A stretch of DNA of 64,000 bases from Syntrophorhabdaceae bacterium. Its GTDB lineage: Bacteria > Desulfobacterota > Syntrophorhabdia > Syntrophorhabdales > Syntrophorhabdaceae. The translations under genes and the position numbers were made by a program. Of the stretch, positions 1 through 64,000 are shown piece after piece. The stretch spans positions 1 through 64,000 of the forward strand of contig DASXUJ010000062.1 in NCBI GenBank assembly GCA_036504895.1, in the 5' to 3' direction. Under the pieces are notes generated by a model. The model did no database searches, was not told the DNA's origin, and saw only the letters and a program-made list of their open reading frames with translations. Numbering within the stretch: the stretch's first letter is position 1; each line of letters starts with the position of its first letter.

Positions 1-2
1 AT

Positions 3-701
3 GCATCCGATTTTCTCTATCAGGTAAAAATCAAGAAGGAAGAGTCCTATGTATATTTCAAGAATGACCGGATCTGGTTCAAGAGAAATAACTGGATCAA
101 CAATATAGATTATTTTGATAATAAACTCGATAAGATCAAAGGCCTCACCGTCATCGAGCTCGCTCCCGACTACACTATCAAGAGACGCTTTGATGCAAAA
201 GAAGGCGTTTGGAAAGACGGCTCATGGACTTTTTATAATGTATCGGAAAGAAGTTTCGGTACGAATGGTTTTATATCAAAAAAAACGTACCCTGCCTTGA
301 GCAACCTCATTCAGGAACCTCCGGCCGTGTTTAAGATAGCGGAAAAAAATCCCGAAGAGATGGGCTACGGCGAACTCTCCCGTTACATTAAACGACTCAA
401 GCTGGACGGCCATGACGTGAGGAGGTATCTCGTTGACCTCTATAACAAGATTGCCTTCCCCTTCATTAACCTTATAATGGTATTTGCTGCCTTTTCCGTG
501 GGCCTCAGGTACAGCAAAACCAAACATATATCGAAAGGGATATTTGCGGGTATGTCGCTGGGGATTTTTTACTGGTTCCTTCACTCCGTCTCCCTGTCGC
601 TGGGGTATTCCGAAATATTCCCTCCCCTGTTCGCCGCCTGGTTTTCAAATCTTATTTTCTTCTCTTTCGGGATTATAGGTATCGTAACTTTAAGGACTTA
701 A
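3..701 (+). CDS. lptG: LptF/LptG family LPS-export permease, C-terminal part
   Basis: Only the end of this gene is in the window; the reading frame is open from base 3 to the stop at 701 (232 residues). LptF and LptG are the inner-membrane permease subunits that, with the LptB ATPase, extract lipopolysaccharide and pass it to the periplasmic bridge. The visible part has a soluble periplasmic beta-rich stretch (residues 1-110), a short amphipathic segment with YGELSRYIKRL, and then three hydrophobic helices, as at the end of this family. The start of the last membrane block, KIAFPFINLIMVF, is typical. Assignment to LptG rather than LptF is a guess because the N-terminus is missing. It shows that the organism has an outer membrane with LPS. 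Confidence 0.8.
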   Translation, partial: ASDFLYQVKIKKEESYVYFKNDRIWFKRNNWINNIDYFDNKLDKIKGLTVIELAPDYTIKRRFDAKEGVWKDGSWTFYNVSERSFGTNGFISKKTYPALSNLIQEPPAVFKIAEKNPEEMGYGELSRYIKRLKLDGHDVRRYLVDLYNKIAFPFINLIMVFAAFSVGLRYSKTKHISKGIFAGMSLGIFYWFLHSVSLSLGYSEIFPPLFAAWFSNLIFFSFGIIGIVTLRT

Positions 702-741
702 TTGATTTTATTTTGCATAGAAAGGTAAAAGGGTGTTTTAA

Positions 742-1221
742 GTGAAAGCGTATCTCGACATTGAAACGGACAGAAACGGAAACATTTGCGTTATCGGCAT
801 TCACACGGAACCCAGCGGGTTCGTCCAGTGGCACGGAGAGAACATCAACACGGACGATATAGAAAGGGAATTGCAGAGGGCCAGTACGATCGTCACTTTC
901 AACGGCGATCTCTTCGACCTGCCCACGATCAAGAAATACCTGAACATCGATCTGAAAGAAAAATGCAGCTCGAGGGATCTCTTTAAGGTGAAAAAGAAGC
1001 TCGGCATTAAAGGCGGGCTTAAAGACCTTGAAAAGATGTTCGGCATCAAACGGAAGACGGAGGGCATCAACGGATATAAAGCCGTGCTTCTCTGGGAGCG
1101 TTACATGAAGCGGGGAAGGCACTCCGATTTAAGCCTCCTTCTCGAATACAACAAGGAGGACGTGCTCAACCTCATCCCCCTGGAAGAAAAACTTGATGAG
1201 TTGAAAGGTACCATGAGGTGA
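742..1221 (+). CDS. RNase H-fold (DEDD) exonuclease-like protein, YprB type
   Basis: A 159-residue stand-alone ribonuclease H-like domain of the RNase_H_2/YprB group. The exonuclease motifs are visible: D6-I-E8 near the N-terminus, TFNGDLFDLP with N54/D59, SRDLF around D79, and the closing YNKED (Y136, D140). These acidic residues would bind the two catalytic metal ions. In other bacteria the domain is often fused to helicase or TPR segments; here it stands alone. The start is GTG, about 8 bases after AGGG. It follows lptG by 40 bases and its stop overlaps the next start (GTGA), so it is probably cotranscribed. The substrate cannot be told from sequence. Confidence 0.7.
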   Translation: MKAYLDIETDRNGNICVIGIHTEPSGFVQWHGENINTDDIERELQRASTIVTFNGDLFDLPTIKKYLNIDLKEKCSSRDLFKVKKKLGIKGGLKDLEKMFGIKRKTEGINGYKAVLLWERYMKRGRHSDLSLLLEYNKEDVLNLIPLEEKLDELKGTMR

Positions 1222-1928
1222 TACGATACGTCGAGCTCGATTCTTCGTATAATAAGATAAGTGCCCTATTCACCACTCCGGATGCGGGAAAGGGCCCCTT
1301 TCCCGCCGTCATCCTCTCCCATGGCCTGATCAGCTCGAAATCGAGCTCCAAGTATATGACCCTTTCGGAGCGCCTGGCTGCGTCGGGAATGGCTTCATGC
1401 CGCTTCGACTACCATGGCTGCGGGGAGAGCGGGGGAGACATCCGGAGCACCACCCTCACGATACGTCTCGAGAACCTCGACCGCATTTTTGATTACCTGA
1501 TATCCCGTCCTGATGTGGATGCGGAAAAGGTCGGCATGCTGGGGGCCAGCTTCGGTGGAGCCGCCTGCCTTGTCAAGGCATCGCGAGATAGTCGGATAAG
1601 ATGTGTCTCCCCCTGGGCAACACCTTACATGCTCGAGAAATCGGATGAGAAGATCGATGGCATCACGTTCGATGATGAGCTGTATGCCGACTTCGCGCGA
1701 TACGATATACTTGCCCTGGCAGGAACAGTCTCCAATGCTCTCGTGATTCACGGCGATGCCGACGACGTCGTTCCATGCCGCGAGGGGGTGGAGATTTATA
1801 ATGCGATCCGGGAGCCGAAAAGGCTGGAAATTATCGAGGGCGCCGACCACATCCTCTCTAACCCGATCCACCGGGAGAGGGCCGTCAGTCTTGCCGTGAG
1901 ATGGTTTGGAGAATATCTATTGAGATAG
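1218..1928 (+). CDS. alpha/beta hydrolase (serine esterase/peptidase-like)
   Basis: A 236-residue single-domain alpha/beta hydrolase with no signal peptide, so cytoplasmic. The triad is visible: nucleophile S111 in GASFGG, acid D182 or D183 in HGDADDVVP, and H211 in GADHIL. SHGL (about 34-37) marks the oxyanion turn and FDYHGCGESGG the usual loop after strand 4. It resembles the BAAT/dienelactone-like and CocE/YhfR groups of small hydrolases; the natural substrate is unknown. The GTG start overlaps the stop of the RNase H-like gene by four bases (GTGA), indicating translational coupling. It converges on the next gene with only 11 bases between stops. Confidence 0.75.
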   Translation: MIRYVELDSSYNKISALFTTPDAGKGPFPAVILSHGLISSKSSSKYMTLSERLAASGMASCRFDYHGCGESGGDIRSTTLTIRLENLDRIFDYLISRPDVDAEKVGMLGASFGGAACLVKASRDSRIRCVSPWATPYMLEKSDEKIDGITFDDELYADFARYDILALAGTVSNALVIHGDADDVVPCREGVEIYNAIREPKRLEIIEGADHILSNPIHRERAVSLAVRWFGEYLLR

Positions 1929-1939
1929 ATCCGGAGAAT

Positions 1940-2623
1940 TTATAGAGGCGCCTTTTTCTTTTCTCCCCTCTCTCTTACCTTGTCTTTTATCAGGTCGGCA
2001 AGGACATGGCTCAAGCCTATGCCGAGAGCGAGGGACATGGTCATGATAATCCCACCGAATATGATAAGAAAACTGATGGTGATGATCGTGTTGCCCACAC
2101 CCATGTATTCGAATACAATGCCAAAGGTGATAATAATGAGGAAAACCCTCACTCCTTTGGCGATCAGGTCCCCATACCTCACATTCGCATTTTCACAGGT
2201 AATGAAGATGACCCGGTTGATAAAATTTGCGAAGATAATCCCGAACACTATAATAAAAAGAGAGACGGCGATATTGGGTAAGGCGCTGGAGATCTTGGAA
2301 GTGTATTCCGAAAACTGGGTAATTCCGATAAAATTCAGCCCGAAGGAGAAGGAGGCGACGATAATCACCCAATAGGCGATCTTGCCGATTATAACCGAAG
2401 GGAGGACCTTTACGCCCCCCTTTTCCAGGAAATTCTTTATTCCTACTTCCTCGGCCCATCGGTCAAAGCGGAAAAGCATGAGAAGTTTTATAAGGACCTT
2501 CTTTATAAACCAGCTCACGATGAATCCCAGGATCATCACTATGATCATCACGATTATGTTGAGGAAGACTTCCGTGAAATTCTCATAGAGATCGACGAAC
2601 ATATCTTTGAAGAACTCTTTCAT
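1940..2623 (-). CDS. MscS-type conserved TM-helix membrane protein
   Basis: A 227-residue, almost wholly hydrophobic protein with about five membrane helices and a basic C-terminal tail. It looks like the short family built from the conserved TM helix found in some mechanosensitive-channel relatives, without the beta domain of full MscS. The pattern of ISSALPNIAVSLFIIVFG followed by an ALGIGLSHVLADL pore-like helix fits this. Channel activity is inferred, not shown. An upstream ATG at 2632 is in frame, but the predicted -10 box covers it, so ATG 2623 is preferred. That start has no Shine-Dalgarno sequence and lies 7 bases after the -10 box, which suggests a leaderless mRNA. Confidence 0.65.
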   Translation of the reverse strand: MKEFFKDMFVDLYENFTEVFLNIIVMIIVMILGFIVSWFIKKVLIKLLMLFRFDRWAEEVGIKNFLEKGGVKVLPSVIIGKIAYWVIIVASFSFGLNFIGITQFSEYTSKISSALPNIAVSLFIIVFGIIFANFINRVIFITCENANVRYGDLIAKGVRVFLIIITFGIVFEYMGVGNTIITISFLIIFGGIIMTMSLALGIGLSHVLADLIKDKVRERGEKKKAPL

Positions 2624-2630
2624 GGGTGAC

Positions 2631-2659
2631 ATCTTATTAGAACTCAGTGACTATGTCAA
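2631..2659 (-). promoter_or_regulatory. predicted sigma70 promoter of the MscS-like gene (leaderless)
   Basis: On the minus strand TTGACA (2659-2654), a 17-base spacer and TAAGAT (2636-2631) form a good housekeeping promoter. The -10 box ends 7 bases before ATG 2623, placing the predicted transcription start at or next to the start codon. There is no ribosome-binding site. Confidence 0.55.
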
Positions 2660-2939
2660 TCAAAAATCACCACCAAACCGGTCGCATACAGCATACCCGA
2701 CCTATGGGGCGGATTTGCCGGCCTTTCCCCATCGCGGGCTTCCATGGCCGGGGCATGATTTCGGTAAATCCTGATATAGGTCGGAAGGCCACAAAATTAC
2801 GGTAAGCCCGAAAAGCCTTCGTGACCGTGAATTCCCGCCTTTCCGGCCCTCCGGCCACTTTCGGGTAGTTTCACTTTTCTATTGACTTTCACCCCCATAT
2901 CCGTTAGGAATTCTTAAAAAGAAAGGAGGTAAAACAGAT
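2633..2939. other. intergenic region between divergent genes (about 310 bases)
   Basis: No credible gene is seen here; the one reading frame of 63 codons on the minus strand lacks a ribosome-binding site and recognisable features. The region holds the promoter of the MscS-like gene at its left end and, at its right end, a candidate ferredoxin promoter plus a strong ribosome-binding site. The GC-rich middle has short inverted GGCC/CCGG runs but no clear hairpin-plus-T-tract and no recognised RNA. Confidence 0.5.
2882..2910 (+). promoter_or_regulatory. candidate promoter of the ferredoxin gene
   Basis: TTGACT (2882-2887) is followed after 17 bases by TAGGAA (2905-2910). The -35 box is good and the -10 box weak (3 of 6). 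It lies just upstream of the strong AAAGGAGGT ribosome-binding site at 2922-2930. Confidence 0.35.
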
Positions 2940-3113
2940 ATGCCCGCGAAGATCGATGTAGAAAATTGTACAGGATGTGGAGCATGCGCCGAGGTTTGTC
3001 CTGCCGATGCATTAACGGTTGACGATACGGCAAAGGTCGACTCTGAGCTCTGCACAGAGTGTGGGGCTTGCGTTGAAGAATGCCCCGTGGAAGCTATAAC
3101 CCTGGATGAATGA
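2940..3113 (+). CDS. 2[4Fe-4S] bacterial-type ferredoxin
   Basis: A 57-residue clostridial-type ferredoxin. Two complete cluster motifs are present: C10-x2-C13-x2-C16-x3-C20-P and C38-x2-C41-x2-C44-x3-C48-P. The two halves are similar, the known internal duplication of this family. It is a cytoplasmic low-potential electron carrier. AAAGGAGGT lies 9 bases before ATG. The gene ends at a strong hairpin shared with the converging oxidoreductase gene. It is monocistronic, and its nearest redox neighbour is the membrane iron-sulfur protein on the other strand; whether they are partners is not known. Confidence 0.95.
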   Translation: MPAKIDVENCTGCGACAEVCPADALTVDDTAKVDSELCTECGACVEECPVEAITLDE

Positions 3114-3130
3114 TGCTGTTCCGTGAAAAC

Positions 3131-3160
3131 ATAAAAGGATGGGCAAGCCCATCCTTTTAT
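3131..3160. terminator. bidirectional intrinsic terminator
   Basis: A perfect 14-base inverted repeat with a 2-base centre, ATAAAAGGATGGGC and its complement. On both strands the stem is followed by TTTTAT, so it can stop transcription of ferredoxin (plus) and of the HdrD-like gene (minus), which converge here. A weaker outer pairing CCGTGA/TCACGG extends it. Confidence 0.8.
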
Positions 3161-3185
3161 GTGATCCTCACGGTGAAACCGGATT

Positions 3186-5186
3186 TTACAAACCTTCCGC
3201 CACAATCTCCGAAATATCACGCGCCTTCATGGTTTCGCCCTTCTCCTTATCCTTGATCGCATCTTCCATCATGATAAGGCAATAGGGACATCCCGTCACC
3301 ACCGTGTTCGCGGACAGTGCAATGGCTTCATCCATCCTGTTGTGGTTTATCCTCTTGTGGTGCTCTTCCATCCATATCCTGCCGCCGCCGCCGCCGCAGC
3401 AGAACCCTTCATCTCTGTTCCGGTCCATTTCTACGTATGAGCCTTTCTTGACTCTGTCGACCAGGTCTCTCGGGGCATCGAAGATCCTGTTGACTCTTCC
3501 GAGATAACAGGGATCGTGGAATGTGGTAATGCCCTCGAGGGTCGGGCTGATGGAGATCTTCCCCTGCCGCGCGAGCATCGAGATCATCTCCGTATGATGG
3601 ATTACCTCGTAGTTGCCGCCCAACTGAGGATAATCGTTCTTCAGCGTGTTATAGCAGTGCGGGCAGGCGGTAATGATCTTCTTCACGCCCAGCTCATTAA
3701 GAAGGGCCACATTACCCTCGGCCATTTCCTGATACTGATATTCGTTTCCGGTCCTCCTCAGGGGATCGCCGCAACACTTTTCATCAGGTCCCAATACCCC
3801 GAAAGAGACCCCCGCCTTCTGCAGTATGGTCGCCACTGATTTGGCTATCTTCCTGTTCCTGTCGTCAAGGGAGGCTACGCAGCCGACCCAGTAGAGGTAC
3901 TCCACTTCCTCTTCCGTCGCCTTCTTTACCTCGAGGCCTTCCGTCCACTCCAGTCTCTGGCTCTTGCCCATACCGTACGGGTCGGATCTCTGCTGGAGGT
4001 TCTTGTAAAGGAGCTTCATTTCGGAGCTTACCTTGCTCAGGGTCATCGTGAGATAACGTCTCATCTCGATATTCTTATCGAAGGTCGGGATAGACACGGG
4101 ACAGTTCACCTGACAGGAAAGACAGGCCGTGCAGGACCAGAGGGTCTCTTCCTGGATGACGTTGTCGATGATGCCTTCCTCGTTCTTTATCCCCTGTGCC
4201 GCCCTCTCCCATTCGCCTTTCAGGTCCTGAATCAATTTCTTCGGCGAGAGGGGCTTTTCGGTATTATACGCAGGACAGCGCTCCTGGCACCTGCCGCACC
4301 TGGTACAGGCATCGAGGTCAAAAATCTGCCTCCAATTGAAGCCGTCTATGGCATTTACGCCGAATTCCTCTGCGTTCTCGAAATCTTCGATCGCGGGAAG
4401 GGCCCCGCGCGGCGCATCCTCAACGCCCCTGAACATCATGTTGAGCGAAGAGGTGATTATGTGCAACAGCCTGGAATACGCGATATAGACAATGAGTCCG
4501 AAGGAGAGGAGCATGTGGAAATACCAGAAGAACTTGTGGCCTGCCGAAATGCTTTCTTTTGAAGCTCCTGCAAAGAGGGAAGAGATCCCCCACCCGACAA
4601 AGCTCCATGCTTCGAATTCGGGCCTGCCCTCCCCGGCAATCCTCGCGCCTTCCACGATGAATCCGGTAACAAGGACCACGAGAATCCAGACCAAAGTGAT
4701 AAGATCGTCCGGCTTGCTATCGAGCCTGTCAGGTTTGGTTACGTATCTGCGGTACATGGCCATGAGAATGCCTACTATTGCCGCGATACCGCCCAGTTCC
4801 AGGAAGAAGGAGAATATCAGGTAGAAATCGCCCTTGATGAATTCAACTCCCCAGATGAGCCGGACCACGTCATCCTGTAACGCCACCAGTGCCGTGCCGA
4901 TCGCCAGAACAAGAAATCCCCAGAAGAGAAAGAGGTGCATAAAACCGGGGTAGCCTTCCTTTGCCCGTAAAATGGTTCTGTGGAATATTCCGCTCTTAAT
5001 GAAGTAACCTATTCGCTGACCGAGATCCTTCTTAAAATCGAAAGGCGCACTTTTACCCATACGCCACATGTCATATCTCTTCTTAAGACCGTAAATCAGG
5101 AAGATAAAAGTTACTATCATTAGTGCGTAGGTGATCCACCTCGCTCCCTGACCGACGTTCCAGAAGATTTCTCTGCCGATTTCCAT
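3186..5186 (-). CDS. membrane-bound iron-sulfur oxidoreductase (NarI-like + HdrD-like)
   Basis: A 666-residue fusion. The N-terminal ~250 residues form five membrane helices resembling the cytochrome b (NarI-type) subunit, with histidines in FMHLFLFWG and GHKFFWYFHM suited to heme ligation. Next come two [4Fe-4S] motifs, CTRCGRCQERCP and CTACLSCQVNCP, then two CCG domains as in heterodisulfide reductase HdrD (EKCCGDP and GFCCGGGGG). Such proteins are thought to pass electrons between ETF or a thiol/disulfide partner and menaquinone (the so-called ETF:menaquinone oxidoreductase in syntrophs). No etf genes are nearby. AGGAGG 7 bases upstream favours ATG 5186 over ATG 5189 or an upstream in-frame start at 5249. 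Confidence 0.85.
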   Translation of the reverse strand: MEIGREIFWNVGQGARWITYALMIVTFIFLIYGLKKRYDMWRMGKSAPFDFKKDLGQRIGYFIKSGIFHRTILRAKEGYPGFMHLFLFWGFLVLAIGTALVALQDDVVRLIWGVEFIKGDFYLIFSFFLELGGIAAIVGILMAMYRRYVTKPDRLDSKPDDLITLVWILVVLVTGFIVEGARIAGEGRPEFEAWSFVGWGISSLFAGASKESISAGHKFFWYFHMLLSFGLIVYIAYSRLLHIITSSLNMMFRGVEDAPRGALPAIEDFENAEEFGVNAIDGFNWRQIFDLDACTRCGRCQERCPAYNTEKPLSPKKLIQDLKGEWERAAQGIKNEEGIIDNVIQEETLWSCTACLSCQVNCPVSIPTFDKNIEMRRYLTMTLSKVSSEMKLLYKNLQQRSDPYGMGKSQRLEWTEGLEVKKATEEEVEYLYWVGCVASLDDRNRKIAKSVATILQKAGVSFGVLGPDEKCCGDPLRRTGNEYQYQEMAEGNVALLNELGVKKIITACPHCYNTLKNDYPQLGGNYEVIHHTEMISMLARQGKISISPTLEGITTFHDPCYLGRVNRIFDAPRDLVDRVKKGSYVEMDRNRDEGFCCGGGGGRIWMEEHHKRINHNRMDEAIALSANTVVTGCPYCLIMMEDAIKDKEKGETMKARDISEIVAEGL

Positions 5187-5345
5187 CATCCAGCCTCCTA
5201 AACCGTGATTTTCCCATATATTATCATAAAAATCACCTGAAGGGCACAAATTTATGTGAAAAAAAATACAAAAAAATCACCTGTCAAAAGAGCATGATTA
5301 GTCTCTGTTTTGTCAATTCATACGTAGATATAATGAAAAAATATC

Positions 5346-5374
5346 TTGACATCTTTTTGCGTATTCTGATAAAA
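5346..5374 (+). promoter_or_regulatory. candidate promoter of the NlpC/P60 gene
   Basis: TTGACA (5346-5351) followed after 16-17 bases by GATAAA/ATAAAA (5368-5374). It lies about 45 bases before the start codon. A perfect TATAAT at 5329-5334 lacks a -35 at usable distance. Confidence 0.4.
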
Positions 5375-5419
5375 CCCTACATAAGTTCTGCATCTCAAAA
5401 CAAAACCGAAACGGGGTAA

Positions 5420-6409
5420 ATGAAGAGACTCACAATAACGGCTCTCACAAGTTTATGCTTCATCTTATCGCTTGCGGTTTCCGCCTTCAGTGCACCGGCC
5501 AGTAGGGTAAAATCAAACGAGAAGCTGCAGACGTCGTCCAAGAAGCAACATGCCGGCGGCGAAAAGCAAAAAATTGTCGATAGACAGAAATCCTCAAAAA
5601 CATCGAAAACACAAGTCTCGAGTCAGCGCCAGCGGCTGAGAGCCGAGAGGGACCGCAAAATGGCGGCGAAAAGCGCCGGAGGAATGAAAAACTCCCGTAT
5701 TGCCCGCGTCCCGGCAGTGATCGAAGAGGTTGAAAATGACGGGGAGTTCCTGGAGTACAAGGTAAGGAAGGGAGATACCCTCGAAAACGTTGCATTGCGC
5801 TTTGGCCTCGAAAGAGATGATATTCTCGAATCCAATAATAACCTGGGAAAAAGGCTTGCCCCTGGAATAACGCTCCTCATCCCTAAAATAGGCGAGGACG
5901 GAAAGGATGACGGTTTTATCGATTTGCCAGGCAGGCCCATGAAACCATGGAAAACCCATGAAGAAAAATATATGCTCGTCAAAGTAGCGAAAAGCTTTAT
6001 GGGCGCTCCTTACCGCTACGGCGGCGACAGTGTGCGGGGCCTTGATTGCTCCGCTTTCGTAAAGAAAATTTATGATATTTTCGATGTCCAGCTCCCGAGG
6101 AGCGCCAGGGATCAATTTAAAGTGGGTCCCAAAGTGGAAAAGGATGAACTGTCTGTGGGGGATCTTGTCTTCTTCAGGACAAAGAGATTTGTGAAATATC
6201 CTACTCACGTAGGCATCTATATCGGAGAAGGCAAATTTATTCATTCTTCTTCCGCCCACTGCAAAATCGGCGTGAGAGTCGATTCACTCCAGTCTGATTT
6301 TTACACGAAGACCTTTATGGGCGGCACAAGGATAAAGAAATCGCCCGACGAGACTCCCGACATCACCAAGAATCCCGATCTACCTTTAAACTTCAACCAT
6401 AATTCCTGA
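5420..6409 (+). CDS. LysM and NlpC/P60 domain cell-wall endopeptidase
   Basis: A 329-residue exported peptidoglycan hydrolase. Residues 1-25 form a signal peptide ending SAFSA. A basic, low-complexity linker (26-105) is followed by one LysM domain (about 112-156, starting YKVRKGDTLENVA), which binds glycan strands. The NlpC/P60 domain follows (about 185-310) with catalytic C210 in LDCSAF, H263 in THVGIY and H275 in FIHSSS. It would cut stem peptides in the periplasm, for example D-Glu-diaminopimelate bonds as known for the family. A GGGGT ribosome-binding site precedes ATG. The next gene follows after only 5 bases, so the two may be cotranscribed. Confidence 0.9.
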   Translation: MKRLTITALTSLCFILSLAVSAFSAPASRVKSNEKLQTSSKKQHAGGEKQKIVDRQKSSKTSKTQVSSQRQRLRAERDRKMAAKSAGGMKNSRIARVPAVIEEVENDGEFLEYKVRKGDTLENVALRFGLERDDILESNNNLGKRLAPGITLLIPKIGEDGKDDGFIDLPGRPMKPWKTHEEKYMLVKVAKSFMGAPYRYGGDSVRGLDCSAFVKKIYDIFDVQLPRSARDQFKVGPKVEKDELSVGDLVFFRTKRFVKYPTHVGIYIGEGKFIHSSSAHCKIGVRVDSLQSDFYTKTFMGGTRIKKSPDETPDITKNPDLPLNFNHNS

Positions 6410-6414
6410 TTCAC

Positions 6415-7323
6415 GTGAAGAAGTATCTGCTTCTTCTCGGCCTCTCCTTTTCTCTTCAGGGCTTCGGCTACTACTGCCTTGTGCATCGTGTCGAGCCCTT
6501 CTGCTATTTCTTCTATGTCACCTCATGGTGGTCCTTTATAATTCTCGCCGATGCGGTCCTGGCCGCAAAGAAAGGCAGGCTGTCGGTTCTCGACAGGCGT
6601 CTTCCCCTCACGGTCTTCGTCTCCTGCGGCTACTGGTGTCTCTTCGAAATCCTGAACCTACGGCTTCAGAACTGGCATTACATAGCCCTTCCCGAAGAAA
6701 GGGCTATACGGTACGCGGCCTATCTGCTTTCCTACGGGACCGTCGTTCCCGCGATCTATCTCACGGACGAGCTTCTCCGTCATATCTTCCCCGGTGAGCT
6801 CAGGATACGACCCCGATCCATACCCTCCCGCTATCCTGCCTACGCTTTGACAACGGGATTTCTCTGTCTCCTTCTGCTCCTTATTTTCCCTTCTGTCGCC
6901 TTCCCGCTCGCATGGGTCTTCCTCGCCCTTCTCATTGACGGCTATAATTATCTACGGGGGTATCGATCTTTTGCAGGTGATCTCGAGGCAGGCACCCTTG
7001 CCGCCTGTCTCAGGGGAGCCACCGCCGGGCTGTTTTGCGGGGTCATCTGGGAAGCATGGAATTACCGCGCCTTATCGAAGTGGATCTACACGGTTCCTTT
7101 CGTAGAGGGTCCGAAGATTTTCGAGATGCCTTTGGCCGGTTATATCGGTTTTTTGGCTTTCGGCATCGAAACCATCGCGCTCCTCAATCTTCTTGAAGGC
7201 ATCTCCCGGGACCGTATTCCCCTTTATGTGCCGGCAACGCTCGCCTTAGCCGTCTCCCTTGTCGTCTTTCCTTTTATCGACCGGTATACGGTTCTTTCTT
7301 TTGTGCCTGCGATATATCGTTGA
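6415..7323 (+). CDS. polytopic membrane protein of unknown function
   Basis: I do not recognise this 302-residue protein. It has about eight or nine hydrophobic helices spread evenly and no signal peptide cleavage site. It is rich in tryptophan and tyrosine (YVTSWWSF, WEAWNYRALSKWIY), and the C-terminal third has a polar conserved-looking stretch, GPKIFEMPLAGYIGF, followed by a glutamate in a helix (FGIETIALL). That suggests a small-molecule binding membrane enzyme or transporter, but nothing defines a substrate. The GTG start lies 5 bases after the cell-wall hydrolase stop, with no strong ribosome-binding site, consistent with coupling. It might serve the envelope like its neighbour. Confidence 0.6.
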   Translation: MKKYLLLLGLSFSLQGFGYYCLVHRVEPFCYFFYVTSWWSFIILADAVLAAKKGRLSVLDRRLPLTVFVSCGYWCLFEILNLRLQNWHYIALPEERAIRYAAYLLSYGTVVPAIYLTDELLRHIFPGELRIRPRSIPSRYPAYALTTGFLCLLLLLIFPSVAFPLAWVFLALLIDGYNYLRGYRSFAGDLEAGTLAACLRGATAGLFCGVIWEAWNYRALSKWIYTVPFVEGPKIFEMPLAGYIGFLAFGIETIALLNLLEGISRDRIPLYVPATLALAVSLVVFPFIDRYTVLSFVPAIYR

Positions 7324-7349
7324 CAGGAACCGTCCCGGTATGGTCAAAT
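7320..7349 (+). promoter_or_regulatory. candidate leaderless promoter of the TPR gene
   Basis: TTGACA (7320-7325), an 18-base spacer and TCAAAT (7344-7349; 4 of 6). ATG 7357 begins 7 bases after the -10 box and has no Shine-Dalgarno sequence. This is weaker than the other leaderless candidates because A2 of the -10 box is absent. Confidence 0.35.
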
Positions 7350-7356
7350 AAATCCC

Positions 7357-7818
7357 ATGACAAAAAGAAAGGTAATGGAAGAGATAAAAAAGCCCGATTT
7401 CTTGATGGTGGCGGTCCAATCGGCGATCACCTACGTGCGCACCCACCTGAAACTGGTCATCATCGCCGCGGCCGTCTGCTGTATCGCGGGTCTTTCAGTC
7501 TTTGCCTACGCGGCATACGAGGATCGAAAAAGCGCCAAAGCCCAATCTGCCATTATGGAAGGGGTAAAGAGCCTGGAATCATACAATCAGGCGGGTAAGA
7601 AAGAAGACCTCGATAAAGCCGAAACAATCTTCCAGAAGGTGGTAAAAGAGAAGCCCGGGAAGATTTACATGGTAGCCGAACTTTATCTGGGCACCGTCTA
7701 TGCCCTCAAGGGCCGTGCCGATGACGCGAAAAACATTTACCGCCGTCTTGCCAGGAAAGGACCAACAGTGGTGAGGATGTTGGCCGAAAAGGCCCTGCTC
7801 AACCTCGATACGAAATAG
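7357..7818 (+). CDS. single-pass membrane protein with TPR-like domain (YfgM-like)
   Basis: A 153-residue protein with a short basic cytoplasmic N-terminus, one membrane helix at about residues 28-50 (VIIAAAVCCIAGLSVFAYAA), and a helical C-terminal domain of tetratricopeptide type (LYLGTVYALKGRADDAKNIY is a clear repeat). This layout resembles YfgM-type ancillary proteins near the Sec translocon, but the similarity is structural rather than strong. A second in-frame ATG lies at 7375. Neither start has a good ribosome-binding site; the first lies 7 bases after a possible -10 box. It converges with the TolC-family gene. Confidence 0.6.
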   Translation: MTKRKVMEEIKKPDFLMVAVQSAITYVRTHLKLVIIAAAVCCIAGLSVFAYAAYEDRKSAKAQSAIMEGVKSLESYNQAGKKEDLDKAETIFQKVVKEKPGKIYMVAELYLGTVYALKGRADDAKNIYRRLARKGPTVVRMLAEKALLNLDTK

Positions 7819-7830
7819 ATTTTCCCTTTA

Positions 7831-9222
7831 TTAGTCCCCCTCGAGATATGCAACTCTTTCAAGAAAGGTAAGAGTCGTATTCGCCCGTGCCACGGCGAGG
7901 ATATAATTTTCCCGCGCGCTCGCGAACTCCCTCTCTGCCTGAAGGAGTGCAAGAATATCGCCCTTTCCTACCCTGTATTCACCGAAAGCCTGTTCATAAT
8001 TTGAGTTGGCCTGGCGTACCAGCTCATTATAAAGCCTCACATTATCACAGCTCAGCTCGTAATCTTTATAGGCGCGCACGATCTCGATTCCCGCATTCCG
8101 TTTTATCTCGCCGAGTCTGAAACGGGCGGCCGCTATATCGCTGGAGGCGCCCTGCATATTATAGTATCTCCCCACGCCGTCAAAAAGGGCATAACTGAAA
8201 TTGAGGATAAATGCATCCTGCCGCCCATCGGGGAAGAACTGCGTATCCGTTCTCGCCTGTTGCAGTTGGGCGTCAATTCTGGGAAACCAGGCGCTCGTCC
8301 TCTCCTTATACACCATCTGAAGCCGCTCGATCTCCTTCATCTGGGCCGTCACATCGGGTCGTATTGCAACGGCCCTCTCTATGAGAGTCTGAAAATCGGC
8401 CCGGTATCCCGGCTCCCCCAGAGGCCCTTCCACATCCTGCTGATCCTTCGGATCGTAAAGAAGAAATGATTTAAGCTCCTCCAGCGACCTCTCATACTGT
8501 TTCACCGAGGTGAGAAGATCGATCCTGGCGGTGGTCATTCTCACCTCGGCCTGGAGAACCTCGCTTTTCTTCGCCACCCCCGCGTCATACCTGCCCCTGG
8601 TGAGCCCGTACACCTTCTCTGCCGTCGCGAGAGCCTCTTTTCTGGTATTTACCACGTGCTTGTTTCCCAAAGCCGTGTAGAACGCGCTTTTGACGTTGTA
8701 ACGTACTTCGACTCTCACGTTTTTCAGCAGCTCTCCTTCCCTGCCCATAAGGGAATAGGCCTGCCTTCTTCGGGCGAACCGCTCGCCGCCATCGAAAAGC
8801 CTGTACGAAATTGTCCCGGTGAAGGTGTAAATATTCGTGGCGGCAAAAACATTTGAAAAATTTCCGAGAGTGGAGACGCTTACGACAGACTGACCCGCGG
8901 AGGTTTGACCGTTGAGGGACCTGATATAGGAGCTTTGTATGTCGATCTTGGGGAGATAGGGATCAATCGTGGAGATGTAAGAGAATTCGGAGCTTTTGAT
9001 TATTTCCTTCTGCTGTTTTATGGTGAAGGAGACCTCGAATGCCCTTTTTACCGCTTCTTCAAGAGTGATGGAAAGAAGGGGCAAGGGCGCGAGGAGCATA
9101 ACGAGAAGGAGCAGGACGATCCCGACACTCCCTGTCCACGACAGAATGAACCCTCTCTTCCCCTTTGAAAGGGTTCCGCCTCCATCCCTCCCTGCTCCCG
9201 AAGCTCCGGTGCCACACTTCAT
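7831..9222 (-). CDS. TolC-family outer-membrane efflux protein
   Basis: A 463-residue outer-membrane channel protein. The first ~50 residues contain a long leader ending LLAPLPLLS, then ITLEEAVKRAFE, the usual opening of the mature TolC fold. Two similar halves of about 200 residues carry the paired helical hairpins that form the periplasmic tunnel; YALFDGVGRYYNM and YRLFDGGERFAR correspond to equivalent beta-strand turns in the two halves. It would be the exit duct for a tripartite efflux pump or type I secretion system, but the pump and adaptor genes are not in this window. ATG 9222 follows GGAGGAG. A TTGACA-N17-TAAACT promoter lies upstream. Confidence 0.85.
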   Translation of the reverse strand: MKCGTGASGAGRDGGGTLSKGKRGFILSWTGSVGIVLLLLVMLLAPLPLLSITLEEAVKRAFEVSFTIKQQKEIIKSSEFSYISTIDPYLPKIDIQSSYIRSLNGQTSAGQSVVSVSTLGNFSNVFAATNIYTFTGTISYRLFDGGERFARRRQAYSLMGREGELLKNVRVEVRYNVKSAFYTALGNKHVVNTRKEALATAEKVYGLTRGRYDAGVAKKSEVLQAEVRMTTARIDLLTSVKQYERSLEELKSFLLYDPKDQQDVEGPLGEPGYRADFQTLIERAVAIRPDVTAQMKEIERLQMVYKERTSAWFPRIDAQLQQARTDTQFFPDGRQDAFILNFSYALFDGVGRYYNMQGASSDIAAARFRLGEIKRNAGIEIVRAYKDYELSCDNVRLYNELVRQANSNYEQAFGEYRVGKGDILALLQAEREFASARENYILAVARANTTLTFLERVAYLEGD

Positions 9223-9271
9223 CTCTCCTCCACCCGGATCCCGATTGAAAAATTCTTCTCAAGGTACGTTC

Positions 9272-9300
9272 AGTTTATTTAAACCACGAGCCCCTGTCAA
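9272..9300 (-). promoter_or_regulatory. predicted sigma70 promoter of the TolC-family gene
   Basis: Minus strand: TTGACA (9300-9295), 17-base spacer, TAAACT (9277-9272). The predicted leader is about 43 bases and contains the ribosome-binding site of the gene. Confidence 0.5.
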
Positions 9301-9410
9301 CAGCCATTTTGCGAGGAAAGACGCGTATTTTGTGGGGAATTGAGACCTCTGGCGCCGAAGGACCTGTCCGAAACGCAGTGAGAGAAAGAAGAAATGCGGT
9401 GGTTGGTATA

Positions 9411-9449
9411 AAAAAAGCAGGTCAGGAGTCATGATTGCCTGACCTGCTT
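9411..9449 (-). terminator. intrinsic terminator of tRNA-Phe
   Basis: On the minus strand an 11-base perfect stem (AAGCAGGTCAG with its complement, 13-base loop) is followed by a run of T. It lies about 50 bases downstream of the tRNA gene. Confidence 0.85.
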
Positions 9450-9498
9450 GACTATTCACATCACCCTTTAGCGGATTCTTACGAACCCATAAAAGAAG

Positions 9499-9574
9499 TG
9501 GTGCCGAGGCGCGGAATTGAACCACGGACACGGGGATTTTCAGTCCCCTGCTCTACCGACTGAGCTACCTCGGC
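9499..9574 (-). tRNA. tRNA-Phe (GAA anticodon)
   Basis: A 76-base cloverleaf on the minus strand. The acceptor stem GCCGAGG pairs with CCTCGGC, the discriminator is A, and the CCA end is encoded. The anticodon stem GGGGA/TCCCC closes the loop CTGAAAA, giving anticodon GAA. The T arm contains GTTCAATTC. The gene stands alone between a promoter and a terminator. Confidence 0.97.
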
Positions 9575-9582
9575 AACGCTTT

Positions 9583-9613
9583 ATTTTAACCACAGTTTCT
9601 CCGTTTATGTCAA
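9583..9613 (-). promoter_or_regulatory. predicted promoter of tRNA-Phe
   Basis: Minus strand: TTGACA (9613-9608) and TAAAAT (9588-9583) with a long 19-base spacer. The predicted start is within a few bases of the mature tRNA 5' end at 9574. Confidence 0.45.
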
Positions 9614-9671
9614 GACATTCATTGATTGAAATATCCGGAAAATGTCCGCGCTCATAGCCAGGCAAAAAACT

Positions 9672-9700
9672 TTGACATTCCTTCCGTCCTGTGTTAACAA
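9672..9700 (+). promoter_or_regulatory. candidate leaderless promoter of the DUF1015 gene
   Basis: TTGACA (9672-9677), 17-base spacer, TAACAA (9695-9700). ATG 9708 lies 7 bases downstream and has no ribosome-binding site. The -10 box is only a moderate match. Confidence 0.45.
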
Positions 9701-9707
9701 CATGTGC

Positions 9708-10916
9708 ATGCGCGACCACTATCTCAAGCCCTTTCGGGGCATCATCTACAATAAAGCGAAGGTGGGCGGGATCGCCCCCTGCGTATGCCCTCCTTATGAC
9801 GTGATTTCAGACGACGAGACCTACCTCTCGAGAAGTCCTTACAATGCAGTGAGGCTTGAGCTTCCGAGACCGCTGCCCGGCATGGACAGGTATGCCCATG
9901 CCCGTCAGACGTTCATAAATTGGTGCGAAGAGGGCGCATTGGTGCCAGACAGGGAAAGGACCATATACATCTACGAACAGGAATTCGATATTGAAGGGAA
10001 AACCTTCTTCAGGCGAGGCTTTATCGGGCTTCAAAAGCTCGACAAAGAACGGATTCTCACCCACGAACAGACAAGGAAGAAAGCGAAGGAAGACCGGGAG
10101 AAGCTCATCGTAGCCCTGGGAGCTTATACCAGCTTCCCTTTCGGACTTTATGAAGATAGCGGTTTGGAGGTGGAGAATCTGCTGGAGACCGCCGAAAAGG
10201 ATGGGCTTTTCGATTTTATCGATGATGAGGCCATAAGGAACAGGTTTTACCGGATGACAAAACCTTCCGAGATGGACGCCCTGGCAGAGCTCATGGACGC
10301 GCGCAAAATCTATATCGCCGACGGCCATCACAGGCTGGACGTCTCCTTCAGGCTCAACCTCTCCCATATCCCTTTTTATCTGACCAACATGTATTCAAAG
10401 GGGGTCGTGATCCTCCCCTATCACCGGATCGTGACCCTGGAACAGAAGAGGGACCTCCGGGACCTGCTGGGCCTTCTTCAAAACCACGTGCAAATTGAAA
10501 AGATACCTTTTGAGGGTTCTCAGTCCATTTCACAGGCAATCAGGCGGATTACCCTATCCCGGGAACCTTCGTTTGTCCTGTATCCACGTCAGGACCAGGG
10601 CAGCCTTTATGTCCTCACCGCTCCCACTCCCACCGAAGGAGCGGGGCCCCTTGAGAGGTTGAAGGTAAATATCCTCCATTCAGATTTGCTGCGTAATGTG
10701 CTTGCCATCAAAGAGGAGGAGATATCCTTTACTCAGGACCCCGGGGAACTGCTCGAGTCGGTGCGGACGAAAGCTGCCGACCTCGCGTTCCTCCTCCCTC
10801 CCACGACCACGACCGAGGTCAAGGAAGTGGCCGACTGCGGTCTCGATATGCCCCCTAAATCGACTTTCTTTTATCCGAAGATTCTCACCGGTCTCGTCTA
10901 CCACAAATATGCCTGA
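9708..10916 (+). CDS. DUF1015 family protein
   Basis: A 402-residue protein of the widespread but biochemically undefined DUF1015 family. Typical features are the N-terminal KPFRGIIYN, the CPPYDVIS motif, the SPYNAVRLELP segment, THEQTRKKAKEDR, and the ADGHHRLD motif (HH possibly metal binding or catalytic) in the middle. In many genomes it occurs near serine or folate metabolism genes; here it leads a set with a methyltransferase and polyprenyl synthase. The reading frame is open back to 9642, but the family starts near KPFRG, so ATG 9708 (or 9702) is preferred. Neither has a ribosome-binding site. Its end overlaps the next gene by 8 bases. Confidence 0.8.
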   Translation: MRDHYLKPFRGIIYNKAKVGGIAPCVCPPYDVISDDETYLSRSPYNAVRLELPRPLPGMDRYAHARQTFINWCEEGALVPDRERTIYIYEQEFDIEGKTFFRRGFIGLQKLDKERILTHEQTRKKAKEDREKLIVALGAYTSFPFGLYEDSGLEVENLLETAEKDGLFDFIDDEAIRNRFYRMTKPSEMDALAELMDARKIYIADGHHRLDVSFRLNLSHIPFYLTNMYSKGVVILPYHRIVTLEQKRDLRDLLGLLQNHVQIEKIPFEGSQSISQAIRRITLSREPSFVLYPRQDQGSLYVLTAPTPTEGAGPLERLKVNILHSDLLRNVLAIKEEEISFTQDPGELLESVRTKAADLAFLLPPTTTTEVKEVADCGLDMPPKSTFFYPKILTGLVYHKYA

Positions 10917-11667
10917 AATCGCGGGGGCCGACGAGACCCTGGAACTGCTCTGCGACGAAGAGTTGAAAATCGTGCAGAAAAAGGAAGGCTACAGATTCTC
11001 CGTAGACGCCATTCTTCTCGCTAATTTCATTCACCTGAAAAAGGGTGAAAGGTTGTTGGATATTGGGACCGGTTGTGGTATTATACCTATCTATATGATG
11101 AGAAAGGGTTTTTGTAATAATATGACGGGAATTGAGCTCCAGCCGGGATTATTTCAGACGGCAGTTAAAAACAAAGCGATAAACGGCTGTGAGAATATCG
11201 AATTCATCGAGGGTGATGCAACCTCCCCTCAGATCGACTTAAAAAAGGCGCGTTTCGACGTGGCCGTGAGCAATCCCCCCTATACCAGAAAGGGCACCGG
11301 AAGAAGGAGTCCGGATGATTCGAGACATATCGCGCGCCACGAGGAACACCTCGATCTGTCCCGCCTGCTCTCTCTTACATCGTCATTGCTTCACGGGAAG
11401 GGGAGACTATATCTCATCTATCCTTCCACGCGGATCGGCGAGGTCATGGGATGCGCGCGCGCTCACAGGATGGAGCCCAAACGCCTCCGGTTTATCCATT
11501 CCAGGGAGGCCGAGGAATCGATTCTTTTTCTCGCGGAGTTCCTGAAGGATGGGGGAGCCGGTACGGTCGTGGAGAAACCGCTCTACATCTATAAAGAAAC
11601 CGATTACACCGAGGAAGTACGCTCCTACTATACATTTAAAGGTCAGGAAACATGGAAAGCGTCTTAA
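10909..11667 (+). CDS. tRNA1(Val) adenine-N6-methyltransferase-like protein (TrmN6/YfiC)
   Basis: A 252-residue SAM-dependent methyltransferase. Motif I DIGTGCG (51-57) binds SAM, the acidic loop follows in TGIELQP, and NPPY (122-125) is the signature of amino-group (N6-adenine) methylation. The N-terminal GYRFSVDAILLANF is characteristic of the YfiC/TrmN6 group, which modifies A37 of tRNA1(Val) in E. coli. The target in this organism is inferred. The frame is open further upstream, but that part runs over the DUF1015 gene; ATG 10909 overlaps its stop by 8 bases and fits the family. It overlaps the next gene by 16 bases, so the three genes are probably one operon. Confidence 0.8.
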   Translation: MPEIAGADETLELLCDEELKIVQKKEGYRFSVDAILLANFIHLKKGERLLDIGTGCGIIPIYMMRKGFCNNMTGIELQPGLFQTAVKNKAINGCENIEFIEGDATSPQIDLKKARFDVAVSNPPYTRKGTGRRSPDDSRHIARHEEHLDLSRLLSLTSSLLHGKGRLYLIYPSTRIGEVMGCARAHRMEPKRLRFIHSREAEESILFLAEFLKDGGAGTVVEKPLYIYKETDYTEEVRSYYTFKGQETWKAS

Positions 11668-12620
11668 AACTTATCGAGCAGGACTTGGAAAATCTGGAAT
11701 TGTCCATACAAAAGCTGATCACTACGAGGGTCAGCTTTATCAGAGAGATAGTAACGTATATAATAAAATCGGGAGGCAAAAGGGTACGGCCCATCCTCCT
11801 CATCCTTTCCGCGAGGCTCGCGGGATATAAGGATGATCTCCACATCCCTTATGCGGCAATAGTCGAGTTCATCCACACCGCCACCCTGCTTCATGACGAT
11901 GTAGTCGACAACGCACAGACCAGGCGGGGGAATTCTACCGTCAACACGGTATGGGGAAATGAATCGAGCGTGCTCGTCGGTGACTTCCTCTATTCGAAAT
12001 CTTTCGAGCTTATGGCGGAGGACGGGAATCCGGCAATATTGAAGACGATTTCGAAGGCCACCACGGCACTCTCCGAAGGAGAGATCCTCGAGCTTCTCAA
12101 GACTTCCGATGTGGAGACGACAGAGGAAGAATATTTCGAGGTTATAGGAAACAAGACAGCGGTCCTTTTTTCGGCCGCGTGCGAGATAGGAGCCCTTCTG
12201 GGCAAGGCAACCCCCACGCGACGGGAAGCGCTCAGGGGCTTCGGGTATAATCTCGGAATCGCCTTTCAATTAAAAGACGATATTCTCGATTACACCTCTT
12301 ATGATGCAATTCTCGGGAAGACCGTGGGCACGGATTTGAAGGAAGGCAAAGTGACCCTGCCGCTCATATATGCCCTCAAAGAGGCAAGCGAGAAAGATCG
12401 GGCCTATGCAAAAAAGGTACTTGAAAAGCCGACTATGAGCCCCAGGGATTTCAAGGGCGTGCGCAGGATCATCACGAGACACGGGGGCATGGAGTATACG
12501 GCGGAAATGACGGCGCGTCATATCGAAAGGGCAAAGAAATATCTGGCCGCCTTCCGGGCCTCACCTTACAAGGATGCCCTTCTCGATCTTGCGGATCACA
12601 TGGTGGAGCGCGAGACGTAA
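11652..12620 (+). CDS. ispB: polyprenyl diphosphate synthase (long-chain trans-prenyltransferase)
   Basis: A 322-residue all-helical isoprenoid synthase that extends allylic diphosphates with isopentenyl diphosphate, typically to build the side chain of menaquinone or ubiquinone. GGKRVRP (41-47) binds the substrate diphosphate; the first Asp-rich motif is LLHDDVVD (D82, D83, D86) and the second FQLKDDILD (D209, D210, D213). The product length cannot be fixed by eye. Last gene of the DUF1015-trmN6-ispB set, overlapping its predecessor by 16 bases. It converges with glgC across 9 bases. Menaquinone supply would match the quinone-linked membrane oxidoreductase in this window. Confidence 0.85.
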   Translation: MESVLKLIEQDLENLELSIQKLITTRVSFIREIVTYIIKSGGKRVRPILLILSARLAGYKDDLHIPYAAIVEFIHTATLLHDDVVDNAQTRRGNSTVNTVWGNESSVLVGDFLYSKSFELMAEDGNPAILKTISKATTALSEGEILELLKTSDVETTEEEYFEVIGNKTAVLFSAACEIGALLGKATPTRREALRGFGYNLGIAFQLKDDILDYTSYDAILGKTVGTDLKEGKVTLPLIYALKEASEKDRAYAKKVLEKPTMSPRDFKGVRRIITRHGGMEYTAEMTARHIERAKKYLAAFRASPYKDALLDLADHMVERET

Positions 12621-12629
12621 CAGGGGAAT

Positions 12630-13862
12630 TTACTTCAGGATTGCATCTTTCGGTATCACGACTATTCCTTCGTCGGAGACGAAGAATCTGCTCCGGTCCT
12701 TCTCCAGGTCATAACCGATGCGCATATTATCGGGTATCCTCACATTCTTATCGATTATTGCCCTTTTTACTTTGGCTCCCATACCGATCACCACATCGTG
12801 GAGCAGTATCGATTCCCTTACATCGGCATAACTGTTTACCCGCACCCCCGGGGACAGGATCGACCGCTCCACCCTGCCGCCGCTTATGATCACGCCGCTG
12901 CAGATAATGGAATCGAGAGCCTTCCCTGCCCTGCCCTTCGCTTCGTCCGCAAAAACCGTTTTTGCAGGGGGGTATTGTCCTTCATAGGTCCTTATGGGCC
13001 ATTTCTTGTCATAGAGGTTGAAGACGGGACTTACGGACGCGAGATCCATATTGGCGCTCCAGTAAGCGTCTATTGTACCTATATCCCTCCAGTAGTCTGC
13101 GTGCCTTCCGCCACCTTTGCCGAAAGGATAGACGAATACCCTGTGGTCCGGGTACATGTAGGGTATGATATCCCTGCCGAAGTCATGGCTCGAGTCGGAC
13201 CGGGCTGCATCCCTGGATATGATATCAAACAATGCCTTCCTGTTGAAAATGTATATGCCCATTGAAATAAATGCCTTGTGCGGCTTTCCCGGTATATGCT
13301 CGGGATGCTCCGGTTTTTCCTGGAAACCGCACACCCTGCCGTTGCTGTCTGCCTGAATGATGCCGAACCTCGATGCTTCGGCGATATCGACCTCCATGGT
13401 GGAGATCGTCAGGTCCGCTTTGTTTTTCTGGTGATGTTTTATGAAATGGCTGTAATCCATCTTATAGATATGGTCGCCCGAAAGAATGAGTACATGCTCT
13501 CCCTCGACCTGCTCGAGATGGTAAAGGTTCTGGTAGATAGCGTCCGCCGTTCCCTTGTACCAATCGTCCCCCACCCTCATCTGGGGCGACAGATGGGTGA
13601 CAAACTCTCCAAGCTCCGGACTTAGTATGCTCCAGGCGTCTCTCGTATGGCCAAGGAGGGAATGGGACTTATACTGGGGGAGGACGAATATCTTCCTTAT
13701 ACCTGAATTGACGCAGTTGCTGAGCGTAAAATCGATGACCCGGTATTTTCCGCCGAAAGGCACGGCAGGCTTGGCCCGATCTTTGGTGAGGGGATGGAGC
13801 CTTGCGCCGACTCCGCCCGCCAGAACGAAGGCTACCGCATTATGAAGGAATTTTTGTCGCAT
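12630..13862 (-). CDS. glgC: glucose-1-phosphate adenylyltransferase
   Basis: A 410-residue enzyme that makes ADP-glucose from ATP and glucose-1-phosphate, the committed step of glycogen synthesis. The nucleotide-binding opening [12 protein letters not shown] and [16 protein letters not shown] are diagnostic, followed by the sugar-phosphate region GTADAIYQN and [11 protein letters not shown]. The C-terminal ~110 residues form the left-handed beta-helix used for allosteric control and oligomerisation. AGGGAG precedes ATG by about 5 bases. No other glycogen gene is adjacent, so it may be its own unit; the far end borders ispB on the other strand. Confidence 0.93.
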
Positions 13863-13932
13863 ATCTCCCTATTCTGAATATATCCCTCTATACATAACAC
13901 ATCACGAGCGTAAAATGAAGACCTGTAAGTAA

Positions 13933-14622
13933 TCAATCCTGCTGCCTGCCCGCGGCGCCGCTAATAATCACCACATATTCACCTTTCGGTTCGACCTGAT
14001 CGTACTCTTCGGCCAGTGACCGGAGGGTGCCCCTGCGGACCGTCTCGTGGACCTTCGTCAACTCTTTAAACACCGCTGCCTCGCGATCTCCCAACTCCGC
14101 GACGGCCGCATCAAGAGTATCGTGCAAACGTCTGGGGGATTCATAAAGGACCATGGCGTGCGGCATGAGGGCCAGTTCTCTGAATATTTTTTTCTTCTTT
14201 CCCTTCTTCAAGGGCAGAAAACCCAGGAACAGAAAGCGATCGGCATAAAGTCCGGAAATAGAAAGGGCGGCTATGACAGCGGACGGCCCGGGTATTGCCC
14301 TCACCTCGATCCCTTGATCGTGGCACTTCTTTACTACTCCCCGGCCGGGATCGGAAATACAGGGAGTGCCGGCGGCCGTGATAAGGGCGGCCGATTTCCC
14401 GCTCAAAAGCCTGTCGGTGATCTCTCCAGCCTTATTTTCCTCGGAATAACTGTTAATTGAAATAATCGGTTTTCTTATGCCGAGATGGCTCAGCAGCTTG
14501 AGCGCCCGCCCCCTGTCCTCGGCCACCACAAAATCTACCTCGCCCAGCACCTCGATAGCCCTAAGGGTGATATCTTTTAGATTTCCTATCGGCGTGGCCA
14601 TTACATAGAGAATTCCTTCCAT
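13933..14622 (-). CDS. rsmI: 16S rRNA 2'-O-ribose C1402 methyltransferase
   Basis: A 229-residue SAM-dependent tetrapyrrole-methylase-fold enzyme that methylates the ribose of C1402 in 16S rRNA. LYVMATPIGNLKDIT near the start, VAEDRGRALKLL and SAAGTPCISDPG-type sequence (here TAAGTPCISDPG), and PGPSAVIAALSISG define RsmI. An in-frame ATG lies at 14643, but ATG 14622 is chosen because AGGGGG lies just upstream and the protein then begins MEGILYVMATPIGN as usual for the family. Length fits a version without a long C-terminal extension. It is transcribed away from the lytic transglycosylase gene. Confidence 0.92.
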   Translation of the reverse strand: MEGILYVMATPIGNLKDITLRAIEVLGEVDFVVAEDRGRALKLLSHLGIRKPIISINSYSEENKAGEITDRLLSGKSAALITAAGTPCISDPGRGVVKKCHDQGIEVRAIPGPSAVIAALSISGLYADRFLFLGFLPLKKGKKKKIFRELALMPHAMVLYESPRRLHDTLDAAVAELGDREAAVFKELTKVHETVRRGTLRSLAEEYDQVEPKGEYVVIISGAAGRQQD

Positions 14623-14747
14623 CCAACCCCCTGTACCTAACATTCGGTTCCGCTTCCTGCCAAATATTTATGACTGACGGACTGCCGAAATCGACGTATC
14701 CCCTGCCCTTCATCCGCCCCCTAAAGCAGAGGCAACCGTCAAAAGAC

Positions 14748-14776
14748 TTGACAAGAGCCGAAAAAATGAAGAAAAT
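14748..14776 (+). promoter_or_regulatory. candidate leaderless promoter of the lytic transglycosylase gene
   Basis: TTGACA (14748-14753), 17-base spacer, GAAAAT (14771-14776). ATG 14783 starts 6 bases later and has no ribosome-binding site. A six-codon reading frame, MKKINK (14766-14786), overlaps the start codon (ATGA), offering coupling as an alternative explanation if transcription begins further upstream. Confidence 0.45.
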
Positions 14777-14782
14777 AAATAA

Positions 14783-15385
14783 ATGATATCCGTAAGACTA
14801 CTCGTGCTCTGCGTTGCGCTCCTCCTCCCGATCACCGGATATTCGGCGGTCTACGGATATGTGGATGAGCACGGGGTATATCATTTCACCAATATAACCC
14901 CAATAGGCAGAAAATTCCATACTGTTACCGGTGAGAAAAACAGGTCGATGACCACCCCCGGTTTCCGGGCGGCCAACATCAACAATAACAGTTACGATCA
15001 CCTTATTCGGCGTCACTCCGAGTCTCACGGGATAGATCCCAGTCTGGTAAAGGCAGTAGTGAGAGCGGAATCGAATTTTAATCCCAATGCCGTCTCACAG
15101 AAAGGCGCCCGGGGCCTTATGCAGCTCATGCCCGATACTGCAAAGCTCATGCGGGTGGAAGACCCCTTTGATCCGGATGATAATATCAAGGGAGGGACCC
15201 GTTATTTAAGGTACCTGGACGATACGTTCCAGGGCAACCTGGAGCTCATGCTTGCCGCCTATAATGCGGGCCCCACGAGAGTGATTGAAAACAGGATGAC
15301 CGTCCCCCCGATAGAAGAGACCCGTAATTTCATCAAAAGAGTAAAATACTTTTACCAGAAGCTGAAAAATCCAAATGAAGGATAA
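14783..15385 (+). CDS. lytic transglycosylase (SLT domain) with DUF4124-like N-terminus
   Basis: A 200-residue exported enzyme that cleaves the glycan backbone of peptidoglycan to 1,6-anhydro ends. Residues 1-22 form a signal peptide. A short DUF4124-like segment follows (VYGYVDEHGVYHFTN). The SLT domain (about 75-195) has catalytic E96 in RAESNFNP, then GARGLMQLMPDTA, GGTRYLRYL and AAYNAGP, all standard motifs. There is no ribosome-binding site; the start lies 6 bases after a predicted -10 box. It overlaps pgsA by 11 bases, so the two are cotranscribed. Confidence 0.9.
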   Translation: MISVRLLVLCVALLLPITGYSAVYGYVDEHGVYHFTNITPIGRKFHTVTGEKNRSMTTPGFRAANINNNSYDHLIRRHSESHGIDPSLVKAVVRAESNFNPNAVSQKGARGLMQLMPDTAKLMRVEDPFDPDDNIKGGTRYLRYLDDTFQGNLELMLAAYNAGPTRVIENRMTVPPIEETRNFIKRVKYFYQKLKNPNEG

Positions 15386-16034
15386 GGATGAGAAAACATC
15401 TGTCTGGACCCTCCCAAACAGGTTGAGTGTAGTCCGAATCCTGTTTATCCCCATAATAATATCCTTCATCGCAACCGAAGACGAGATGTTCTTCTTCGCG
15501 GCCTGCCTCCTTTTCATTGTAGCAGGAATCACGGACGGCCTGGACGGCTTCGTGGCGCGGAAAATGCACCTTACCACAAAGCTCGGCCTCTATCTCGATC
15601 CCATCGCCGATAAACTCCTCGTCACCTCGGTCCTCATTACACTCACCTATTATAAGCTTGTCCCGCTGTGGGTCACCCTTATCCTGGTGGGACGGGAGTT
15701 CCTCATCAACGGCCTGAGGTCCTTCTATGCGATGGAAGGCATTGCCATCTATCCCTCTTTTGCGGGGAAGCTGAAAACAAGCCTTCAGCTTATCGGTATC
15801 TCATGCATTCTTTTCAATGTCCCTGAGAAGAGCAATTTCAGCATGTGCGATTATCTTCAGTATATCGGTATCTCGTGCCTTGATTTTAACAGCTCTCTCC
15901 GCCAGATAGGCTTGATCGTCATCTATATTGCGTTATTCTTCAGCATCCTCTCAGCGGTAGACTACATGAAGGCGATCTTCAAACCCCTGCCCTCTCAGAA
16001 CCAGGGATCGGGAAAGAAGGACGAAACCCGCTGA
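15375..16034 (+). CDS. pgsA: CDP-diacylglycerol-glycerol-3-phosphate 3-phosphatidyltransferase
   Basis: A 219-residue inner-membrane enzyme that makes phosphatidylglycerophosphate, the first step toward phosphatidylglycerol and cardiolipin. The CDP-alcohol phosphotransferase signature D-G-x2-A-R-x8-G-x3-D-x3-D is complete, with D57, G58, A61, R62, G71, D75 and D79. NRLSVVRIL at residues 15-23 is the usual amphipathic entry helix, and about five membrane helices follow. It is somewhat longer than the common ~190 residues, with extra sequence between the last two helices (about 150-180). It overlaps the lytic transglycosylase gene by 11 bases. Confidence 0.9.
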   Translation: MKDKDEKTSVWTLPNRLSVVRILFIPIIISFIATEDEMFFFAACLLFIVAGITDGLDGFVARKMHLTTKLGLYLDPIADKLLVTSVLITLTYYKLVPLWVTLILVGREFLINGLRSFYAMEGIAIYPSFAGKLKTSLQLIGISCILFNVPEKSNFSMCDYLQYIGISCLDFNSSLRQIGLIVIYIALFFSILSAVDYMKAIFKPLPSQNQGSGKKDETR

Positions 16035-16082
16035 GAACCTTTTTCAGGGATCTCTCCGTTTTACCCATTCGTGATCAGGAAA

Positions 16083-17237
16083 TTATACGCGCTCGGGCCC
16101 GCAAATCCCGCAGTGGCTGCAGCAGCTTTCTTTTCCCGTGTCTTCATAGATACCCGCGACCCCTGAGGGACTCTCCACGCTGAGGCGGTCTCCCCTCCTC
16201 TCGCCCAGGTACTGATGATCCACGGGCACTTTACCCAGGCCTCCCGAGATATCGATGGCATAGTGAGGTATTGCAAGACCCGACACCGACCTTCTGAGGG
16301 CCCGCATGATCTCTATGCCTTTTTCCACTTTCACTTTAAAGTGAGACGCTCCCCTCACCTCGTCAAGCTGAAAAAGATAATAAGGTTTCACTGCCATGGC
16401 AACAAGCTCTTCAAAGAGTTTTCCCAATATGCCGGCACAGTCGTTCACTCCCCTGAGCAGCACAGTCTGGCTCACGAGCACCGCGCCGCTTTTCCGGAAC
16501 CGCCCTATTGCCTCCACAAACTCCGGTGTGATCTCTTTGGGATGGTTTATATGTATTACCACCCATACGGGCCCGGCGTCATGAAGGGCTTTATAATAAG
16601 ACTTGCTTAATCGCTGGGGAGAGACCACGGGCATGCGCGTGCTGATCCTGATGATCCTTTTTCCCATCCCTTTGAGCCTCGCCAGAATATGTGCGAGCTC
16701 TTCGGCGGGCCGCATGAAAGGGTCTCCGCCGGACAATATGACCTCTCGGATGGAGGTATCATTCTCAAGATATTCGAGTGTTTCCTCCACGTAGCGCGCC
16801 GGATCCCACCCTTTACCCACAAGGCGCCGTCTGTTGCAGAACCTGCAGTACATGGCGCACTCCGCGCTTACCAGAAACACACCCCTGCCATGATAGCGGC
16901 TTACAAAAACAGGTGTGCGAAGACTGCCCCCTTCATTCAAGGGATCGCTCTGCCCCGAGAGATCGAATTCGTCGCCCGACGGCAATGCCTGCCTTCCCAC
17001 AGGGCAGGTCATGGGAGAATCCTTATCTATAAGAGAAAGGTAGTGTTCCGGAATACGGAGGGGATAAAGGCTGGCGACCCTTTCTATTTCCTGTCTCTGC
17101 CCTTCCTCCAATGACAGGACTTTCGTCAGATCAGAGGCGTTATCGATAAAAAAAGGGAGGGTAATCGGATTACCCTCCGCCTTTCTCGACAAAATTACGG
17201 AAGCGGCTGTATATGGGCTCTTCTGTTCTTGGCCCAT
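16083..17237 (-). CDS. KamA-family radical SAM protein (lysine 2,3-aminomutase-like)
   Basis: A radical SAM enzyme of the lysine 2,3-aminomutase family, up to 384 residues. The cluster motif is CAMYCRFC (C127, C131, C134), followed by RRRLVGKG, LSGGDPFM (SAM binding), and STRMPVVSPQR, which match KamA. Relatives isomerise lysine or glutamate or modify EF-P; the substrate here is open. The C-terminus has an unusual Cys cluster, CCSHCGIC. The start is unclear. The only ATG (17237) lies inside pal, has no ribosome-binding site, and the next 25 codons run through the pal terminator; similarity begins near codon 32. A TTG at codon 43 or an ATT at codon 25 behind GGAGGG are alternatives. Confidence 0.75.
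   Translation of the reverse strand: MGQEQKSPYTAASVILSRKAEGNPITLPFFIDNASDLTKVLSLEEGQRQEIERVASLYPLRIPEHYLSLIDKDSPMTCPVGRQALPSGDEFDLSGQSDPLNEGGSLRTPVFVSRYHGRGVFLVSAECAMYCRFCNRRRLVGKGWDPARYVEETLEYLENDTSIREVILSGGDPFMRPAEELAHILARLKGMGKRIIRISTRMPVVSPQRLSKSYYKALHDAGPVWVVIHINHPKEITPEFVEAIGRFRKSGAVLVSQTVLLRGVNDCAGILGKLFEELVAMAVKPYYLFQLDEVRGASHFKVKVEKGIEIMRALRRSVSGLAIPHYAIDISGGLGKVPVDHQYLGERRGDRLSVESPSGVAGIYEDTGKESCCSHCGICGPERV
17148..17178 (-). terminator. intrinsic terminator of pal
   Basis: On the minus strand an 11-base perfect stem (GGAGGGTAATC with its complement) is followed by C and seven T. It lies 17 bases after the pal stop, within the 5' end of the KamA reading frame. Confidence 0.85.
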
Positions 17238-17725
17238 GCGGCTTCATTGTGTCCAGGATCGAGCGGTCTTTCCTTGCCGTAGCTGACAGTGTCCATCAGC
17301 TTGCCGTCAATTCCGAGATCCTGCAGGTATTTCTTTGTGGAATCGGCCCTCTTCTGACCGAGCACAAGGTTGTACTCTACGGTGCCACGCTCATCGCAAT
17401 GGCCCTCAATCTTAACCTTTTTGCCCGGGTTAGCCTTAAACCAACTTGCATCGCCCTTCAATATCTCTCCATCCCCTGCGCGGATAGCGTATTTATCGAA
17501 ATCAAAGTTCACATCTTTAAGCGCGACCACCGCGGCAGCAGCCGGCGGCGGAGGCGGAGGAGTCACAGGCACTTCAACCTTTGCCTCCGGCGGCGCTACT
17601 TTAGCCGCGGGAGCGGGAGGCGGAGCCTGCTCGCCCTTCTGGGCCTGCATGAAACAACCACATCCGCTCAAGAACATACCAATAGCAATAATCAGGATAA
17701 CAAGTCCGAACGATCTCGTTTTCAT
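17195..17725 (-). CDS. pal: peptidoglycan-associated lipoprotein (OmpA-like)
   Basis: A 176-residue outer-membrane lipoprotein. The signal peptide ends in the lipobox LSGC (C22 lipidated). A Pro/Ala-rich tether (26-67) leads to an OmpA-type peptidoglycan-binding domain (about 70-176), with VNFDFDKYAIR, IEGHCDERGTVEYN and LGQKRADSTKKYL. In the family it binds the diaminopimelate of the wall and works with TolA/TolB in outer-membrane integrity and cell division. No tol genes are in the window. GGGGAGG precedes ATG. It follows the small lipoprotein gene after a strong hairpin and ends at its own terminator. Confidence 0.93.
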   Translation of the reverse strand: MKTRSFGLVILIIAIGMFLSGCGCFMQAQKGEQAPPPAPAAKVAPPEAKVEVPVTPPPPPPAAAAVVALKDVNFDFDKYAIRAGDGEILKGDASWFKANPGKKVKIEGHCDERGTVEYNLVLGQKRADSTKKYLQDLGIDGKLMDTVSYGKERPLDPGHNEAAWAKNRRAHIQPLP

Positions 17726-17748
17726 GGTCCTCCCCTACGTTCATCATT

Positions 17749-17780
17749 CAGGGTATATCCTTTATCAAGGATATACCCTG
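17749..17780 (-). other. strong intercistronic hairpin between lipoprotein gene and pal
   Basis: A perfect 14-base inverted repeat with a 4-base loop, CAGGGTATATCCTT and its complement. It starts 12 bases after the small lipoprotein stop and ends 24 bases before pal. No T run follows on either strand, so it is more likely an mRNA-stabilising or processing hairpin than a terminator. Confidence 0.7.
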
Positions 17781-17791
17781 ATATTCGGTTA

Positions 17792-18022
17792 CTACTTTTT
17801 CGCTGGTTCCGGTGCTTTCTCGGGTGCTTTCTCGGGGGCCTTCTCGGGCGCGGGCGCTGTTGCTGCGTCCTTCGCGGGCTCCTTCGCAGGCTCCGGAGCA
17901 GGTGCTGCCGGTTTCGCCTCTTCTTTCTGGGCAGGCTTCGGGGGCTCGGTCTGACCGCAGCCGATCAAAGAAAAACCTGCAAAAAAAGAAATCGCTATAA
18001 ATAACACCAATAGTTTCTTCAT
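17792..18022 (-). CDS. small Lys/Ala/Pro/Glu-rich lipoprotein
   Basis: A 76-residue predicted lipoprotein. Residues 1-21 form a signal peptide with lipobox LIGC (C22). The remaining 55 residues are nearly all Pro, Ala, Glu and Lys, with APEPAKEPAK and a threefold KAPE repeat near the C-terminus, so it should be extended and unfolded in the periplasm, like a tether. No enzymatic motif is present. ATG 18022 lies 6 bases after GGAGGTGA; the TTG just before it is not used. It sits directly upstream of pal, whose own tether has a similar composition, so a structural role in the envelope is plausible but unproven. Confidence 0.75.
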   Translation of the reverse strand: MKKLLVLFIAISFFAGFSLIGCGQTEPPKPAQKEEAKPAAPAPEPAKEPAKDAATAPAPEKAPEKAPEKAPEPAKK

Positions 18023-18081
18023 CAAAATTCACCTCCTTTCTTTTATTGATTAAACATAATATATCATTTCGAATAAGTAAA

Positions 18082-19005
18082 TTAAAATTTCTTAACAATT
18101 ATATCTTTTTCTATTGCCTCCACTTCTGCGCTGGAGCATCCGTCGACATAAAGATTCAGTGTTGATGCGGTTCCACACGCGACTCCGAGGCGCAGGGCGT
18201 CCTCAAAAGTGTCTCCCTTGCTTAATGCAAAAATCAAGCCTGCAGCCAGGGAGTCTCCCGCCCCCACGGAACTGCGGACTTTGACTTTTGGTGGAATCAT
18301 GTGAAATATCCCGTTTCCGGAAAGGCCTATCGCGCCCCTGGGACCCATGGAAATGACCACACAGGCCGCCGAATCAAGGAAAGGCTTTGCGGATTCGACG
18401 ACCTCTTCCGCTTCGGTCAGGTTCTTTCCCACGAGTCTGCTTAACTCGTGAATATTCGGTTTGATCATGTAAGGCCGTGCATTAATAGCCTGTCTCAATA
18501 TATTTTCATCCGCGTCGATAACCACTTTGATGCCCCTGTCGCCGAGGGCCGTAATCATCTGGGCATAAAATTTATCATCTATCCCTCCCGGCGCGCTGCC
18601 GCTGATCACGAGATAACTGCCCCTTGGTAATTCCCTCATTTTTTTGAGAAGAGCCAGTGTCTCGAGAGGTCCCACTTCCGGTGAAGCCGTGCTGAGTAAG
18701 GTCTGAATTTTTTTTCTCTTCTGGAAAACTGTTACATTTAGTCCCGTAGAACCCGATATAGGAGTGAGGTCGCAGACCACGCCTTCCTGGATAAGTCTGC
18801 CTTCCAGCTCCATACCACTGTAGCCGCCGGCAAAACCGAGGGCGACGCTCTCCCCTCCCAGATCTTTTATTACACGGGAAACGTCGATTCCCTTCCCTCC
18901 CGCTCTCGACCGCTCTTCGGTAATCCTGTTCACATCATCATATACAAGCTCTTCGACTTCAATGATGCGGTCGAGAAACGGATTTAATGTGACCGTGTAT
19001 ATCAT
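18082..19005 (-). CDS. PfkB-family kinase (1-phosphofructokinase/6-phosphofructokinase II-like)
   Basis: A 307-residue ribokinase-fold sugar-phosphate kinase. MIYTVTLNPFLDR at the start and RAGGKGIDVSRVIKDLGG are typical of the FruK/LacC/PfkB hexose-phosphate branch. The C-terminal SVGAGDSLAAG holds the catalytic aspartate and anion hole, and NIHEL follows the PN motif. It would phosphorylate fructose-1-phosphate, fructose-6-phosphate or tagatose-6-phosphate; the absence of a fructose PTS nearby argues mildly for a Pfk-2 role. The upstream region has an AT-rich palindrome at 19022-19038 that could be an operator. It lies 59 bases upstream of the small lipoprotein gene on the same strand. Confidence 0.82.
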   Translation of the reverse strand: MIYTVTLNPFLDRIIEVEELVYDDVNRITEERSRAGGKGIDVSRVIKDLGGESVALGFAGGYSGMELEGRLIQEGVVCDLTPISGSTGLNVTVFQKRKKIQTLLSTASPEVGPLETLALLKKMRELPRGSYLVISGSAPGGIDDKFYAQMITALGDRGIKVVIDADENILRQAINARPYMIKPNIHELSRLVGKNLTEAEEVVESAKPFLDSAACVVISMGPRGAIGLSGNGIFHMIPPKVKVRSSVGAGDSLAAGLIFALSKGDTFEDALRLGVACGTASTLNLYVDGCSSAEVEAIEKDIIVKKF

Positions 19006-19021
19006 AGCAGGACCTGCGTCT

Positions 19022-19038
19022 ATTTTATTAAATAAAAT
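19022..19038. promoter_or_regulatory. AT-rich palindrome upstream of the PfkB gene
   Basis: ATTTTATT and its complement AATAAAAT are separated by one base, 17-33 bases upstream of the start codon. It could be an operator or part of the promoter; no regulator is recognised. Confidence 0.3.
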
Positions 19039-19254
19039 TCAAAATCGCTACAGAAAAATCGCAGCACCAATGGATTTTTTTCTTTGTCCTTATTGACTTT
19101 CCGGTACCTGTCGTCAAAAAAGTGAGGTTTTACGGCGATTCGCGGCTGTCGTCAGAATCTCGTGTTCCGATAATCGAACATTCAACGATAGTCATATTTT
19201 CCGCGATCTCCTTGAATTTCGTAACGAAATCTCGCCGGGGGAGGGAAGAGGTCG

Positions 19255-20514
19255 CTATTTGATAAGCTCGGTTGCTGCCGCGGTAAGTGCCGCAGGATCA
19301 AGAGGAAGCTCATGCTGTTCCTTTGTGCCCATATTTCGGAGCGTCACGATGCCTTTCTCTATCTCGTCATCCCCGAGAATCAGTACGAAATCGGATTTGA
19401 GGCTGTCCGCGTATCTCATTTGGGATTTAAGTGATTTTCCATGGTAGTCGTACCTCAGAGGCATCCCGCTTTCCACGAAAGCCCGCGCCACGGAAGCCAC
19501 ATATTTCGCGGCTCTCTCACCCATATAGGCAAAGAAAAACCGCGGTCCCTTATGCGCCATTCCTCCGGGCGACACCATGGCCAATCTTTCGACGCCGATG
19601 GCGAAACCCGTGCCCGGTGTTTTCGGGCCGCCCATCTCTTCCACAAGGTTATCGTACCTCCCTCCCGCGATAAAGGTCTGCTGTGCGCCCAATTCGCCGG
19701 ACGTAAATTCGAAGACGGTTCTGGTGTAGTAGTCGAGGCCCCTTACGAGGCGCTTATTAATCGTCGTCTCTACGCCGAATCCGGCAAGAGAAGCGAGAAA
19801 CTCATCGAAATGGGTTCTACAGGGGTTGCACAGGCTCTCGAATAGAAATGGCGATTGCCTGCTCACCTCGATACAATGGGCATGCTTACAATCGAAAATC
19901 CGGAGGGGGTTCCTGTAAAGGCGCCTCACACAGTCTTCGCACAGATGCTCCTTCTTTCCCTCAAAATAGGTGATTACCTTGTTCCTGAAATCGAGCCGGC
20001 ATTCGGGACAGCCCACGCTGTTCACCTCGATGGTATACCCGGCCACTCCAAGATCTTTTAATATGAGGGAGATCATCCATAGTAATTCCGCATCGATAAG
20101 CGCCGAATCGCTGCCGAACACTTCCACATCGATCTGGCGGAATTGCCTGAACCTCCCTTTCTGGGGCTTTTCATGGCGGAACATGGGGCCGAGGGTGAAA
20201 AGCTTGCTCACCCGCTCCTTCACGAACAGGCCCGCCTGAAGGTAAGAGCGCACCACCCCTGCCGTGGCCTCGGGTCTCAGCGTCACCGAATCCCCACCAA
20301 GGTCCGTGAAGGTGAACATCTCTTTCTCCACTATGTCGGTCGTGTCCCCGATGCTTCTCACGAAGAGCTCGGTTTTTTCCAGGACCGGTATCTCCATTTC
20401 CATATAACCCAGGAGGTCAAGGTGCTTGCGCGAGATCCGCTCGATCTCGCGGAACTTTTCTATCTCTTCGCCCCAAATATCCCTGAACCCCCGAAGCGTC
20501 TGAATCTTGGCCAT
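19255..20514 (-). CDS. hisS: histidyl-tRNA synthetase
   Basis: A 419-residue class II aminoacyl-tRNA synthetase that charges tRNA-His in the cytoplasm. Motif 1 lies near the N-terminus (GYMEMEIPVLEKTELF), motif 2 as LRPEATAGVVRSY and MFRHEKPQKGRFRQFRQ, the histidine signature as LVRGLDYYTRTVFEF, and motif 3 as GTGFAIGVERL. The C-terminal ~90 residues form the anticodon-binding domain. The frame is open 48 codons further upstream, but ATG 20514 (MAKIQTLRGFRDI) matches the family start and has AGAGGAAG before it. The gene appears to be a single unit, divergent from yajD. Confidence 0.95.
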   Translation of the reverse strand: MAKIQTLRGFRDIWGEEIEKFREIERISRKHLDLLGYMEMEIPVLEKTELFVRSIGDTTDIVEKEMFTFTDLGGDSVTLRPEATAGVVRSYLQAGLFVKERVSKLFTLGPMFRHEKPQKGRFRQFRQIDVEVFGSDSALIDAELLWMISLILKDLGVAGYTIEVNSVGCPECRLDFRNKVITYFEGKKEHLCEDCVRRLYRNPLRIFDCKHAHCIEVSRQSPFLFESLCNPCRTHFDEFLASLAGFGVETTINKRLVRGLDYYTRTVFEFTSGELGAQQTFIAGGRYDNLVEEMGGPKTPGTGFAIGVERLAMVSPGGMAHKGPRFFFAYMGERAAKYVASVARAFVESGMPLRYDYHGKSLKSQMRYADSLKSDFVLILGDDEIEKGIVTLRNMGTKEQHELPLDPAALTAAATELIK

Positions 20515-20689
20515 AATCTTCCTCTGAAGAAAAAGTTTTAAAATCAACTCATTAGTACCATAATCGGGGTGATATTTAAAGCGGAAAAGCCGGCGCGGAT
20601 TCATCCTCGTGATCTCGAACGCTATAGAAACCGTATCGGAGTCCGAATCTTCCTTCAACAGTTGCTGGCAATCACCATGCCCTGTAGGT

Positions 20690-20695
20690 TATAAT
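20690..20695 (+). promoter_or_regulatory. possible -10 box of yajD
   Basis: A perfect TATAAT 31 bases before ATG 20727. No strong -35 box is seen; TGGCAA (20666-20671, 18-base spacer) matches 3 of 6. Confidence 0.3.
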
Positions 20696-20726
20696 TCTTT
20701 ACCATCATAATGGCGAGGTGCAGGAG

Positions 20727-21062
20727 ATGAGAAACAAGGGATACAAGGTGCGCCGCATGCCCGCTTCCGGCAAGAAGGGTGAGGGAAAGACCGTGGATGA
20801 GATCGTGAAGGAACTCCAGTCGATGAATGCCCCGAAAAACGATTACCGCGAGCAGTCGCTCAAAATCTACGGCCTCATCTGTGCAAAATGCGCGAGGGAA
20901 TTCGAATATAAAGACAGGCATCTTCTTACGGTGCACCACAAAGACGGGAACCACAACAACAACCCTCCCGACGGCTCAAATTGGGAGAACCTCTGTGTCT
21001 ATTGTCATGATGAAGAGCACACGAAGGGGATGCTCGGAGATTATCTCAGCTCCGACAGGTGA
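20727..21062 (+). CDS. yajD: HNH nuclease-like protein YajD
   Basis: A 111-residue HNH-fold protein with zinc-ribbon cysteines. The layout is CAKC, then LTVHHKDGNHNNNP with the HNH histidines and asparagines, then CVYCHDEEH. This order and spacing match YajD of E. coli. The protein would be a small metal-dependent endonuclease, but its cellular target is unknown. A basic N-terminal tail of ~35 residues precedes the domain. ATG 20727 is preferred over GTG 20718 because GAGG lies 8 bases before it. It is followed after 25 bases by the FxLYD-like gene, with which it is likely cotranscribed. Confidence 0.8.
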   Translation: MRNKGYKVRRMPASGKKGEGKTVDEIVKELQSMNAPKNDYREQSLKIYGLICAKCAREFEYKDRHLLTVHHKDGNHNNNPPDGSNWENLCVYCHDEEHTKGMLGDYLSSDR

Positions 21063-21087
21063 ATTGGTTCAAAAAAACGGGGATCGA

Positions 21088-21453
21088 ATGGATGAGAGAA
21101 TAGAATGCGGCGCCAAGGTGAATAATCCGCCCCGGCTCTCCTATGTCAGTAGCGGAGAGGGACTGGAGCTGGGCAGCCACGCTTTCTTGAGGCCCTTGCC
21201 TCCCTGCTGCGCTCAAATCGCTTCACCTTATTGGGCGCGTATAATCGGCGCCGTATCGAATACAGGCGGTCGAGAGGTCCTCGTGAAAGTGATCGCCACC
21301 CTCTTCGACGAAGAGGGCAGGACTCTCGGCACACATTTCGATTTCATGGCCCTCGATGGAGGCGAGAAGAGCGAGTTCGATATTAAAATCACCAGCTTTT
21401 ATGACCATGCCTATGCCTACGGCCTCGAAGTCACGGAAAGCGGAGATATCTGA
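21088..21453 (+). CDS. FxLYD-like domain protein
   Basis: A 121-residue soluble protein with no signal peptide. The second half (about 45-110) has the beta-sandwich pattern of FxLYD-type domains: IIGAVSNTGGREVLVKV, then ATLFDEEGRTLGTH, then LDGGEKSEFDI. Such domains usually occur in extracytoplasmic proteins, and an intracellular copy is slightly odd. No function can be assigned. ATG 21088 has a modest GGGGA upstream. The reading frame is open further back but that part runs over yajD. The stop is 4 bases before the TTG assigned to rlmD, suggesting coupling. Confidence 0.6.
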   Translation: MDERIECGAKVNNPPRLSYVSSGEGLELGSHAFLRPLPPCCAQIASPYWARIIGAVSNTGGREVLVKVIATLFDEEGRTLGTHFDFMALDGGEKSEFDIKITSFYDHAYAYGLEVTESGDI

Positions 21454-21457
21454 AGGT

Positions 21458-22846
21458 TTGACCAAATCACTGAAAAGAGAAGAGAAGGTCCTTGAAATTG
21501 TCGATGTTTCTCTCCCCGACGGATTCGGCGTGGGCAAGGAGGAAGGCTTCGTATATTTCGTTCCCGGCGCCGTGGCGGGCGACATCGTGCGCATCGGAAT
21601 AAGAAAGAGGGATCGCCGTTTTTCCGTGGGAGATATCCTCGAGATCATCCGGCCGTCCTCTCACAGGGCTCAACCTTTCTGCGGCCACTTCGGCTCCTGC
21701 GGGGGATGCACTCTTCAGCACATCGCCTACGATAGGCAGCTCGAGATCAAAGAAAACCATCTCCGTCAGGCCCTGGCCAGAATAGGCGGAGTGGACCTCG
21801 AATCGGTTGAGATAGCCCCAATTGTGCCTGCGCCGCACCAGCAGTGGGGCAGGAACAATATAGAGCTGTCTTTCGGGCGGGGAAAATCAGGACTCGTGCT
21901 CGGACTGCGCGAGCGGGCTGCTCCCGGAAAAAGCTATGAAGGAAAGGTGGTTCCTCTCTCACAGTGTCCCGCCTTCAGTACCGCAATCGATTCGATCGTG
22001 CCGGTCGTCTCGGAGTACTTCAACCGGAGTGGACTTACCCCGTACGATCCTGGTCGTAAGAAAGGAATTCTTAAACATCTCCTCCTGCGGGAGTCCAAAT
22101 CCACCGGCCGCATCATGGCCGTGCTCGAGACCGCGCCGGGCCCTATCATATCCCTGTCCGCCCTTTGGCACGAGCTCCGTGAGAGGGTTCCCCGACTGGG
22201 GTGCTTCTACCGCGCCGTGAGCAAGGGTAGCGTCGATACGGGCCTCTATGATTACGAAGAGCATCTCTTCGGCGCCGCTTCGATCGAAGAATCGGTGGCA
22301 GGCCTTACATTCCACATATATCCCCAATCCTTTTTTCAGGCGAATACCGCGGTCGCAGAGCTTCTCTATGAGAGCGTTCTCGAGGTGGCCCGACTTGGGA
22401 AGGGCGACAAGGTCCTCGGTCTCTACTCCGGCATGGGTCCCCTCGAGATTATTTTGTCCCGAAACGCCCGCCGGGTGACCGGGGTCGACTCGAACCCTGC
22501 CAATATCATAAACGCCCGCCTGAATTGCCAGGTAAACGATATCATGAATTGCGTTTTCATTGAGGGGAAGGTCGAGCAGTTGAAGAGCCGGCTTCCTTCC
22601 GGACCCGATCTACTCGTCATCGACCCCCCAAGGGGAGGCGTGAGCCCGCAGGGACTCAGCCTCGCAGTATCCCTCAATCCGTCGAAATTCATCTATATCT
22701 CCTGCAATCCCTCCACCCTCGCACGGGATATCGGCCTTCTCAGGGGCAGCGGGTACCGGCCGGTGAAAATTCTCCCTTTTGACGCCTTCCCTCACACCTC
22801 CCACCTGGAGACCCTGGTGCTGCTCGAAACGGGCGGCCCCTTTTGA
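21458..22846 (+). CDS. rlmD: 23S rRNA (uracil-5-)-methyltransferase RumA/RlmD type
   Basis: About 462 residues. These enzymes methylate C5 of a specific uridine in 23S rRNA using SAM. The [4Fe-4S] cluster cysteines are C75, C81 and C84 (CGHFGSCGGC) and C170. A TRAM-like RNA-binding domain covers about 8-65. The methyltransferase domain has GLYSGMGPLEI (motif I; Phe-Cys of the usual LFCG is replaced), a DPPRGG motif, and the catalytic cysteine in SCNPSTLARD. Whether it is RlmD or RlmC is not certain. The start is uncertain: TTG 21458 fits the spacing, while in-frame ATGs at 21401-21413 lie inside the previous gene. Confidence 0.85.
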   Translation: MTKSLKREEKVLEIVDVSLPDGFGVGKEEGFVYFVPGAVAGDIVRIGIRKRDRRFSVGDILEIIRPSSHRAQPFCGHFGSCGGCTLQHIAYDRQLEIKENHLRQALARIGGVDLESVEIAPIVPAPHQQWGRNNIELSFGRGKSGLVLGLRERAAPGKSYEGKVVPLSQCPAFSTAIDSIVPVVSEYFNRSGLTPYDPGRKKGILKHLLLRESKSTGRIMAVLETAPGPIISLSALWHELRERVPRLGCFYRAVSKGSVDTGLYDYEEHLFGAASIEESVAGLTFHIYPQSFFQANTAVAELLYESVLEVARLGKGDKVLGLYSGMGPLEIILSRNARRVTGVDSNPANIINARLNCQVNDIMNCVFIEGKVEQLKSRLPSGPDLLVIDPPRGGVSPQGLSLAVSLNPSKFIYISCNPSTLARDIGLLRGSGYRPVKILPFDAFPHTSHLETLVLLETGGPF

Positions 22847-22871
22847 AACTCCGGGTTCGCCATGGTATAAT
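22843..22871 (+). promoter_or_regulatory. strong sigma70 promoter predicting a leaderless HAD mRNA
   Basis: TTGAAA (22843-22848), exactly 17 bases, then perfect TATAAT (22866-22871). The start codon begins 6 bases after the -10 box, so the predicted first transcribed base is the A of ATG. The -35 box overlaps the rlmD stop codon. Confidence 0.65.
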
Positions 22872-22877
22872 AGGGAC

Positions 22878-23507
22878 ATGAAAAAAATTATTTCTTTCGA
22901 TCTGGACGGAACCCTCGTGGACGGCATTTATGGTGAAATGGTGTGGAACCACGGGGTTCCCGAGGTCTATGCGAAGACCCACGGCATTACATTTGAAGAG
23001 GCAAAGAGATTCACGCGCAAAGAATTTGAGTCACTGGGCGATGGAAGGCTGGAATGGTACGATATCGATTACTGGCTGCACCGTTTCGGCCTCCCCGTCT
23101 CGCCTCCGGAGCTTCTTGACCGCTATGAACGCCATATAGAGCTCCTGCCTCACGCGAAGGAGGTGCTCACGGCCCTTCAGAAGAGGTACACGCTTATTAT
23201 CGCATCCAACGCGGCGCGGATCTTCGTTGAAAAGGAGATCTCCTTCACCGGCATCGGAGTACACTTCACCCACATCGTATCGGCCACGAGCGACTACGGG
23301 ATCGTCAAGAAAGGAGAAACGTTTTACAGGACTCTCCTCGACAACCTTTCCGTATCCCCGGACGAGGTCGTCCACGTGGGCGATCACAGGTTATTTGATT
23401 ACGAGGCCCCTTCCCGGTTCGGCATAGAGTCCTATCATCTCTGTTCCGAGGGTAACGGCAGCCACAAGATTATACACGATCTGAAGACTCTCCTCGAGAG
23501 ACTATGA
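22878..23507 (+). CDS. HAD-superfamily phosphatase
   Basis: A 209-residue haloacid-dehalogenase-type hydrolase, cytoplasmic. Motif I is FDLDGTLVD with nucleophile D8 and general acid D10; motif II is IIASNAAR; the motif III lysine is in IVKKGETFYR; and motif IV is HVGDHRLFDYEAP. The cap between motifs I and II is helical. It most resembles small-molecule phosphatases of the phosphoglycolate/REG-2-like type, but the substrate cannot be named. A run-on reading frame extends into rlmD, but the ATG at 22878 has the family start. It has no Shine-Dalgarno sequence at working distance. Its stop overlaps the next start (ATGA). Confidence 0.8.
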   Translation: MKKIISFDLDGTLVDGIYGEMVWNHGVPEVYAKTHGITFEEAKRFTRKEFESLGDGRLEWYDIDYWLHRFGLPVSPPELLDRYERHIELLPHAKEVLTALQKRYTLIIASNAARIFVEKEISFTGIGVHFTHIVSATSDYGIVKKGETFYRTLLDNLSVSPDEVVHVGDHRLFDYEAPSRFGIESYHLCSEGNGSHKIIHDLKTLLERL

Positions 23508-23785
23508 TGGAATGTCCAAAATGCCACGCCCCTCTCGACGGTGAGCGAATCTCCTTCAGGGACGAATGCCCTCTCTGCGGGACCGACCTCCACGCCTGCA
23601 TCTACTGCCGGTTCTACGACCAGGGCAAGGCCAACCGCTGCAGAGAGCCTCAGGCCGATTACGTCCATGAGCGGGACCGTGCCAATGTCTGTGAATATTT
23701 CAATTTTGAATATAAGGACGCCTCAAGGGCCTCCGGAAAAGATGCCGCCCAGAAGCTCTGGGATGAGGTGTTCAGGAAGGGCTGA
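23504..23785 (+). CDS. Cys-rich zinc-ribbon-like protein, unknown function
   Basis: A 93-residue protein with eight cysteines in the first two thirds: C4-x2-C7, C22-x2-C25, C32-x2-C35, C46 and C63. The first four look like a zinc ribbon; the remaining part with CIYCRFYD, RCREPQADYV and RANVCEYF recurs as a unit in hypothetical proteins of related bacteria as far as I recall, and may bind a second metal. The rest is helical. It starts at ATG 23504 overlapping the HAD stop (ATGATGG), with a second ATG at 23507. Cotranscription with the HAD gene suggests a shared pathway, but no role can be assigned. Confidence 0.65.
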   Translation: MMECPKCHAPLDGERISFRDECPLCGTDLHACIYCRFYDQGKANRCREPQADYVHERDRANVCEYFNFEYKDASRASGKDAAQKLWDEVFRKG

Positions 23786-23823
23786 GGTCTCCCGCAAGGC
23801 CTTATTCTGCAATAATTAACCTT

Positions 23824-26496
23824 TTACTCCGGCGGCGCTCCACCCTTTTCGGGCCCGGCGGCACATTCCTCGAGCACTCGCAGGATCGGCATATAATCGT
23901 AGTTCTCTACCAGACGCCCCAGCGCATGTGCCAGAGCTGCGTCTCTTTCATTGATCCCGATAACAATCCTGGAAATCGACTCCTGGTCAGCCCTGATCAA
24001 CGCATCCGAAAGCTCCTGCCGTAGTGATGACGAAAGCCCTTCCAGCGCGGCCGGCTTAAAAAATCCGTCATCCGTCTCCGGCAACCCTGTCCTCTCCCCG
24101 TATAAGTATTCGATTCCAAGGTGTCTCCGCATGCAATCGAATATCTCTTCAGGACGGTAAGGCTTACGCACCAGGTCGTCCATATCCGCAGCCATAACCT
24201 CTTCCTTATGCTCCACAAGTGCCGAGGCCGTAACCGCGACGATCTTCACGTCCCTGCCGCCCTCGAGCCCTCGGATCGCACGGGTTGCCTGGAGACCGTC
24301 CATGACGGGCATACGCCGATCCATCCAGATAAAGTGCGGCTTCCACTCTTGAAAAAGACGCACCCCTTCCCGGCCGTTTACCGCGCTCTTCACACGGAGA
24401 CCCACACCTTCCAGAAGGCGTGTGAGAAGGAGTCTGTTTTCCGCCTGGTCTTCCACAATCAGGATACGCCACTCCTCGGGTCCGGGCGCAATGGCAACGG
24501 GTCTTGCCCTTTCCTTCAGGGACGACTCCCTGACCGGCTCGTCGCTCACCTTTGCAGGCAGCTCAACACGAAATAGCGAACCCGTGCCGGGGGTGCTTTC
24601 CACCTCAATTTTTCCACCCATCAGTTCAACGAACTGTTTCGTAATAGCGAGACCGAGACCGGTCCCTTTCTGGGCGCTCGTCTTCCCCACCTGCACGAAA
24701 GGGTCGAATATATCGCGCCGGTCTTCCTCGCTGATACCGACGCCGCTGTCCTCCACCTCTATCGCGATCACGGGGCCCCGGAGCCGGAGGTGCAAGGTGA
24801 TGCTGCCACGGTCGGTAAATTTCACGGCATTGGTGAAAAGGTTTATGATCACCTGCCTCAATTTCACCCCGTCGCTACGAACTATTTTAGGAAAATCATA
24901 CGATTGGTCGAGAAGAAGATCGAGCCCCTTCTTTGCTGCCCGTTCCTGCATCATGGCCATTATTTCCCGCATCATGGCATGGAGGTCCACGGGCTCTTCA
25001 TCTATCTTGACGCGACCCGCTTCGATCTTCGCCATATCGAGGACGTCGTCAATGAGAGAGAGCAGGTATTCCCCGCTACGCCTGATTATCTCGAGGCTCT
25101 CTCGCTGCACGGGGGTTGTGGAAGGGTCGTTTTGCATGAGATCGGAAAATCCGAGGATGCCGTTCATCGGGCTTCTCAGCTCATGGCTCATATTCGCGAG
25201 AAAGGCGCTCTTGGCCCTGTTCGCATGCTCCGCCCGCTCGGTTGCCTCCGCCAACTCCCGGCTGCGAACGATAAGGGCGGAGTTCGCCTGGGCCAGTTGC
25301 CCCAGGGTCTTCCGCCGTTGCAGGCTCACACGGATGAGAGTTATCACCAGTAGCGTCTCCAGTGCAAACGCGGCGAACGCAAGGAGCACATAATTCCGAT
25401 AGCGCTGCCAAAGCGTTTTCTCGCGGTGCAAAATCACGCTTCCCGGCGGCAAGCGAGTATCAGGAATACTCCATTTCCGAAGCGCGGGAGCATCAAAATA
25501 ATATCCGGTCAGCTCTTCCTTCAGCTGCTTTCCGGATAATCTGAGCGGTGAATCATACCCTGCAGCGATAACACGGCTCATCAAACCGCCTTCTTTCTCG
25601 CCGCTCCTCAAGAACCCCCCGACCACATTTCCCTTCATGTGAGAGTCAAGGACCCCGAAAACAGGAACCGAAGCGGATTCGCCGAGCCGTTGAGCCACCC
25701 TTTCCTGATAACCATGCTTCCCCAGGCGGTCATAGGACATCCCGAGATAGAGAATGGCTGCAGTCCTCGGAAGCTTTCCTGCCTTTTCATACACCTCTTC
25801 AAAAGAGAGATTGTCCCAGAACTCGAACTCCGCCCTGCCGGCGAAGGCACGTGACGACTCCCTCAGGTCTCCGAAGATTCCGGCAGCCCGGTGGCCGGGA
25901 TCACCCACCACCACAATACGTCGTGTCTGCGGCAGGACGTGGAGGATAGTGGCAATTGCAATCTTTCCTCCATCGGAAAGGGCAGAGAAAGAGGCGTCCT
26001 GAGAAATACCCGGCGTATTGGCTTTCCCGATCATGTTGAAAAAGAGCCGGGGAGTTCCGGAAAAGAGGCCCGGGTTGCCGGAAAGAAATTCAGCTGCGGG
26101 CAATGACTCGGTAAGGACCATATTGAACTTTGTGGAGCAATATTTTGCCGCGAGGTATTCAGCGAGCGCCTTCCGGCCGTCGGCCGTTTCGAGACGGCCG
26201 AGGTCAAGCTGCTCCTCGTATACATCCGGCCGGATGCCTTCCGGTATTTCATGCAAACCTTGTGCAAGGCCCTTTCGCACGTTTGCGGTGTAACTGTATC
26301 CGTCGTTGAAGGAATAAAGCACGAGTGTTTTCCGGTTTTCTGCTGTTTCCTTTTTTTCTCCCCACGAAGGAACGGCATAGAAGATGAAAAGACAGCACAA
26401 GGCCCAAACCAAATACAGATTGCCTCTCCCATGGCCGGAAAACCGTGCTATCGCCGCCCCCTGACGCCCTTTGGAAGAAGAAACCTTTTCACTCAT
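23824..26496 (-). CDS. hybrid sensor histidine kinase with periplasmic binding-type sensor
   Basis: A 890-residue membrane sensor. A signal/anchor helix (27-45) is followed by a periplasmic domain (about 50-365) of the ABC substrate-binding-like type, with [10 protein letters not shown] at its start. A second membrane helix (368-392) and a coiled coil lead to the HisKA domain with phospho-accepting H438 (NMSHELRSP), a HATPase domain (N box [10 protein letters not shown] boxes EDSGVGIS and GTGLGLAI), and a receiver domain with D726 (WMDRRMP). The C-terminal ~90 residues are helical without a clear Hpt histidine. ATG 26496 overlaps the stop of the GGDEF gene by 8 bases (ATGAGTGA), so the two are coexpressed. 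Confidence 0.88.
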
Positions 26497-27424
26497 GGCG
26501 GATACAATTCCGGCCGGCCTCTTTGGCTGCATAAAGGGCGCGGTCGGCGGCCGCCACCAGGGAAGAAGGAAGAGACCCGCTCTCCGGTAAACGCATAGCT
26601 ACCCCAATGCTCACCGTCACGAAACCACGGTCGACGGCTGAATCGGGAATGGGTTCGTCTATGAAACGGGACTGAATATCTCTTGCAATGTTCATTGCCC
26701 CTTCCAATGGGGTATCTGGCATCACCACCACCACTTCCTCTCCCCCGTAACGCGCGACCAGGTCGGTGGAGCGACGCAGCACCGTGCGAACCTTCTCCGC
26801 CACCGTCTTCAGGCAGGCATCGCCGGCCAGATGGCCGTAGGTATCGTTATATAGTTTGAAGTGGTCCACGTCGATCATGGCCAGAGAGAGGGGGGTCCCG
26901 CTCCTCATATGGCCGTTCCATTCCCTCTCCAGGACCCGATCGAAACATGGGCGGTTGGCAATGCCAAGCAGTCCGTCCGTCTCCGACAGGCGCGTCAACT
27001 TTTCGTTTGCCTCGATCAAGGCCTGATTGAGCCGGGCCAGCTCCCGCCGTGACCTGTAGAGCTCGATGTGGGTAGTCGCCCTCGCCAGAACTTCTTCCCG
27101 CCTGAAAGGCTTTGTGATATAGTCCACCCCGCCCGCCTGAAAAGCGGCGAGTTTATCTTCGACGTCGGCCGCGGCGCTAATGAAGATCACGGGAATAGGC
27201 CTCAACATCGCGTCTTCCTTGAGACGCCGGCAGACTTCAAACCCGTCGAGCCCCGGCATGCGTACGTCCAGAAGGATCAACTCCGGCGGCTCCATACCGG
27301 CCGACCGCAGCGCCAACTCACCGTTATTGAGCGGCCGTACACGGAAACCCTCGGAAGCAAGCGTTTCCGTCAGGAGTTTAAGGGAAGCAGGGGTATCATC
27401 GACGATCAGGATATTACTGTTCAT
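26489..27424 (-). CDS. response regulator with GGDEF output (diguanylate cyclase)
   Basis: A 311-residue cytoplasmic regulator. The receiver domain (1-118) has phosphorylation site D53 in LLDVRMP and K105 in ITKPF. The GGDEF domain (about 150-311) has the metal site D185-x-D187 and the signature GGEEV (227-231), where the usual final Phe is Val, and an intact RxxD inhibitory site (R218-D221) five residues upstream. It should make c-di-GMP when phosphorylated, most likely by the hybrid kinase that overlaps its end. The frame is open upstream, but ATG 27424 has GGAG at good distance and begins the receiver domain. A ~120-base leader is predicted. Confidence 0.88.
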
Positions 27425-27621
27425 TACCACTCCACTTTGGCTTCGCAGACACGCCCGAAGACCTCCTGCTGAACGGTTAGGCCCTGTCTCACGGCCTTCA
27501 GCCCACCACGGTTGCAAAACCTACGCGCGAGCCGGATGACAGCCGTGAATGATTATCGATTGTCCGGGAAATATCTTAAATGACGTGAACCGCTGCAGGG
27601 GCTCCACAAGATGGATACGAG

Positions 27622-27659
27622 AAAAAAAGAGGCGGCCCTTATCTCCGGGCGGGCCTCTC
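27622..27659 (-). terminator. intrinsic terminator after the UXS/Cys-rich genes
   Basis: Minus strand: a GC-rich stem GAGGC...GCCTC with inner GCCC/GGGC and a small internal loop, followed by seven T. It begins directly after the stop codon at 27660. Confidence 0.75.
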
Positions 27660-27914
27660 TCAGCGCGCAGTCTTTAGCCGGTCGCGGGATCGGGTAAATA
27701 TGATTCGGTATTTTTCGGAATCCGCGTCGAAACAGACCATGCACCCCTTCGCCCCGCAACTCCCTTCGTTCAGCTCGTCTTTGGGTGGAAGCGGTTCGAC
27801 GAGGACTTCAAGACCGAGGGATTCATAAAGCTCGGCCATTTCCGACAGACGGGGCTCACAGCTGACGAATTTCTTCTCCCATCCGTCGCGTGACAATTCC
27901 TCTTCCCTGGTCAT
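27660..27914 (-). CDS. small Cys-containing protein, unknown function
   Basis: An 84-residue soluble protein I do not recognise. It begins with a charged helical region (about 1-40), then GLEVLVEPLPPKDEL, then a cluster GSCGAKGCMVCFDAD with three cysteines (C-x4-C-x2-C), and ends in a short basic strand. The spacing could bind a metal or cluster, but a fourth ligand is not obvious apart from a Cys in VSCEP upstream. ATG 27914 shares one base with the stop of the UDP-xylose synthase gene (TGATG), so translation is coupled. A terminator follows immediately. It belongs to the nucleotide-sugar operon by position; no link to sugar chemistry is evident. Confidence 0.6.
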   Translation of the reverse strand: MTREEELSRDGWEKKFVSCEPRLSEMAELYESLGLEVLVEPLPPKDELNEGSCGAKGCMVCFDADSEKYRIIFTRSRDRLKTAR

Positions 27915-28924
27915 CACGGCGCCTTTTGGGACTGAAAATAGTCCACCGTTCTTTTCAAACCATCGCCCAGGGTGACGCGGGGCTGCCAACCGAGGTGCTG
28001 CCTGGCCTTCGCGATATCAGGGCACCTTCTTTTTGGATCGTCCTCGGGCAGACGCTCGAATACGATCTCGGAGGCCGATCCCGTCATCTCCACAATCTTT
28101 CTGGCGATTTCAAGGATCGATACCTCTTCCGGGTTGCCGAGATTGATGGGGCCGGAAAATCCCGACAGATGGGGCTTTGTATAGTCCGTCTGCCTTTCCG
28201 TCTCGCCCTTCTCGTAGTCCATCATCCGTACCATGCCCTCTATCATGTCTTCAACATAACAGAAGGACCTTGTCTGACTTCCGTCTCCGTAAATGGTGAT
28301 CGCCTCGCCCCGCAGGGCTTGTTCTATGAAATTACTCACCACCCGGCCGTCATCGGACCGCATTCTGGGGCCGTAGGTATTGAATATACGGATGACTTTT
28401 ACATCCACCGAATTCTGCCTCATATAATCGAAAAAAAGCGTCTCGGCGACTCTTTTGCCCTCATCATAGCAGCTACGCTTACCGATAGGGTTCACGTGCC
28501 CCCAGTACTCCTCAGTCTGGGGGTGGACCTCAGGGTCTCCGTACACCTCGCTGGTGGATGCCTGCATTACCCTCGCCCGCACCCTCTTCGCAAGGCCGAG
28601 CACATTGAGGGCACCCAGGACGTTGACCTTTGTGGTCTTCACCGGGTTATACTGGTAATGAATCGGACTTGCGGGACAGGCCAGGTTGAAGATCCAATCC
28701 ACCTCTACGAGAAGAGGTTCGGTGATGTCATGCCGGATCATCTCGAAGCGCGAATTTGCCGTGAGGTGACAAATATTCTCTTTTCTGCCCGTAAAGTAAT
28801 TATCCAGGCATATTACCTCATGTCCGTCCTTGAGCAGCCGCTCCGAAAGGTGGGAGCCGATAAATCCGGCCCCTCCGGTGATAAGAATTCGCTTTGGAAT
28901 AGAATAAGTGCGATAGGTATACAT
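27914..28924 (-). CDS. uxs: UDP-glucuronate decarboxylase (UDP-xylose synthase)
   Basis: A 336-residue NAD-dependent short-chain dehydrogenase-fold enzyme that converts UDP-glucuronate to UDP-xylose. GGAGFIGS (17-24) binds NAD; the catalytic set is T124/E126 in ASTSEVYGD and Y153-x3-K157 in RSCYDEGKR. The [20 protein letters not shown] and GRVVSNFI segments are specific to this group. The open frame continues 74 codons upstream, overlapping the dehydrogenase gene, but ATG 28924 has GAGGGAG before it and begins the Rossmann fold. It lies 74 bases after ugd, which makes its substrate, so the pair forms a UDP-glucose to UDP-xylose route for surface polysaccharide. Confidence 0.92.
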
Positions 28925-28998
28925 TTCTCCCTCATGAGAGGCGGGGAACGGTTTACTCCGAATCCCGGGGCGCTTACCTCTTGATCTCGCGCAAACTT

Positions 28999-30327
28999 CT
29001 ACCTCGCCGGCCTTCCGATGCAACTGTAATAGAAGCCGTGACCAGCTACGGTCGCAGGATTGTACTGGTTCCTTCCATCGAATATAACAGGCGCTTTCAT
29101 CACAGATTTCATCCGGTCGAAGTCCGGCTCTCTGAATGAAAGCCATTCGGTGACCAGGATAAGCGCGTCTACATCCTGAAGTACGTCGTACTGGCCCTTA
29201 CCGAAGACAATATTCGTGTTTCCCTCGAAAATTGCGCGGGCCACTTCCATGGCTTTCGGATCATAAAGCATGCAGAAGGCCCCCCTCTTCGTCAACTCAT
29301 CGACAATGTAGACGGCCGGGGCCTCCCTCATGTCGTCCGTATTGGGTTTGAATGCCAGGCCCCAGACGCCGAATTTTCGTCCCTTCACGTCGCCGCCGTA
29401 ATAGTCGAGCAGCTTGTTCGTAAAGGCGACCCTCTGGGAGGCATTCACCTTCATCACGTCTTCCAGTATGGAAGCCTCGCATCCATAATCCTGACATGTC
29501 TTTATGAGAGCACGCACGTCTTTGGGGAAACAGGAGCCGCCGAAGCCTACGCCGGGAAAAAGAAATTTTGGTCCGATCCTCGAATCGCTTCCCATGCCCC
29601 GCATCACCATCATTACATCGGCCCCCACTTTCTCACACATGGCCGCAATCTCGTTCATAAAGGAGATCCTTGTGGCAAGCATGGAGTTCGCCGCATATTT
29701 TGTCATTTCACTCGATCTTACATCCATCGCGAGAAGAGGCGCGCCCGTGCGGGTGAAGGGTGAATAAAGCTCTTTCAGTATCTCCCCTACCCTGCTATGC
29801 TCGACCCCTACGACTACCCGTTCGGGCTTCATGCAGTCATCGACTGCCACGCCCTCTTTCAGAAATTCGGGGTTCGATGCGATATCAAAGGCGATACCGG
29901 CGGCCCTCGCTTTCAATTCCTCGTCTATCGCTCCCTTCACCTTTTCGCAGGTTCCCACGGGAACGGTGGATTTGACTACCACGATCCTGTATTTCTCCAT
30001 CACCTTACCGATGCTATGGGCCACATTCATCACATATTTAAGGTCCGCGGAGCCGTCCTCATCCTGTGGAGTATTTACGGAGATGAAGACGATGAGTCCA
30101 TGGTCGACGGTTTCTTTGATATCGGTGGTGAACCTGAGCCGCCCTTCATCCATGTTGCGCTTCACTATTTCCTCGAGGTGAGGCTCATAGATGGGAATGA
30201 TCCCTTTATTCAGGTTTTCAATTTTCACGTCATCTATATCCATACAGATTACGTCATTGCCTGTCTCGGCAAAGCAAGCCCCCGTGACGAGGCCGACATA
30301 TCCCACTCCGATAACCGATATATGCAT
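28999..30327 (-). CDS. ugd: UDP-glucose 6-dehydrogenase
   Basis: A 442-residue NAD-dependent enzyme that oxidises UDP-glucose to UDP-glucuronate. The N-terminal nucleotide site is [15 protein letters not shown]; the catalytic cysteine lies in [10 protein letters not shown] (about residue 260); and FNPEFL-type (here SNPEFLKEG) and the C-terminal [15 protein letters not shown] substrate-binding motif are present. GGAGG lies before ATG. It is the first gene of the ugd-uxs-small-protein unit and is divergent from rimP, with about 230 bases between. The next enzyme uses its product. Confidence 0.95.
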
Positions 30328-30486
30328 AAAACCTCCATACCGTATTTGTCCCTTTATTTACCTGGAAAAGCCCCGGAAAGTCAACTATATTATACGTATA
30401 AGCGACCCGGGGGTCAAGGTGGGGACCGAGATTTCCCGAAGTTGGGAGAGGCGGAAAAACAACTGCCCCGGACAGCGAATAACCTA

Positions 30487-30515
30487 TTGAAATAATATCC
30501 ATATTATGTTAACAT
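30487..30515 (+). promoter_or_regulatory. candidate promoter of the rimP-nusA-infB operon
   Basis: TTGAAA (30487-30492), 17-base spacer, TAACAT (30510-30515; 4 of 6). The predicted leader of about 40 bases runs to rimP. The -35 match is good, the -10 match moderate. Confidence 0.4.
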
Positions 30516-30559
30516 TTAACCCGTTAGTGGGCTCGACCCGCTATTTTACTTTATAGGTC

Positions 30560-31024
30560 ATGGTATACGAACAGGAGATCATAGAAAAGATCGAGTCCCT
30601 TCTCGCGCCCATAGTTCGCGAGGAGGCGGTCGAACTCGTCGATGTGGAGTTCAAGCCGGCCGGAAAGCGGTGGGTGCTTCGTATCTTCATCGATAAAGAG
30701 GGCGGCGTCACCATCTCCCATTGCGAAAAGGTCGCCAGGGAGCTCGGGAGACTGCTCGACGTGGAGGATTTTATCGAGCATGCCTATACTCTTGAAGTAT
30801 CGTCACCGGGGCTGACGAGGGCATTGAAGAAGAAGGAAGACTTTGCCCGGTATAAAGGGCAAAGGTGCAAAATCGTAACGAATGAGCCCTTGGACGGCAG
30901 AAGCGAATTCAAGGGAGAAATCGTCAATGTTGACGACGATAAAGTTGAGATTAAAGGAAAAATAGGTGTATTTACTGTTCCGATATGTGCTATAAAAAAG
31001 GCAAACTTAGAATTCGAATTATAA
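30560..31024 (+). CDS. rimP: ribosome maturation factor
   Basis: A 154-residue protein needed for late assembly of the 30S subunit. The N-terminal domain has the typical LVDVEFKPAGKRWVLRIFIDKEGGV, followed by CEKVARELGRLLDVEDFI and the conserved YTLEVSSPGLTRALKKKEDF motif. The C-terminal SH3-like barrel begins near residue 90. It is the first gene of the classic rimP-nusA-infB operon and is 9 bases ahead of nusA. It starts with ATG at 30560. Confidence 0.95.
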   Translation: MVYEQEIIEKIESLLAPIVREEAVELVDVEFKPAGKRWVLRIFIDKEGGVTISHCEKVARELGRLLDVEDFIEHAYTLEVSSPGLTRALKKKEDFARYKGQRCKIVTNEPLDGRSEFKGEIVNVDDDKVEIKGKIGVFTVPICAIKKANLEFEL

Positions 31025-31033
31025 GGGGTACAC

Positions 31034-32419
31034 ATGTATTTTGATTTAAATTACGTGATCGAGCAAGTGGGAAAGGAGAAGGGCATACCGAAGGAAACCC
31101 TTATCTCCGCCCTCGAAGAGGCCATACTCTCCGCCTCCAAAAAGAAGTACGGCAGCCATCTTGATCTCGAAGCGAAGTATAATGAAGAGCTAGGCGAAAT
31201 AGAGGTCTTTCAGTTCAAAACCGTCGTCGAGGAGACAAACGAGCCCGATGTGGAGATATCCATTGAAGAGGCGAGAGTACATGATCCCGAGTGCGAGATA
31301 GGCGACAGCATAGGCATTAAGATGGATACTTCGTCCCTCGGCAGGATCGCTGCCCAGACCGCGAAGCAGGTAATAGTCCAAAAGGTGCGCAATGCCGAGA
31401 GCGATGTCATTTATAACGAATATAAAAGCAAGAAGGGTGAAATCGCAACAGGGGTGGTTCAACGAGTCGAAAAGAATCATTATGTGATCAACCTGGGGAA
31501 AACGGAAGCGGTATTGCCTGTCAAAGAAGTGATACCCGGCGAGGGATTCCGGCAGAGAGACAGGATAAAAGCATTCATTCTTGACGTGGAGAAAACCCAA
31601 AAAGGCTGCACCATCCTGCTTTCGAGGACCCATCCCGGTTTTCTCATGAAGCTCTTCGAGCTGGAAGTCCCGGAAGTACAGGAAGGGATAATAAAGATCG
31701 TCGGCGCCGCCAGGGAGCCTGGCGAGAGAGCAAAGATATCCGTACACAGCACGGACACCGATGTGGACCCTATAGGGGCCTGCGTGGGAGTAAAAGGCTC
31801 GAGAGTGCAAGCGGTAGTCCAGGAGCTGAGAGGCGAAAAAATAGATATCATACCATGGAGCAAAGACCCCGCGAAATTCGTGTGCAATACTCTTGCGCCT
31901 GCCCGGGTATCCAAGGTTTACATAAATGAGGAAGAGCATTCGATGGAGATCATCGTGAATGATGATCAGCTTTCAGTCGCCATAGGGAAAAAAGGACAGA
32001 ACGTGCGTCTCGCATCGAGACTGACCGGGTGGAAGATAGATATTAACAGTGAATCAGAGGTTGAGATTACGTCGCGCAAGATTATAGAAGACTTAATGGA
32101 GAAATTGAAAGTCAGCGAGATTCTTGCCCGCATTCTCCACGACGAATACCTGAGAGACCCTCAGGACCTCGCAAAGCTCACGTCCGAGGAGCTTAATAAG
32201 ATTACCAGCATTTCTATCGAAGACTGCAAAAGGATTATAGAACAGGCAAAACTGGTCAGAGACAAGGAAAGGTCGGAAAAGGCCGAGGAGCGGCAGGAAG
32301 AGTCAGCAGCCGAAACAACCGAAACGGCCGATGCAACCGAGGCAGCCGATGCAACCGAAACGGCCGAGGCAGCCAAAGCAACCGAGGCAACCGAAACAGC
32401 CGAGACTCGGCAACCGTAG
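31034..32419 (+). CDS. nusA: transcription elongation/antitermination factor
   Basis: A 461-residue RNA polymerase-binding factor that controls pausing, termination and antitermination. It has the N-terminal NusA domain (1-125), an S1 domain (about 135-200), and tandem KH domains (about 200-340, with VGVKGSRVQAV and AIGKKGQNVRLA loops). A helix-hairpin-helix-like region follows (about 365-415). The last ~40 residues are a low-complexity tail made of Thr, Glu, Ala and Asp in TEA/TAEA units, coded by imperfect direct repeats near 32305-32410, which may vary in length. AGGGG precedes ATG. It is followed by infB after 41 bases. Confidence 0.96.
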   Translation: MYFDLNYVIEQVGKEKGIPKETLISALEEAILSASKKKYGSHLDLEAKYNEELGEIEVFQFKTVVEETNEPDVEISIEEARVHDPECEIGDSIGIKMDTSSLGRIAAQTAKQVIVQKVRNAESDVIYNEYKSKKGEIATGVVQRVEKNHYVINLGKTEAVLPVKEVIPGEGFRQRDRIKAFILDVEKTQKGCTILLSRTHPGFLMKLFELEVPEVQEGIIKIVGAAREPGERAKISVHSTDTDVDPIGACVGVKGSRVQAVVQELRGEKIDIIPWSKDPAKFVCNTLAPARVSKVYINEEEHSMEIIVNDDQLSVAIGKKGQNVRLASRLTGWKIDINSESEVEITSRKIIEDLMEKLKVSEILARILHDEYLRDPQDLAKLTSEELNKITSISIEDCKRIIEQAKLVRDKERSEKAEERQEESAAETTETADATEAADATETAEAAKATEATETAETRQP

Positions 32420-32460
32420 AAATCCAAAAAGAGCAGACGGGACTTAGGAAGGATTAAGGA

Positions 32461-35034
32461 ATGACGAAAATAAAAATCACCACCCTCACCGATAAAATAA
32501 GCGATGATGAGATTCTCTCAAAACTCAAGGGGATCGGTGTAAAAATAAAAGATAAGGCGAAAGATGAGACGCCTCACGAAGAGGCAAAAGAAAAATCTGC
32601 GCCTACCGGAGAGACTCTTGTGGAAAAGAGAGTGGCCTCCACCATAATACGAAGACGGGTTCAGGCGCCCCCGCCTCCTCCACCGGTTGAAGAGAAGCCG
32701 GAGCCGGTAGAGGAGAAAGCCGATATAAAGGAAACTTTAAGAGCGACGGAAAAAGAGAAAGCTGCCGCGAAGCCGAAAGAGCGGACCCGGGAGATCACCA
32801 GGACCCCCGTGGCCGGCGCGTCAGAGATTGAAGCTCCTCCTCCCGAAGAAGGGGCCCCTGTTGCCGCTATCGAACCGGACCGTGCCCCGGAACAGGAGGC
32901 GGTCGCGGAAGAACCCTCCAAAGGCGAGATCGAGCGGATGGGCCAGGATAAGGAAAAGGAGATCACAAAGGTCCTGGAAGAAGCTTATAAGCAGGATCTC
33001 GAGAAAGAGGTCCCCCTTACTGATGAAACCGAAGAAGAGAGACAAAAGAAGAAAACAGAGAAGCTTCTGAAGAAGATAGAAGATGCTGAATTTGCGGAGA
33101 CCAAGGGAGTAAAGAAAAAAGGTCTCCTCAAAAGGAAAGTGGTGATAAAGGAAGAAGATCTTTACACCTTCAGGAGAGGCAAAGGTAAGCCCATGCCCGG
33201 CCGAAAGTCGAGAGATCGCCTGGATGACAGGCATGACGACGACAGGAAGGCGGAGGGCAGACAGGCCCGCAAGATCATAAAAGTGGGAGACGCGATCCAG
33301 GTAAGCGAATTCGCGAAAAAACTGGGCGTCAAGGCTCAGGACATAGTAACGAGACTTCTTCCCCTGGGCATCATCGTGCCTATCAATCAGAATATCGATT
33401 TCGATACGGCATCTTTCATAGGGAACGAATTGGGTTATGACATCGAAAAAATCGTCTCCATCGAGGATGAGTTCCTCGCCCTCGAAGAGGAGCAGAAGGA
33501 AAGCAGCAGCAGGAATCTGAGACCCCGTTCCCCGGTTGTCACCATAATGGGTCACGTCGACCATGGGAAAACCCTCCTTCTCGACACCATCCGGCACACC
33601 AATGTGGCGGAGAAAGAAGCGGGCGGCATTACCCAGCATATTGGAGCTTATGTGGTCAACATCGAGGGAAAGGAGATCGTCTTCGTCGATACTCCCGGAC
33701 ATGAAGCCTTCACCTCCATGAGAGCCCGGGGAGCACGGGTGACCGACATTGTCGTGCTCGTGGTAGCCGCAGATGACGGAGTAATGCCTCAGACGATCGA
33801 AGCGATCAATCACGCGAAGGCGGCAAATGTTCCCATCATAGTTGCCATTAATAAAATAGATAAGCAGAATGCGAATGTCGACAGGGTCCTGAAGGAGCTC
33901 ACCGAGTACGGACTGGTCCCGGAGGATTGGGGCGGCACCACCCTCTTCGCCAAGATTTCGGCGAAACAGAAAGTGGGAATAAAGGAGCTCCTCGAGCTGA
34001 TCGCTCTCCAGGCGGAAATGCTGGAGCTTACGGCCGATCCGGATCAGCTTGCGAAAGGTATAATCATAGAGTCGGAATTGGACAAAGGCCAGGGGCCCAT
34101 AGGAACAGTGATCATTCAGGAAGGAACCCTTAAAATAGGAGACCCTTTTATCGCCGGCAGCATGTTCGGCCGGGTTCGGGCAATGCTGGACGACAAAGGA
34201 AAGCGAATTCAGAAAGCCCCGCCCTCGAGGCCCGTCCTTGTGGTGGGATTCCAGGACGTACCTCATGGTGGAGACCGGTTTATCGTCACCACGGAAGAAA
34301 GGTATGCGAGAGAGCTTTCCAAATTCAGACAGGAACGCCTCAAGGAAAAGGAGATTACGAAAAGCTCCCGCACCACCCTTGAGGAGCTTTATTCCAAGAT
34401 GCATGAAACCGGAAGGGTCACCCTCAATGTCATCGTGAAAGGCGACGTGAGAGGCACCATCGACGCAATCGTGGAAGCCCTGAGGAAACTATCGAACGAT
34501 CAGGTAGAGATCCAGATCATCCACAGCGGCGTGGGCGCGATCACTGAAACGGATGTAAACCTCGCCATGGCGTCAGGCGCCATCATAATAGGTTTTAACA
34601 CGAGACCCGTGGCCAAGGCACAGGCCCTGGCCGAGCATGAGAAGATCGATATCAGAACCTATTCAATCATTTATGAATTGATAGACGAGATCAGGAAGGC
34701 CATGGAAGGCATGCTCGCCCCCAAGATTGTGGAGACGGAGATCGGCAAGGCCGAGGTACGGAAGGTGTTCTCCGTGTCAAGGATCGGGACCATTGCAGGA
34801 TGTTACATGACCGAAGGAAAGGCCACCAGAAACTCCATAGTAAAGGTTTCCAGGGCGGGAAATATCCTGTTTACCGGAAAATTGGCTTCTCTTAAAAGGT
34901 TTAAGGATGATGTCAAAGAAGTTCTGGCCGGTTACGAATGCGGTATATCGGTAGAAGGGTTCAATGATATCAAAGAAGGTGACGTACTGCTATTTTCCAT
35001 ACAGGAAAAAGAAAAACAGACTCTTGATGGTTGA
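32461..35034 (+). CDS. infB: translation initiation factor IF-2
   Basis: An 857-residue GTPase that brings initiator tRNA to the ribosome. The first ~270 residues are a charged, proline-rich variable region with an IF2_N-like opening ([11 protein letters not shown]). The second IF2_N domain is around 275-340 ([16 protein letters not shown]). The G domain begins near residue 360 with GHVDHGKT, then DTPGHE (G3) and NKIDK (G4). Domains II-IV complete the C-terminal half. AAGGATTAAGGA precedes ATG. The stop is 5 bases before the DUF503 gene. Codon use and composition match the neighbours. Confidence 0.97.
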
Positions 35035-35039
35035 GCAGC

Positions 35040-35327
35040 ATGATTGTCGGTGTCTCGACTATAGAGATGTTCTTTTCTGAAAACCACTCTCTGAAAGACA
35101 AAAGGCAAACCACAACGAAGATAGTGGAGAAGATAAGGACGAGGTTTAACATTTCCGTCATGGAAGTAGAACAGACCAATCTATGGCAGAGGGTCGAGAT
35201 CGCCTTCGCCATCGTGGGTGTGAAAAAAGATCATGTAGAGGCGGCGATCGAGAATGTCCACAGGTTTGTAGAATCCCTTTATGTGGGGGAAATCATCAAT
35301 ACCAGGACAGAAATCATAATGATGTGA
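35040..35327 (+). CDS. DUF503 family protein (YlxP-like)
   Basis: A 95-residue DUF503 protein, as found between infB and rbfA in many bacteria. IVGVSTIEMFFSENHSLKDKRQ at the start is the diagnostic segment; the fold is ferredoxin-like. Its role is not established, but the constant position within the initiation and ribosome-maturation operon suggests work on the ribosome or RNA. A TTG further upstream (35031) is in frame; ATG 35040 matches the family start. It lies 5 bases after infB and 7 before rbfA. Confidence 0.85.
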   Translation: MIVGVSTIEMFFSENHSLKDKRQTTTKIVEKIRTRFNISVMEVEQTNLWQRVEIAFAIVGVKKDHVEAAIENVHRFVESLYVGEIINTRTEIIMM

Positions 35328-35334
35328 GAATTTT

Positions 35335-35685
35335 ATGAAGTATAGAAAACTAAGGGTTCAGGACCAGATACGGGAAGAGGTTTCTTCGATGATTCAGAGG
35401 GACATCAAAGATCCTGGTATTGGTTTTGTAACCATAATGGAAGTTAAGATGTCGGAGGACCTGAAGGTGGCCAAGATATTCTGCTCCGTCTATGGAGATG
35501 ACGAGACGAAGCAGAAGACCCTTGAAGCACTGAAAAGGTCCAAAGGATATATCAGGTTTCTTCTCGGGAAGCGTATAAAGCTACGTTATACCCCTGAACT
35601 GATCTTTGTGCTCGACAAGACATTCGAGACTGCGATGAAGATCGACGAAATACTGAAGAAGGAATCCCATGCTCCGGAAGATTAA
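35335..35685 (+). CDS. rbfA: ribosome-binding factor A
   Basis: A 116-residue KH-like protein that binds the 30S subunit and helps 16S rRNA 5' end maturation and cold adaptation. The N-terminal RKLRVQDQIREEVSSMI, then IKDPGIGFVTIMEVKMSEDLKVAKIF, and IKLRYTPELIFVLDKT are standard. It follows DUF503 by 7 bases and overlaps the next gene, nrnA, by 17 bases. Position between infB and truB is conserved in bacteria. Confidence 0.95.
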   Translation: MKYRKLRVQDQIREEVSSMIQRDIKDPGIGFVTIMEVKMSEDLKVAKIFCSVYGDDETKQKTLEALKRSKGYIRFLLGKRIKLRYTPELIFVLDKTFETAMKIDEILKKESHAPED

Positions 35686-36613
35686 GACGATCATTGCCGA
35701 AAACGACCGCTTTCTCATCACGAGCCATATCGATCCCGATGGCGATGCAATCGGCTCTGCCTTTTCACTCTCCTGGGCCTTAGAGACGCTGGGAAAACAT
35801 CCCACGGTCTATCTCAGGGATGAAATCCCTTACAAATACCAGTTCCTGCCCCTTCCTCCCCGGTTTACGAGAAAGTTTCCGGAGGAGAGGTTCGATGCGG
35901 TCTTTGTGGTCGATTGCGGCAATCTTTTCAGGGTCGGAGCAGGCTACGAGCGGCTGAAGGATATGGGGCCCCTTGTGAACATAGATCATCACCAGACGAA
36001 TGAGGCTTTCGGCGCGGCAAATCTGATCGATGAAAAGGCGTGCTGCGCGGCGGAGATACTTTACGGCCTCTATGAATTCCTGAACATCCCCCTCTCCCAC
36101 GACATGGCGATCAATATTTATACGGCCATTTTGACGGATACGGGTTCATTCCGTTATGAGAACACGAATATCGCGGCCTTTGCAATCGCCCAAAAAATGG
36201 TAGAGGCGGGGGTAAAGCCGTCCTACGTATCACGGATGGTCTATAACAGTCATCCCAAGGAGCGGTTTAAGCTTCTCGGCCTTGTCCTTTCTCAACTGGA
36301 GACATTCAACAGCGGCTCCATCGCGATGACATTCGTAACCGATGACATGTTCACAAAAGCCAATGCAACAAAAGAACTGAGCGACGGGTTCGTCGAGCTC
36401 GTGAAAGAGATCAGGGGAGTCGACGTGGCAGCTCTTCTGCGGCAGGTTCCCGACGGTTATAAGATCAGCCTCAGGTCGGCAGGGGCGATCGATGTCGCCC
36501 ATGTCTGCGGCCTCTTCGGCGGCGGCGGGCACAAGAATGCTGCCGGCTGTACCATTGAAGGTGATCTGGAACAGGCGAGAAATAGACTTAAGGAGGCTTT
36601 AAACATCCAGTGA
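35669..36613 (+). CDS. nrnA: DHH/DHHA1 phosphoesterase (NrnA: oligoribonuclease/pAp phosphatase)
   Basis: A 314-residue DHH-family phosphodiesterase. DPDGDAIGSA (22-31), VVDCG, the DHH motif in NIDHHQTN (about residue 107) and the DHHA1 motif GGGGHKNAAGC near the C-terminus are present; the acidic and histidine residues bind two metals. Known relatives degrade short RNA, dephosphorylate pAp and hydrolyse pApA, the breakdown product of c-di-AMP. That activity would connect with the cdaA gene in this window. ATG 35669 overlaps rbfA by 17 bases; its stop overlaps truB by 4 bases. Confidence 0.93.
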   Translation: MLRKIKTIIAENDRFLITSHIDPDGDAIGSAFSLSWALETLGKHPTVYLRDEIPYKYQFLPLPPRFTRKFPEERFDAVFVVDCGNLFRVGAGYERLKDMGPLVNIDHHQTNEAFGAANLIDEKACCAAEILYGLYEFLNIPLSHDMAINIYTAILTDTGSFRYENTNIAAFAIAQKMVEAGVKPSYVSRMVYNSHPKERFKLLGLVLSQLETFNSGSIAMTFVTDDMFTKANATKELSDGFVELVKEIRGVDVAALLRQVPDGYKISLRSAGAIDVAHVCGLFGGGGHKNAAGCTIEGDLEQARNRLKEALNIQ

Positions 36614-37494
36614 ACGGTTTTCTAATAATCGATAAAAGCTCCGGAATGTCATCTTATGATGTGATACGGAGGCTTAAGAGAATCCGGTCTTTTAAGAAGA
36701 TCGGCTACATAGGCACCCTCGACAGGAATGCGACGGGGATTCTGCCGGTGGCTATCGACGAAGCAGTGAAGCTGATCCCTTTTCTCGAGAACGGCCGAAA
36801 AACATATAAAGCGACGATTCTCCTCGGCACTACCACGGATACGCTCGATATAGAAGGCACGGTGCTCTCGGTTGTGGAGACCGAGCCCTTTGATATAGAA
36901 CGCCTGAAAAACGGACTCACCAGGTTTGAGGGTAAAATCACCCAGCAGATTCCCGCCTATTCTTCAAAGAAGGTAAACCGAAAGCCTCTCTACAAGTGGG
37001 CAAGAGCGGGCGTCGCCATGGAGCCTCAGACCAAAGAGGTCGAGATATTCGATGTCCATCTCCTCGATTACGCCCATCCCTACGTCACCATTGAAGTATC
37101 GTGCTCGAAGGGCACCTATATCAGGGCACTCGCTCAGGAATTCGGGGCGGACCTCGGCTGCGGCGCAACCCTTCATGCACTCAAACGCACCAGGCATGGC
37201 GAGTTCGCCGAAGGGATGTGTGTGGACCTCGATCGCATAAATATCGAGCAGGACGTGGTAAACAGTTTAATATCATTAGAGGATGTGTTAAAATACGTGA
37301 AGGAGACCGTTTTGGAGCCGCCTTTGGAGAAATTTCTGAGACAGGGTATGCCTGTTCCGCTCCTCGGAACCAGGTCGGAGTGGCTTCACGGCGAGTTGAC
37401 GAGGATTTTCAATGCAAAAGGGGATCTTATTGCGATAGGTACTGCGGATACGCTCTCACGAACGATAAAAATAAAACGACTGATTAATAATTAA
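36610..37494 (+). CDS. truB: tRNA pseudouridine(55) synthase
   Basis: A 294-residue enzyme that forms the pseudouridine at position 55 of the tRNA T-loop. The catalytic aspartate is D38 in [13 protein letters not shown]; the family usually has Pro after this Asp (GTLDPxATG), and here it is Arg. [20 protein letters not shown] and [15 protein letters not shown] are further family motifs. The C-terminal part is PUA-like. The GTG start overlaps nrnA (GTGA). It is followed 16 bases later by rpsO, the usual order. Confidence 0.93.
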
Positions 37495-37510
37495 TATTAA
37501 GGAGGTTAAC

Positions 37511-37780
37511 ATGTCACTTACCCCTGGACAAAAATCTGCTGTTATAGAGGGTTACAAAATCCACGAGAAAGATACCGGCTCGCCGGAGGTCCAGATTGCC
37601 CTTCTCACGGAACGGATCAAGACTCTCACGGAACACTTCAAGGTTTATTCGAAAGACCACAATTCGAGAAGAGGTCTTCTCGTGCTGGTGGGAAGCAGAA
37701 GAAGGCTTCTCAACTATCTGAAGGATACCAATGTGGATCGTTATAAAAAACTCATCGAGAGGCTCGGTTTAAGAAAATAA
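37511..37780 (+). CDS. rpsO: 30S ribosomal protein S15
   Basis: An 89-residue ribosomal protein that binds the central domain of 16S rRNA early in assembly. [22 protein letters not shown] and [22 protein letters not shown] are diagnostic. AAGGAGG lies 5 bases before ATG. It stands between truB and pnp, the order typical for bacteria. In E. coli this gene is autoregulated by a leader RNA fold; I do not see a clear counterpart in the 16-base gap here. Confidence 0.97.
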
Positions 37781-37804
37781 CCTCCAGAGACAGAAAGGAA
37801 AATT

Positions 37805-39892
37805 ATGAAACAAAGTGTTACTATTGAATATGCGGGAAGACCATTAACGATCAGTACCGGCGAATTGGCAAAACAGGCAGGAGGCAGTGTGGTCGTGCAG
37901 TATGCGGACACGGTGCTGCTGGTGACGGCTGTCGCCCGGAAAGAGCCATCGGACAGGGATTTCCTCCCTCTTACGGTAAATTATCAGGAGATGGCGTACG
38001 CGGGCGGTAAATTTCCCGGCGGCTTTTTCAAGAGAGAAGGACGGCCCGCCGCCGGCGAGGTACTCATCTCCCGGCTCATCGACAGGCCCATTCGCCCTCT
38101 CTTTCCCACCGGCTACCGGCACGAGACCCAGGTCATCGCCACCGTGCTCTCCGCCGACCAGGAATGCGATCCGGGCATACTGGCCATGACAGGCGCCTCG
38201 TGCGCCCTCACTATCTCCGACATACCCTGGGAAGGCCCGATTGCCGGAGTCAAGATCGGCAGGAAGGAAGGCTCTTTCATCGTGAACCCCACTGCGGCCG
38301 ATATGACGGAAAGCGATATCGATATCGTCGTAGTCGGTACGAGGGATGCAATAATGATGGTCGAAGGCACGGCGCAATTCGCGACTGACGCAGATCTTCT
38401 CGAAGCGATCCAGTTCGGGCACCAGCAGATTATTCCCCTCATCGACCTGCAGGAAAAGCTGAGAGACCTGGCAGATCCGAAGCCGAAGTGGGCTCCCCAG
38501 GTGAAAGAAGCGCCCCAGGGGCTCAAAGAGGAAATGAGAAAGAAGTACGAGGCCGATCTTATCGCCTCCTTCGGTATTAAAGCGAAGCTCGAACGGGGCG
38601 AGAGCCAGAACCAGCTCTTCAAGAGTATCGTCAAGGAGTATCCGGACATCGAGGAACCCATCGTCTACAGCGTTTTCGACGACGTCACGAGAGACGTTCT
38701 CAGGGAGCAGCTCCTCTCGACCGGGAAAAGGATAGATGGTCGCGCGAATAACACCATCCGTGATATCAACTGCCGTGTGGCCGTGCTCCCCCGCACCCAC
38801 GGCTCCGCACTCTTTACCAGGGGAGAGACCCAGTCCCTTGCCGTGACCACCTTCGGGACATCGGACGACGAGCAGAAAATGGAATCCCTCATGGAAGGCG
38901 AGAGGTACAAGACCTTCCTGCTTCACTATAACTTCCCCCCCTTTTCGGTGGGCGAGGTATCGATGCTGCGCAGCCCCTCCAGGCGCGAGGTAGGGCACGG
39001 GAACCTGGCCGAAAGGGCTTTGTCCCATATCCTTCCGTCCAAGGAAGATTTCCCTTACACCATCAGAATCGTGTCGGAGATCCTTGAATCTAACGGGTCG
39101 TCATCGATGGCCACGGTCTGCGGCGGCTGTCTCTCCCTTATGGATGCGGGCGTACCCATTAAAGAACCCGTTGCCGGTATCGCCATGGGCCTCGTGAAAG
39201 AAGGAGATACGGAGATAGTCCTCACCGATATCCTGGGCGACGAGGATCATCTGGGAGATATGGATTTCAAGATTGCCGGAACAAGGGACACCATAACCGC
39301 CATCCAGATGGACATCAAGATAAAAGGCATTACGAAAGAGACCATGTGGAAAGCTATCGTCCAGGCAAAGGAAGGGATCGGGACAATCCTCGGTATTATG
39401 ACGGAAACATTGAGCGCCCCGAGAGAAAACCTGTCGCCCTATGCCCCGAGAATTTATACGATCACTATTAAGCCCGACAGGATAAGAGACGTCATCGGTC
39501 CGGGCGGCAAGATCATCAAGAGCATCGTCGAGCAAACCGGAGTGAAGATTGACATCGAAGATTCCGGAGTGGTGAAAATAGCATCTCAGGACGAAGAGTC
39601 TGCAAATCAGGCAATCGAGATAATCAGGGGTCTCACGAAAGAAGTCGTGGTCGGTGAAATATATCTCGGCAAGGTTAAGAAAGTTATAGATTCAGGCGCC
39701 ATCGTCGAGATTATGCACGGCACCGACGGTTTCGTGCATATAAGCCAGCTTGCGGACGGTTACGTGAAAAAGGCCTCCGATATCGTGAAGGAGCGGGAAG
39801 AGATGCTGGTAAAGGTTATCGACGTCGAGCCCAACGGGAGAATCAAGCTTTCCCGAAAGGCTGTTCTCAAGGATCAGGAGCAAAAGGAATAA
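37805..39892 (+). CDS. pnp: polyribonucleotide nucleotidyltransferase (PNPase)
   Basis: A 695-residue 3'-to-5' exoribonuclease that degrades RNA phosphorolytically and also makes tails. Two RNase PH-like domains (about 1-210 and 305-545) flank a helical linker; the first has FFKREGRPAAGEVLISRLIDRPIRPLFP and the second TRGETQSLAVTTFG and catalytic-site GDEDHLGDMDFKIAGT. The C-terminus has a KH domain (VIGPGGKIIKSI) and an S1 domain (VGEIYLGKVKKVID). GAAAGGA precedes ATG. It follows rpsO by 24 bases and is followed 9 bases later by the M16 peptidase gene, a common deltaproteobacterial and Gram-positive arrangement. Confidence 0.97.
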   Translation: MKQSVTIEYAGRPLTISTGELAKQAGGSVVVQYADTVLLVTAVARKEPSDRDFLPLTVNYQEMAYAGGKFPGGFFKREGRPAAGEVLISRLIDRPIRPLFPTGYRHETQVIATVLSADQECDPGILAMTGASCALTISDIPWEGPIAGVKIGRKEGSFIVNPTAADMTESDIDIVVVGTRDAIMMVEGTAQFATDADLLEAIQFGHQQIIPLIDLQEKLRDLADPKPKWAPQVKEAPQGLKEEMRKKYEADLIASFGIKAKLERGESQNQLFKSIVKEYPDIEEPIVYSVFDDVTRDVLREQLLSTGKRIDGRANNTIRDINCRVAVLPRTHGSALFTRGETQSLAVTTFGTSDDEQKMESLMEGERYKTFLLHYNFPPFSVGEVSMLRSPSRREVGHGNLAERALSHILPSKEDFPYTIRIVSEILESNGSSSMATVCGGCLSLMDAGVPIKEPVAGIAMGLVKEGDTEIVLTDILGDEDHLGDMDFKIAGTRDTITAIQMDIKIKGITKETMWKAIVQAKEGIGTILGIMTETLSAPRENLSPYAPRIYTITIKPDRIRDVIGPGGKIIKSIVEQTGVKIDIEDSGVVKIASQDEESANQAIEIIRGLTKEVVVGEIYLGKVKKVIDSGAIVEIMHGTDGFVHISQLADGYVKKASDIVKEREEMLVKVIDVEPNGRIKLSRKAVLKDQEQKE

Positions 39893-39901
39893 CAGGATTA
39901 T

Positions 39902-41158
39902 ATGTACAAAAAAACAGTCCTTGCGAACGGCATCACGGTAGTGACCGAGTCCATACCCTATTTTCCCACCGTTTCATTAGGGGTATGGTGGAAGACGGGC
40001 GGCCGGTTCGAAGATGAATCGAACAACGGGATCTCCCATTTCCTTGAGCACATGCTATTCAAGGGAACGGACCGCCGCTCCGCCTACGATATCGCAAGGG
40101 AGATAGACGCCGTGGGCGGCACGTTGAATGCCTTCACGGGCAAAGAGTCAACGTGCCTCTATGCGAGGGTTTTGAAGAAAGATATGGATATGGCCCTCGA
40201 TATTCTCGCCGACATGTGCAAACAATCGGCGTTCAATGAAGATGATATAGAGAAAGAAAAATATGTCGTCGCTCAGGAGATCAAGATGATCGACGACAAT
40301 CCCGAGGAGTATGTGTACGACCTCTTCAACTCTACTTACTTCTCGGGGCATCCTTTGGGAATGACCATTCTGGGCACTCAGGGAAATCTTGACGCCTTTA
40401 CGAAAAAGAACCTCGTGAACCATTTCCGTACCCATTACCGCCCCCAGAACGTGATCATTACCGCAGCGGGGAGAATTCAGCACGAGGGGTTCGTCAAAAA
40501 GGTTGAAGCCCTTTTCGACATGAAGAAGCCGCACATACCGGAGATACCCATTGAGACACCCAGGCCTCAACCGGGGGTTCATTTTTATGATAAGGACCTG
40601 GAGCACGCCTATCTCTGCATAGGGACCCGCGGAGTAAGTCAGATCGATGAGAGACGTTACCCCCTTTACGTGCTCAATGCCCTTTTGGGCGGCAGCATGA
40701 GCTCTCATCTCTTTCAGGAGATCCGCGAAAAGAGAGGCCTCGTATATAACATATATTCTTATGTGAACTGCTACCATGACACAGGAACCTTCGGAATATC
40801 GACCTCCACATCCCGCGAATCAGTGGAGGAAGTGGTGAGCCTCATCAAGAAAGAGATCGTCCGCATCAGGGACAAGGGCATCACCGATGAGGAGTTGAGT
40901 TTCTCAAAGGAACATATAAAAGGTAACCTCTTCATTTCTCTCGAAAGCTCCGAGTCGAGAATGGGGAGATTGGCAAAAAACGAGATCTATTTCGGATCTT
41001 ATATACCCCTCAAGGACACCCTGCGCTCCATCGATTCCATCCGGAAGTTGGATGTAAACGAGATGGGACGACTTGCCTTCAGCGATCCCGATGACCTCTC
41101 GCTCACGGTCCTCGGAAACGTGGATAGAAAAATCGTAGAACAGGCATGGAAGAGTTAG
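39902..41158 (+). CDS. M16 family zinc metallopeptidase (YmxG/pitrilysin type)
   Basis: A 418-residue cytoplasmic-type insulinase-fold peptidase. The inverted zinc motif is H46-x2-E49-H50 (SHFLEHMLFKGT), with a distal glutamate in YVVAQEIKMIDD. The second half repeats the fold without the zinc motif (LEHAYLCIGTRG, GGSMSSHLFQEIREKRGLVY). No signal peptide is visible. Relatives next to pnp are known as YmxG. Physiological substrates are not known; small or unfolded peptides are likely. It follows pnp by 9 bases and overlaps dut by 13. Confidence 0.9.
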   Translation: MYKKTVLANGITVVTESIPYFPTVSLGVWWKTGGRFEDESNNGISHFLEHMLFKGTDRRSAYDIAREIDAVGGTLNAFTGKESTCLYARVLKKDMDMALDILADMCKQSAFNEDDIEKEKYVVAQEIKMIDDNPEEYVYDLFNSTYFSGHPLGMTILGTQGNLDAFTKKNLVNHFRTHYRPQNVIITAAGRIQHEGFVKKVEALFDMKKPHIPEIPIETPRPQPGVHFYDKDLEHAYLCIGTRGVSQIDERRYPLYVLNALLGGSMSSHLFQEIREKRGLVYNIYSYVNCYHDTGTFGISTSTSRESVEEVVSLIKKEIVRIRDKGITDEELSFSKEHIKGNLFISLESSESRMGRLAKNEIYFGSYIPLKDTLRSIDSIRKLDVNEMGRLAFSDPDDLSLTVLGNVDRKIVEQAWKS

Positions 41159-41589
41159 AAGTCCTCGTCTCACTCGCACAAGGGGCGCGTCTTCCGGAAT
41201 ACGCGACTCCGGGATCCTCCGGCGTCGACCTTTGCGCCCTACTGAAAGAACCCTTTACCCTCCTTCCCTTCGAGCGCACACTCATACCGACCGGAATACA
41301 TGTGACCATACCCGAAGGATATGAAGGGGAGATAAGGCCCCGTAGTGGTATCGCCCATAAGTTCGGAGTGACCCTCGTCAACACGCCCGGCACAATTGAC
41401 GCGGATTACAGGGGAGAGATAAAGATATTGCTCATTAACCTGGGCAAAGACCCCTTTATGATATCAAACGGGGACAGGATAGCTCAGATGGTCTTCCGCA
41501 ACATCTCGAAAGCCCGCTTCAAAACTGTAGAGATACTACCCGCGTCCCAAAGGGGCTCAGGCGGCTTCGGCTCTACGGGCGCACGATGA
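41146..41589 (+). CDS. dut: deoxyuridine 5'-triphosphate nucleotidohydrolase (dUTPase)
   Basis: A 147-residue trimeric dUTPase that hydrolyses dUTP to dUMP and diphosphate, keeping uracil out of DNA and supplying thymidylate synthesis. The motifs appear in order: YATPGSSGVDLCAL, IRPRSGIAHK, NTPGTIDADYRGEIK (catalytic Asp region), GDRIAQMVF, and the C-terminal RGSGGFGSTG that closes the active site. It overlaps the M16 peptidase gene by 13 bases and the recombinase gene by 4, so it lies in the same transcript. Confidence 0.96.
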   Translation: MEELEVLVSLAQGARLPEYATPGSSGVDLCALLKEPFTLLPFERTLIPTGIHVTIPEGYEGEIRPRSGIAHKFGVTLVNTPGTIDADYRGEIKILLINLGKDPFMISNGDRIAQMVFRNISKARFKTVEILPASQRGSGGFGSTGAR

Positions 41590-42446
41590 ATCTCTACCAT
41601 TGCCTCGATAACTTCATCAGTTATCTCACCGCCGAAAGAGGCGCATCCATCCATACTATAGACGCCTATAATCGTGATATTCTTGCCTTCATCAGGCACC
41701 ACGAAGAGATCCCCGGGCCTCACGTAAACCGCCAGGAGATGGAAAACTATATCGCCCGCCTGAGAGATGAGGGGAAAAAGGCAAGGAGTATCGTCAGGGC
41801 CATTTCCGCCCTCCGGGGCTTTTTCAATTTCCTCCTGGCTGAGGGGACATTACAGCAGAGCCCCCTGGAGGAAGTGGAGACCCCCAAATTCACCATGCCC
41901 ATACCACGGGTCCTGAGCGAACAGGAGGTGGTGAAACTTCTGAATCTCCCTGCCGGGGCGCGAACCTCTACCCGGGACAGGACAATTCTCGAGCTTCTCT
42001 ATGCCACGGGATTGCGCGTTTCAGAGCTGATCAACCTCAAAAAAAGCGACGTAAATCTGGACGCAGGATTCCTGATCGCCTGCGGCAAAAGGTCAAAAGA
42101 GCGGATTGTTCCTCTCGGGACATATTCGCGGGACGCAATCAAAGTCTACCTTGAAACAGAAAAGCCGAAGGGCCCTCTCCTCTTTCCTAACAGGAAAGGG
42201 GGCGCCCTTACGCGGCAGGCGATTTGGAAGCTTATCCGCAAATACGGCATTCAGATGGACAAGGACCATATCTCGCCTCACACGATGAGACATACCTTCG
42301 CAACCCATCTCCTCGAGGGGGGAGCGGACCTGAGGTCGGTTCAGATACTTCTCGGCCACGAAGACATTTCAACCACCCAGATCTACACCCACGTGGACAG
42401 TAAGAGATTAAAGGAAGTTCACAAAAAACATCATCCGAGAGGGTAA
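41586..42446 (+). CDS. xerD: tyrosine recombinase XerC/XerD type
   Basis: A 286-residue site-specific recombinase. The catalytic set is complete: R144 (ATGLRVSEL), K168 (CGKRSKER), H232 and R235 (PHTMRHTFATHL), H258 (LLGHEDI) and nucleophile Y267 (TQIYTHV). The N-terminal SAM-like core-binding domain is at about 1-90. Length and context in a housekeeping operon point to chromosome-dimer resolution at dif rather than to a phage or integron enzyme; XerC and XerD cannot be told apart by eye, so the symbol is provisional. No second copy and no dif site were seen in the window. Both ends overlap neighbouring genes. Confidence 0.88.
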   Translation: MNLYHCLDNFISYLTAERGASIHTIDAYNRDILAFIRHHEEIPGPHVNRQEMENYIARLRDEGKKARSIVRAISALRGFFNFLLAEGTLQQSPLEEVETPKFTMPIPRVLSEQEVVKLLNLPAGARTSTRDRTILELLYATGLRVSELINLKKSDVNLDAGFLIACGKRSKERIVPLGTYSRDAIKVYLETEKPKGPLLFPNRKGGALTRQAIWKLIRKYGIQMDKDHISPHTMRHTFATHLLEGGADLRSVQILLGHEDISTTQIYTHVDSKRLKEVHKKHHPRG

Positions 42447-45106
42447 TGAAGGTTATCACGAGTCACCACAACGCGGATTTTGACTCACTCTCGTCAATGG
42501 TAGCAGCGAAAAAACTCTATCCCGATGCCATATTGGTCTTTCCCGGCTCCCAGGAGAAGACGCTCAGGGAATTTCTCATTACCTCCACCCTTTACGTATA
42601 CGACATCGAGAAAATGAAGAAGATCGATTACGAGATGATCGACACCCTCATTCTCGTAGATACCCGTCAAAAGACCAGGATCGGTGATTTTGCCAGGGTG
42701 GCGGCCGACGAAAGAGTCAAGATCCACATCTATGACCACCATCCCCAATCAAAGGAAGACCTGCGGGGTGAAAAGGAAGTAATAAGAGCCACCGGCGCGT
42801 GTGTGACCATCCTGATCTCGATTATCAAAGAAAAAGGAATTCACCTATCCCCCGAAGAGGCCACTATCATGATACTCGGCATCTATGAGGAGACGGGCAG
42901 CTTTCTTTTTCCCTCCACCACGACCGAAGATTTTGAGGCCGCCTCTTTTCTGCTTTCCTGTGGAGCCAATGTCAACCTCGTCTCGGATATGCTGGTGAAG
43001 GAGATCACGCCCGAGCAGGTATTTCTCCTTAACGACCTCATCAGTAACGCCACCGCATATAATATCAACGGGGTCGATGTGGTGGTGGCGGAAGGAATTT
43101 CCGAGAATTACGTGGGAGACCTGGCCGTGGTAGTCCACAAATTCAGGGATATGGAGAATATAAACGTAGTATTCGCCCTCTTCCGGATGGAAGACAGGGT
43201 CTATGTTATCGGCAGGAGCAGGATTCCGGAAGTCGATGTGGGGCACATCCTGTCTCTTCTCGGAGGTGGCGGGCATAAGGAAGCTGCATCGGCAACCATC
43301 AAAGATATGACGCTGATAGAGGCAAGGGAGCAGCTCCTCGAAAACCTGCGCCACAACGTGAAACCGCTGTGGAGGGCAAGGGATATCATGTTTTTCCCCG
43401 TGAAATCGATCGATGCGGAAGCCACCATAGAGGAGGCGCGGGTGCTCATGGTAAAATATAACATTAACGCCTTGCCCGTTATCTCCCACGGCAAGGTGGC
43501 AGGAACGATTACCCGGCAGATCGTAGGCAAGGCGGCCTTTCACAAACTCGAGGAGATTCCCGTTCGGGAATACATGAGTACGGAATCGGCCACAGTGGAA
43601 GAAAATGACTCCATTGAAAAGGTAAAGGAGATCATTATCGGCAACAACCAGAGGTTCGTGCCCGTGGTGAGGGAAGCAGCGCTGATCGGCGCTATCACGC
43701 GTACGGATCTGCTCAAGGTCCTCGAAGACGAGATTGCAAAGGCAATTCTCGGAAAACTCGAATCTCACGACCTATACCAGAAGCACAAAAACGTGAGAAA
43801 GCTGATGGACGAGAGACTCGACCGAAAGACGCTCCAGAGGCTTACCGATATAGGCGCCCTTGCCGATTCCATGGGCTACCACACTTTTCTGGTCGGAGGT
43901 TTCGTGAGAGATCTTCTCCTGCGCATAGATAATTACGATATAGATATTGTAGTCGAGGGAGACGGCGTGAAGTTCGCCGATGAAATGGCAAAGTCCTTCA
44001 AGGTAAAAGTAAGGCCCCACACCGAATTCGCCACTGCCAAAGTAATTTATGGGGACGGCTTCAAAGTCGACATTGCCACGGCCCGACTCGAATATTACAA
44101 GGCACCCGCGGCCCTTCCCATAGTCGAGCATAGTTCCCTGAAACTTGACCTCCACAGGCGCGATTTCACGATCAATACCCTGGCCATATCTCTCAACAAG
44201 AATAATTTCGGGGAGCTCATCGATTTCTTCGGGGGACAACGGGACATCAAAGACAAGACCATCAGGGTCCTCCACAGCCTGAGCTTTGTGGAAGATCCAA
44301 CGAGGGTCTTCAGGGCCATAAGGTTCGAGCACCGGTTCGGGTTCCAAATAGGCAAGCATACCATGAATCTCATAAAGAATACGGTCAAAATGAATTTTCT
44401 TGCGAGAATCCGGGGCAAACGGCTCTGGGCCGAGCTCTCTCTCATCCTCCTCGAGGAAGAGCCGGAAAAAATCCTGCGAAGGCTTCAGGAGTTGGATGTC
44501 CTGAGGTTCATATCATCTTATCTCGTTTTCGACAGGGAAAAGGAGAAGCTCTTTCACCAGATCCATGATGTGTACACATGGTACGAACTTCTCTACAAGG
44601 ACAGGCCCTGCGATAGGATCGCCCTTTATGTGCTGGGTCTCGTGGAACATACGAAACCTTCGGAGATTTCCGAGTTTTGCCGAAAAACGGAGATGACGGA
44701 ACGGCTGAAACGGAAAATTATCGATGATATGGTGCGAACGAGAGAGGCCATTACACGGCTCACCCCTGCAATTCAGACCATGAAGAGGAGTGAAGCCTAC
44801 AGGATATACGAGGGGCTTTCCCAGGAGGCCATACTTTTTACCATGGCGCGAACCAGATCGGAAGAGATCAAAAAGTCCCTGTCACACTATATTACCTATA
44901 CCGATACCTTCAATCCCATCCTTTCCGGAGAAGACCTGAAAAAAATGGGCGTGAGAGAAGGTCCGATTTACAGGGAGATACTGGAGAAGCTGAGGGAGGT
45001 AAAAATCGACCACAACCTGAAGACCAGAGACGAAGAAATAGGTTTTGTGAGCGAATTCCTTGCGGGGAGGAGGACGGCCGATGAACGGGCTTCCGACGCC
45101 TCTTGA
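42446..45106 (+). CDS. DHH-CBS-CCA fusion: tRNA nucleotidyltransferase/poly(A) polymerase family
   Basis: An 886-residue protein with three modules. The N-terminal ~310 residues are a DHH/DHHA1 phosphoesterase (SHHNADFDSL, YDHHPQS, GGGGHKEAAS). Two CBS domains follow (about 310-430). The second half, from about 465, is a class II nucleotidyltransferase of the CCA-adding group, with LVGGFVRDLLL and the metal-binding DIDIVVEGDG, plus RRDFTINTLA. Comparable fusions in Aquifex and deltaproteobacteria are known as A-adding or CCA-adding enzymes; which reaction applies needs a test, and an ordinary CCA enzyme is not in the window. CBS domains may sense adenine nucleotides. It shares one base with xerD and overlaps scpA by 26. 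Confidence 0.88.
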   Translation: MKVITSHHNADFDSLSSMVAAKKLYPDAILVFPGSQEKTLREFLITSTLYVYDIEKMKKIDYEMIDTLILVDTRQKTRIGDFARVAADERVKIHIYDHHPQSKEDLRGEKEVIRATGACVTILISIIKEKGIHLSPEEATIMILGIYEETGSFLFPSTTTEDFEAASFLLSCGANVNLVSDMLVKEITPEQVFLLNDLISNATAYNINGVDVVVAEGISENYVGDLAVVVHKFRDMENINVVFALFRMEDRVYVIGRSRIPEVDVGHILSLLGGGGHKEAASATIKDMTLIEAREQLLENLRHNVKPLWRARDIMFFPVKSIDAEATIEEARVLMVKYNINALPVISHGKVAGTITRQIVGKAAFHKLEEIPVREYMSTESATVEENDSIEKVKEIIIGNNQRFVPVVREAALIGAITRTDLLKVLEDEIAKAILGKLESHDLYQKHKNVRKLMDERLDRKTLQRLTDIGALADSMGYHTFLVGGFVRDLLLRIDNYDIDIVVEGDGVKFADEMAKSFKVKVRPHTEFATAKVIYGDGFKVDIATARLEYYKAPAALPIVEHSSLKLDLHRRDFTINTLAISLNKNNFGELIDFFGGQRDIKDKTIRVLHSLSFVEDPTRVFRAIRFEHRFGFQIGKHTMNLIKNTVKMNFLARIRGKRLWAELSLILLEEEPEKILRRLQELDVLRFISSYLVFDREKEKLFHQIHDVYTWYELLYKDRPCDRIALYVLGLVEHTKPSEISEFCRKTEMTERLKRKIIDDMVRTREAITRLTPAIQTMKRSEAYRIYEGLSQEAILFTMARTRSEEIKKSLSHYITYTDTFNPILSGEDLKKMGVREGPIYREILEKLREVKIDHNLKTRDEEIGFVSEFLAGRRTADERASDAS

Positions 45107-45824
45107 GGTAAGTGTAGCGTGTTACGAAGGCCCCCTGGCGGTTCTTCTCACCCTCATCAAGAAAAATAAAGTAAGTATCTGGGATGTTCCTCTGGCCTCC
45201 ATCACGGACAGGTTTCTTCAGTATGTCGATCTCATGACGGAAATGAATTTGAGAGTTGCCGAGGATTTTATAGAGATGGCTTCCCTCCTTATCTTCATCA
45301 AATCGAAAATGCTACTCCCCTCGGACGATGATACCTCCGAAGAAAACCAAGCCGAGCAGTTCGTGGAGCGTATCATAGAATATGAGAAGATCAGGAACAT
45401 GTCCCAGGCAATCGATGAGCTGCCCCTGCTCGGCAGGGACGTATTCGGCCGCGGAGTCAGAACCCTCGATCGGGAGATGGAATACGACCTTCTTCATCTC
45501 TCAGGGCTCTTCTTCGAGCTTCTCAGGAATAAGGAAGAAAGATATCTGGAGGTACGGGAGATAAAGCCCACGCTCGAAGAAAAGATAAAGGCGCTGAGGG
45601 AGGTGCTCGATACCTCCGGCCTGTATGTCTGGAGCGTCGATGGCGAGGAAGAGCAGACCGAGAAAGTGGCGACCATTCTCGGAATGCTCGAGCTGACGAA
45701 GATAAAATTGGCTGTCCTCATACAGCGAAGGCCTTTCGGTAAAGTGATCCTGAGGAAGAAGGGACCGCCTGCGCTCGCAGGCGCGTCGCCGGACGCCATT
45801 GAAGCTAACCACACGCAACGGTAA
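45081..45824 (+). CDS. scpA: segregation and condensation protein A
   Basis: A 247-residue kleisin subunit of the Smc-ScpAB complex that organises and separates the chromosome. CYEGPLAVLLTLIKKNKVSIWDVPLASITDRFL is the diagnostic N-terminal Smc-binding segment, with a C-terminal winged helix. The reading frame begins at 45060, but ATG 45081 has GGAGGAGG at good distance. It overlaps the CCA fusion gene by 26 bases. The usual partner gene scpB does not follow; sppA comes 12 bases later. A scpB copy may lie elsewhere. Confidence 0.92.
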   Translation: MNGLPTPLEVSVACYEGPLAVLLTLIKKNKVSIWDVPLASITDRFLQYVDLMTEMNLRVAEDFIEMASLLIFIKSKMLLPSDDDTSEENQAEQFVERIIEYEKIRNMSQAIDELPLLGRDVFGRGVRTLDREMEYDLLHLSGLFFELLRNKEERYLEVREIKPTLEEKIKALREVLDTSGLYVWSVDGEEEQTEKVATILGMLELTKIKLAVLIQRRPFGKVILRKKGPPALAGASPDAIEANHTQR

Positions 45825-45836
45825 AAGGGGGTTTCC

Positions 45837-46685
45837 ATGTCACGGACAAAGAAGACTCTTTTGATTCTCCTCGTAATCATCGTAGTTGTCTTCGCAGGCG
45901 CATTTACTATTGGTTTGGTGAGCGGAGGCCTGGGCGACAAAATAGGGGTCGTCGAGATCGAAGGGGTTATCACCCGGTCAGGGGAGACCATGGATGAGAT
46001 CGTCCGTTTCAGGGAGGACGATTCAATCAAAGGGGTCATTTTAAGGATCAGCTCGCCCGGAGGATCGGTAGGTCCGACACAGGAGATATTCCGGGAGGTC
46101 CGGAAGCTCAGGGAAAAGAAGAAGGTCTTTGTCTCCATGGGTTCCGTGTGTGCCTCGGGGGGATATTATATCGCAAGCGCCGGGGACCGTATTTATGCAA
46201 ATCCCTCGACCATAACGGGGAGTATAGGTGTAATCATGGAACAGACGGTCGTCGAAGACCTTCTGAAAAAGATAGGGATCCAGACCAATACGCTCAAAGC
46301 GGGAGAATTCAAAGATGTGGGCTCGCCCTTCAGAAAAATGCGTCCTGAAGAAAAGGCTTACCTTGAGCAAATCCTCAAGGACATTCATGAGCAGTTCATC
46401 TCCGATATGGCCGCGGGCAGAGGACTGACCCTCGAAAAAGCGAGGGCCCTTTCTGATGGAAAGATATTTACGGGGACCCGCGCAATGGAGCTGAAGCTCG
46501 TGGACCGCATCGGCACCTTCTATGATTGCCGGGATGATCTTAAGAAGACACTCAATATCAAGGGAAAACCCGTTTTGATCCGGGCAAAAAAGCCATTCTC
46601 CCTTCTCCGGCTGCTGGTCTCTTCGACGGCAGATGAACTGATGTCCCGGAGTAACGCGGCCCCCTTCTCTTTCCTCCTTAAGTAG
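45837..46685 (+). CDS. sppA: signal peptide peptidase SppA
   Basis: A 282-residue membrane-anchored serine protease that degrades signal peptides after cleavage. One N-terminal membrane helix (about 7-30) is followed by the S49 domain. Ser-Lys dyad: S107 in SVCASGGYYIA and K159 in GEFKDVGSPFR. It is the short, single-domain form. GGGGG precedes ATG by 5 bases. It follows scpA by 12 bases and precedes the L,D-transpeptidase by 7, so it is in the same operon. Confidence 0.93.
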   Translation: MSRTKKTLLILLVIIVVVFAGAFTIGLVSGGLGDKIGVVEIEGVITRSGETMDEIVRFREDDSIKGVILRISSPGGSVGPTQEIFREVRKLREKKKVFVSMGSVCASGGYYIASAGDRIYANPSTITGSIGVIMEQTVVEDLLKKIGIQTNTLKAGEFKDVGSPFRKMRPEEKAYLEQILKDIHEQFISDMAAGRGLTLEKARALSDGKIFTGTRAMELKLVDRIGTFYDCRDDLKKTLNIKGKPVLIRAKKPFSLLRLLVSSTADELMSRSNAAPFSFLLK

Positions 46686-46692
46686 AATTCGG

Positions 46693-47457
46693 ATGGAGAA
46701 GCGGGTTATGCTGACGCCTTTCAATACCTCCTTCCTTTGCATTGCGGCAATATTCCTGGCAATGGCTTTGGGAGCGCTTCGCGTTGACTGGGGCGCCTCA
46801 GAGAAGCAATCCGTCGGCAAAGATCTTTTTCCTCTGAGCTATCCCTTCACCGCCATCCCCACAAGATCTACTCAGTTAATTATTGCGTCAGGCAATCAAG
46901 GGTCCGTCTCTGTGTGCCTTCTCGAAAGGGAAGGCACATGGTGGAAGATGCCCTCCCCTCCCATGCCGGCAGCGATCGGCCGAAACGGCTTTGCCGGTCC
47001 GGGCAAGAAGAAAGAGGGCGACGGCAAAACGCCTTCAGGCATTTACCCTCTCGAGTTCGCTTTCGGCTACTCCCCGAAGATCGATTCAAAAATGCCCTAT
47101 CGACAGGCCCTGGAGCATGACGTGTGGGTGGATGACCCCCTTTCCCCCGATTATAACCAATGGATGGAAAAAGATCGGACCACCGCCGCTTCCTTTGAAG
47201 AGCTCCGGAGGCGAGACCACCTCTACAAGTACGGCCTCGTCATAGGATACAACAGGAACCCCGTAGTGAAAGGTCTGGGGAGCGCCATATTCGTCCACCT
47301 CTGGAAGAAGCCCGGAGAGGCTACGTCAGGATGCGTGGCCCTATCGGAAAAGGACATGCTCCGTATCCTGGATTGGCTCGACCCTGGAAAAGAGCCGCTT
47401 ATTGTTCTGGGAACCGAACGTACAATCGCCGCGATAGTCACGCAGGAACCACGGTAA
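46693..47457 (+). CDS. YkuD-type L,D-transpeptidase family protein
   Basis: A 254-residue exported wall enzyme. A signal anchor helix lies at about 8-28. The YkuD domain has the catalytic histidine H202 (VHLW) and the nucleophile cysteine C214 in TSGCVAL. GPGKKKEGDGKTPSGIY earlier in the protein is typical of this L,D-transpeptidase subgroup. It would form 3-3 crosslinks or attach proteins to peptidoglycan, but the acceptor is not predicted. The first ATG has a poor ribosome-binding site; ATG 46708, five codons on, has GCGGG before it and may be used. Last gene of the plus-strand run; converges with the HD-GYP gene. Confidence 0.85.
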   Translation: MEKRVMLTPFNTSFLCIAAIFLAMALGALRVDWGASEKQSVGKDLFPLSYPFTAIPTRSTQLIIASGNQGSVSVCLLEREGTWWKMPSPPMPAAIGRNGFAGPGKKKEGDGKTPSGIYPLEFAFGYSPKIDSKMPYRQALEHDVWVDDPLSPDYNQWMEKDRTTAASFEELRRRDHLYKYGLVIGYNRNPVVKGLGSAIFVHLWKKPGEATSGCVALSEKDMLRILDWLDPGKEPLIVLGTERTIAAIVTQEPR

Positions 47458-47477
47458 CGGATATCTGCCGCTTTGTC

Positions 47478-49106
47478 TCACCCGAGGATGAAATCGCCTC
47501 TTTCGAATAGCTTCACGCAGGCGTCGACCACCGAGGCGTCGTAGAGAGCGCCCCTATTGCCCGATATCTCTCTCAGGGCCATCTTAATACCCAGGGCAGG
47601 TCTGTACGGTCTATGGGATGCCATGGATTCGACTACGTCGGCCACCGCAAGGATCCGCGCCTCCAATATAAGGGCCTCTCCTTTGATGCCTTCTGGATAT
47701 CCGGAGCCGTCAAGTCTCTCGTGGTGCTGCAGCACCGCTACATTGACGGGCCACGGAAATTCGATATCCTTTAAAATATTGTAGCCTACCTGAGGGTGGA
47801 CCTTTATCATGCTGTACTCAAGGTCGTTAAGCTGTCCCGGCTTGGACAGTATCTCCGCCGGTACGACTATTTTCCCGATATCATGGAGGAAGCCGATAAC
47901 CTGCAACCCCTCCAGCCTGTCTTCCGACCAGCCCAGTTCGTTGCCTATCGCGCAGGCAAGCTGTGCCACGCGCCTTTGATGGCCCGCCGTATAAGGATCC
48001 CGCATCTCTATAGTCGTGGCGAGGGCCCTCACCGTGCTGTCGAGGGTCTTCCTCAGGCTTTCATAACTTTCCCTCAATGCCTCATTCGCCCGTTTACGTT
48101 CCGTGATATCTTCCGCATTGCCTTCGTAATAGAGAATGGCGCCCTTCCCGTCACGTACCGCTCGGGCGCTCAGGTCGATCCATATCTCTGTGCCGTCCAC
48201 GCGAGATGCCTTTGTCTCCAAATGAAGCACCGATCCCTGCGCGGCGATTACCTCCGAGAATGCCGCCCCCTCGTCCGTGCCCGTGGAATACTGAACACGA
48301 CCGGCATGGACCGTCTCTTTCATCTCCTCTGCCGAATCATACCCGAACATACGTGCGAAGGCGGGATTGACACTCAAAAACATGCCGTCGGGGGCATACT
48401 GGAATAACCCTTCCATTGCATTTTCGAATATGGAGCGGTAGTTTTCTTCCGATTTAACCAAGGCTTCCTCGATCTTTTTCCGCTCTATGATCTCCTCTTC
48501 GAGGACGAGCGTCTTTTCCTTCACCCTCTCTTCGAGATGGTTATTCAGCTTTCTCAGCTCGAGCCTCGTCTGCTCGAGGTTCTTGTTCTGATGGAGCATA
48601 TTCTGATACGTGGAGAGAAGAAAGTTTACGATCTTTTGGGGCTCCACTGAAATCGTGCGGGTGTCATCCCCCACGCCCATCTTCACCACTGCCTTGATTC
48701 CGTTGGGCCCCTGAGGCACTCCGGCGCCCTTCCTTCCCAGTATTGTCTCTATGGTCAATAAAAGCAATTTCTCGTCATAGGGCTTTGTCAGGTAAAAGTC
48801 GGCGCCCGCTTCAAGACCCTGTATCACGTCCCTCAGCTCCGACATGGAAGTGAGCAGGATGACGGGAATGTTCTGGAGCCTTTTATCGGCTTTAATGGCA
48901 CGGCAGAATTCGTAGCCGTTCATCTTCGGCATCCATACATCGCTGATGATGAGGTCAGGCCTTGTCTTTGCCAACTCATACAGCCCCTGCAGCCCGTTTT
49001 CCGCCGCACGTACCGCATAGCCTGCCGCGCTTAGTATTCCTCTCAGCAGCTCGGCCTGGGCCTTGCTATCCTCGGCGAACAAGATTTCCGCTTTACGATT
49101 TTCCAT
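47478..49106 (-). CDS. response regulator with PAS and HD-GYP domains
   Basis: A 542-residue regulator. The receiver domain (1-120) has the phosphorylation site in LIISDVWMP and KPYD. A coiled-coil linker (about 170-215) and a PAS domain (about 222-345) precede the HD-GYP domain (about 350-542), with AGHQRRVAQLA, FLHDIGKI, and HHERLDGSGYPEG. The HD-GYP signature and surrounding histidines look intact, so it should hydrolyse c-di-GMP to GMP, opposing the GGDEF protein elsewhere in the window. No histidine kinase is next to it. The start codon follows AGAGAC, a weak ribosome-binding site. Confidence 0.9.
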   Translation of the reverse strand: MENRKAEILFAEDSKAQAELLRGILSAAGYAVRAAENGLQGLYELAKTRPDLIISDVWMPKMNGYEFCRAIKADKRLQNIPVILLTSMSELRDVIQGLEAGADFYLTKPYDEKLLLLTIETILGRKGAGVPQGPNGIKAVVKMGVGDDTRTISVEPQKIVNFLLSTYQNMLHQNKNLEQTRLELRKLNNHLEERVKEKTLVLEEEIIERKKIEEALVKSEENYRSIFENAMEGLFQYAPDGMFLSVNPAFARMFGYDSAEEMKETVHAGRVQYSTGTDEGAAFSEVIAAQGSVLHLETKASRVDGTEIWIDLSARAVRDGKGAILYYEGNAEDITERKRANEALRESYESLRKTLDSTVRALATTIEMRDPYTAGHQRRVAQLACAIGNELGWSEDRLEGLQVIGFLHDIGKIVVPAEILSKPGQLNDLEYSMIKVHPQVGYNILKDIEFPWPVNVAVLQHHERLDGSGYPEGIKGEALILEARILAVADVVESMASHRPYRPALGIKMALREISGNRGALYDASVVDACVKLFERGDFILG

Positions 49107-49253
49107 TCTGTCTCTTACCAGCGTGGGTATTCACGACTCCTGGATTGAGCTCCATCCATCCTATACCTGCAGGAAAGGAGTGGATAAGGAGCACCCGGTA
49201 TACAAAATGTTTTCGTCTGTTGAAAGAAAATCTTTAGAATATGGTGGGCACGA

Positions 49254-49709
49254 TCAGTCCGAATTCCCGCCGGCGACCACGGCGTATTCGAATCCGTCGA
49301 GCAGGGCAATAAAGGATGCCATGTTGATATTCGGGGAGATGGCGGTGACGCTCCATATCTCAGTGCCGTCCGTAAATATGACCGACACTTCGACCTGCGC
49401 GGCGGTGCCTGTCCTGGATTCATGTATACGCGAAGAATAGTCGACGAGCTTGATCCCCTGGATCGCGGGGAATATGGACCCGAGAGATTTTTTGAGCACA
49501 TTCGCGAGCGCATCGACCGGTCCGACCCCTGTGGATGCTTCGTGCATCTCCCGGTCGGTAGTTTTGATAATCACCGTAGCTTCCGGCCTCAACCCGTCGT
49601 CAATGAGCCTGTAAGTTCCCACCACCTGAAATGGTTTCCGGTAGCTTGCAAGAGACCGGACTATGTTAAGCTCTTTTGTCGCATCCCGTATGTCGAGAAA
49701 CTTCTTCAC
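49254..49709 (-). CDS. stand-alone LeuA allosteric (dimerisation) domain protein
   Basis: A 151-residue protein made only of the C-terminal regulatory domain found in isopropylmalate and citramalate synthases. [35 protein letters not shown] and LVDYSSRIH align with the tail of the adjacent CimA ([19 protein letters not shown] against [19 protein letters not shown]). It has no catalytic TIM barrel. Its GTG start overlaps the cimA stop by four bases (GTGA), so it is made together with CimA. It probably arose by duplication and may bind an amino acid as a regulatory partner. Its function is inferred. Confidence 0.8.
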
Positions 49710-51277
49710 CTGACTCTCTCCTCTTCGATGAGCAGTTTATAGTCGATACTGTCCACCAGTGCCTGCCAGCTCGCCTCGATAATGTTCTCCGACACCCCCA
49801 CTGTTCCCCAGGTGCGCTTTCCGTCGCTGCTCTCTATGAGGACCCTGGTGGGCGCTCCGGTGCCGTCCTTCGTCGACAGGACCCTTACCTTGTAATCGAC
49901 CAGCTCCATCTCTTCCAGAACCGGGTAAATTTTGCAAAGGGCTTTTCTCAGTGCGTTATCAAGGGCATTTACGGGGCCCGTTCCCAGGGCGGCGGTATGC
50001 TCGACCCTGTCGTGCACCTTTACGAGTATGGTGGCCTCACATACAGGATGGTTACGCTCCTTCTTCTCCACTATAATGCGAAAGCCTATGAGATCGAAAT
50101 ATTTCTTATGAATCCCCAGGCTTTTTTTGATAAGAAGCTCGAGGGATCCCTCGGCGCCTTCGAATTGATAGCCGAACATCTCGAGGTCTTTTACTTTCTT
50201 CACTACCTCTCTTGCAAGTTTTTTGTCCTTTCCGATGTCGATATTGAACTCTTTCGCCTTATAGAGGATGCTGCTCTCTCCTGACAGATCGGAGATAAGG
50301 ACCCGCTGCACGTTACCCACGAGGGCCGGTACGATATGCTCGTAGGTTTCGGAGTTCCTGCGCACCGCGCTGACGTGAATCCCGCCTTTATGGGCAAAGG
50401 CGCTCTCTCCCACATAGGGCCTGTGTTTATCGGGGATGAAATTGGCCATCTCATCGACAAAAAGGCTCAGCTCCCTCAGTCTCTTCAGCTTCTCTTTCTC
50501 TATTCCGGTGTGGCCCATCTTGAGGATCACGCCCGCCATAATGGAGCAGAGATTCGCGTTACCGCATCTCTCACCGTACCCATTTATGGTGCCCTGTACG
50601 TGAACACATCCGGCCTGCACCGCCATGAGCGTATTGGCCACCGCCATTTCCGTATCGTTATGGGTATGGATCCCGAGAACAGCCCCTGTAACCTCGCCCA
50701 CTTTCTCAACAGCAGAAAAGATTTCAAAGGGCATGGTCCCGCCGTTGGTATCGCAAAGGACCAGGACGTCAGCCCCCGCTTCATGGGCGGCCGCAAGCAC
50801 TTTCATCGCATAGGCCTGGTTCCTCCTGTACCCGTCGAAAAAATGCTCAGCATCGAAAAAGACCGTCTTGCCCTGTCCTTTGAGATAACGGATCGTTCCG
50901 TCTATCATCCTGAGATTCGTATCGAGGCTCACCTTCAATGCGTCCCTCACGTGGAGGTCCCAGCTCTTGCCTACGATTGTGACATATTCGGTATCGGCTT
51001 CCAGTACCGCCCGCACGACCTCATCGTCCTCCGGCCTCCCTTGAGCTTTCATAGTCATACTGAAGGCGGTGATCTTTGCGTTCTTTAGGGTAAGGTGTTT
51101 CACTTCTTTGAAATAGTTGAGGTCTTTCGGATTCGAGCCCGGCCAGCCGCCTTCGATGAAATGTATTCCGAAGTCGTCGAGCTTCTCGGTAATTCTCAAT
51201 TTATCGGTAAGGGAGAAGGAGATATCTTCTGATTGGGCTCCGTCCCTCAAGGTGGTGTCGTAAAACTCGACCCTCAC
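49706..51277 (-). CDS. cimA: (R)-citramalate synthase
   Basis: A 523-residue enzyme of the isopropylmalate synthase family that condenses acetyl-CoA and pyruvate to citramalate, the first step of the threonine-independent isoleucine route. [17 protein letters not shown] at the start, [24 protein letters not shown] and [12 protein letters not shown] are catalytic-domain motifs. The C-terminal ~120 residues are the LeuA-type allosteric domain, with [13 protein letters not shown]. The sequence and length fit the CimA subgroup (long form), as in Geobacter, rather than LeuA. GTG start after GGAGGAG; it overlaps the lysC stop by four bases. Confidence 0.9.
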
Positions 51278-52509
51278 TTCTCCTCCTGCACGTCCTCTGC
51301 ATCCAATCCGAAGGCCGTATGCAGCGCCCGCACCGCGAGCTCACCATACTTGCTCTCGATCACGCAGGAAACCTTGATTTCGGAGGTAGTGATGGCTTCA
51401 ATATTAATGCCTTCTTTTGCAAGAACGGCAAACATCTTCGACGCGATGCCCGCGTGGGATATCATGCCCCTGCCCACGATGCTTATTTTGGCGATGCTGT
51501 CGTCCATGGTCACCTGTAGTGCGCCCACCTGGGCCGCCTTTTCTTCCATGAGCTTATAAGCCTTCTTCGCATCGGCCCTTGCCGTGGTAAAGGTAATGTC
51601 CGTCAGGCTCCCATGGCTTACGTTCTGCACGATCACGTCGACGACGATATTGGCATCGGAAAGAGCGGTGAAGATCTCTGCGGCTATGCCCGGTTTGTCG
51701 GGAACAGAGCTCACCGTGATCTTTGCCTCATTCTTGCTGTATGTTACTCCGGATATTACGACCTTCTCCATTGACATCGTTCCCTCCTCACATACGAGTG
51801 TCCCTATTCCCTCCACAAGAGAAGATTTTACCATAAGGGGGACATTATATTTTTGTGCGAGCTCGACCGACCGTATCTGGAGCACTTTCGCCCCCAGGCC
51901 GGCCATCTCCAACATCTCGTCATAAGAAATTCTATCGAGCCTTTGCGCTTTTTCACAGATATTTGGGTCCGTGGTATAGACGCCGTCCACGTCCGTATAT
52001 ATTTCGCAAAGGTCTGCCTTAAGGCCCGCTGCCAGGGCAACGGCAGTCGTGTCTGAGCCTCCCCTGCCGAGGGTCGTGATATTGCCGTCCTCATCCACCC
52101 CCTGAAACCCGGGGACCACCACAATTTTTCCTTCTTTCAGCTCACCGAATATCCTCACGTCTTCCAGCTTTTCTATCCGTGCTTTTCCGAAACTGGAATC
52201 GGTAAGAATCGGGATTTGAGAACCCAGGACAGAGACGGCATCATATCCCATCTCCTTGAGCGTAACCGCGAGCAAAGCGGATGTTACCTGCTCGCCTGTC
52301 GATATGAGGACATCGACCTCCCGCTCATCCGGAAATTTGGCGATCTGGTGGGCAAGGGTGAGAAGCCGGTCCGTCTCTCCCGACATAGCTGAAACCACTA
52401 TCACCATATCGTTGCCACGTTTTTTGTACTCTATGGCCCTCAGTGCAACATTACGAATCCGCTCAACATCCTTTACGGAAGTTCCGCCATATTTCTGCAC
52501 GACTAACAT
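51274..52509 (-). CDS. lysC: aspartate kinase
   Basis: A 411-residue monofunctional aspartokinase for synthesis of lysine, threonine, methionine and diaminopimelate. The N-terminal [27 protein letters not shown] and [16 protein letters not shown] are substrate/ATP sites. The C-terminal ~150 residues are two ACT domains, which in the family bind Lys or Thr as feedback inhibitors. GGAGG precedes ATG. It overlaps tsaE by 47 bases at its start and cimA by four at its end, tying aspartate- and branched-chain amino acid synthesis in one transcript. Confidence 0.95.
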
Positions 52510-52924
52510 CCTCTACCTCCAATCTGATTATTCGGTCTTCATCTCCGGGGCATTCTATATAAATCTTTATCGTCTCTTCGGACCACCTGCTCCTCCCGGC
52601 CCACTCCACTACCACGACACCCGTTTCCCGGTAGGCGGCCATGTCGAGATCGTCCGCCTCGGCTCCATCGATCCTGTACAGATCGACGTGGCAAAGCGTA
52701 CAGGAGCCTTCATAGAGATTCATAAGGGTAAAGGACGGACTCACTACATAAAGCCAATCCGGGACCCCCAGTCCCCGGGCAAGGCCTTTCACTAATTGCG
52801 TCTTGCCTGCGCCGAGATCGCCATAGAGGGCAAAGCAGTCGCCTCTGCGAGCGTGCCTCCCGATATGCTCGCCGATATCCCATGTATCAGAGGCACTTCT
52901 CGATGTAAATTCTATCCGCTCCAC
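52463..52924 (-). CDS. tsaE: tRNA t6A37 threonylcarbamoyladenosine ATPase
   Basis: A 153-residue P-loop ATPase that works with TsaB and TsaD in making t6A37 of ANN-decoding tRNAs. The Walker A motif is GDLGAGKT (35-42), followed by [19 protein letters not shown] and [10 protein letters not shown]. Both ends overlap neighbours: 38 bases with nnrDE upstream and 47 bases with lysC downstream, unusually long for such overlaps, which may restrain changes in both genes. tsaB and tsaD are not in the window. Confidence 0.92.
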
Positions 52925-54464
52925 CTTGTATATCCCTTAAAGCTTTGCCGACCCCGTGAAGGAGGTCGCCCGCCAGAAGATCCATATCGCTCGACCCTTC
53001 CACGTGGCGGTCCGCCAGATAACCATGCAGGTAAGCTCCCAAAAGAGCGGATTCCCGCAATGAATACCCCTGGGCCGCACATCCTCCGATGAAACCAGTT
53101 AGTATATCACCACTTCCGCCTTTTGCCAAGGCTTGATTGCCCGTAGGGATAATGAACACCTCTCCGTCCTTATCGAAAACCATGGTCCTCGCACCCTTAA
53201 GTACGAGGGTAACTCCCGTTTTTTCCAGAAACTTCTTCCCGGCAGTCATCCGGTCCCCGTTTATTTCAGCAGGACTGAGGCCCATGATGCGTCCCAGCTC
53301 TCCCGGATGGGGGGTGAATACCGCGTCCCTCCCCGCCTCACTTATAAGGTCTTCATGGCCTATAAAGGCATTTATGCCGTCCGCATCGACTACAAACGGC
53401 TTATCCGTCTCCACGTAGAGCCTCCTCACCACCTCCGAGGTCTCCTCGTGTTGTGAAAGTCCGGGACCGATGACGATTACATCCTTATCACGCACGAATT
53501 CGGTTATCCGGTCATAGGAAGAAAGACCGAGGTGTCCCGTTCCTTCGTCGGGGACCGGGTAGGTCATCGCCTCGGTAAGCTTCACTTCCATTATGGCGTT
53601 AAGGGATTCAGGAATTACGAGAGAGACGAGGCCCGCGCCTATCCTGAGGGCAGCGAGGGATGTCATGGCGGCAGCACCTGTCTTTCCGGACGAGCCTGCG
53701 ATCACCGCTGCATGGCCGAAGGTCCCTTTGTGCGACCAGGGTGCCCTGGTCCTGAAGAAGCTCCTCAACATCTCCCCGTCGACCATTTGGGCGTCTACAC
53801 CGAGCTTTGCTTCGCCGTGAACCGGCAGGGAAATATCGATAACCGTAATCCTGCCCGCATGAGTTGCACCGGGATAGAAGAGTTGCCCCAGTTTGAGATA
53901 ACCGTAAGTAAACGTGTGGATTGCTTTCACTGCAACGCCCAAAGGCGCTCCGCTCCTCCCGTCGATCCCCGATGGGATATCGACGGCCACTACAGGTTTC
54001 CCCGAAGAGTTTATGGCCTCTATGGCCATAGCCTCGATCCCGCTGACTGCCTTGGAGAGACCGGTGCCGAAAATCGCATCGATGATGATATCCGACTCTT
54101 CAAGATCCTGCTCCGGGGAGTGAAGAGAACCGTCTCGCACCTCCACGATCTCTCCCCCAAGTGACTTATAAAGCCTCATGTTAAGCTCGGCGTCCCCTTT
54201 AAGACCGGCCTGCGGTCCCACAAGGAGGACTTTCACGGGAAAGCCGTCTCTCAATGCATAACGGGCGATTACAAATCCGTCACCGCCGTTGTTGCCCCTT
54301 CCGCACACTACCGCCACCTTGTTTCCCGCTCGGAGGTAGCGTTCCTTCACGAGTCGATAGGTGGAGCGCCCGGCGTTCTCCATGAGGACGGAGGACGGTA
54401 TTCCCCAACTCTTGATCGCGTATGCATCGTATTTCGCCATTCTTTCAGGAGAGAGCACATTCAT
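52887..54464 (-). CDS. nnrD: bifunctional NAD(P)H-hydrate repair enzyme
   Basis: A 525-residue fusion of the NAD(P)HX epimerase (YjeF N-terminal domain, about 1-215, GRGNNGGDGFVIAR) and the ADP-dependent NAD(P)HX dehydratase (ribokinase-like domain, about 225-505, with FTPHPGELGR and KGGSGDILTG). Together they repair hydrated nicotinamide cofactors. The final KIYIEKCL is a typical end. It sits between acpS and tsaE, with tsaE overlapping its end by 38 bases, the usual deltaproteobacterial order. ATG start without close strong ribosome-binding site but 13 bases after the acpS stop. Confidence 0.92.
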   Translation of the reverse strand: MNVLSPERMAKYDAYAIKSWGIPSSVLMENAGRSTYRLVKERYLRAGNKVAVVCGRGNNGGDGFVIARYALRDGFPVKVLLVGPQAGLKGDAELNMRLYKSLGGEIVEVRDGSLHSPEQDLEESDIIIDAIFGTGLSKAVSGIEAMAIEAINSSGKPVVAVDIPSGIDGRSGAPLGVAVKAIHTFTYGYLKLGQLFYPGATHAGRITVIDISLPVHGEAKLGVDAQMVDGEMLRSFFRTRAPWSHKGTFGHAAVIAGSSGKTGAAAMTSLAALRIGAGLVSLVIPESLNAIMEVKLTEAMTYPVPDEGTGHLGLSSYDRITEFVRDKDVIVIGPGLSQHEETSEVVRRLYVETDKPFVVDADGINAFIGHEDLISEAGRDAVFTPHPGELGRIMGLSPAEINGDRMTAGKKFLEKTGVTLVLKGARTMVFDKDGEVFIIPTGNQALAKGGSGDILTGFIGGCAAQGYSLRESALLGAYLHGYLADRHVEGSSDMDLLAGDLLHGVGKALRDIQGGADRIYIEKCL

Positions 54465-54477
54465 ACCATACTCCTTG

Positions 54478-54795
54478 TCATAGGATTACTACAGAGACGG
54501 CATATGCCTTTTCATGGGAGATACTGATTCCTTCATATTTTTGGCCCTGAAACATTATAAAAGGCCTGCCCCCGGTTTCATGGACCGCGATCTCTCTCCA
54601 TGGAAGCCCTCTTCCCCGGGCTTTCATGAAGGCCTCTTTCGCCGCAAACCTGCCCGCGAGGGACTGATAGATGTTTTTCTTTCTCCTTGCATAGGCAACT
54701 TCCTCTTCGGTAAAAATTTTCCTGAGGAAGTGCTCCCCGTACCGTTCCACGGCAGCAGCTATTCTCGATACTTCCACGATATCGACGCCCACCAT
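54478..54795 (-). CDS. acpS: holo-[acyl-carrier-protein] synthase
   Basis: A 105-residue phosphopantetheinyl transferase that activates acyl carrier protein from CoA, needed for fatty-acid synthesis. The metal site is D5 in VGVDIVEVSR and the glutamate in RFAAKEAFMKA, followed by GISISHEKAYAVS at the C-terminus. It is slightly shorter than many (about 120 residues) because the middle is compact. ATG follows AAGGGTA. It lies between pdxJ and nnrDE on the same strand, with an 88-base gap after pdxJ. Confidence 0.93.
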   Translation of the reverse strand: MVGVDIVEVSRIAAAVERYGEHFLRKIFTEEEVAYARRKKNIYQSLAGRFAAKEAFMKARGRGLPWREIAVHETGGRPFIMFQGQKYEGISISHEKAYAVSVVIL

Positions 54796-54883
54796 TACCC
54801 TTGACCCTCCGGGATTCGCGGACCGGCCGTTACACCTCTTTCCAGAGGGAGAGACGGCTCGAGAGACTTGCCCGAACTTCTGT

Positions 54884-55600
54884 TCATTGTCTGATAAGGC
54901 TGATCATGTCGCGTATCGCGCGGTCGAGACCCACGAAAATGGCCCGTGCGATTATGGCGTGACCGATGCTTAGTTCATCGATGGCGGGTATGGCGGCGAT
55001 CTCCTTTACATTATGATAATGGAGACCATGGCCGCCGTTGACTCCCATGCCGAGCTCTTTACCTTTGCGTGCGGCGCGCATGACTTTGTGGAGCTCCTCC
55101 CGCCTCAGGTATTCGTCGGGTGCATCACTGTAAGCGCCTGTGTGTATCTCGATCATGTCCGCGCCCAATGAACTTGCGGCCCCTATCTGTTCCTCTTCGG
55201 GGTCGATAAAGAGGCTGACCTTTATACCCTTTTCTTTTATTGAATCGATCGCCCTCCCCAGTTTTCCGGAAAGTCCCTTCGCATCGAGGCCGCCTTCAGT
55301 GGTCAGCTCCTCCCTCTTCTCCGGGACGAGGGTGACCATGTCGGGCAACACCTGCCGCGCAATCTCGACCATTTCGTCGGTTGCCGCCATTTCAAGATTC
55401 AACCTGGTCTTTATCACGCTCCTTAAGATCGTCAGATCCCGGTCTTTTATATGACGCCTGTCCTCTCTCAGATGGATGATGATCCCGGAAGCTCCGGCCA
55501 TCTCCGCGATACCCGCCGCATGGACCGGGTCCGGGTAGGATGTGCCGCGGGCTTCTCTTAAAGTCGCCACATGATCGATGTTTACCATGAGCTCAGGCAT
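54884..55600 (-). CDS. pdxJ: pyridoxine 5'-phosphate synthase
   Basis: A 238-residue TIM-barrel enzyme that makes pyridoxine 5'-phosphate from deoxyxylulose 5-phosphate and 3-amino-1-hydroxyacetone phosphate. The conserved N-terminus NIDHVATLREARGTSYPDP, then IIIHLREDRRHI, MVTLVPEKREELTTEGG and VNGGHGLHYHNV are diagnostic. The gene starts one base after the glmM stop and is read with it. It supplies the DXP-dependent vitamin B6 route, so the organism should also have DXP synthase. Confidence 0.95.
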   Translation of the reverse strand: MPELMVNIDHVATLREARGTSYPDPVHAAGIAEMAGASGIIIHLREDRRHIKDRDLTILRSVIKTRLNLEMAATDEMVEIARQVLPDMVTLVPEKREELTTEGGLDAKGLSGKLGRAIDSIKEKGIKVSLFIDPEEEQIGAASSLGADMIEIHTGAYSDAPDEYLRREELHKVMRAARKGKELGMGVNGGHGLHYHNVKEIAAIPAIDELSIGHAIIARAIFVGLDRAIRDMISLIRQ

Positions 55601-55601
55601 A

Positions 55602-56960
55602 TCATTCTCCTCCGAGCTCTTGCCGTGCCGACTCCGCTATCTCCTCTCCGAAACCGGTGACAAGGTCCTTGTCGATCCCTTCGACCATGACCCTGAGCTT
55701 CATTTCCGTGCCAGAGTACCGCACCACCACCCTGCCGTCTTCTCCGAGCTTTTCTTTGACTGACTCGATGACACTCGTGAGGCGTGGGCAATCTTCTACC
55801 GGCGTCTTCCGGAGCACCTTCACATTTTTTTCTATCTGGGGAAATTCCTCGAATCCCGCGAGGAGGTCGCCGAGACTCTGCTCTTTTTCGATCATGACAC
55901 TCAGCATTTTAAGCGCCGTCACCATACCGTCTCCAGTCGAATTATGGTCAAGGAATACGATATGACCCGATTTCTCTCCCCCGAGATTCAGGCCTTCCTT
56001 CAGCATGGCCTCCAGAACATACCGGTCACCCACATTTGTCCTGAGGAGACGCACGCCCTCCGATCTAAGACACGTCTCGACACCCATGTTACTCGCTATG
56101 GTCGCCACTACCGTATTCTTTTTTAACGCTCCCTTCCGTTTGAGGTCTTTGCCTATAATGACCATAGCTCCGTCCCCGTCTATGACCCGGCCCCTTTCAT
56201 CCACAAAAATAACCCTGTCGGCATCTCCGTCAAGACCGATCCCGATATGGGCGTTATGGGCGATCACCATCTCCCTGAGAAGCTCCGGATAGAGGCTTCC
56301 GCAATCTTTATTGATGTTCTCGCCGTCCGGGTCAACCCCTACCGCTACGACGTGGGCGCCCAATTCCTCGAATACACTCGGTGCAACTTTGTATGCGGCC
56401 CCGTGAGCGCAGTCGACTACAATTTTTAGTCCGTCGAGGGAATAATCCTGAGGAAAAACATTCTTAAGGAAGACGATATATCTCCCCACTGCATCGTCGA
56501 TCCTGTGAGCCTTCCCAACCTCATTGGCCGTGGGCCGAAGGGTATCGAGGGTACCGTCGGTCATCATCTTCTCGATCTCATATTCGAGTTCGTCAGGGAG
56601 TTTGAATCCATCTCCGGAGAAGATTTTTATTCCGTTATCCTGGTAAGGGTTGTGAGATGCCGAGATTACAATGCCCGCATCCGCTCTCATGCTGCTCGTG
56701 ATAAAGGCGATCCCGGGCGTGGGGAGGGGTCCTACGAGCCATACGTCAAGACCCATCGAGCAGATGCCCGAGGCAATGGCCGTCTCCAGCATATATCCCG
56801 AGAGCCTTGTATCCTTCCCCACCACAATTCTGCCCCTTCCGTGGCGTTCTTTAAAGATATAAGATACCGCGCGGCCCAGCTTCAGGGCCATTTCCGATGT
56901 CATAGGGTGTACATTGGCAATCCCCCGTATACCATCGGTGCCGAAAAGTCTCCTCTCCAT
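55602..56960 (-). CDS. glmM: phosphoglucosamine mutase
   Basis: A 452-residue enzyme that interconverts glucosamine-6-phosphate and glucosamine-1-phosphate for UDP-GlcNAc and cell-wall synthesis. The active-site serine S102 lies in [13 protein letters not shown], the metal loop in [13 protein letters not shown], the sugar-binding loop in GGEKSGHI, and the phosphate-binding loop in [10 protein letters not shown]. It directly follows ybbR and cdaA. In Firmicutes the cdaA-ybbR-glmM trio is known to control c-di-AMP, with GlmM able to inhibit CdaA. Confidence 0.95.
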
Positions 56961-56961
56961 G

Positions 56962-57603
56962 TCACTTCCTCCTTATGCGGACCCTCACCGTCTCGGGATT
57001 CATTTTTCTAATATCCATCCCCTTTGCCGACAAAGGCACATCCATTTCCTCTTCTTTTCGAGAGAATTCCCCTTCCACCGGAACCGTCTCTATTTCACGC
57101 GCCTTCGACAGCTCTTGCCCGGCCCCCTCCACCAGCACGTAAGCAGGATAGCATGACTTCACGTCGTAGAGGTGGACCCACTTCTCGTCTAATTTTACAA
57201 TAACCCTGAGCTTCTTCTCCACAGCTTTATCGATATTGATAGCCAGGTAATCGGGTTTTACCTCTTCGACCTTGACTCCCTTGGGTACGGTCACGCTCCC
57301 CTTATCGAGGGAAAGGACCTGCGACCCCTCCCTTGCTCCCGACAGGTTTATTTTAAGCCTTATGTCGCGGGCCCTCAAGTTTTTGAGTATGGAAATGGGT
57401 CCGCCTATCGTAACGAGCACCGCATCGGAGTCCATCTTGCTGATCAATAGCCCTTTCCCCAGGTATTCCACGATCACGGGGACCGATACGGTCATCTTCG
57501 ATTCCCCTATGTAAGATATTGCGAACCAGAGCATGCCCGCCAGAATGACCGACAGCGCCTTGAGTTTCAGGTCCTTGAGAATATAATCCTTAACCAATCT
57601 CAT
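56962..57603 (-). CDS. ybbR: YbbR-domain protein (CdaA regulator)
   Basis: A 213-residue protein with an N-terminal membrane helix (about 12-35) followed by two YbbR-type beta domains (about 40-130 and 130-213). [18 protein letters not shown] is the usual anchor and [18 protein letters not shown] the start of the first domain. In Firmicutes YbbR (CdaR) modulates the diadenylate cyclase CdaA encoded beside it; the same neighbourhood is conserved here. GGGGG precedes ATG by about 7 bases. It follows cdaA and is one base upstream of glmM. Confidence 0.9.
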
Positions 57604-57630
57604 TACTGCCCCCGTCCGACCATAGCCTCA

Positions 57631-58371
57631 TCATCTCAGAAGCTCCCTGAGCACCTTTTTGAGGGTCTCCCCGTCCATATCCCAATGAAATTCACCCTTA
57701 AAGGCGTAAGAGATCCTCCCCTTCTCCTCGGACACGGCCAATGTAACCGCATCGGTCACTTCGGTGATGCCTATGGCGGCCCTGTGGCGGGTGCCTAACT
57801 GCTTGTCTATCGTATCCTTCATGGTAAGGGGGAGGATACAGCTCGCCGCCCTTATTCTCCCTTCCCTGATGATCATTGCACCGTCGTGAAGGGGAGAGGA
57901 ATATTGAAAAATACTCAATATGAGCTCCGTGTTTACCTCAGCGTCCAGACGGACGCCTATTTCCATAAATTCTTCGAGCCCCACCTCACGCTCGATCACT
58001 ATGAGCGCTCCCGTCTTTTTTTTCGCAAGGGCAACACATGCGTTTGACAGCTCATCAAAAAACAGGGTCTCCTCCACATAGGTAATCTTTTTGAAAAAGG
58101 GGCTCCTTCCCAGGGCGAGGAGCACCCTCCTGATCTCATTTTGAAATACCACGACAATTACGAGAATAAGGGAGCTTACGAAATTATTGAGAATCCACCC
58201 GAGGGCAAAGAGTTCAAGCTTTTTGGAAAGGTAAAATACGAATACTATTATGATGACGCCGACAATAAGCTGGCTCGCCCTGGTCCCTTTCACGAGGAGA
58301 AAGGTGCGATAGATGATGAAGGCTACGATCAATATATCGAAGACGTCCTGCCATCGGAAAGCCGTTATCAT
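57631..58371 (-). CDS. cdaA: diadenylate cyclase CdaA
   Basis: A 246-residue enzyme that makes c-di-AMP from two ATP. Three N-terminal membrane helices (about 10-80) are followed by the DisA_N domain with the catalytic motifs D163-G164-A165 (LHDGAMII) and R195-H196-R197 (GTRHRAAIG). This is the CdaA architecture rather than DisA, so the enzyme is membrane-anchored. It is translated right after folP (overlap 4 bases) and is followed by ybbR and glmM. The presence of c-di-AMP in a Gram-negative deltaproteobacterium is known but less studied than in Firmicutes. Confidence 0.94.
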   Translation of the reverse strand: MITAFRWQDVFDILIVAFIIYRTFLLVKGTRASQLIVGVIIIVFVFYLSKKLELFALGWILNNFVSSLILVIVVVFQNEIRRVLLALGRSPFFKKITYVEETLFFDELSNACVALAKKKTGALIVIEREVGLEEFMEIGVRLDAEVNTELILSIFQYSSPLHDGAMIIREGRIRAASCILPLTMKDTIDKQLGTRHRAAIGITEVTDAVTLAVSEEKGRISYAFKGEFHWDMDGETLKKVLRELLR

Positions 58372-59186
58372 GACTTCAGGACGGCGTCTACGAGCAGGGC
58401 GACCTTACGTGTCTTTCCCACCTCATGGACCCTCACGATATCGGCGCCATTCCACAAAGAGAGGGCTACACTGGCCAACGTCCCTTCAAGTCTCCCTTCA
58501 ACGGGCGTATCGGTGACTTTTCCTATAAAGGTTTTCATGGAGGTGCCTACGAGAAGAGGTCGGCCTAATTCCCTGAACCGGCGAAGCTCCTTCAGGATCC
58601 GCAAATTGTCTTCCACCCGTTTCCCGAATCCGATACCCGGGTCAAGGATGATACGCTCTTCTTCAATCCCGCAACTCAGGGCGAAGGACGTCCTTTCCCG
58701 CAGGAACTCGGTCACTTCGGCGATTACATCTTCATAGACAGGATCGCTTTGCATATTCTCCGGAGTCCCCTTTATGTGCATCAGGACCACGTACATTCCA
58801 AGGCTGCTCACCGTCTCGGCCATAGACGGATCGAACATGAGAGCGCTTATGTCATTCACCATGTCAGCCCCTGCCCGAAAAGCCTCTTCGGCAACCTTTG
58901 CTTTATAAGTATCTACAGATATCATCACATCGGAGCGGGAACGGATTTGTTCGATAACGGGAATTACCCGTGTGAGTTCTTCGTCTACGCCGGTACGGCT
59001 CGAAAAGGGCCTCGTGGACTCCCCTCCCACGTCGATGATGTCGGCGCCTTCTTCGACCATATGAAGGGCATGCTGCACTGCGGTATGGGGATCGAGAAAT
59101 CTCCCCCCGTCTGAAAAGGAGTCGGGTGTAACATTCAGCACTCCCATTACGAGAGGCCTGTTTTTACATAGCAACTTCCTCTTCAT
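58368..59186 (-). CDS. folP: dihydropteroate synthase
   Basis: A 272-residue TIM-barrel enzyme that joins 6-hydroxymethyldihydropterin diphosphate to p-aminobenzoate in folate synthesis, the target of sulfonamides. VMGVLNVTPDSFSDGGRFLD, IDVGGESTRPF, and the C-terminal VRVHEV are diagnostic; MVNDISAL and LDPGIGFGKRVEDN are pterin-binding motifs. Its start overlaps the end of ftsH by 23 bases, and its end overlaps cdaA by 4, so it is within one transcript. Confidence 0.94.
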   Translation of the reverse strand: MKRKLLCKNRPLVMGVLNVTPDSFSDGGRFLDPHTAVQHALHMVEEGADIIDVGGESTRPFSSRTGVDEELTRVIPVIEQIRSRSDVMISVDTYKAKVAEEAFRAGADMVNDISALMFDPSMAETVSSLGMYVVLMHIKGTPENMQSDPVYEDVIAEVTEFLRERTSFALSCGIEEERIILDPGIGFGKRVEDNLRILKELRRFRELGRPLLVGTSMKTFIGKVTDTPVEGRLEGTLASVALSLWNGADIVRVHEVGKTRKVALLVDAVLKS

Positions 59187-60966
59187 TTGAACTTTCCCTG
59201 ATTAATGCCTCTATCTCCTGGCCATCGAGCACTTCCTTTTCAAGAAGCTTGTTGGCGATGGCATGGAGGGAACCCATATTATCCAAGAGAAGGCCCTTCG
59301 CCCTCTCGAAACAATCCGTCACGATCCGTCTTAATTCGGCATCGATGTCTTGAGCGGTGTTCTCGCTGAAATCCCGGTGTTGCGCTATTTCTCTGCCGAG
59401 GAAGATATGCTCTTCCTTCTTTCCATAATTGAGGGGTCCGAGCTTGTCGCTCATGCCCCACTCGCACACCATTTTCCGCGCGATCTCGGTCGCCCTCTCG
59501 ATGTCGTTGCCGGCCCCTGTGGTTTCGTGGTTGAGCACAAGCTGCTCCGCGACCCGCCCACCCAGGAGTATTGTAATATTCTCAAGAAGGTAAGACTTGG
59601 AATAGGTATGCCTCTCATCGATAGGCAGCTGCTGTGTAATACCAAGGGCACGTCCACGTGGAATAATCGTAACTTTATGAATTGGGTCGGACCCGGGGAT
59701 CATCTTCGCCACCAGGGCATGACCCGCCTCATGAAAGGCGGCATTCTTCCTCTCCTGGAAAGGAATAATCAGGCTCTTGCGCTCAACACCCATGAGCACT
59801 TTATCTTTCGCGTGCTCGAAATCGTCCATCTCGATCTCTTTCTTATTCATGCGGGCAGCGAGCAACGCGGCCTCATTTACAAGGTTCTCCAGGTCTGCGC
59901 CTGAAAACCCGGGTGTGCCGCGGGCAATCACGGACAGCTCCACATTGGGCGCCACTACAGTCTTCCTGGTGTGGACGTTGAGTATCGCTTCCCTTCCTTT
60001 CACATCGGGTATGGAAACTACGATCTGGCGGTCGAACCTGCCCGGTCTGAGCAACGCAGGGTCCAGCACATCCGGCCTGTTCGTCGCAGACATGACGATT
60101 ACCCCTTCATTCGATTCAAAGCCGTCCATTTCCACGAGAAGCTGGTTCAAGGTCTGCTCCCGTTCATCGTGGCCACCCCCGAGGCCGGCGCCCCGGTGTC
60201 TCCCGACGGCATCGATCTCATCGATGAAGATAATGCAGGGCGCGTGTTTCTTTCCCTGGTTAAAAAGGTCTCTTACCCTGGACGCCCCCACGCCTACGAA
60301 CATCTCCACGAAATCGGAGCCGCTGATGCTGAAAAAGGGCACATCCGCCTCGCCTGCAATAGCCCTGGCGAGAAGGGTCTTACCGGTACCGGGAGGACCC
60401 ACGAGGAGTACGCCCTTGGGTATTCTTCCGCCGAGTTTCGTAAATTTCTTAGGGTCGACGAGAAACTCGATGATCTCCTGCAGTTCTTCCTTTGCTTCGT
60501 TAATACCGGCCACATCCTGAAATGTCACCTTATGTTCTTTTCCGGTGACGAGTCTTGCTTTGCTCTTGCCGAAAGCCATAGCCTTCCCGCCTCCCGCCTG
60601 CATCTGTCTCATGAAAAATATCCAAACCCCGATGAGAAGGAGCATAGGGAACCAGGAGATAAAGATGTTCTGCCAGAGGCCCGAATCCTCATCCGGCTTT
60701 GCATTTATCCTGACATTATGCGCCCTCAATACCTTCATCAGGTCCGGATCGTCGGGGGCATAGCTTTTGAACTCTTTTCCGTCTTTGAATGCTCCGAGAA
60801 TGTGTCTTCCCTGGATGGTGATCGCCTGGATCTTGTCGGTCTGCACTGCTTCCACAAAATCGCTGAAGATGACATTCTCATATGTTTTCTTGGGCTTATA
60901 GTAGATATTGAAGATAAAAAGGCCCAGGAGAATGATGAAAAGCCAGACAAAGATATTTTTGTTCAT
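59164..60966 (-). CDS. ftsH: ATP-dependent membrane zinc metalloprotease FtsH
   Basis: A 600-residue membrane AAA+ protease that removes damaged membrane proteins and regulators such as LpxC. Two membrane helices (about 3-22 and 103-120) flank a periplasmic domain. The AAA domain has Walker A GPPGTGKT (190-197), Walker [12 protein letters not shown] and second region of homology [18 protein letters not shown]; the zinc motif is HEAGH (412-416). GTG 60993 is in frame but ATG 60966 (MNKNIFVWL) fits the family start. The ribosome-binding site is weak. It is the first gene of the long minus-strand run toward cimA and has a promoter at 61000-61028. Confidence 0.96.
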
Positions 60967-60999
60967 AGGATTGATATTAGTGTTCTTCGGCACCTACAG

Positions 61000-61028
61000 T
61001 TTGTACCATAAATACCCTGAATTATCAA
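61000..61028 (-). promoter_or_regulatory. predicted sigma70 promoter of the ftsH operon
   Basis: Minus strand: TTGATA (61028-61023; 5 of 6), 17-base spacer, TACAAA (61005-61000; 4 of 6). The predicted start lies about 25 bases ahead of ATG 60966. Confidence 0.45.
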
Positions 61029-61150
61029 GACAAGAAAACCCTCCTTTCCCGATTCCGGTCGGAACTGCAGCGGCGGGACCGCCTTTTTCCGGATTGCCGT
61101 GGAAAGCACCCATAAAATCATCTTATCTTGCTGTGTCACGGGCCCCGTTT

Positions 61151-61159
61151 TGATATAAT
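61151..61159 (+). promoter_or_regulatory. extended -10 promoter of the flavoprotein gene
   Basis: TGA followed by TATAAT (61154-61159) forms an extended -10 box. A weak TTGCTG lies 19 bases before it. The predicted leader is about 24 bases and contains GAGAGG before ATG 61190. Confidence 0.5.
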
Positions 61160-61189
61160 GTGGTAACGACTACAGTGAGAGGCGAAGGC

Positions 61190-62056
61190 ATGAAGATTGG
61201 GGAAAAGAAAGTGATCCTCGGGCTGGTGGGCTCCCCCCGCAGGCTCGGAAATTGCGAAGTAATGGTGAAAGAGATAGGGAGATGGGCGGCGCAGACACAC
61301 AACCTTCAGCTCATCCGTATGCCCTCTCTTCACATCGAGCCCTGCCGGGCCTGTTACGCGTGTGTCACGGGGAAATCCTGTCCCCACGGGGATGACATGG
61401 ATTTCCTGCTCGACCGGATAGCGGAGGCGGACGGGATCATCATGGCAACACCCGTCTATTTTCTCGGAGCCCACAGTATTTTCAAGCGGGTCCTTGACCG
61501 GGGTTTCCTCTTTTATCGAGTTCTGGAGAAGACTTTCGGAAAACCGTGCATACTCCTGAATCTTTATGGCATGGAGGACCGGCTTGGGGCAAGCCCCCAT
61601 ACTCTCAGGTCTTTCGCCGCTTTTCTCGGCCTGGCCGTAAAGGCCGATATGAACCTGCAGGCTGCGCTTCCAGGCGAGATCAGCCTCGAAGAGACCTCCG
61701 GCCCCCTGGCGGAAAAATTGGCCGGGGACCTCTTTTCGGAAATGAAGCCCGCCGCACCCGCCGGAGGGTGCCCCTTCTGCGGGTGTACCATAGTCCGGAT
61801 GGATAAGGCGCGATTTCTCTGCACCATCTGCCACGGTTCTTTCTTTATCGACGGTTCGGGAGCCGTCTCCCCCCTGAAAGAGGGCAGCTTGTTCGGCTCC
61901 CCGGCACATATGCTTCTGCATCAGGAGTGGCTCAGGTCGATGAAGGAACAATTTCTGGAACGACGAAAAGAGATACTGCGTAATACTCTTCAATATAAAA
62001 ATATGGGGGAATGGGTTTATCCGGAAGGCGCAGGATCGGACGGGGAGATACCTTAG
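61190..62056 (+). CDS. iron-sulfur flavoprotein (NADPH-dependent FMN reductase family) with zinc ribbon
   Basis: A 288-residue protein. Residues ~8-190 form a flavodoxin-like FMN domain, with GSPRRLGNCEVM as the phosphate-binding loop and ATPVYFLGAHSIFK as the flavin-binding strand-loop. A compact cysteine motif, C-x2-C-x2-C-x5-C (CRACYACVTGKSC), resembles the [4Fe-4S] site of iron-sulfur flavoproteins. A second part (about 205-240) has CPFCGC and CTICHGSFF, a zinc-ribbon-like addition. Redox partner and substrate are unknown. ATG 61190 is chosen over upstream 61160 because GAGAGG lies before it. It converges with the NYN gene. Confidence 0.75.
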   Translation: MKIGEKKVILGLVGSPRRLGNCEVMVKEIGRWAAQTHNLQLIRMPSLHIEPCRACYACVTGKSCPHGDDMDFLLDRIAEADGIIMATPVYFLGAHSIFKRVLDRGFLFYRVLEKTFGKPCILLNLYGMEDRLGASPHTLRSFAAFLGLAVKADMNLQAALPGEISLEETSGPLAEKLAGDLFSEMKPAAPAGGCPFCGCTIVRMDKARFLCTICHGSFFIDGSGAVSPLKEGSLFGSPAHMLLHQEWLRSMKEQFLERRKEILRNTLQYKNMGEWVYPEGAGSDGEIP

Positions 62057-62067
62057 GGGGGAGTACC

Positions 62068-62577
62068 TTACTTCAGTTTTGACATGGTATGGGCCGCTTT
62101 CCTCAGCTTTTTGGGGAGCTTTCTCGGGTTTCCCTTTTTCGGAGAGGACTGGTCATCCTCTTCGATGAAATCATCCCTTTTGCCTGTCATCTCTTCCATG
62201 ATCATCAGGTCCAGTCGTTGGGGAAGCATAAAGGCGACCCCCGCCTTCTTTGCTTCATCTATAATCGCGCGGTCCGAGGTAACCACCGCTATATTGCCCC
62301 TGCCCTCTCTGATCCAGCCGATAATCACGTCATCGGCGGTCTCGTTTTCTTTTGAGTAGACCACGTCGATGCCAAGATAGTTCTCCCGCTGTCTTCCAGG
62401 AGACATGCTGTTGTAGGCATCAAAGACAACAGTAATCCTGGAGCCCTTTTTTTTCTTGTAGCGGGCCAGTCTTTCGAGTACGGTCCGCCTAAGGGTCTCT
62501 CCCTGAGACCCGTTCTGAACTCCGGGACTTATGATCTTCATCATGTAGTTATACCCGTCGATCACTATATGGGTCAT
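62068..62577 (-). CDS. YacP-like NYN domain protein
   Basis: A 169-residue NYN-domain protein related to YacP/Rae1, a PIN-like ribonuclease fold. HIVIDGYNYMMK begins the domain with the conserved aspartate; VVFDAYNS and ETADDVIIGWI plus AVVTSDRAIIDEAKKAG hold the other acidic residues. The last ~40 residues are basic and lysine-rich, suited to RNA binding. In B. subtilis Rae1 cuts mRNA in the ribosome A site, but whether this protein does the same is not known. ATG 62577 has GGGGGA before it; the open frame upstream (to 62616) lacks support. Confidence 0.75.
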   Translation of the reverse strand: MTHIVIDGYNYMMKIISPGVQNGSQGETLRRTVLERLARYKKKKGSRITVVFDAYNSMSPGRQRENYLGIDVVYSKENETADDVIIGWIREGRGNIAVVTSDRAIIDEAKKAGVAFMLPQRLDLMIMEEMTGKRDDFIEEDDQSSPKKGNPRKLPKKLRKAAHTMSKLK

Positions 62578-62645
62578 TATATCCCCCAAGCCGGCCCCGT
62601 CCGTTTTCCGGGGCATTAGTCGTGTGTATTCTCTTTTTAAGATGA

Positions 62646-63122
62646 TCAGGAGACTGAAGAGCCCGCCTTTAATGTCCCACTACCTTCGGCCGAAGTGGCT
62701 GCGCAGCCCGGCCCCTTCTCTTTGTAGTGATCCCTCATTATTCTGTCGAGTACACCGTTGATAAATTCACGGGATTCATCGCTTCCGTATTTCTTGGCCA
62801 GCTCGAGGGCCTCATCGATCGCCACCTTCGGCGGCACATCGGGCGAATAGAGCATCTCATAGATGGAAAGCCTCATGATGCCCTTATCCACATAGGTAAT
62901 ACGATCCAACCGCCAGTTGTCGCAGGCATCCTGAATATAGAGATCGATCCTTTCCCTCTCACGGGTCACGCCGAGGAGGATTGATTTGGCATAATTCACT
63001 ACATCCGGCTGATACGGGAAGCTTTCGCAGTATGCAGCCAGAGCCCGCTCGGGATCATTTCCGTAAGTTTCTAACTGGTAAAGCATGCGTAATGCTAATT
63101 CTCTGGCTTTTCTTCTGCGCAC
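62646..63122 (-). CDS. nusB: transcription antitermination factor NusB
   Basis: A 158-residue all-helical protein that with NusE (S10) binds boxA RNA for rRNA antitermination. RRRKARELALRMLYQLE at the start, VTRERERIDLYIQ, NWRLDRITYVDKGIMRLSIYEMLY and VAIDEALELAKKYGSDESREFINGVLD are standard. The GTG at 63122 begins the protein after AAAGG; the open frame continues 17 codons further but overlaps ribH. The C-terminal ~25 residues after the last helix (KGPGCAATSAEG...) are a low-complexity extension. Gene order ribBA-ribH-nusB is common in bacteria. Confidence 0.94.
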   Translation of the reverse strand: MRRRKARELALRMLYQLETYGNDPERALAAYCESFPYQPDVVNYAKSILLGVTRERERIDLYIQDACDNWRLDRITYVDKGIMRLSIYEMLYSPDVPPKVAIDEALELAKKYGSDESREFINGVLDRIMRDHYKEKGPGCAATSAEGSGTLKAGSSVS

Positions 63123-63123
63123 A

Positions 63124-63582
63124 TTAACCTTTCTTGAGCAGGTTAGCCATCTCGATCGCCGTGAGAGCGGCATCGAACCCTTTATTGCCCGATTTCGTTC
63201 CTGCCCGCTCTATGGCCTGTTCGATGGTTTCACTCGTAATAATACCGAAAGCGACAGGCTTCTCATTCTCCAGGGAAACAAGGGCGATGCCTTTGGTGAC
63301 CTCTGAGGCGACATAATGAAAATGCGGCGTGGCGCCTTTGATCACCGCTCCCAGACATATCACGGCGTCCAGCTCCGGCTTTTTGACGAGCCGCTTTGCC
63401 ATAAGAGGTATTTCAAATGCGCCGGGTACTTTATAGATGTCGATCTGTCCCTCTTTCGCGCCGTGCCTTTTTAAGGCATCGAGGGCGCCTTCAAGGAGCC
63501 TTTCCGTAATAAAACTATTGAACCTGCTTACGATAATTGCGAATTTGAAGCCTTTTGCATCGAGTATCCCCTCATAGACCAT
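63124..63582 (-). CDS. ribH: 6,7-dimethyl-8-ribityllumazine synthase
   Basis: A 152-residue enzyme that forms lumazine, the penultimate step in riboflavin synthesis, usually as a pentamer or 60-mer. [61 protein letters not shown] with the catalytic histidine, and [24 protein letters not shown] are diagnostic. It lies 10 bases after ribBA/ribA and one base before nusB. Its product feeds riboflavin synthase, which is not in the window. Confidence 0.96.
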
Positions 63583-63592
63583 ATATGGCTCC

Positions 63593-64000
63593 TCATATGT
63601 TATTCAAGATATGTCCAAGCTTCTCCTGCTTGGTCTTAAGATAAGCAAGGTTATCTTTGGTCGGCGACATTTCTATGGGCACCCTTTCCACAACCGTCAG
63701 ACCGTAGCCCTCGAGTCCTTTTATTTTCCTCGGGTTATTCGTAATGAGCCTCATTTTTCTGACTCCCAGGTCATTGAGAATTTGAGCGCCGAGGCCGTAA
63801 TCTCTCAGGTCGGGAGAAAAACCCAGGGCAATGTTCGCCTCCACGGTATCATGACCGTTGTCCTGAAGGTTATAGGCTTTTAATTTATTGAGCAGGCCGA
63901 TGCCTCTGCCTTCCTGCCTCATGTAGACAAAGACGCCTTTCTCTTCCTTCTCGATCATCTTCAGGGCCAGTTGAAGCTGTTCTCCGCAGTCACACCTCAA
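63593..64000 (-). CDS. ribA: GTP cyclohydrolase II (ribA or ribBA), C-terminal part
   Basis: The 5' end lies beyond base 64000. The visible 136 codons are the C-terminal half of GTP cyclohydrolase II, which opens GTP to start riboflavin synthesis. [12 protein letters not shown] holds zinc-site cysteines, then [34 protein letters not shown] and [14 protein letters not shown], all family motifs. In most bacteria with ribH downstream it is fused to the DHBP synthase RibB (RibBA), but the fusion part cannot be seen here. It is followed by ribH after 10 bases. Confidence 0.93.

Follow-up and report, generated by a model that had tools for sequence, protein, structure and literature searches.

Leaderless genes were predicted in 207 of 953 bacterial genomes by Zheng et al. 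(2011; PMC3160421). The TA-led genes of that study have a TANNNT/TATAAT element around 10-12 bp before the start and no Shine-Dalgarno site, and the genes described here resemble them (a -10 element ending 6-7 bases from the start, no Shine-Dalgarno site, an assigned start codon and an enriched spacing) but differ in that conservation across species is seen for five named genes and in that a smaller fraction of the genes is estimated to be of this kind. In Deinococcus, the -10 motif of leaderless genes, located 6-7 bp before the ORF, has been studied experimentally (PMC12340547). The distance of 6-7 bp, the leaderless mRNA and the conservation among species that characterize Deinococcus-Thermus have their counterpart, observed or predicted, in the present genes. 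In Deinococcus-Thermus, however, about one third of the genes is concerned and the evidence comes from transcriptomes and reporters, whereas here it is a minority of the genes and the evidence comes from sequence alone. Moreover, the present genes usually have a -35 element TTGACA or a TG extension, unlike those of Deinococcus-Thermus (PMC12340547).

The genes were found in DNA of a member of the Syntrophorhabdales, which belong to the phylum Thermodesulfobacteriota. A search for 16S rRNA gave no match in the assembly. An earlier, sequence-only reading of this DNA had stated that leaderless mRNAs are not generally described for this group. That is partly right: Zheng et al. (2011) predicted leaderless genes for 8 of the 33 delta-proteobacterial genomes that they listed, on average 15.8% of the genes in those 8, and the names Syntroph- and Geobacter are absent from their text (PMC3160421). 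No transcription-start study of Syntrophorhabdales was found in the literature searched. The leaderless phenomenon is already known; the papers searched contain no account of it being conserved for these genes in the present lineage.

The HAD start site

In the window (the whole stretch of 64,000 nucleotides that was analysed), the layout TTGAAA-17-TATAAT-6-ATG reported at 22843-22880 before a gene encoding a HAD-superfamily hydrolase was exact, with the ATG at 22878-22880 (Table 1). It reached a score of 11/12 in a consensus scan and was clearly the top promoter-like site of positions 20000-26000. The HAD catalytic motif DLDGTL begins at residue 8 of the protein, which makes a downstream start unlikely, and many orthologues have an in-frame stop 6-15 bases upstream of the start (in g9 and other genera it lies at -9, between the -10 element and the start), so that the start codon is fixed. 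The ATG at 22878 is for these two reasons very likely the true start. Since the discriminator ends in a pyrimidine, the A of this ATG would be the favoured +1.

Table 1. Predicted promoter elements and genes in the window
Feature	Position	Strand	Remarks
-35-like TTGAAA, HAD gene	22843..22848	+	overlaps stop codon of upstream RlmD-type gene; not kept in orthologues
Extended -10 TGG-TATAAT, HAD gene	22863..22871	+	TG 22863-22864, TATAAT 22866-22871; conserved
Six-base discriminator AGGGAC, HAD gene	22872..22877	+	length conserved (6-8), sequence variable
HAD-superfamily hydrolase gene, predicted leaderless	22878..23507	+	PF00702, PF13419
93-aa cysteine-rich protein gene, 3' of HAD gene	23504..23785	+	conserved partner, same two-gene unit
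MscS-like promoter TTGACA-17-TAAGAT-7-ATG	2631..2659	-	ATG 2623, gene 1940-2623; conserved in 26/29 orthologues
TPR gene promoter TTGACA-18-TCAAAT-7-ATG	7320..7349	+	ATG 7357; kept as TGAAAT in 25/27 orthologues
DUF1015 promoter TTGACA-17-TAACAA-7-ATG	9672..9700	+	ATG 9708; 5-10 base spacing in 24/29 orthologues
Lytic transglycosylase promoter TTGACA-17-GAAAAT-6-ATG	14748..14776	+	ATG 14783; conserved in 26/29 orthologues

The gene of the 93-aa protein overlaps the stop of the HAD gene by 4 bases and accompanies it almost everywhere in the family and the order. This partner had no match in Pfam or NCBIfam, and the two proteins possibly form an uncharacterised HAD/zinc-ribbon pair.

Conservation of the predicted HAD promoter

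HAD orthologues were found in 51 of 60 relatives and were aligned at the start codon; the comparison covered 41 distinct sequences from some 40 genomes within the family and order. In about 29 of the 41, TGnTATAAT or TATACT precedes the start by 6-8 bases, the hexamer being TATAAT in 25 and TATACT in 4, mostly with the TG, and orthologues of the same family show little upstream similarity beyond this element. The -35 hexamer is variable. As the -35 region is not conserved, the promoter is best read as one of the extended -10 type, and the orthologues have what is described for sigma-70 promoters of that type (TGnTATAAT, with a dispensable -35). Of the promoter with -35 and -10 elements proposed earlier, the -10 part, in its extended form, is hence conserved, while the TTGAAA is not.

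The layout is missing from around 12 of the 41 orthologues (those of family f3, part of family f2, one g8 genome and genera g2 and g12). Genera g12 and g2 keep TATAAT at the HAD gene, with leaders that are mostly longer. Two orthologues (L138 and L140) combine the same TATAAT with a leader of some 14 bases containing GGAG, and these starts look like a switch to the ordinary leadered mode. No TATAAT was found at the HAD start in four outgroups from the phylum (L146-L149), where Shine-Dalgarno-like stretches, judged by eye, precede the start. Three orthologues of family f3, from the same order (L135, L141 and L145), have a terminator-like hairpin about 5-20 bases upstream of the HAD start, which by its closeness leaves little room for a leader.

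A uniform scan of five orthologue sets

The HAD set and those of the four companion genes were scanned uniformly, using distinct orthologues and leaving the best promoter free to fall anywhere 0-44 bases from the start. It fell 4-11 bases from the start in 30/41 HAD orthologues (one of these, GATAGT, looks like a chance match), 24/29 DUF1015, 25/27 TPR, 26/29 transglycosylase and 26/29 MscS-like orthologues, that is in 131 of 155 when the five genes are pooled. For two control genes from this region the best promoters were located 26-44 bases from the start. The start codon is ATG in 129 of the 131 orthologues, none of which has a Shine-Dalgarno-like core, an absence that follows partly from the -10 element occupying that position.

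The most common spacings between the -10 element and the start are 6 and 7. Pyrimidines prevail at positions -1 and -2 across the five sets (the base preceding the ATG is mostly C or T, the transglycosylase set being the exception), so that transcription probably begins at the A of the ATG. The closest alternative is a transcript starting 1-5 bases upstream of the ATG, which would yield a near-leaderless mRNA with a very short leader that is translated without a Shine-Dalgarno site. Some HAD, DUF1015 and TPR orthologues indeed have a spacing of 8-10, which fits a leader of 1-4 bases better than a leaderless transcript; yet spacings are mostly 6-7 and, with pyrimidines at -1/-2, most orthologues offer no good start base before the A of the ATG, so that we regard a short leader as improbable.

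The four companion genes

The earlier reading had pointed to four other genes with a distance of 6-7 bases between the -10 box and the start, and these sites are as described, with a spacing that is kept across the family. The orthologues of the MscS-like, DUF1015, transglycosylase and TPR genes have TTGACA or TTGACT, 17-18 bases, a -10-like box, 5-10 bases and the ATG, also in the neighbouring family f2 and partly in f3. The conserved -10 elements of DUF1015 (TAACAA/TAACAC) and TPR (TGAAAT) are atypical.

A second alternative is that the conserved elements at the ATG are binding sites of a regulator, the real promoters being elsewhere. The DUF1015 box is palindromic, reading TGTGTTAACACA in a number of genomes, and offers no consensus -10, and the TPR box TGAAAT has a G at the second hexamer position, where an A is normally invariant. 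TTGACA is nevertheless retained 17-18 bp from both boxes, and ordinary -10 boxes are seen at the three remaining genes; we consider this alternative very improbable.

Several further observations were made on these and nearby loci. A conserved TGTGTTAACA-like box at 9690-9700 (plus strand; L150-L179) overlaps the -10 element of the DUF1015 gene and is extended to the full palindrome in some genomes; it is possibly an operator or an unusual -10 element. The TPR -10 region (7338-7349, plus strand) is kept as TGTTGAAATACC or TGGTGAAATACC in relatives (L180-L209). Contigs G002:C92 and G020:C68 gave identical match coordinates (L182/L183 and L241/L242) despite being assigned to different genera, and likely represent a misbinned contig in one MAG. 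In several relatives a TP_methylase family gene (13933-14622 in the window, minus strand) has a leaderless-looking start with TTGTCAAG...TACTATGCTTGATACGCATG, a layout that the window's own copy lacks. Relatives share GTAGCCATTTT...TTTAATAAAATA upstream of a PfkB family gene (18082-19005, minus strand), at a short and variable distance from the ATG.

Genome-wide spacing

A sample of 1.02 Mb from the 4.35 Mb assembly (138 contigs) was analysed, in which genes were called by a simple coding-potential script. TTGACA was found 29-31 bases before the candidate ATG of 12 genes, versus approximately 1 per position elsewhere; a distance of 29-30 is expected from a 17-base spacer and a gap of 6-7 bases. 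Strong promoters (combined -35/-10 score of at least 10.5) occurred 5-9 bases before the ATG in 17/650 genes, neighbouring 5-base bins holding 3-6, as compared to 1.8 +/- 1.1 in dinucleotide-shuffled upstream regions. The excess over shuffled regions anticipated by the earlier reading is therefore present. None of the 18 listed candidates (promoter distance 4-10) has a Shine-Dalgarno core. With about 190 equally strong promoters located up to 130 bases from a start, background not subtracted, leaderless starts would very roughly make up 10% of the recognisable promoters, a minority class by this crude estimate. Their share may be higher, because atypical -10 boxes like that of DUF1015 score below the threshold. 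Among the genes predicted to be leaderless is one starting MFEKLQERLEST (L020, on G000:C20, minus strand, start at 2126), which we take to be possibly ffh (signal recognition particle).

The signal extends to relatives. In 39 family genomes TGnTATAAT occurs 795 times at 5-9 bases before an ATG versus 584 times at 14-18 bases (32 genomes up, 6 down). The TTGACA counts for the family are 652 versus 526. Phylum-wide the TTGACA/ATG counts are 15666 versus 14008, a 12% excess (142 genomes up, 50 down), but these counts are dominated by chance matches within genes and are too blunt for ranking families. Raw TATAAT-to-ATG distances, taken without gene calling, give a weak peak, probably due to ATGs within genes; the spacing signal is clear once gene starts and the -35 element are included.

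Least probable of all is that the HAD gene is merely co-transcribed with the RlmD-type gene upstream, its TATAAT being a chance match: read-through is possible in the window, the two genes lying on the same strand with a gap of 31 bp and the HAD -35 overlapping the RlmD-type stop codon, but this neighbour is confined to the window's genus, the -10 element and its spacing persist beside the different upstream neighbours found elsewhere, and the shuffled regions give a low chance expectation.

Discussion

Promoter-like elements lie at a nearly fixed distance from the ATG of five genes, they are conserved, they come without a Shine-Dalgarno-like site and their spacing is in excess genome-wide. 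We consider it highly probable that the HAD gene has an extended -10 promoter giving a leaderless mRNA, in a layout common to the four companions and to a minority of genes genome-wide, as the earlier reading proposed and as the sequence comparisons support. In this model a housekeeping (sigma-70-type) extended -10 promoter would drive the HAD gene, with RNA polymerase starting at the A of the ATG or at most about 2 bases away from it. The resulting leaderless mRNA would carry the HAD gene and its 93-aa partner, and ribosomes would have to start at its 5'-terminal AUG with no help from Shine-Dalgarno pairing. The same layout would serve the MscS-like, transglycosylase, TPR and DUF1015 genes and the minority found genome-wide. 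Both the transcription start and the leaderless mode of translation are deduced here from these comparisons. That selection holds the five-gene set leaderless throughout the family and in part of the order, leading to joint translational control by the state of the ribosome, is a further idea that we think unlikely.

The promoter-to-start distance is conserved in the five orthologue sets over roughly 30-85% protein identity. Within the sets some starts seem to have changed between the leaderless and the Shine-Dalgarno mode, which makes the sets useful for studying such transitions. They also help the annotation of start codons and promoters in uncultured anaerobes, where gene callers usually seek Shine-Dalgarno sites.
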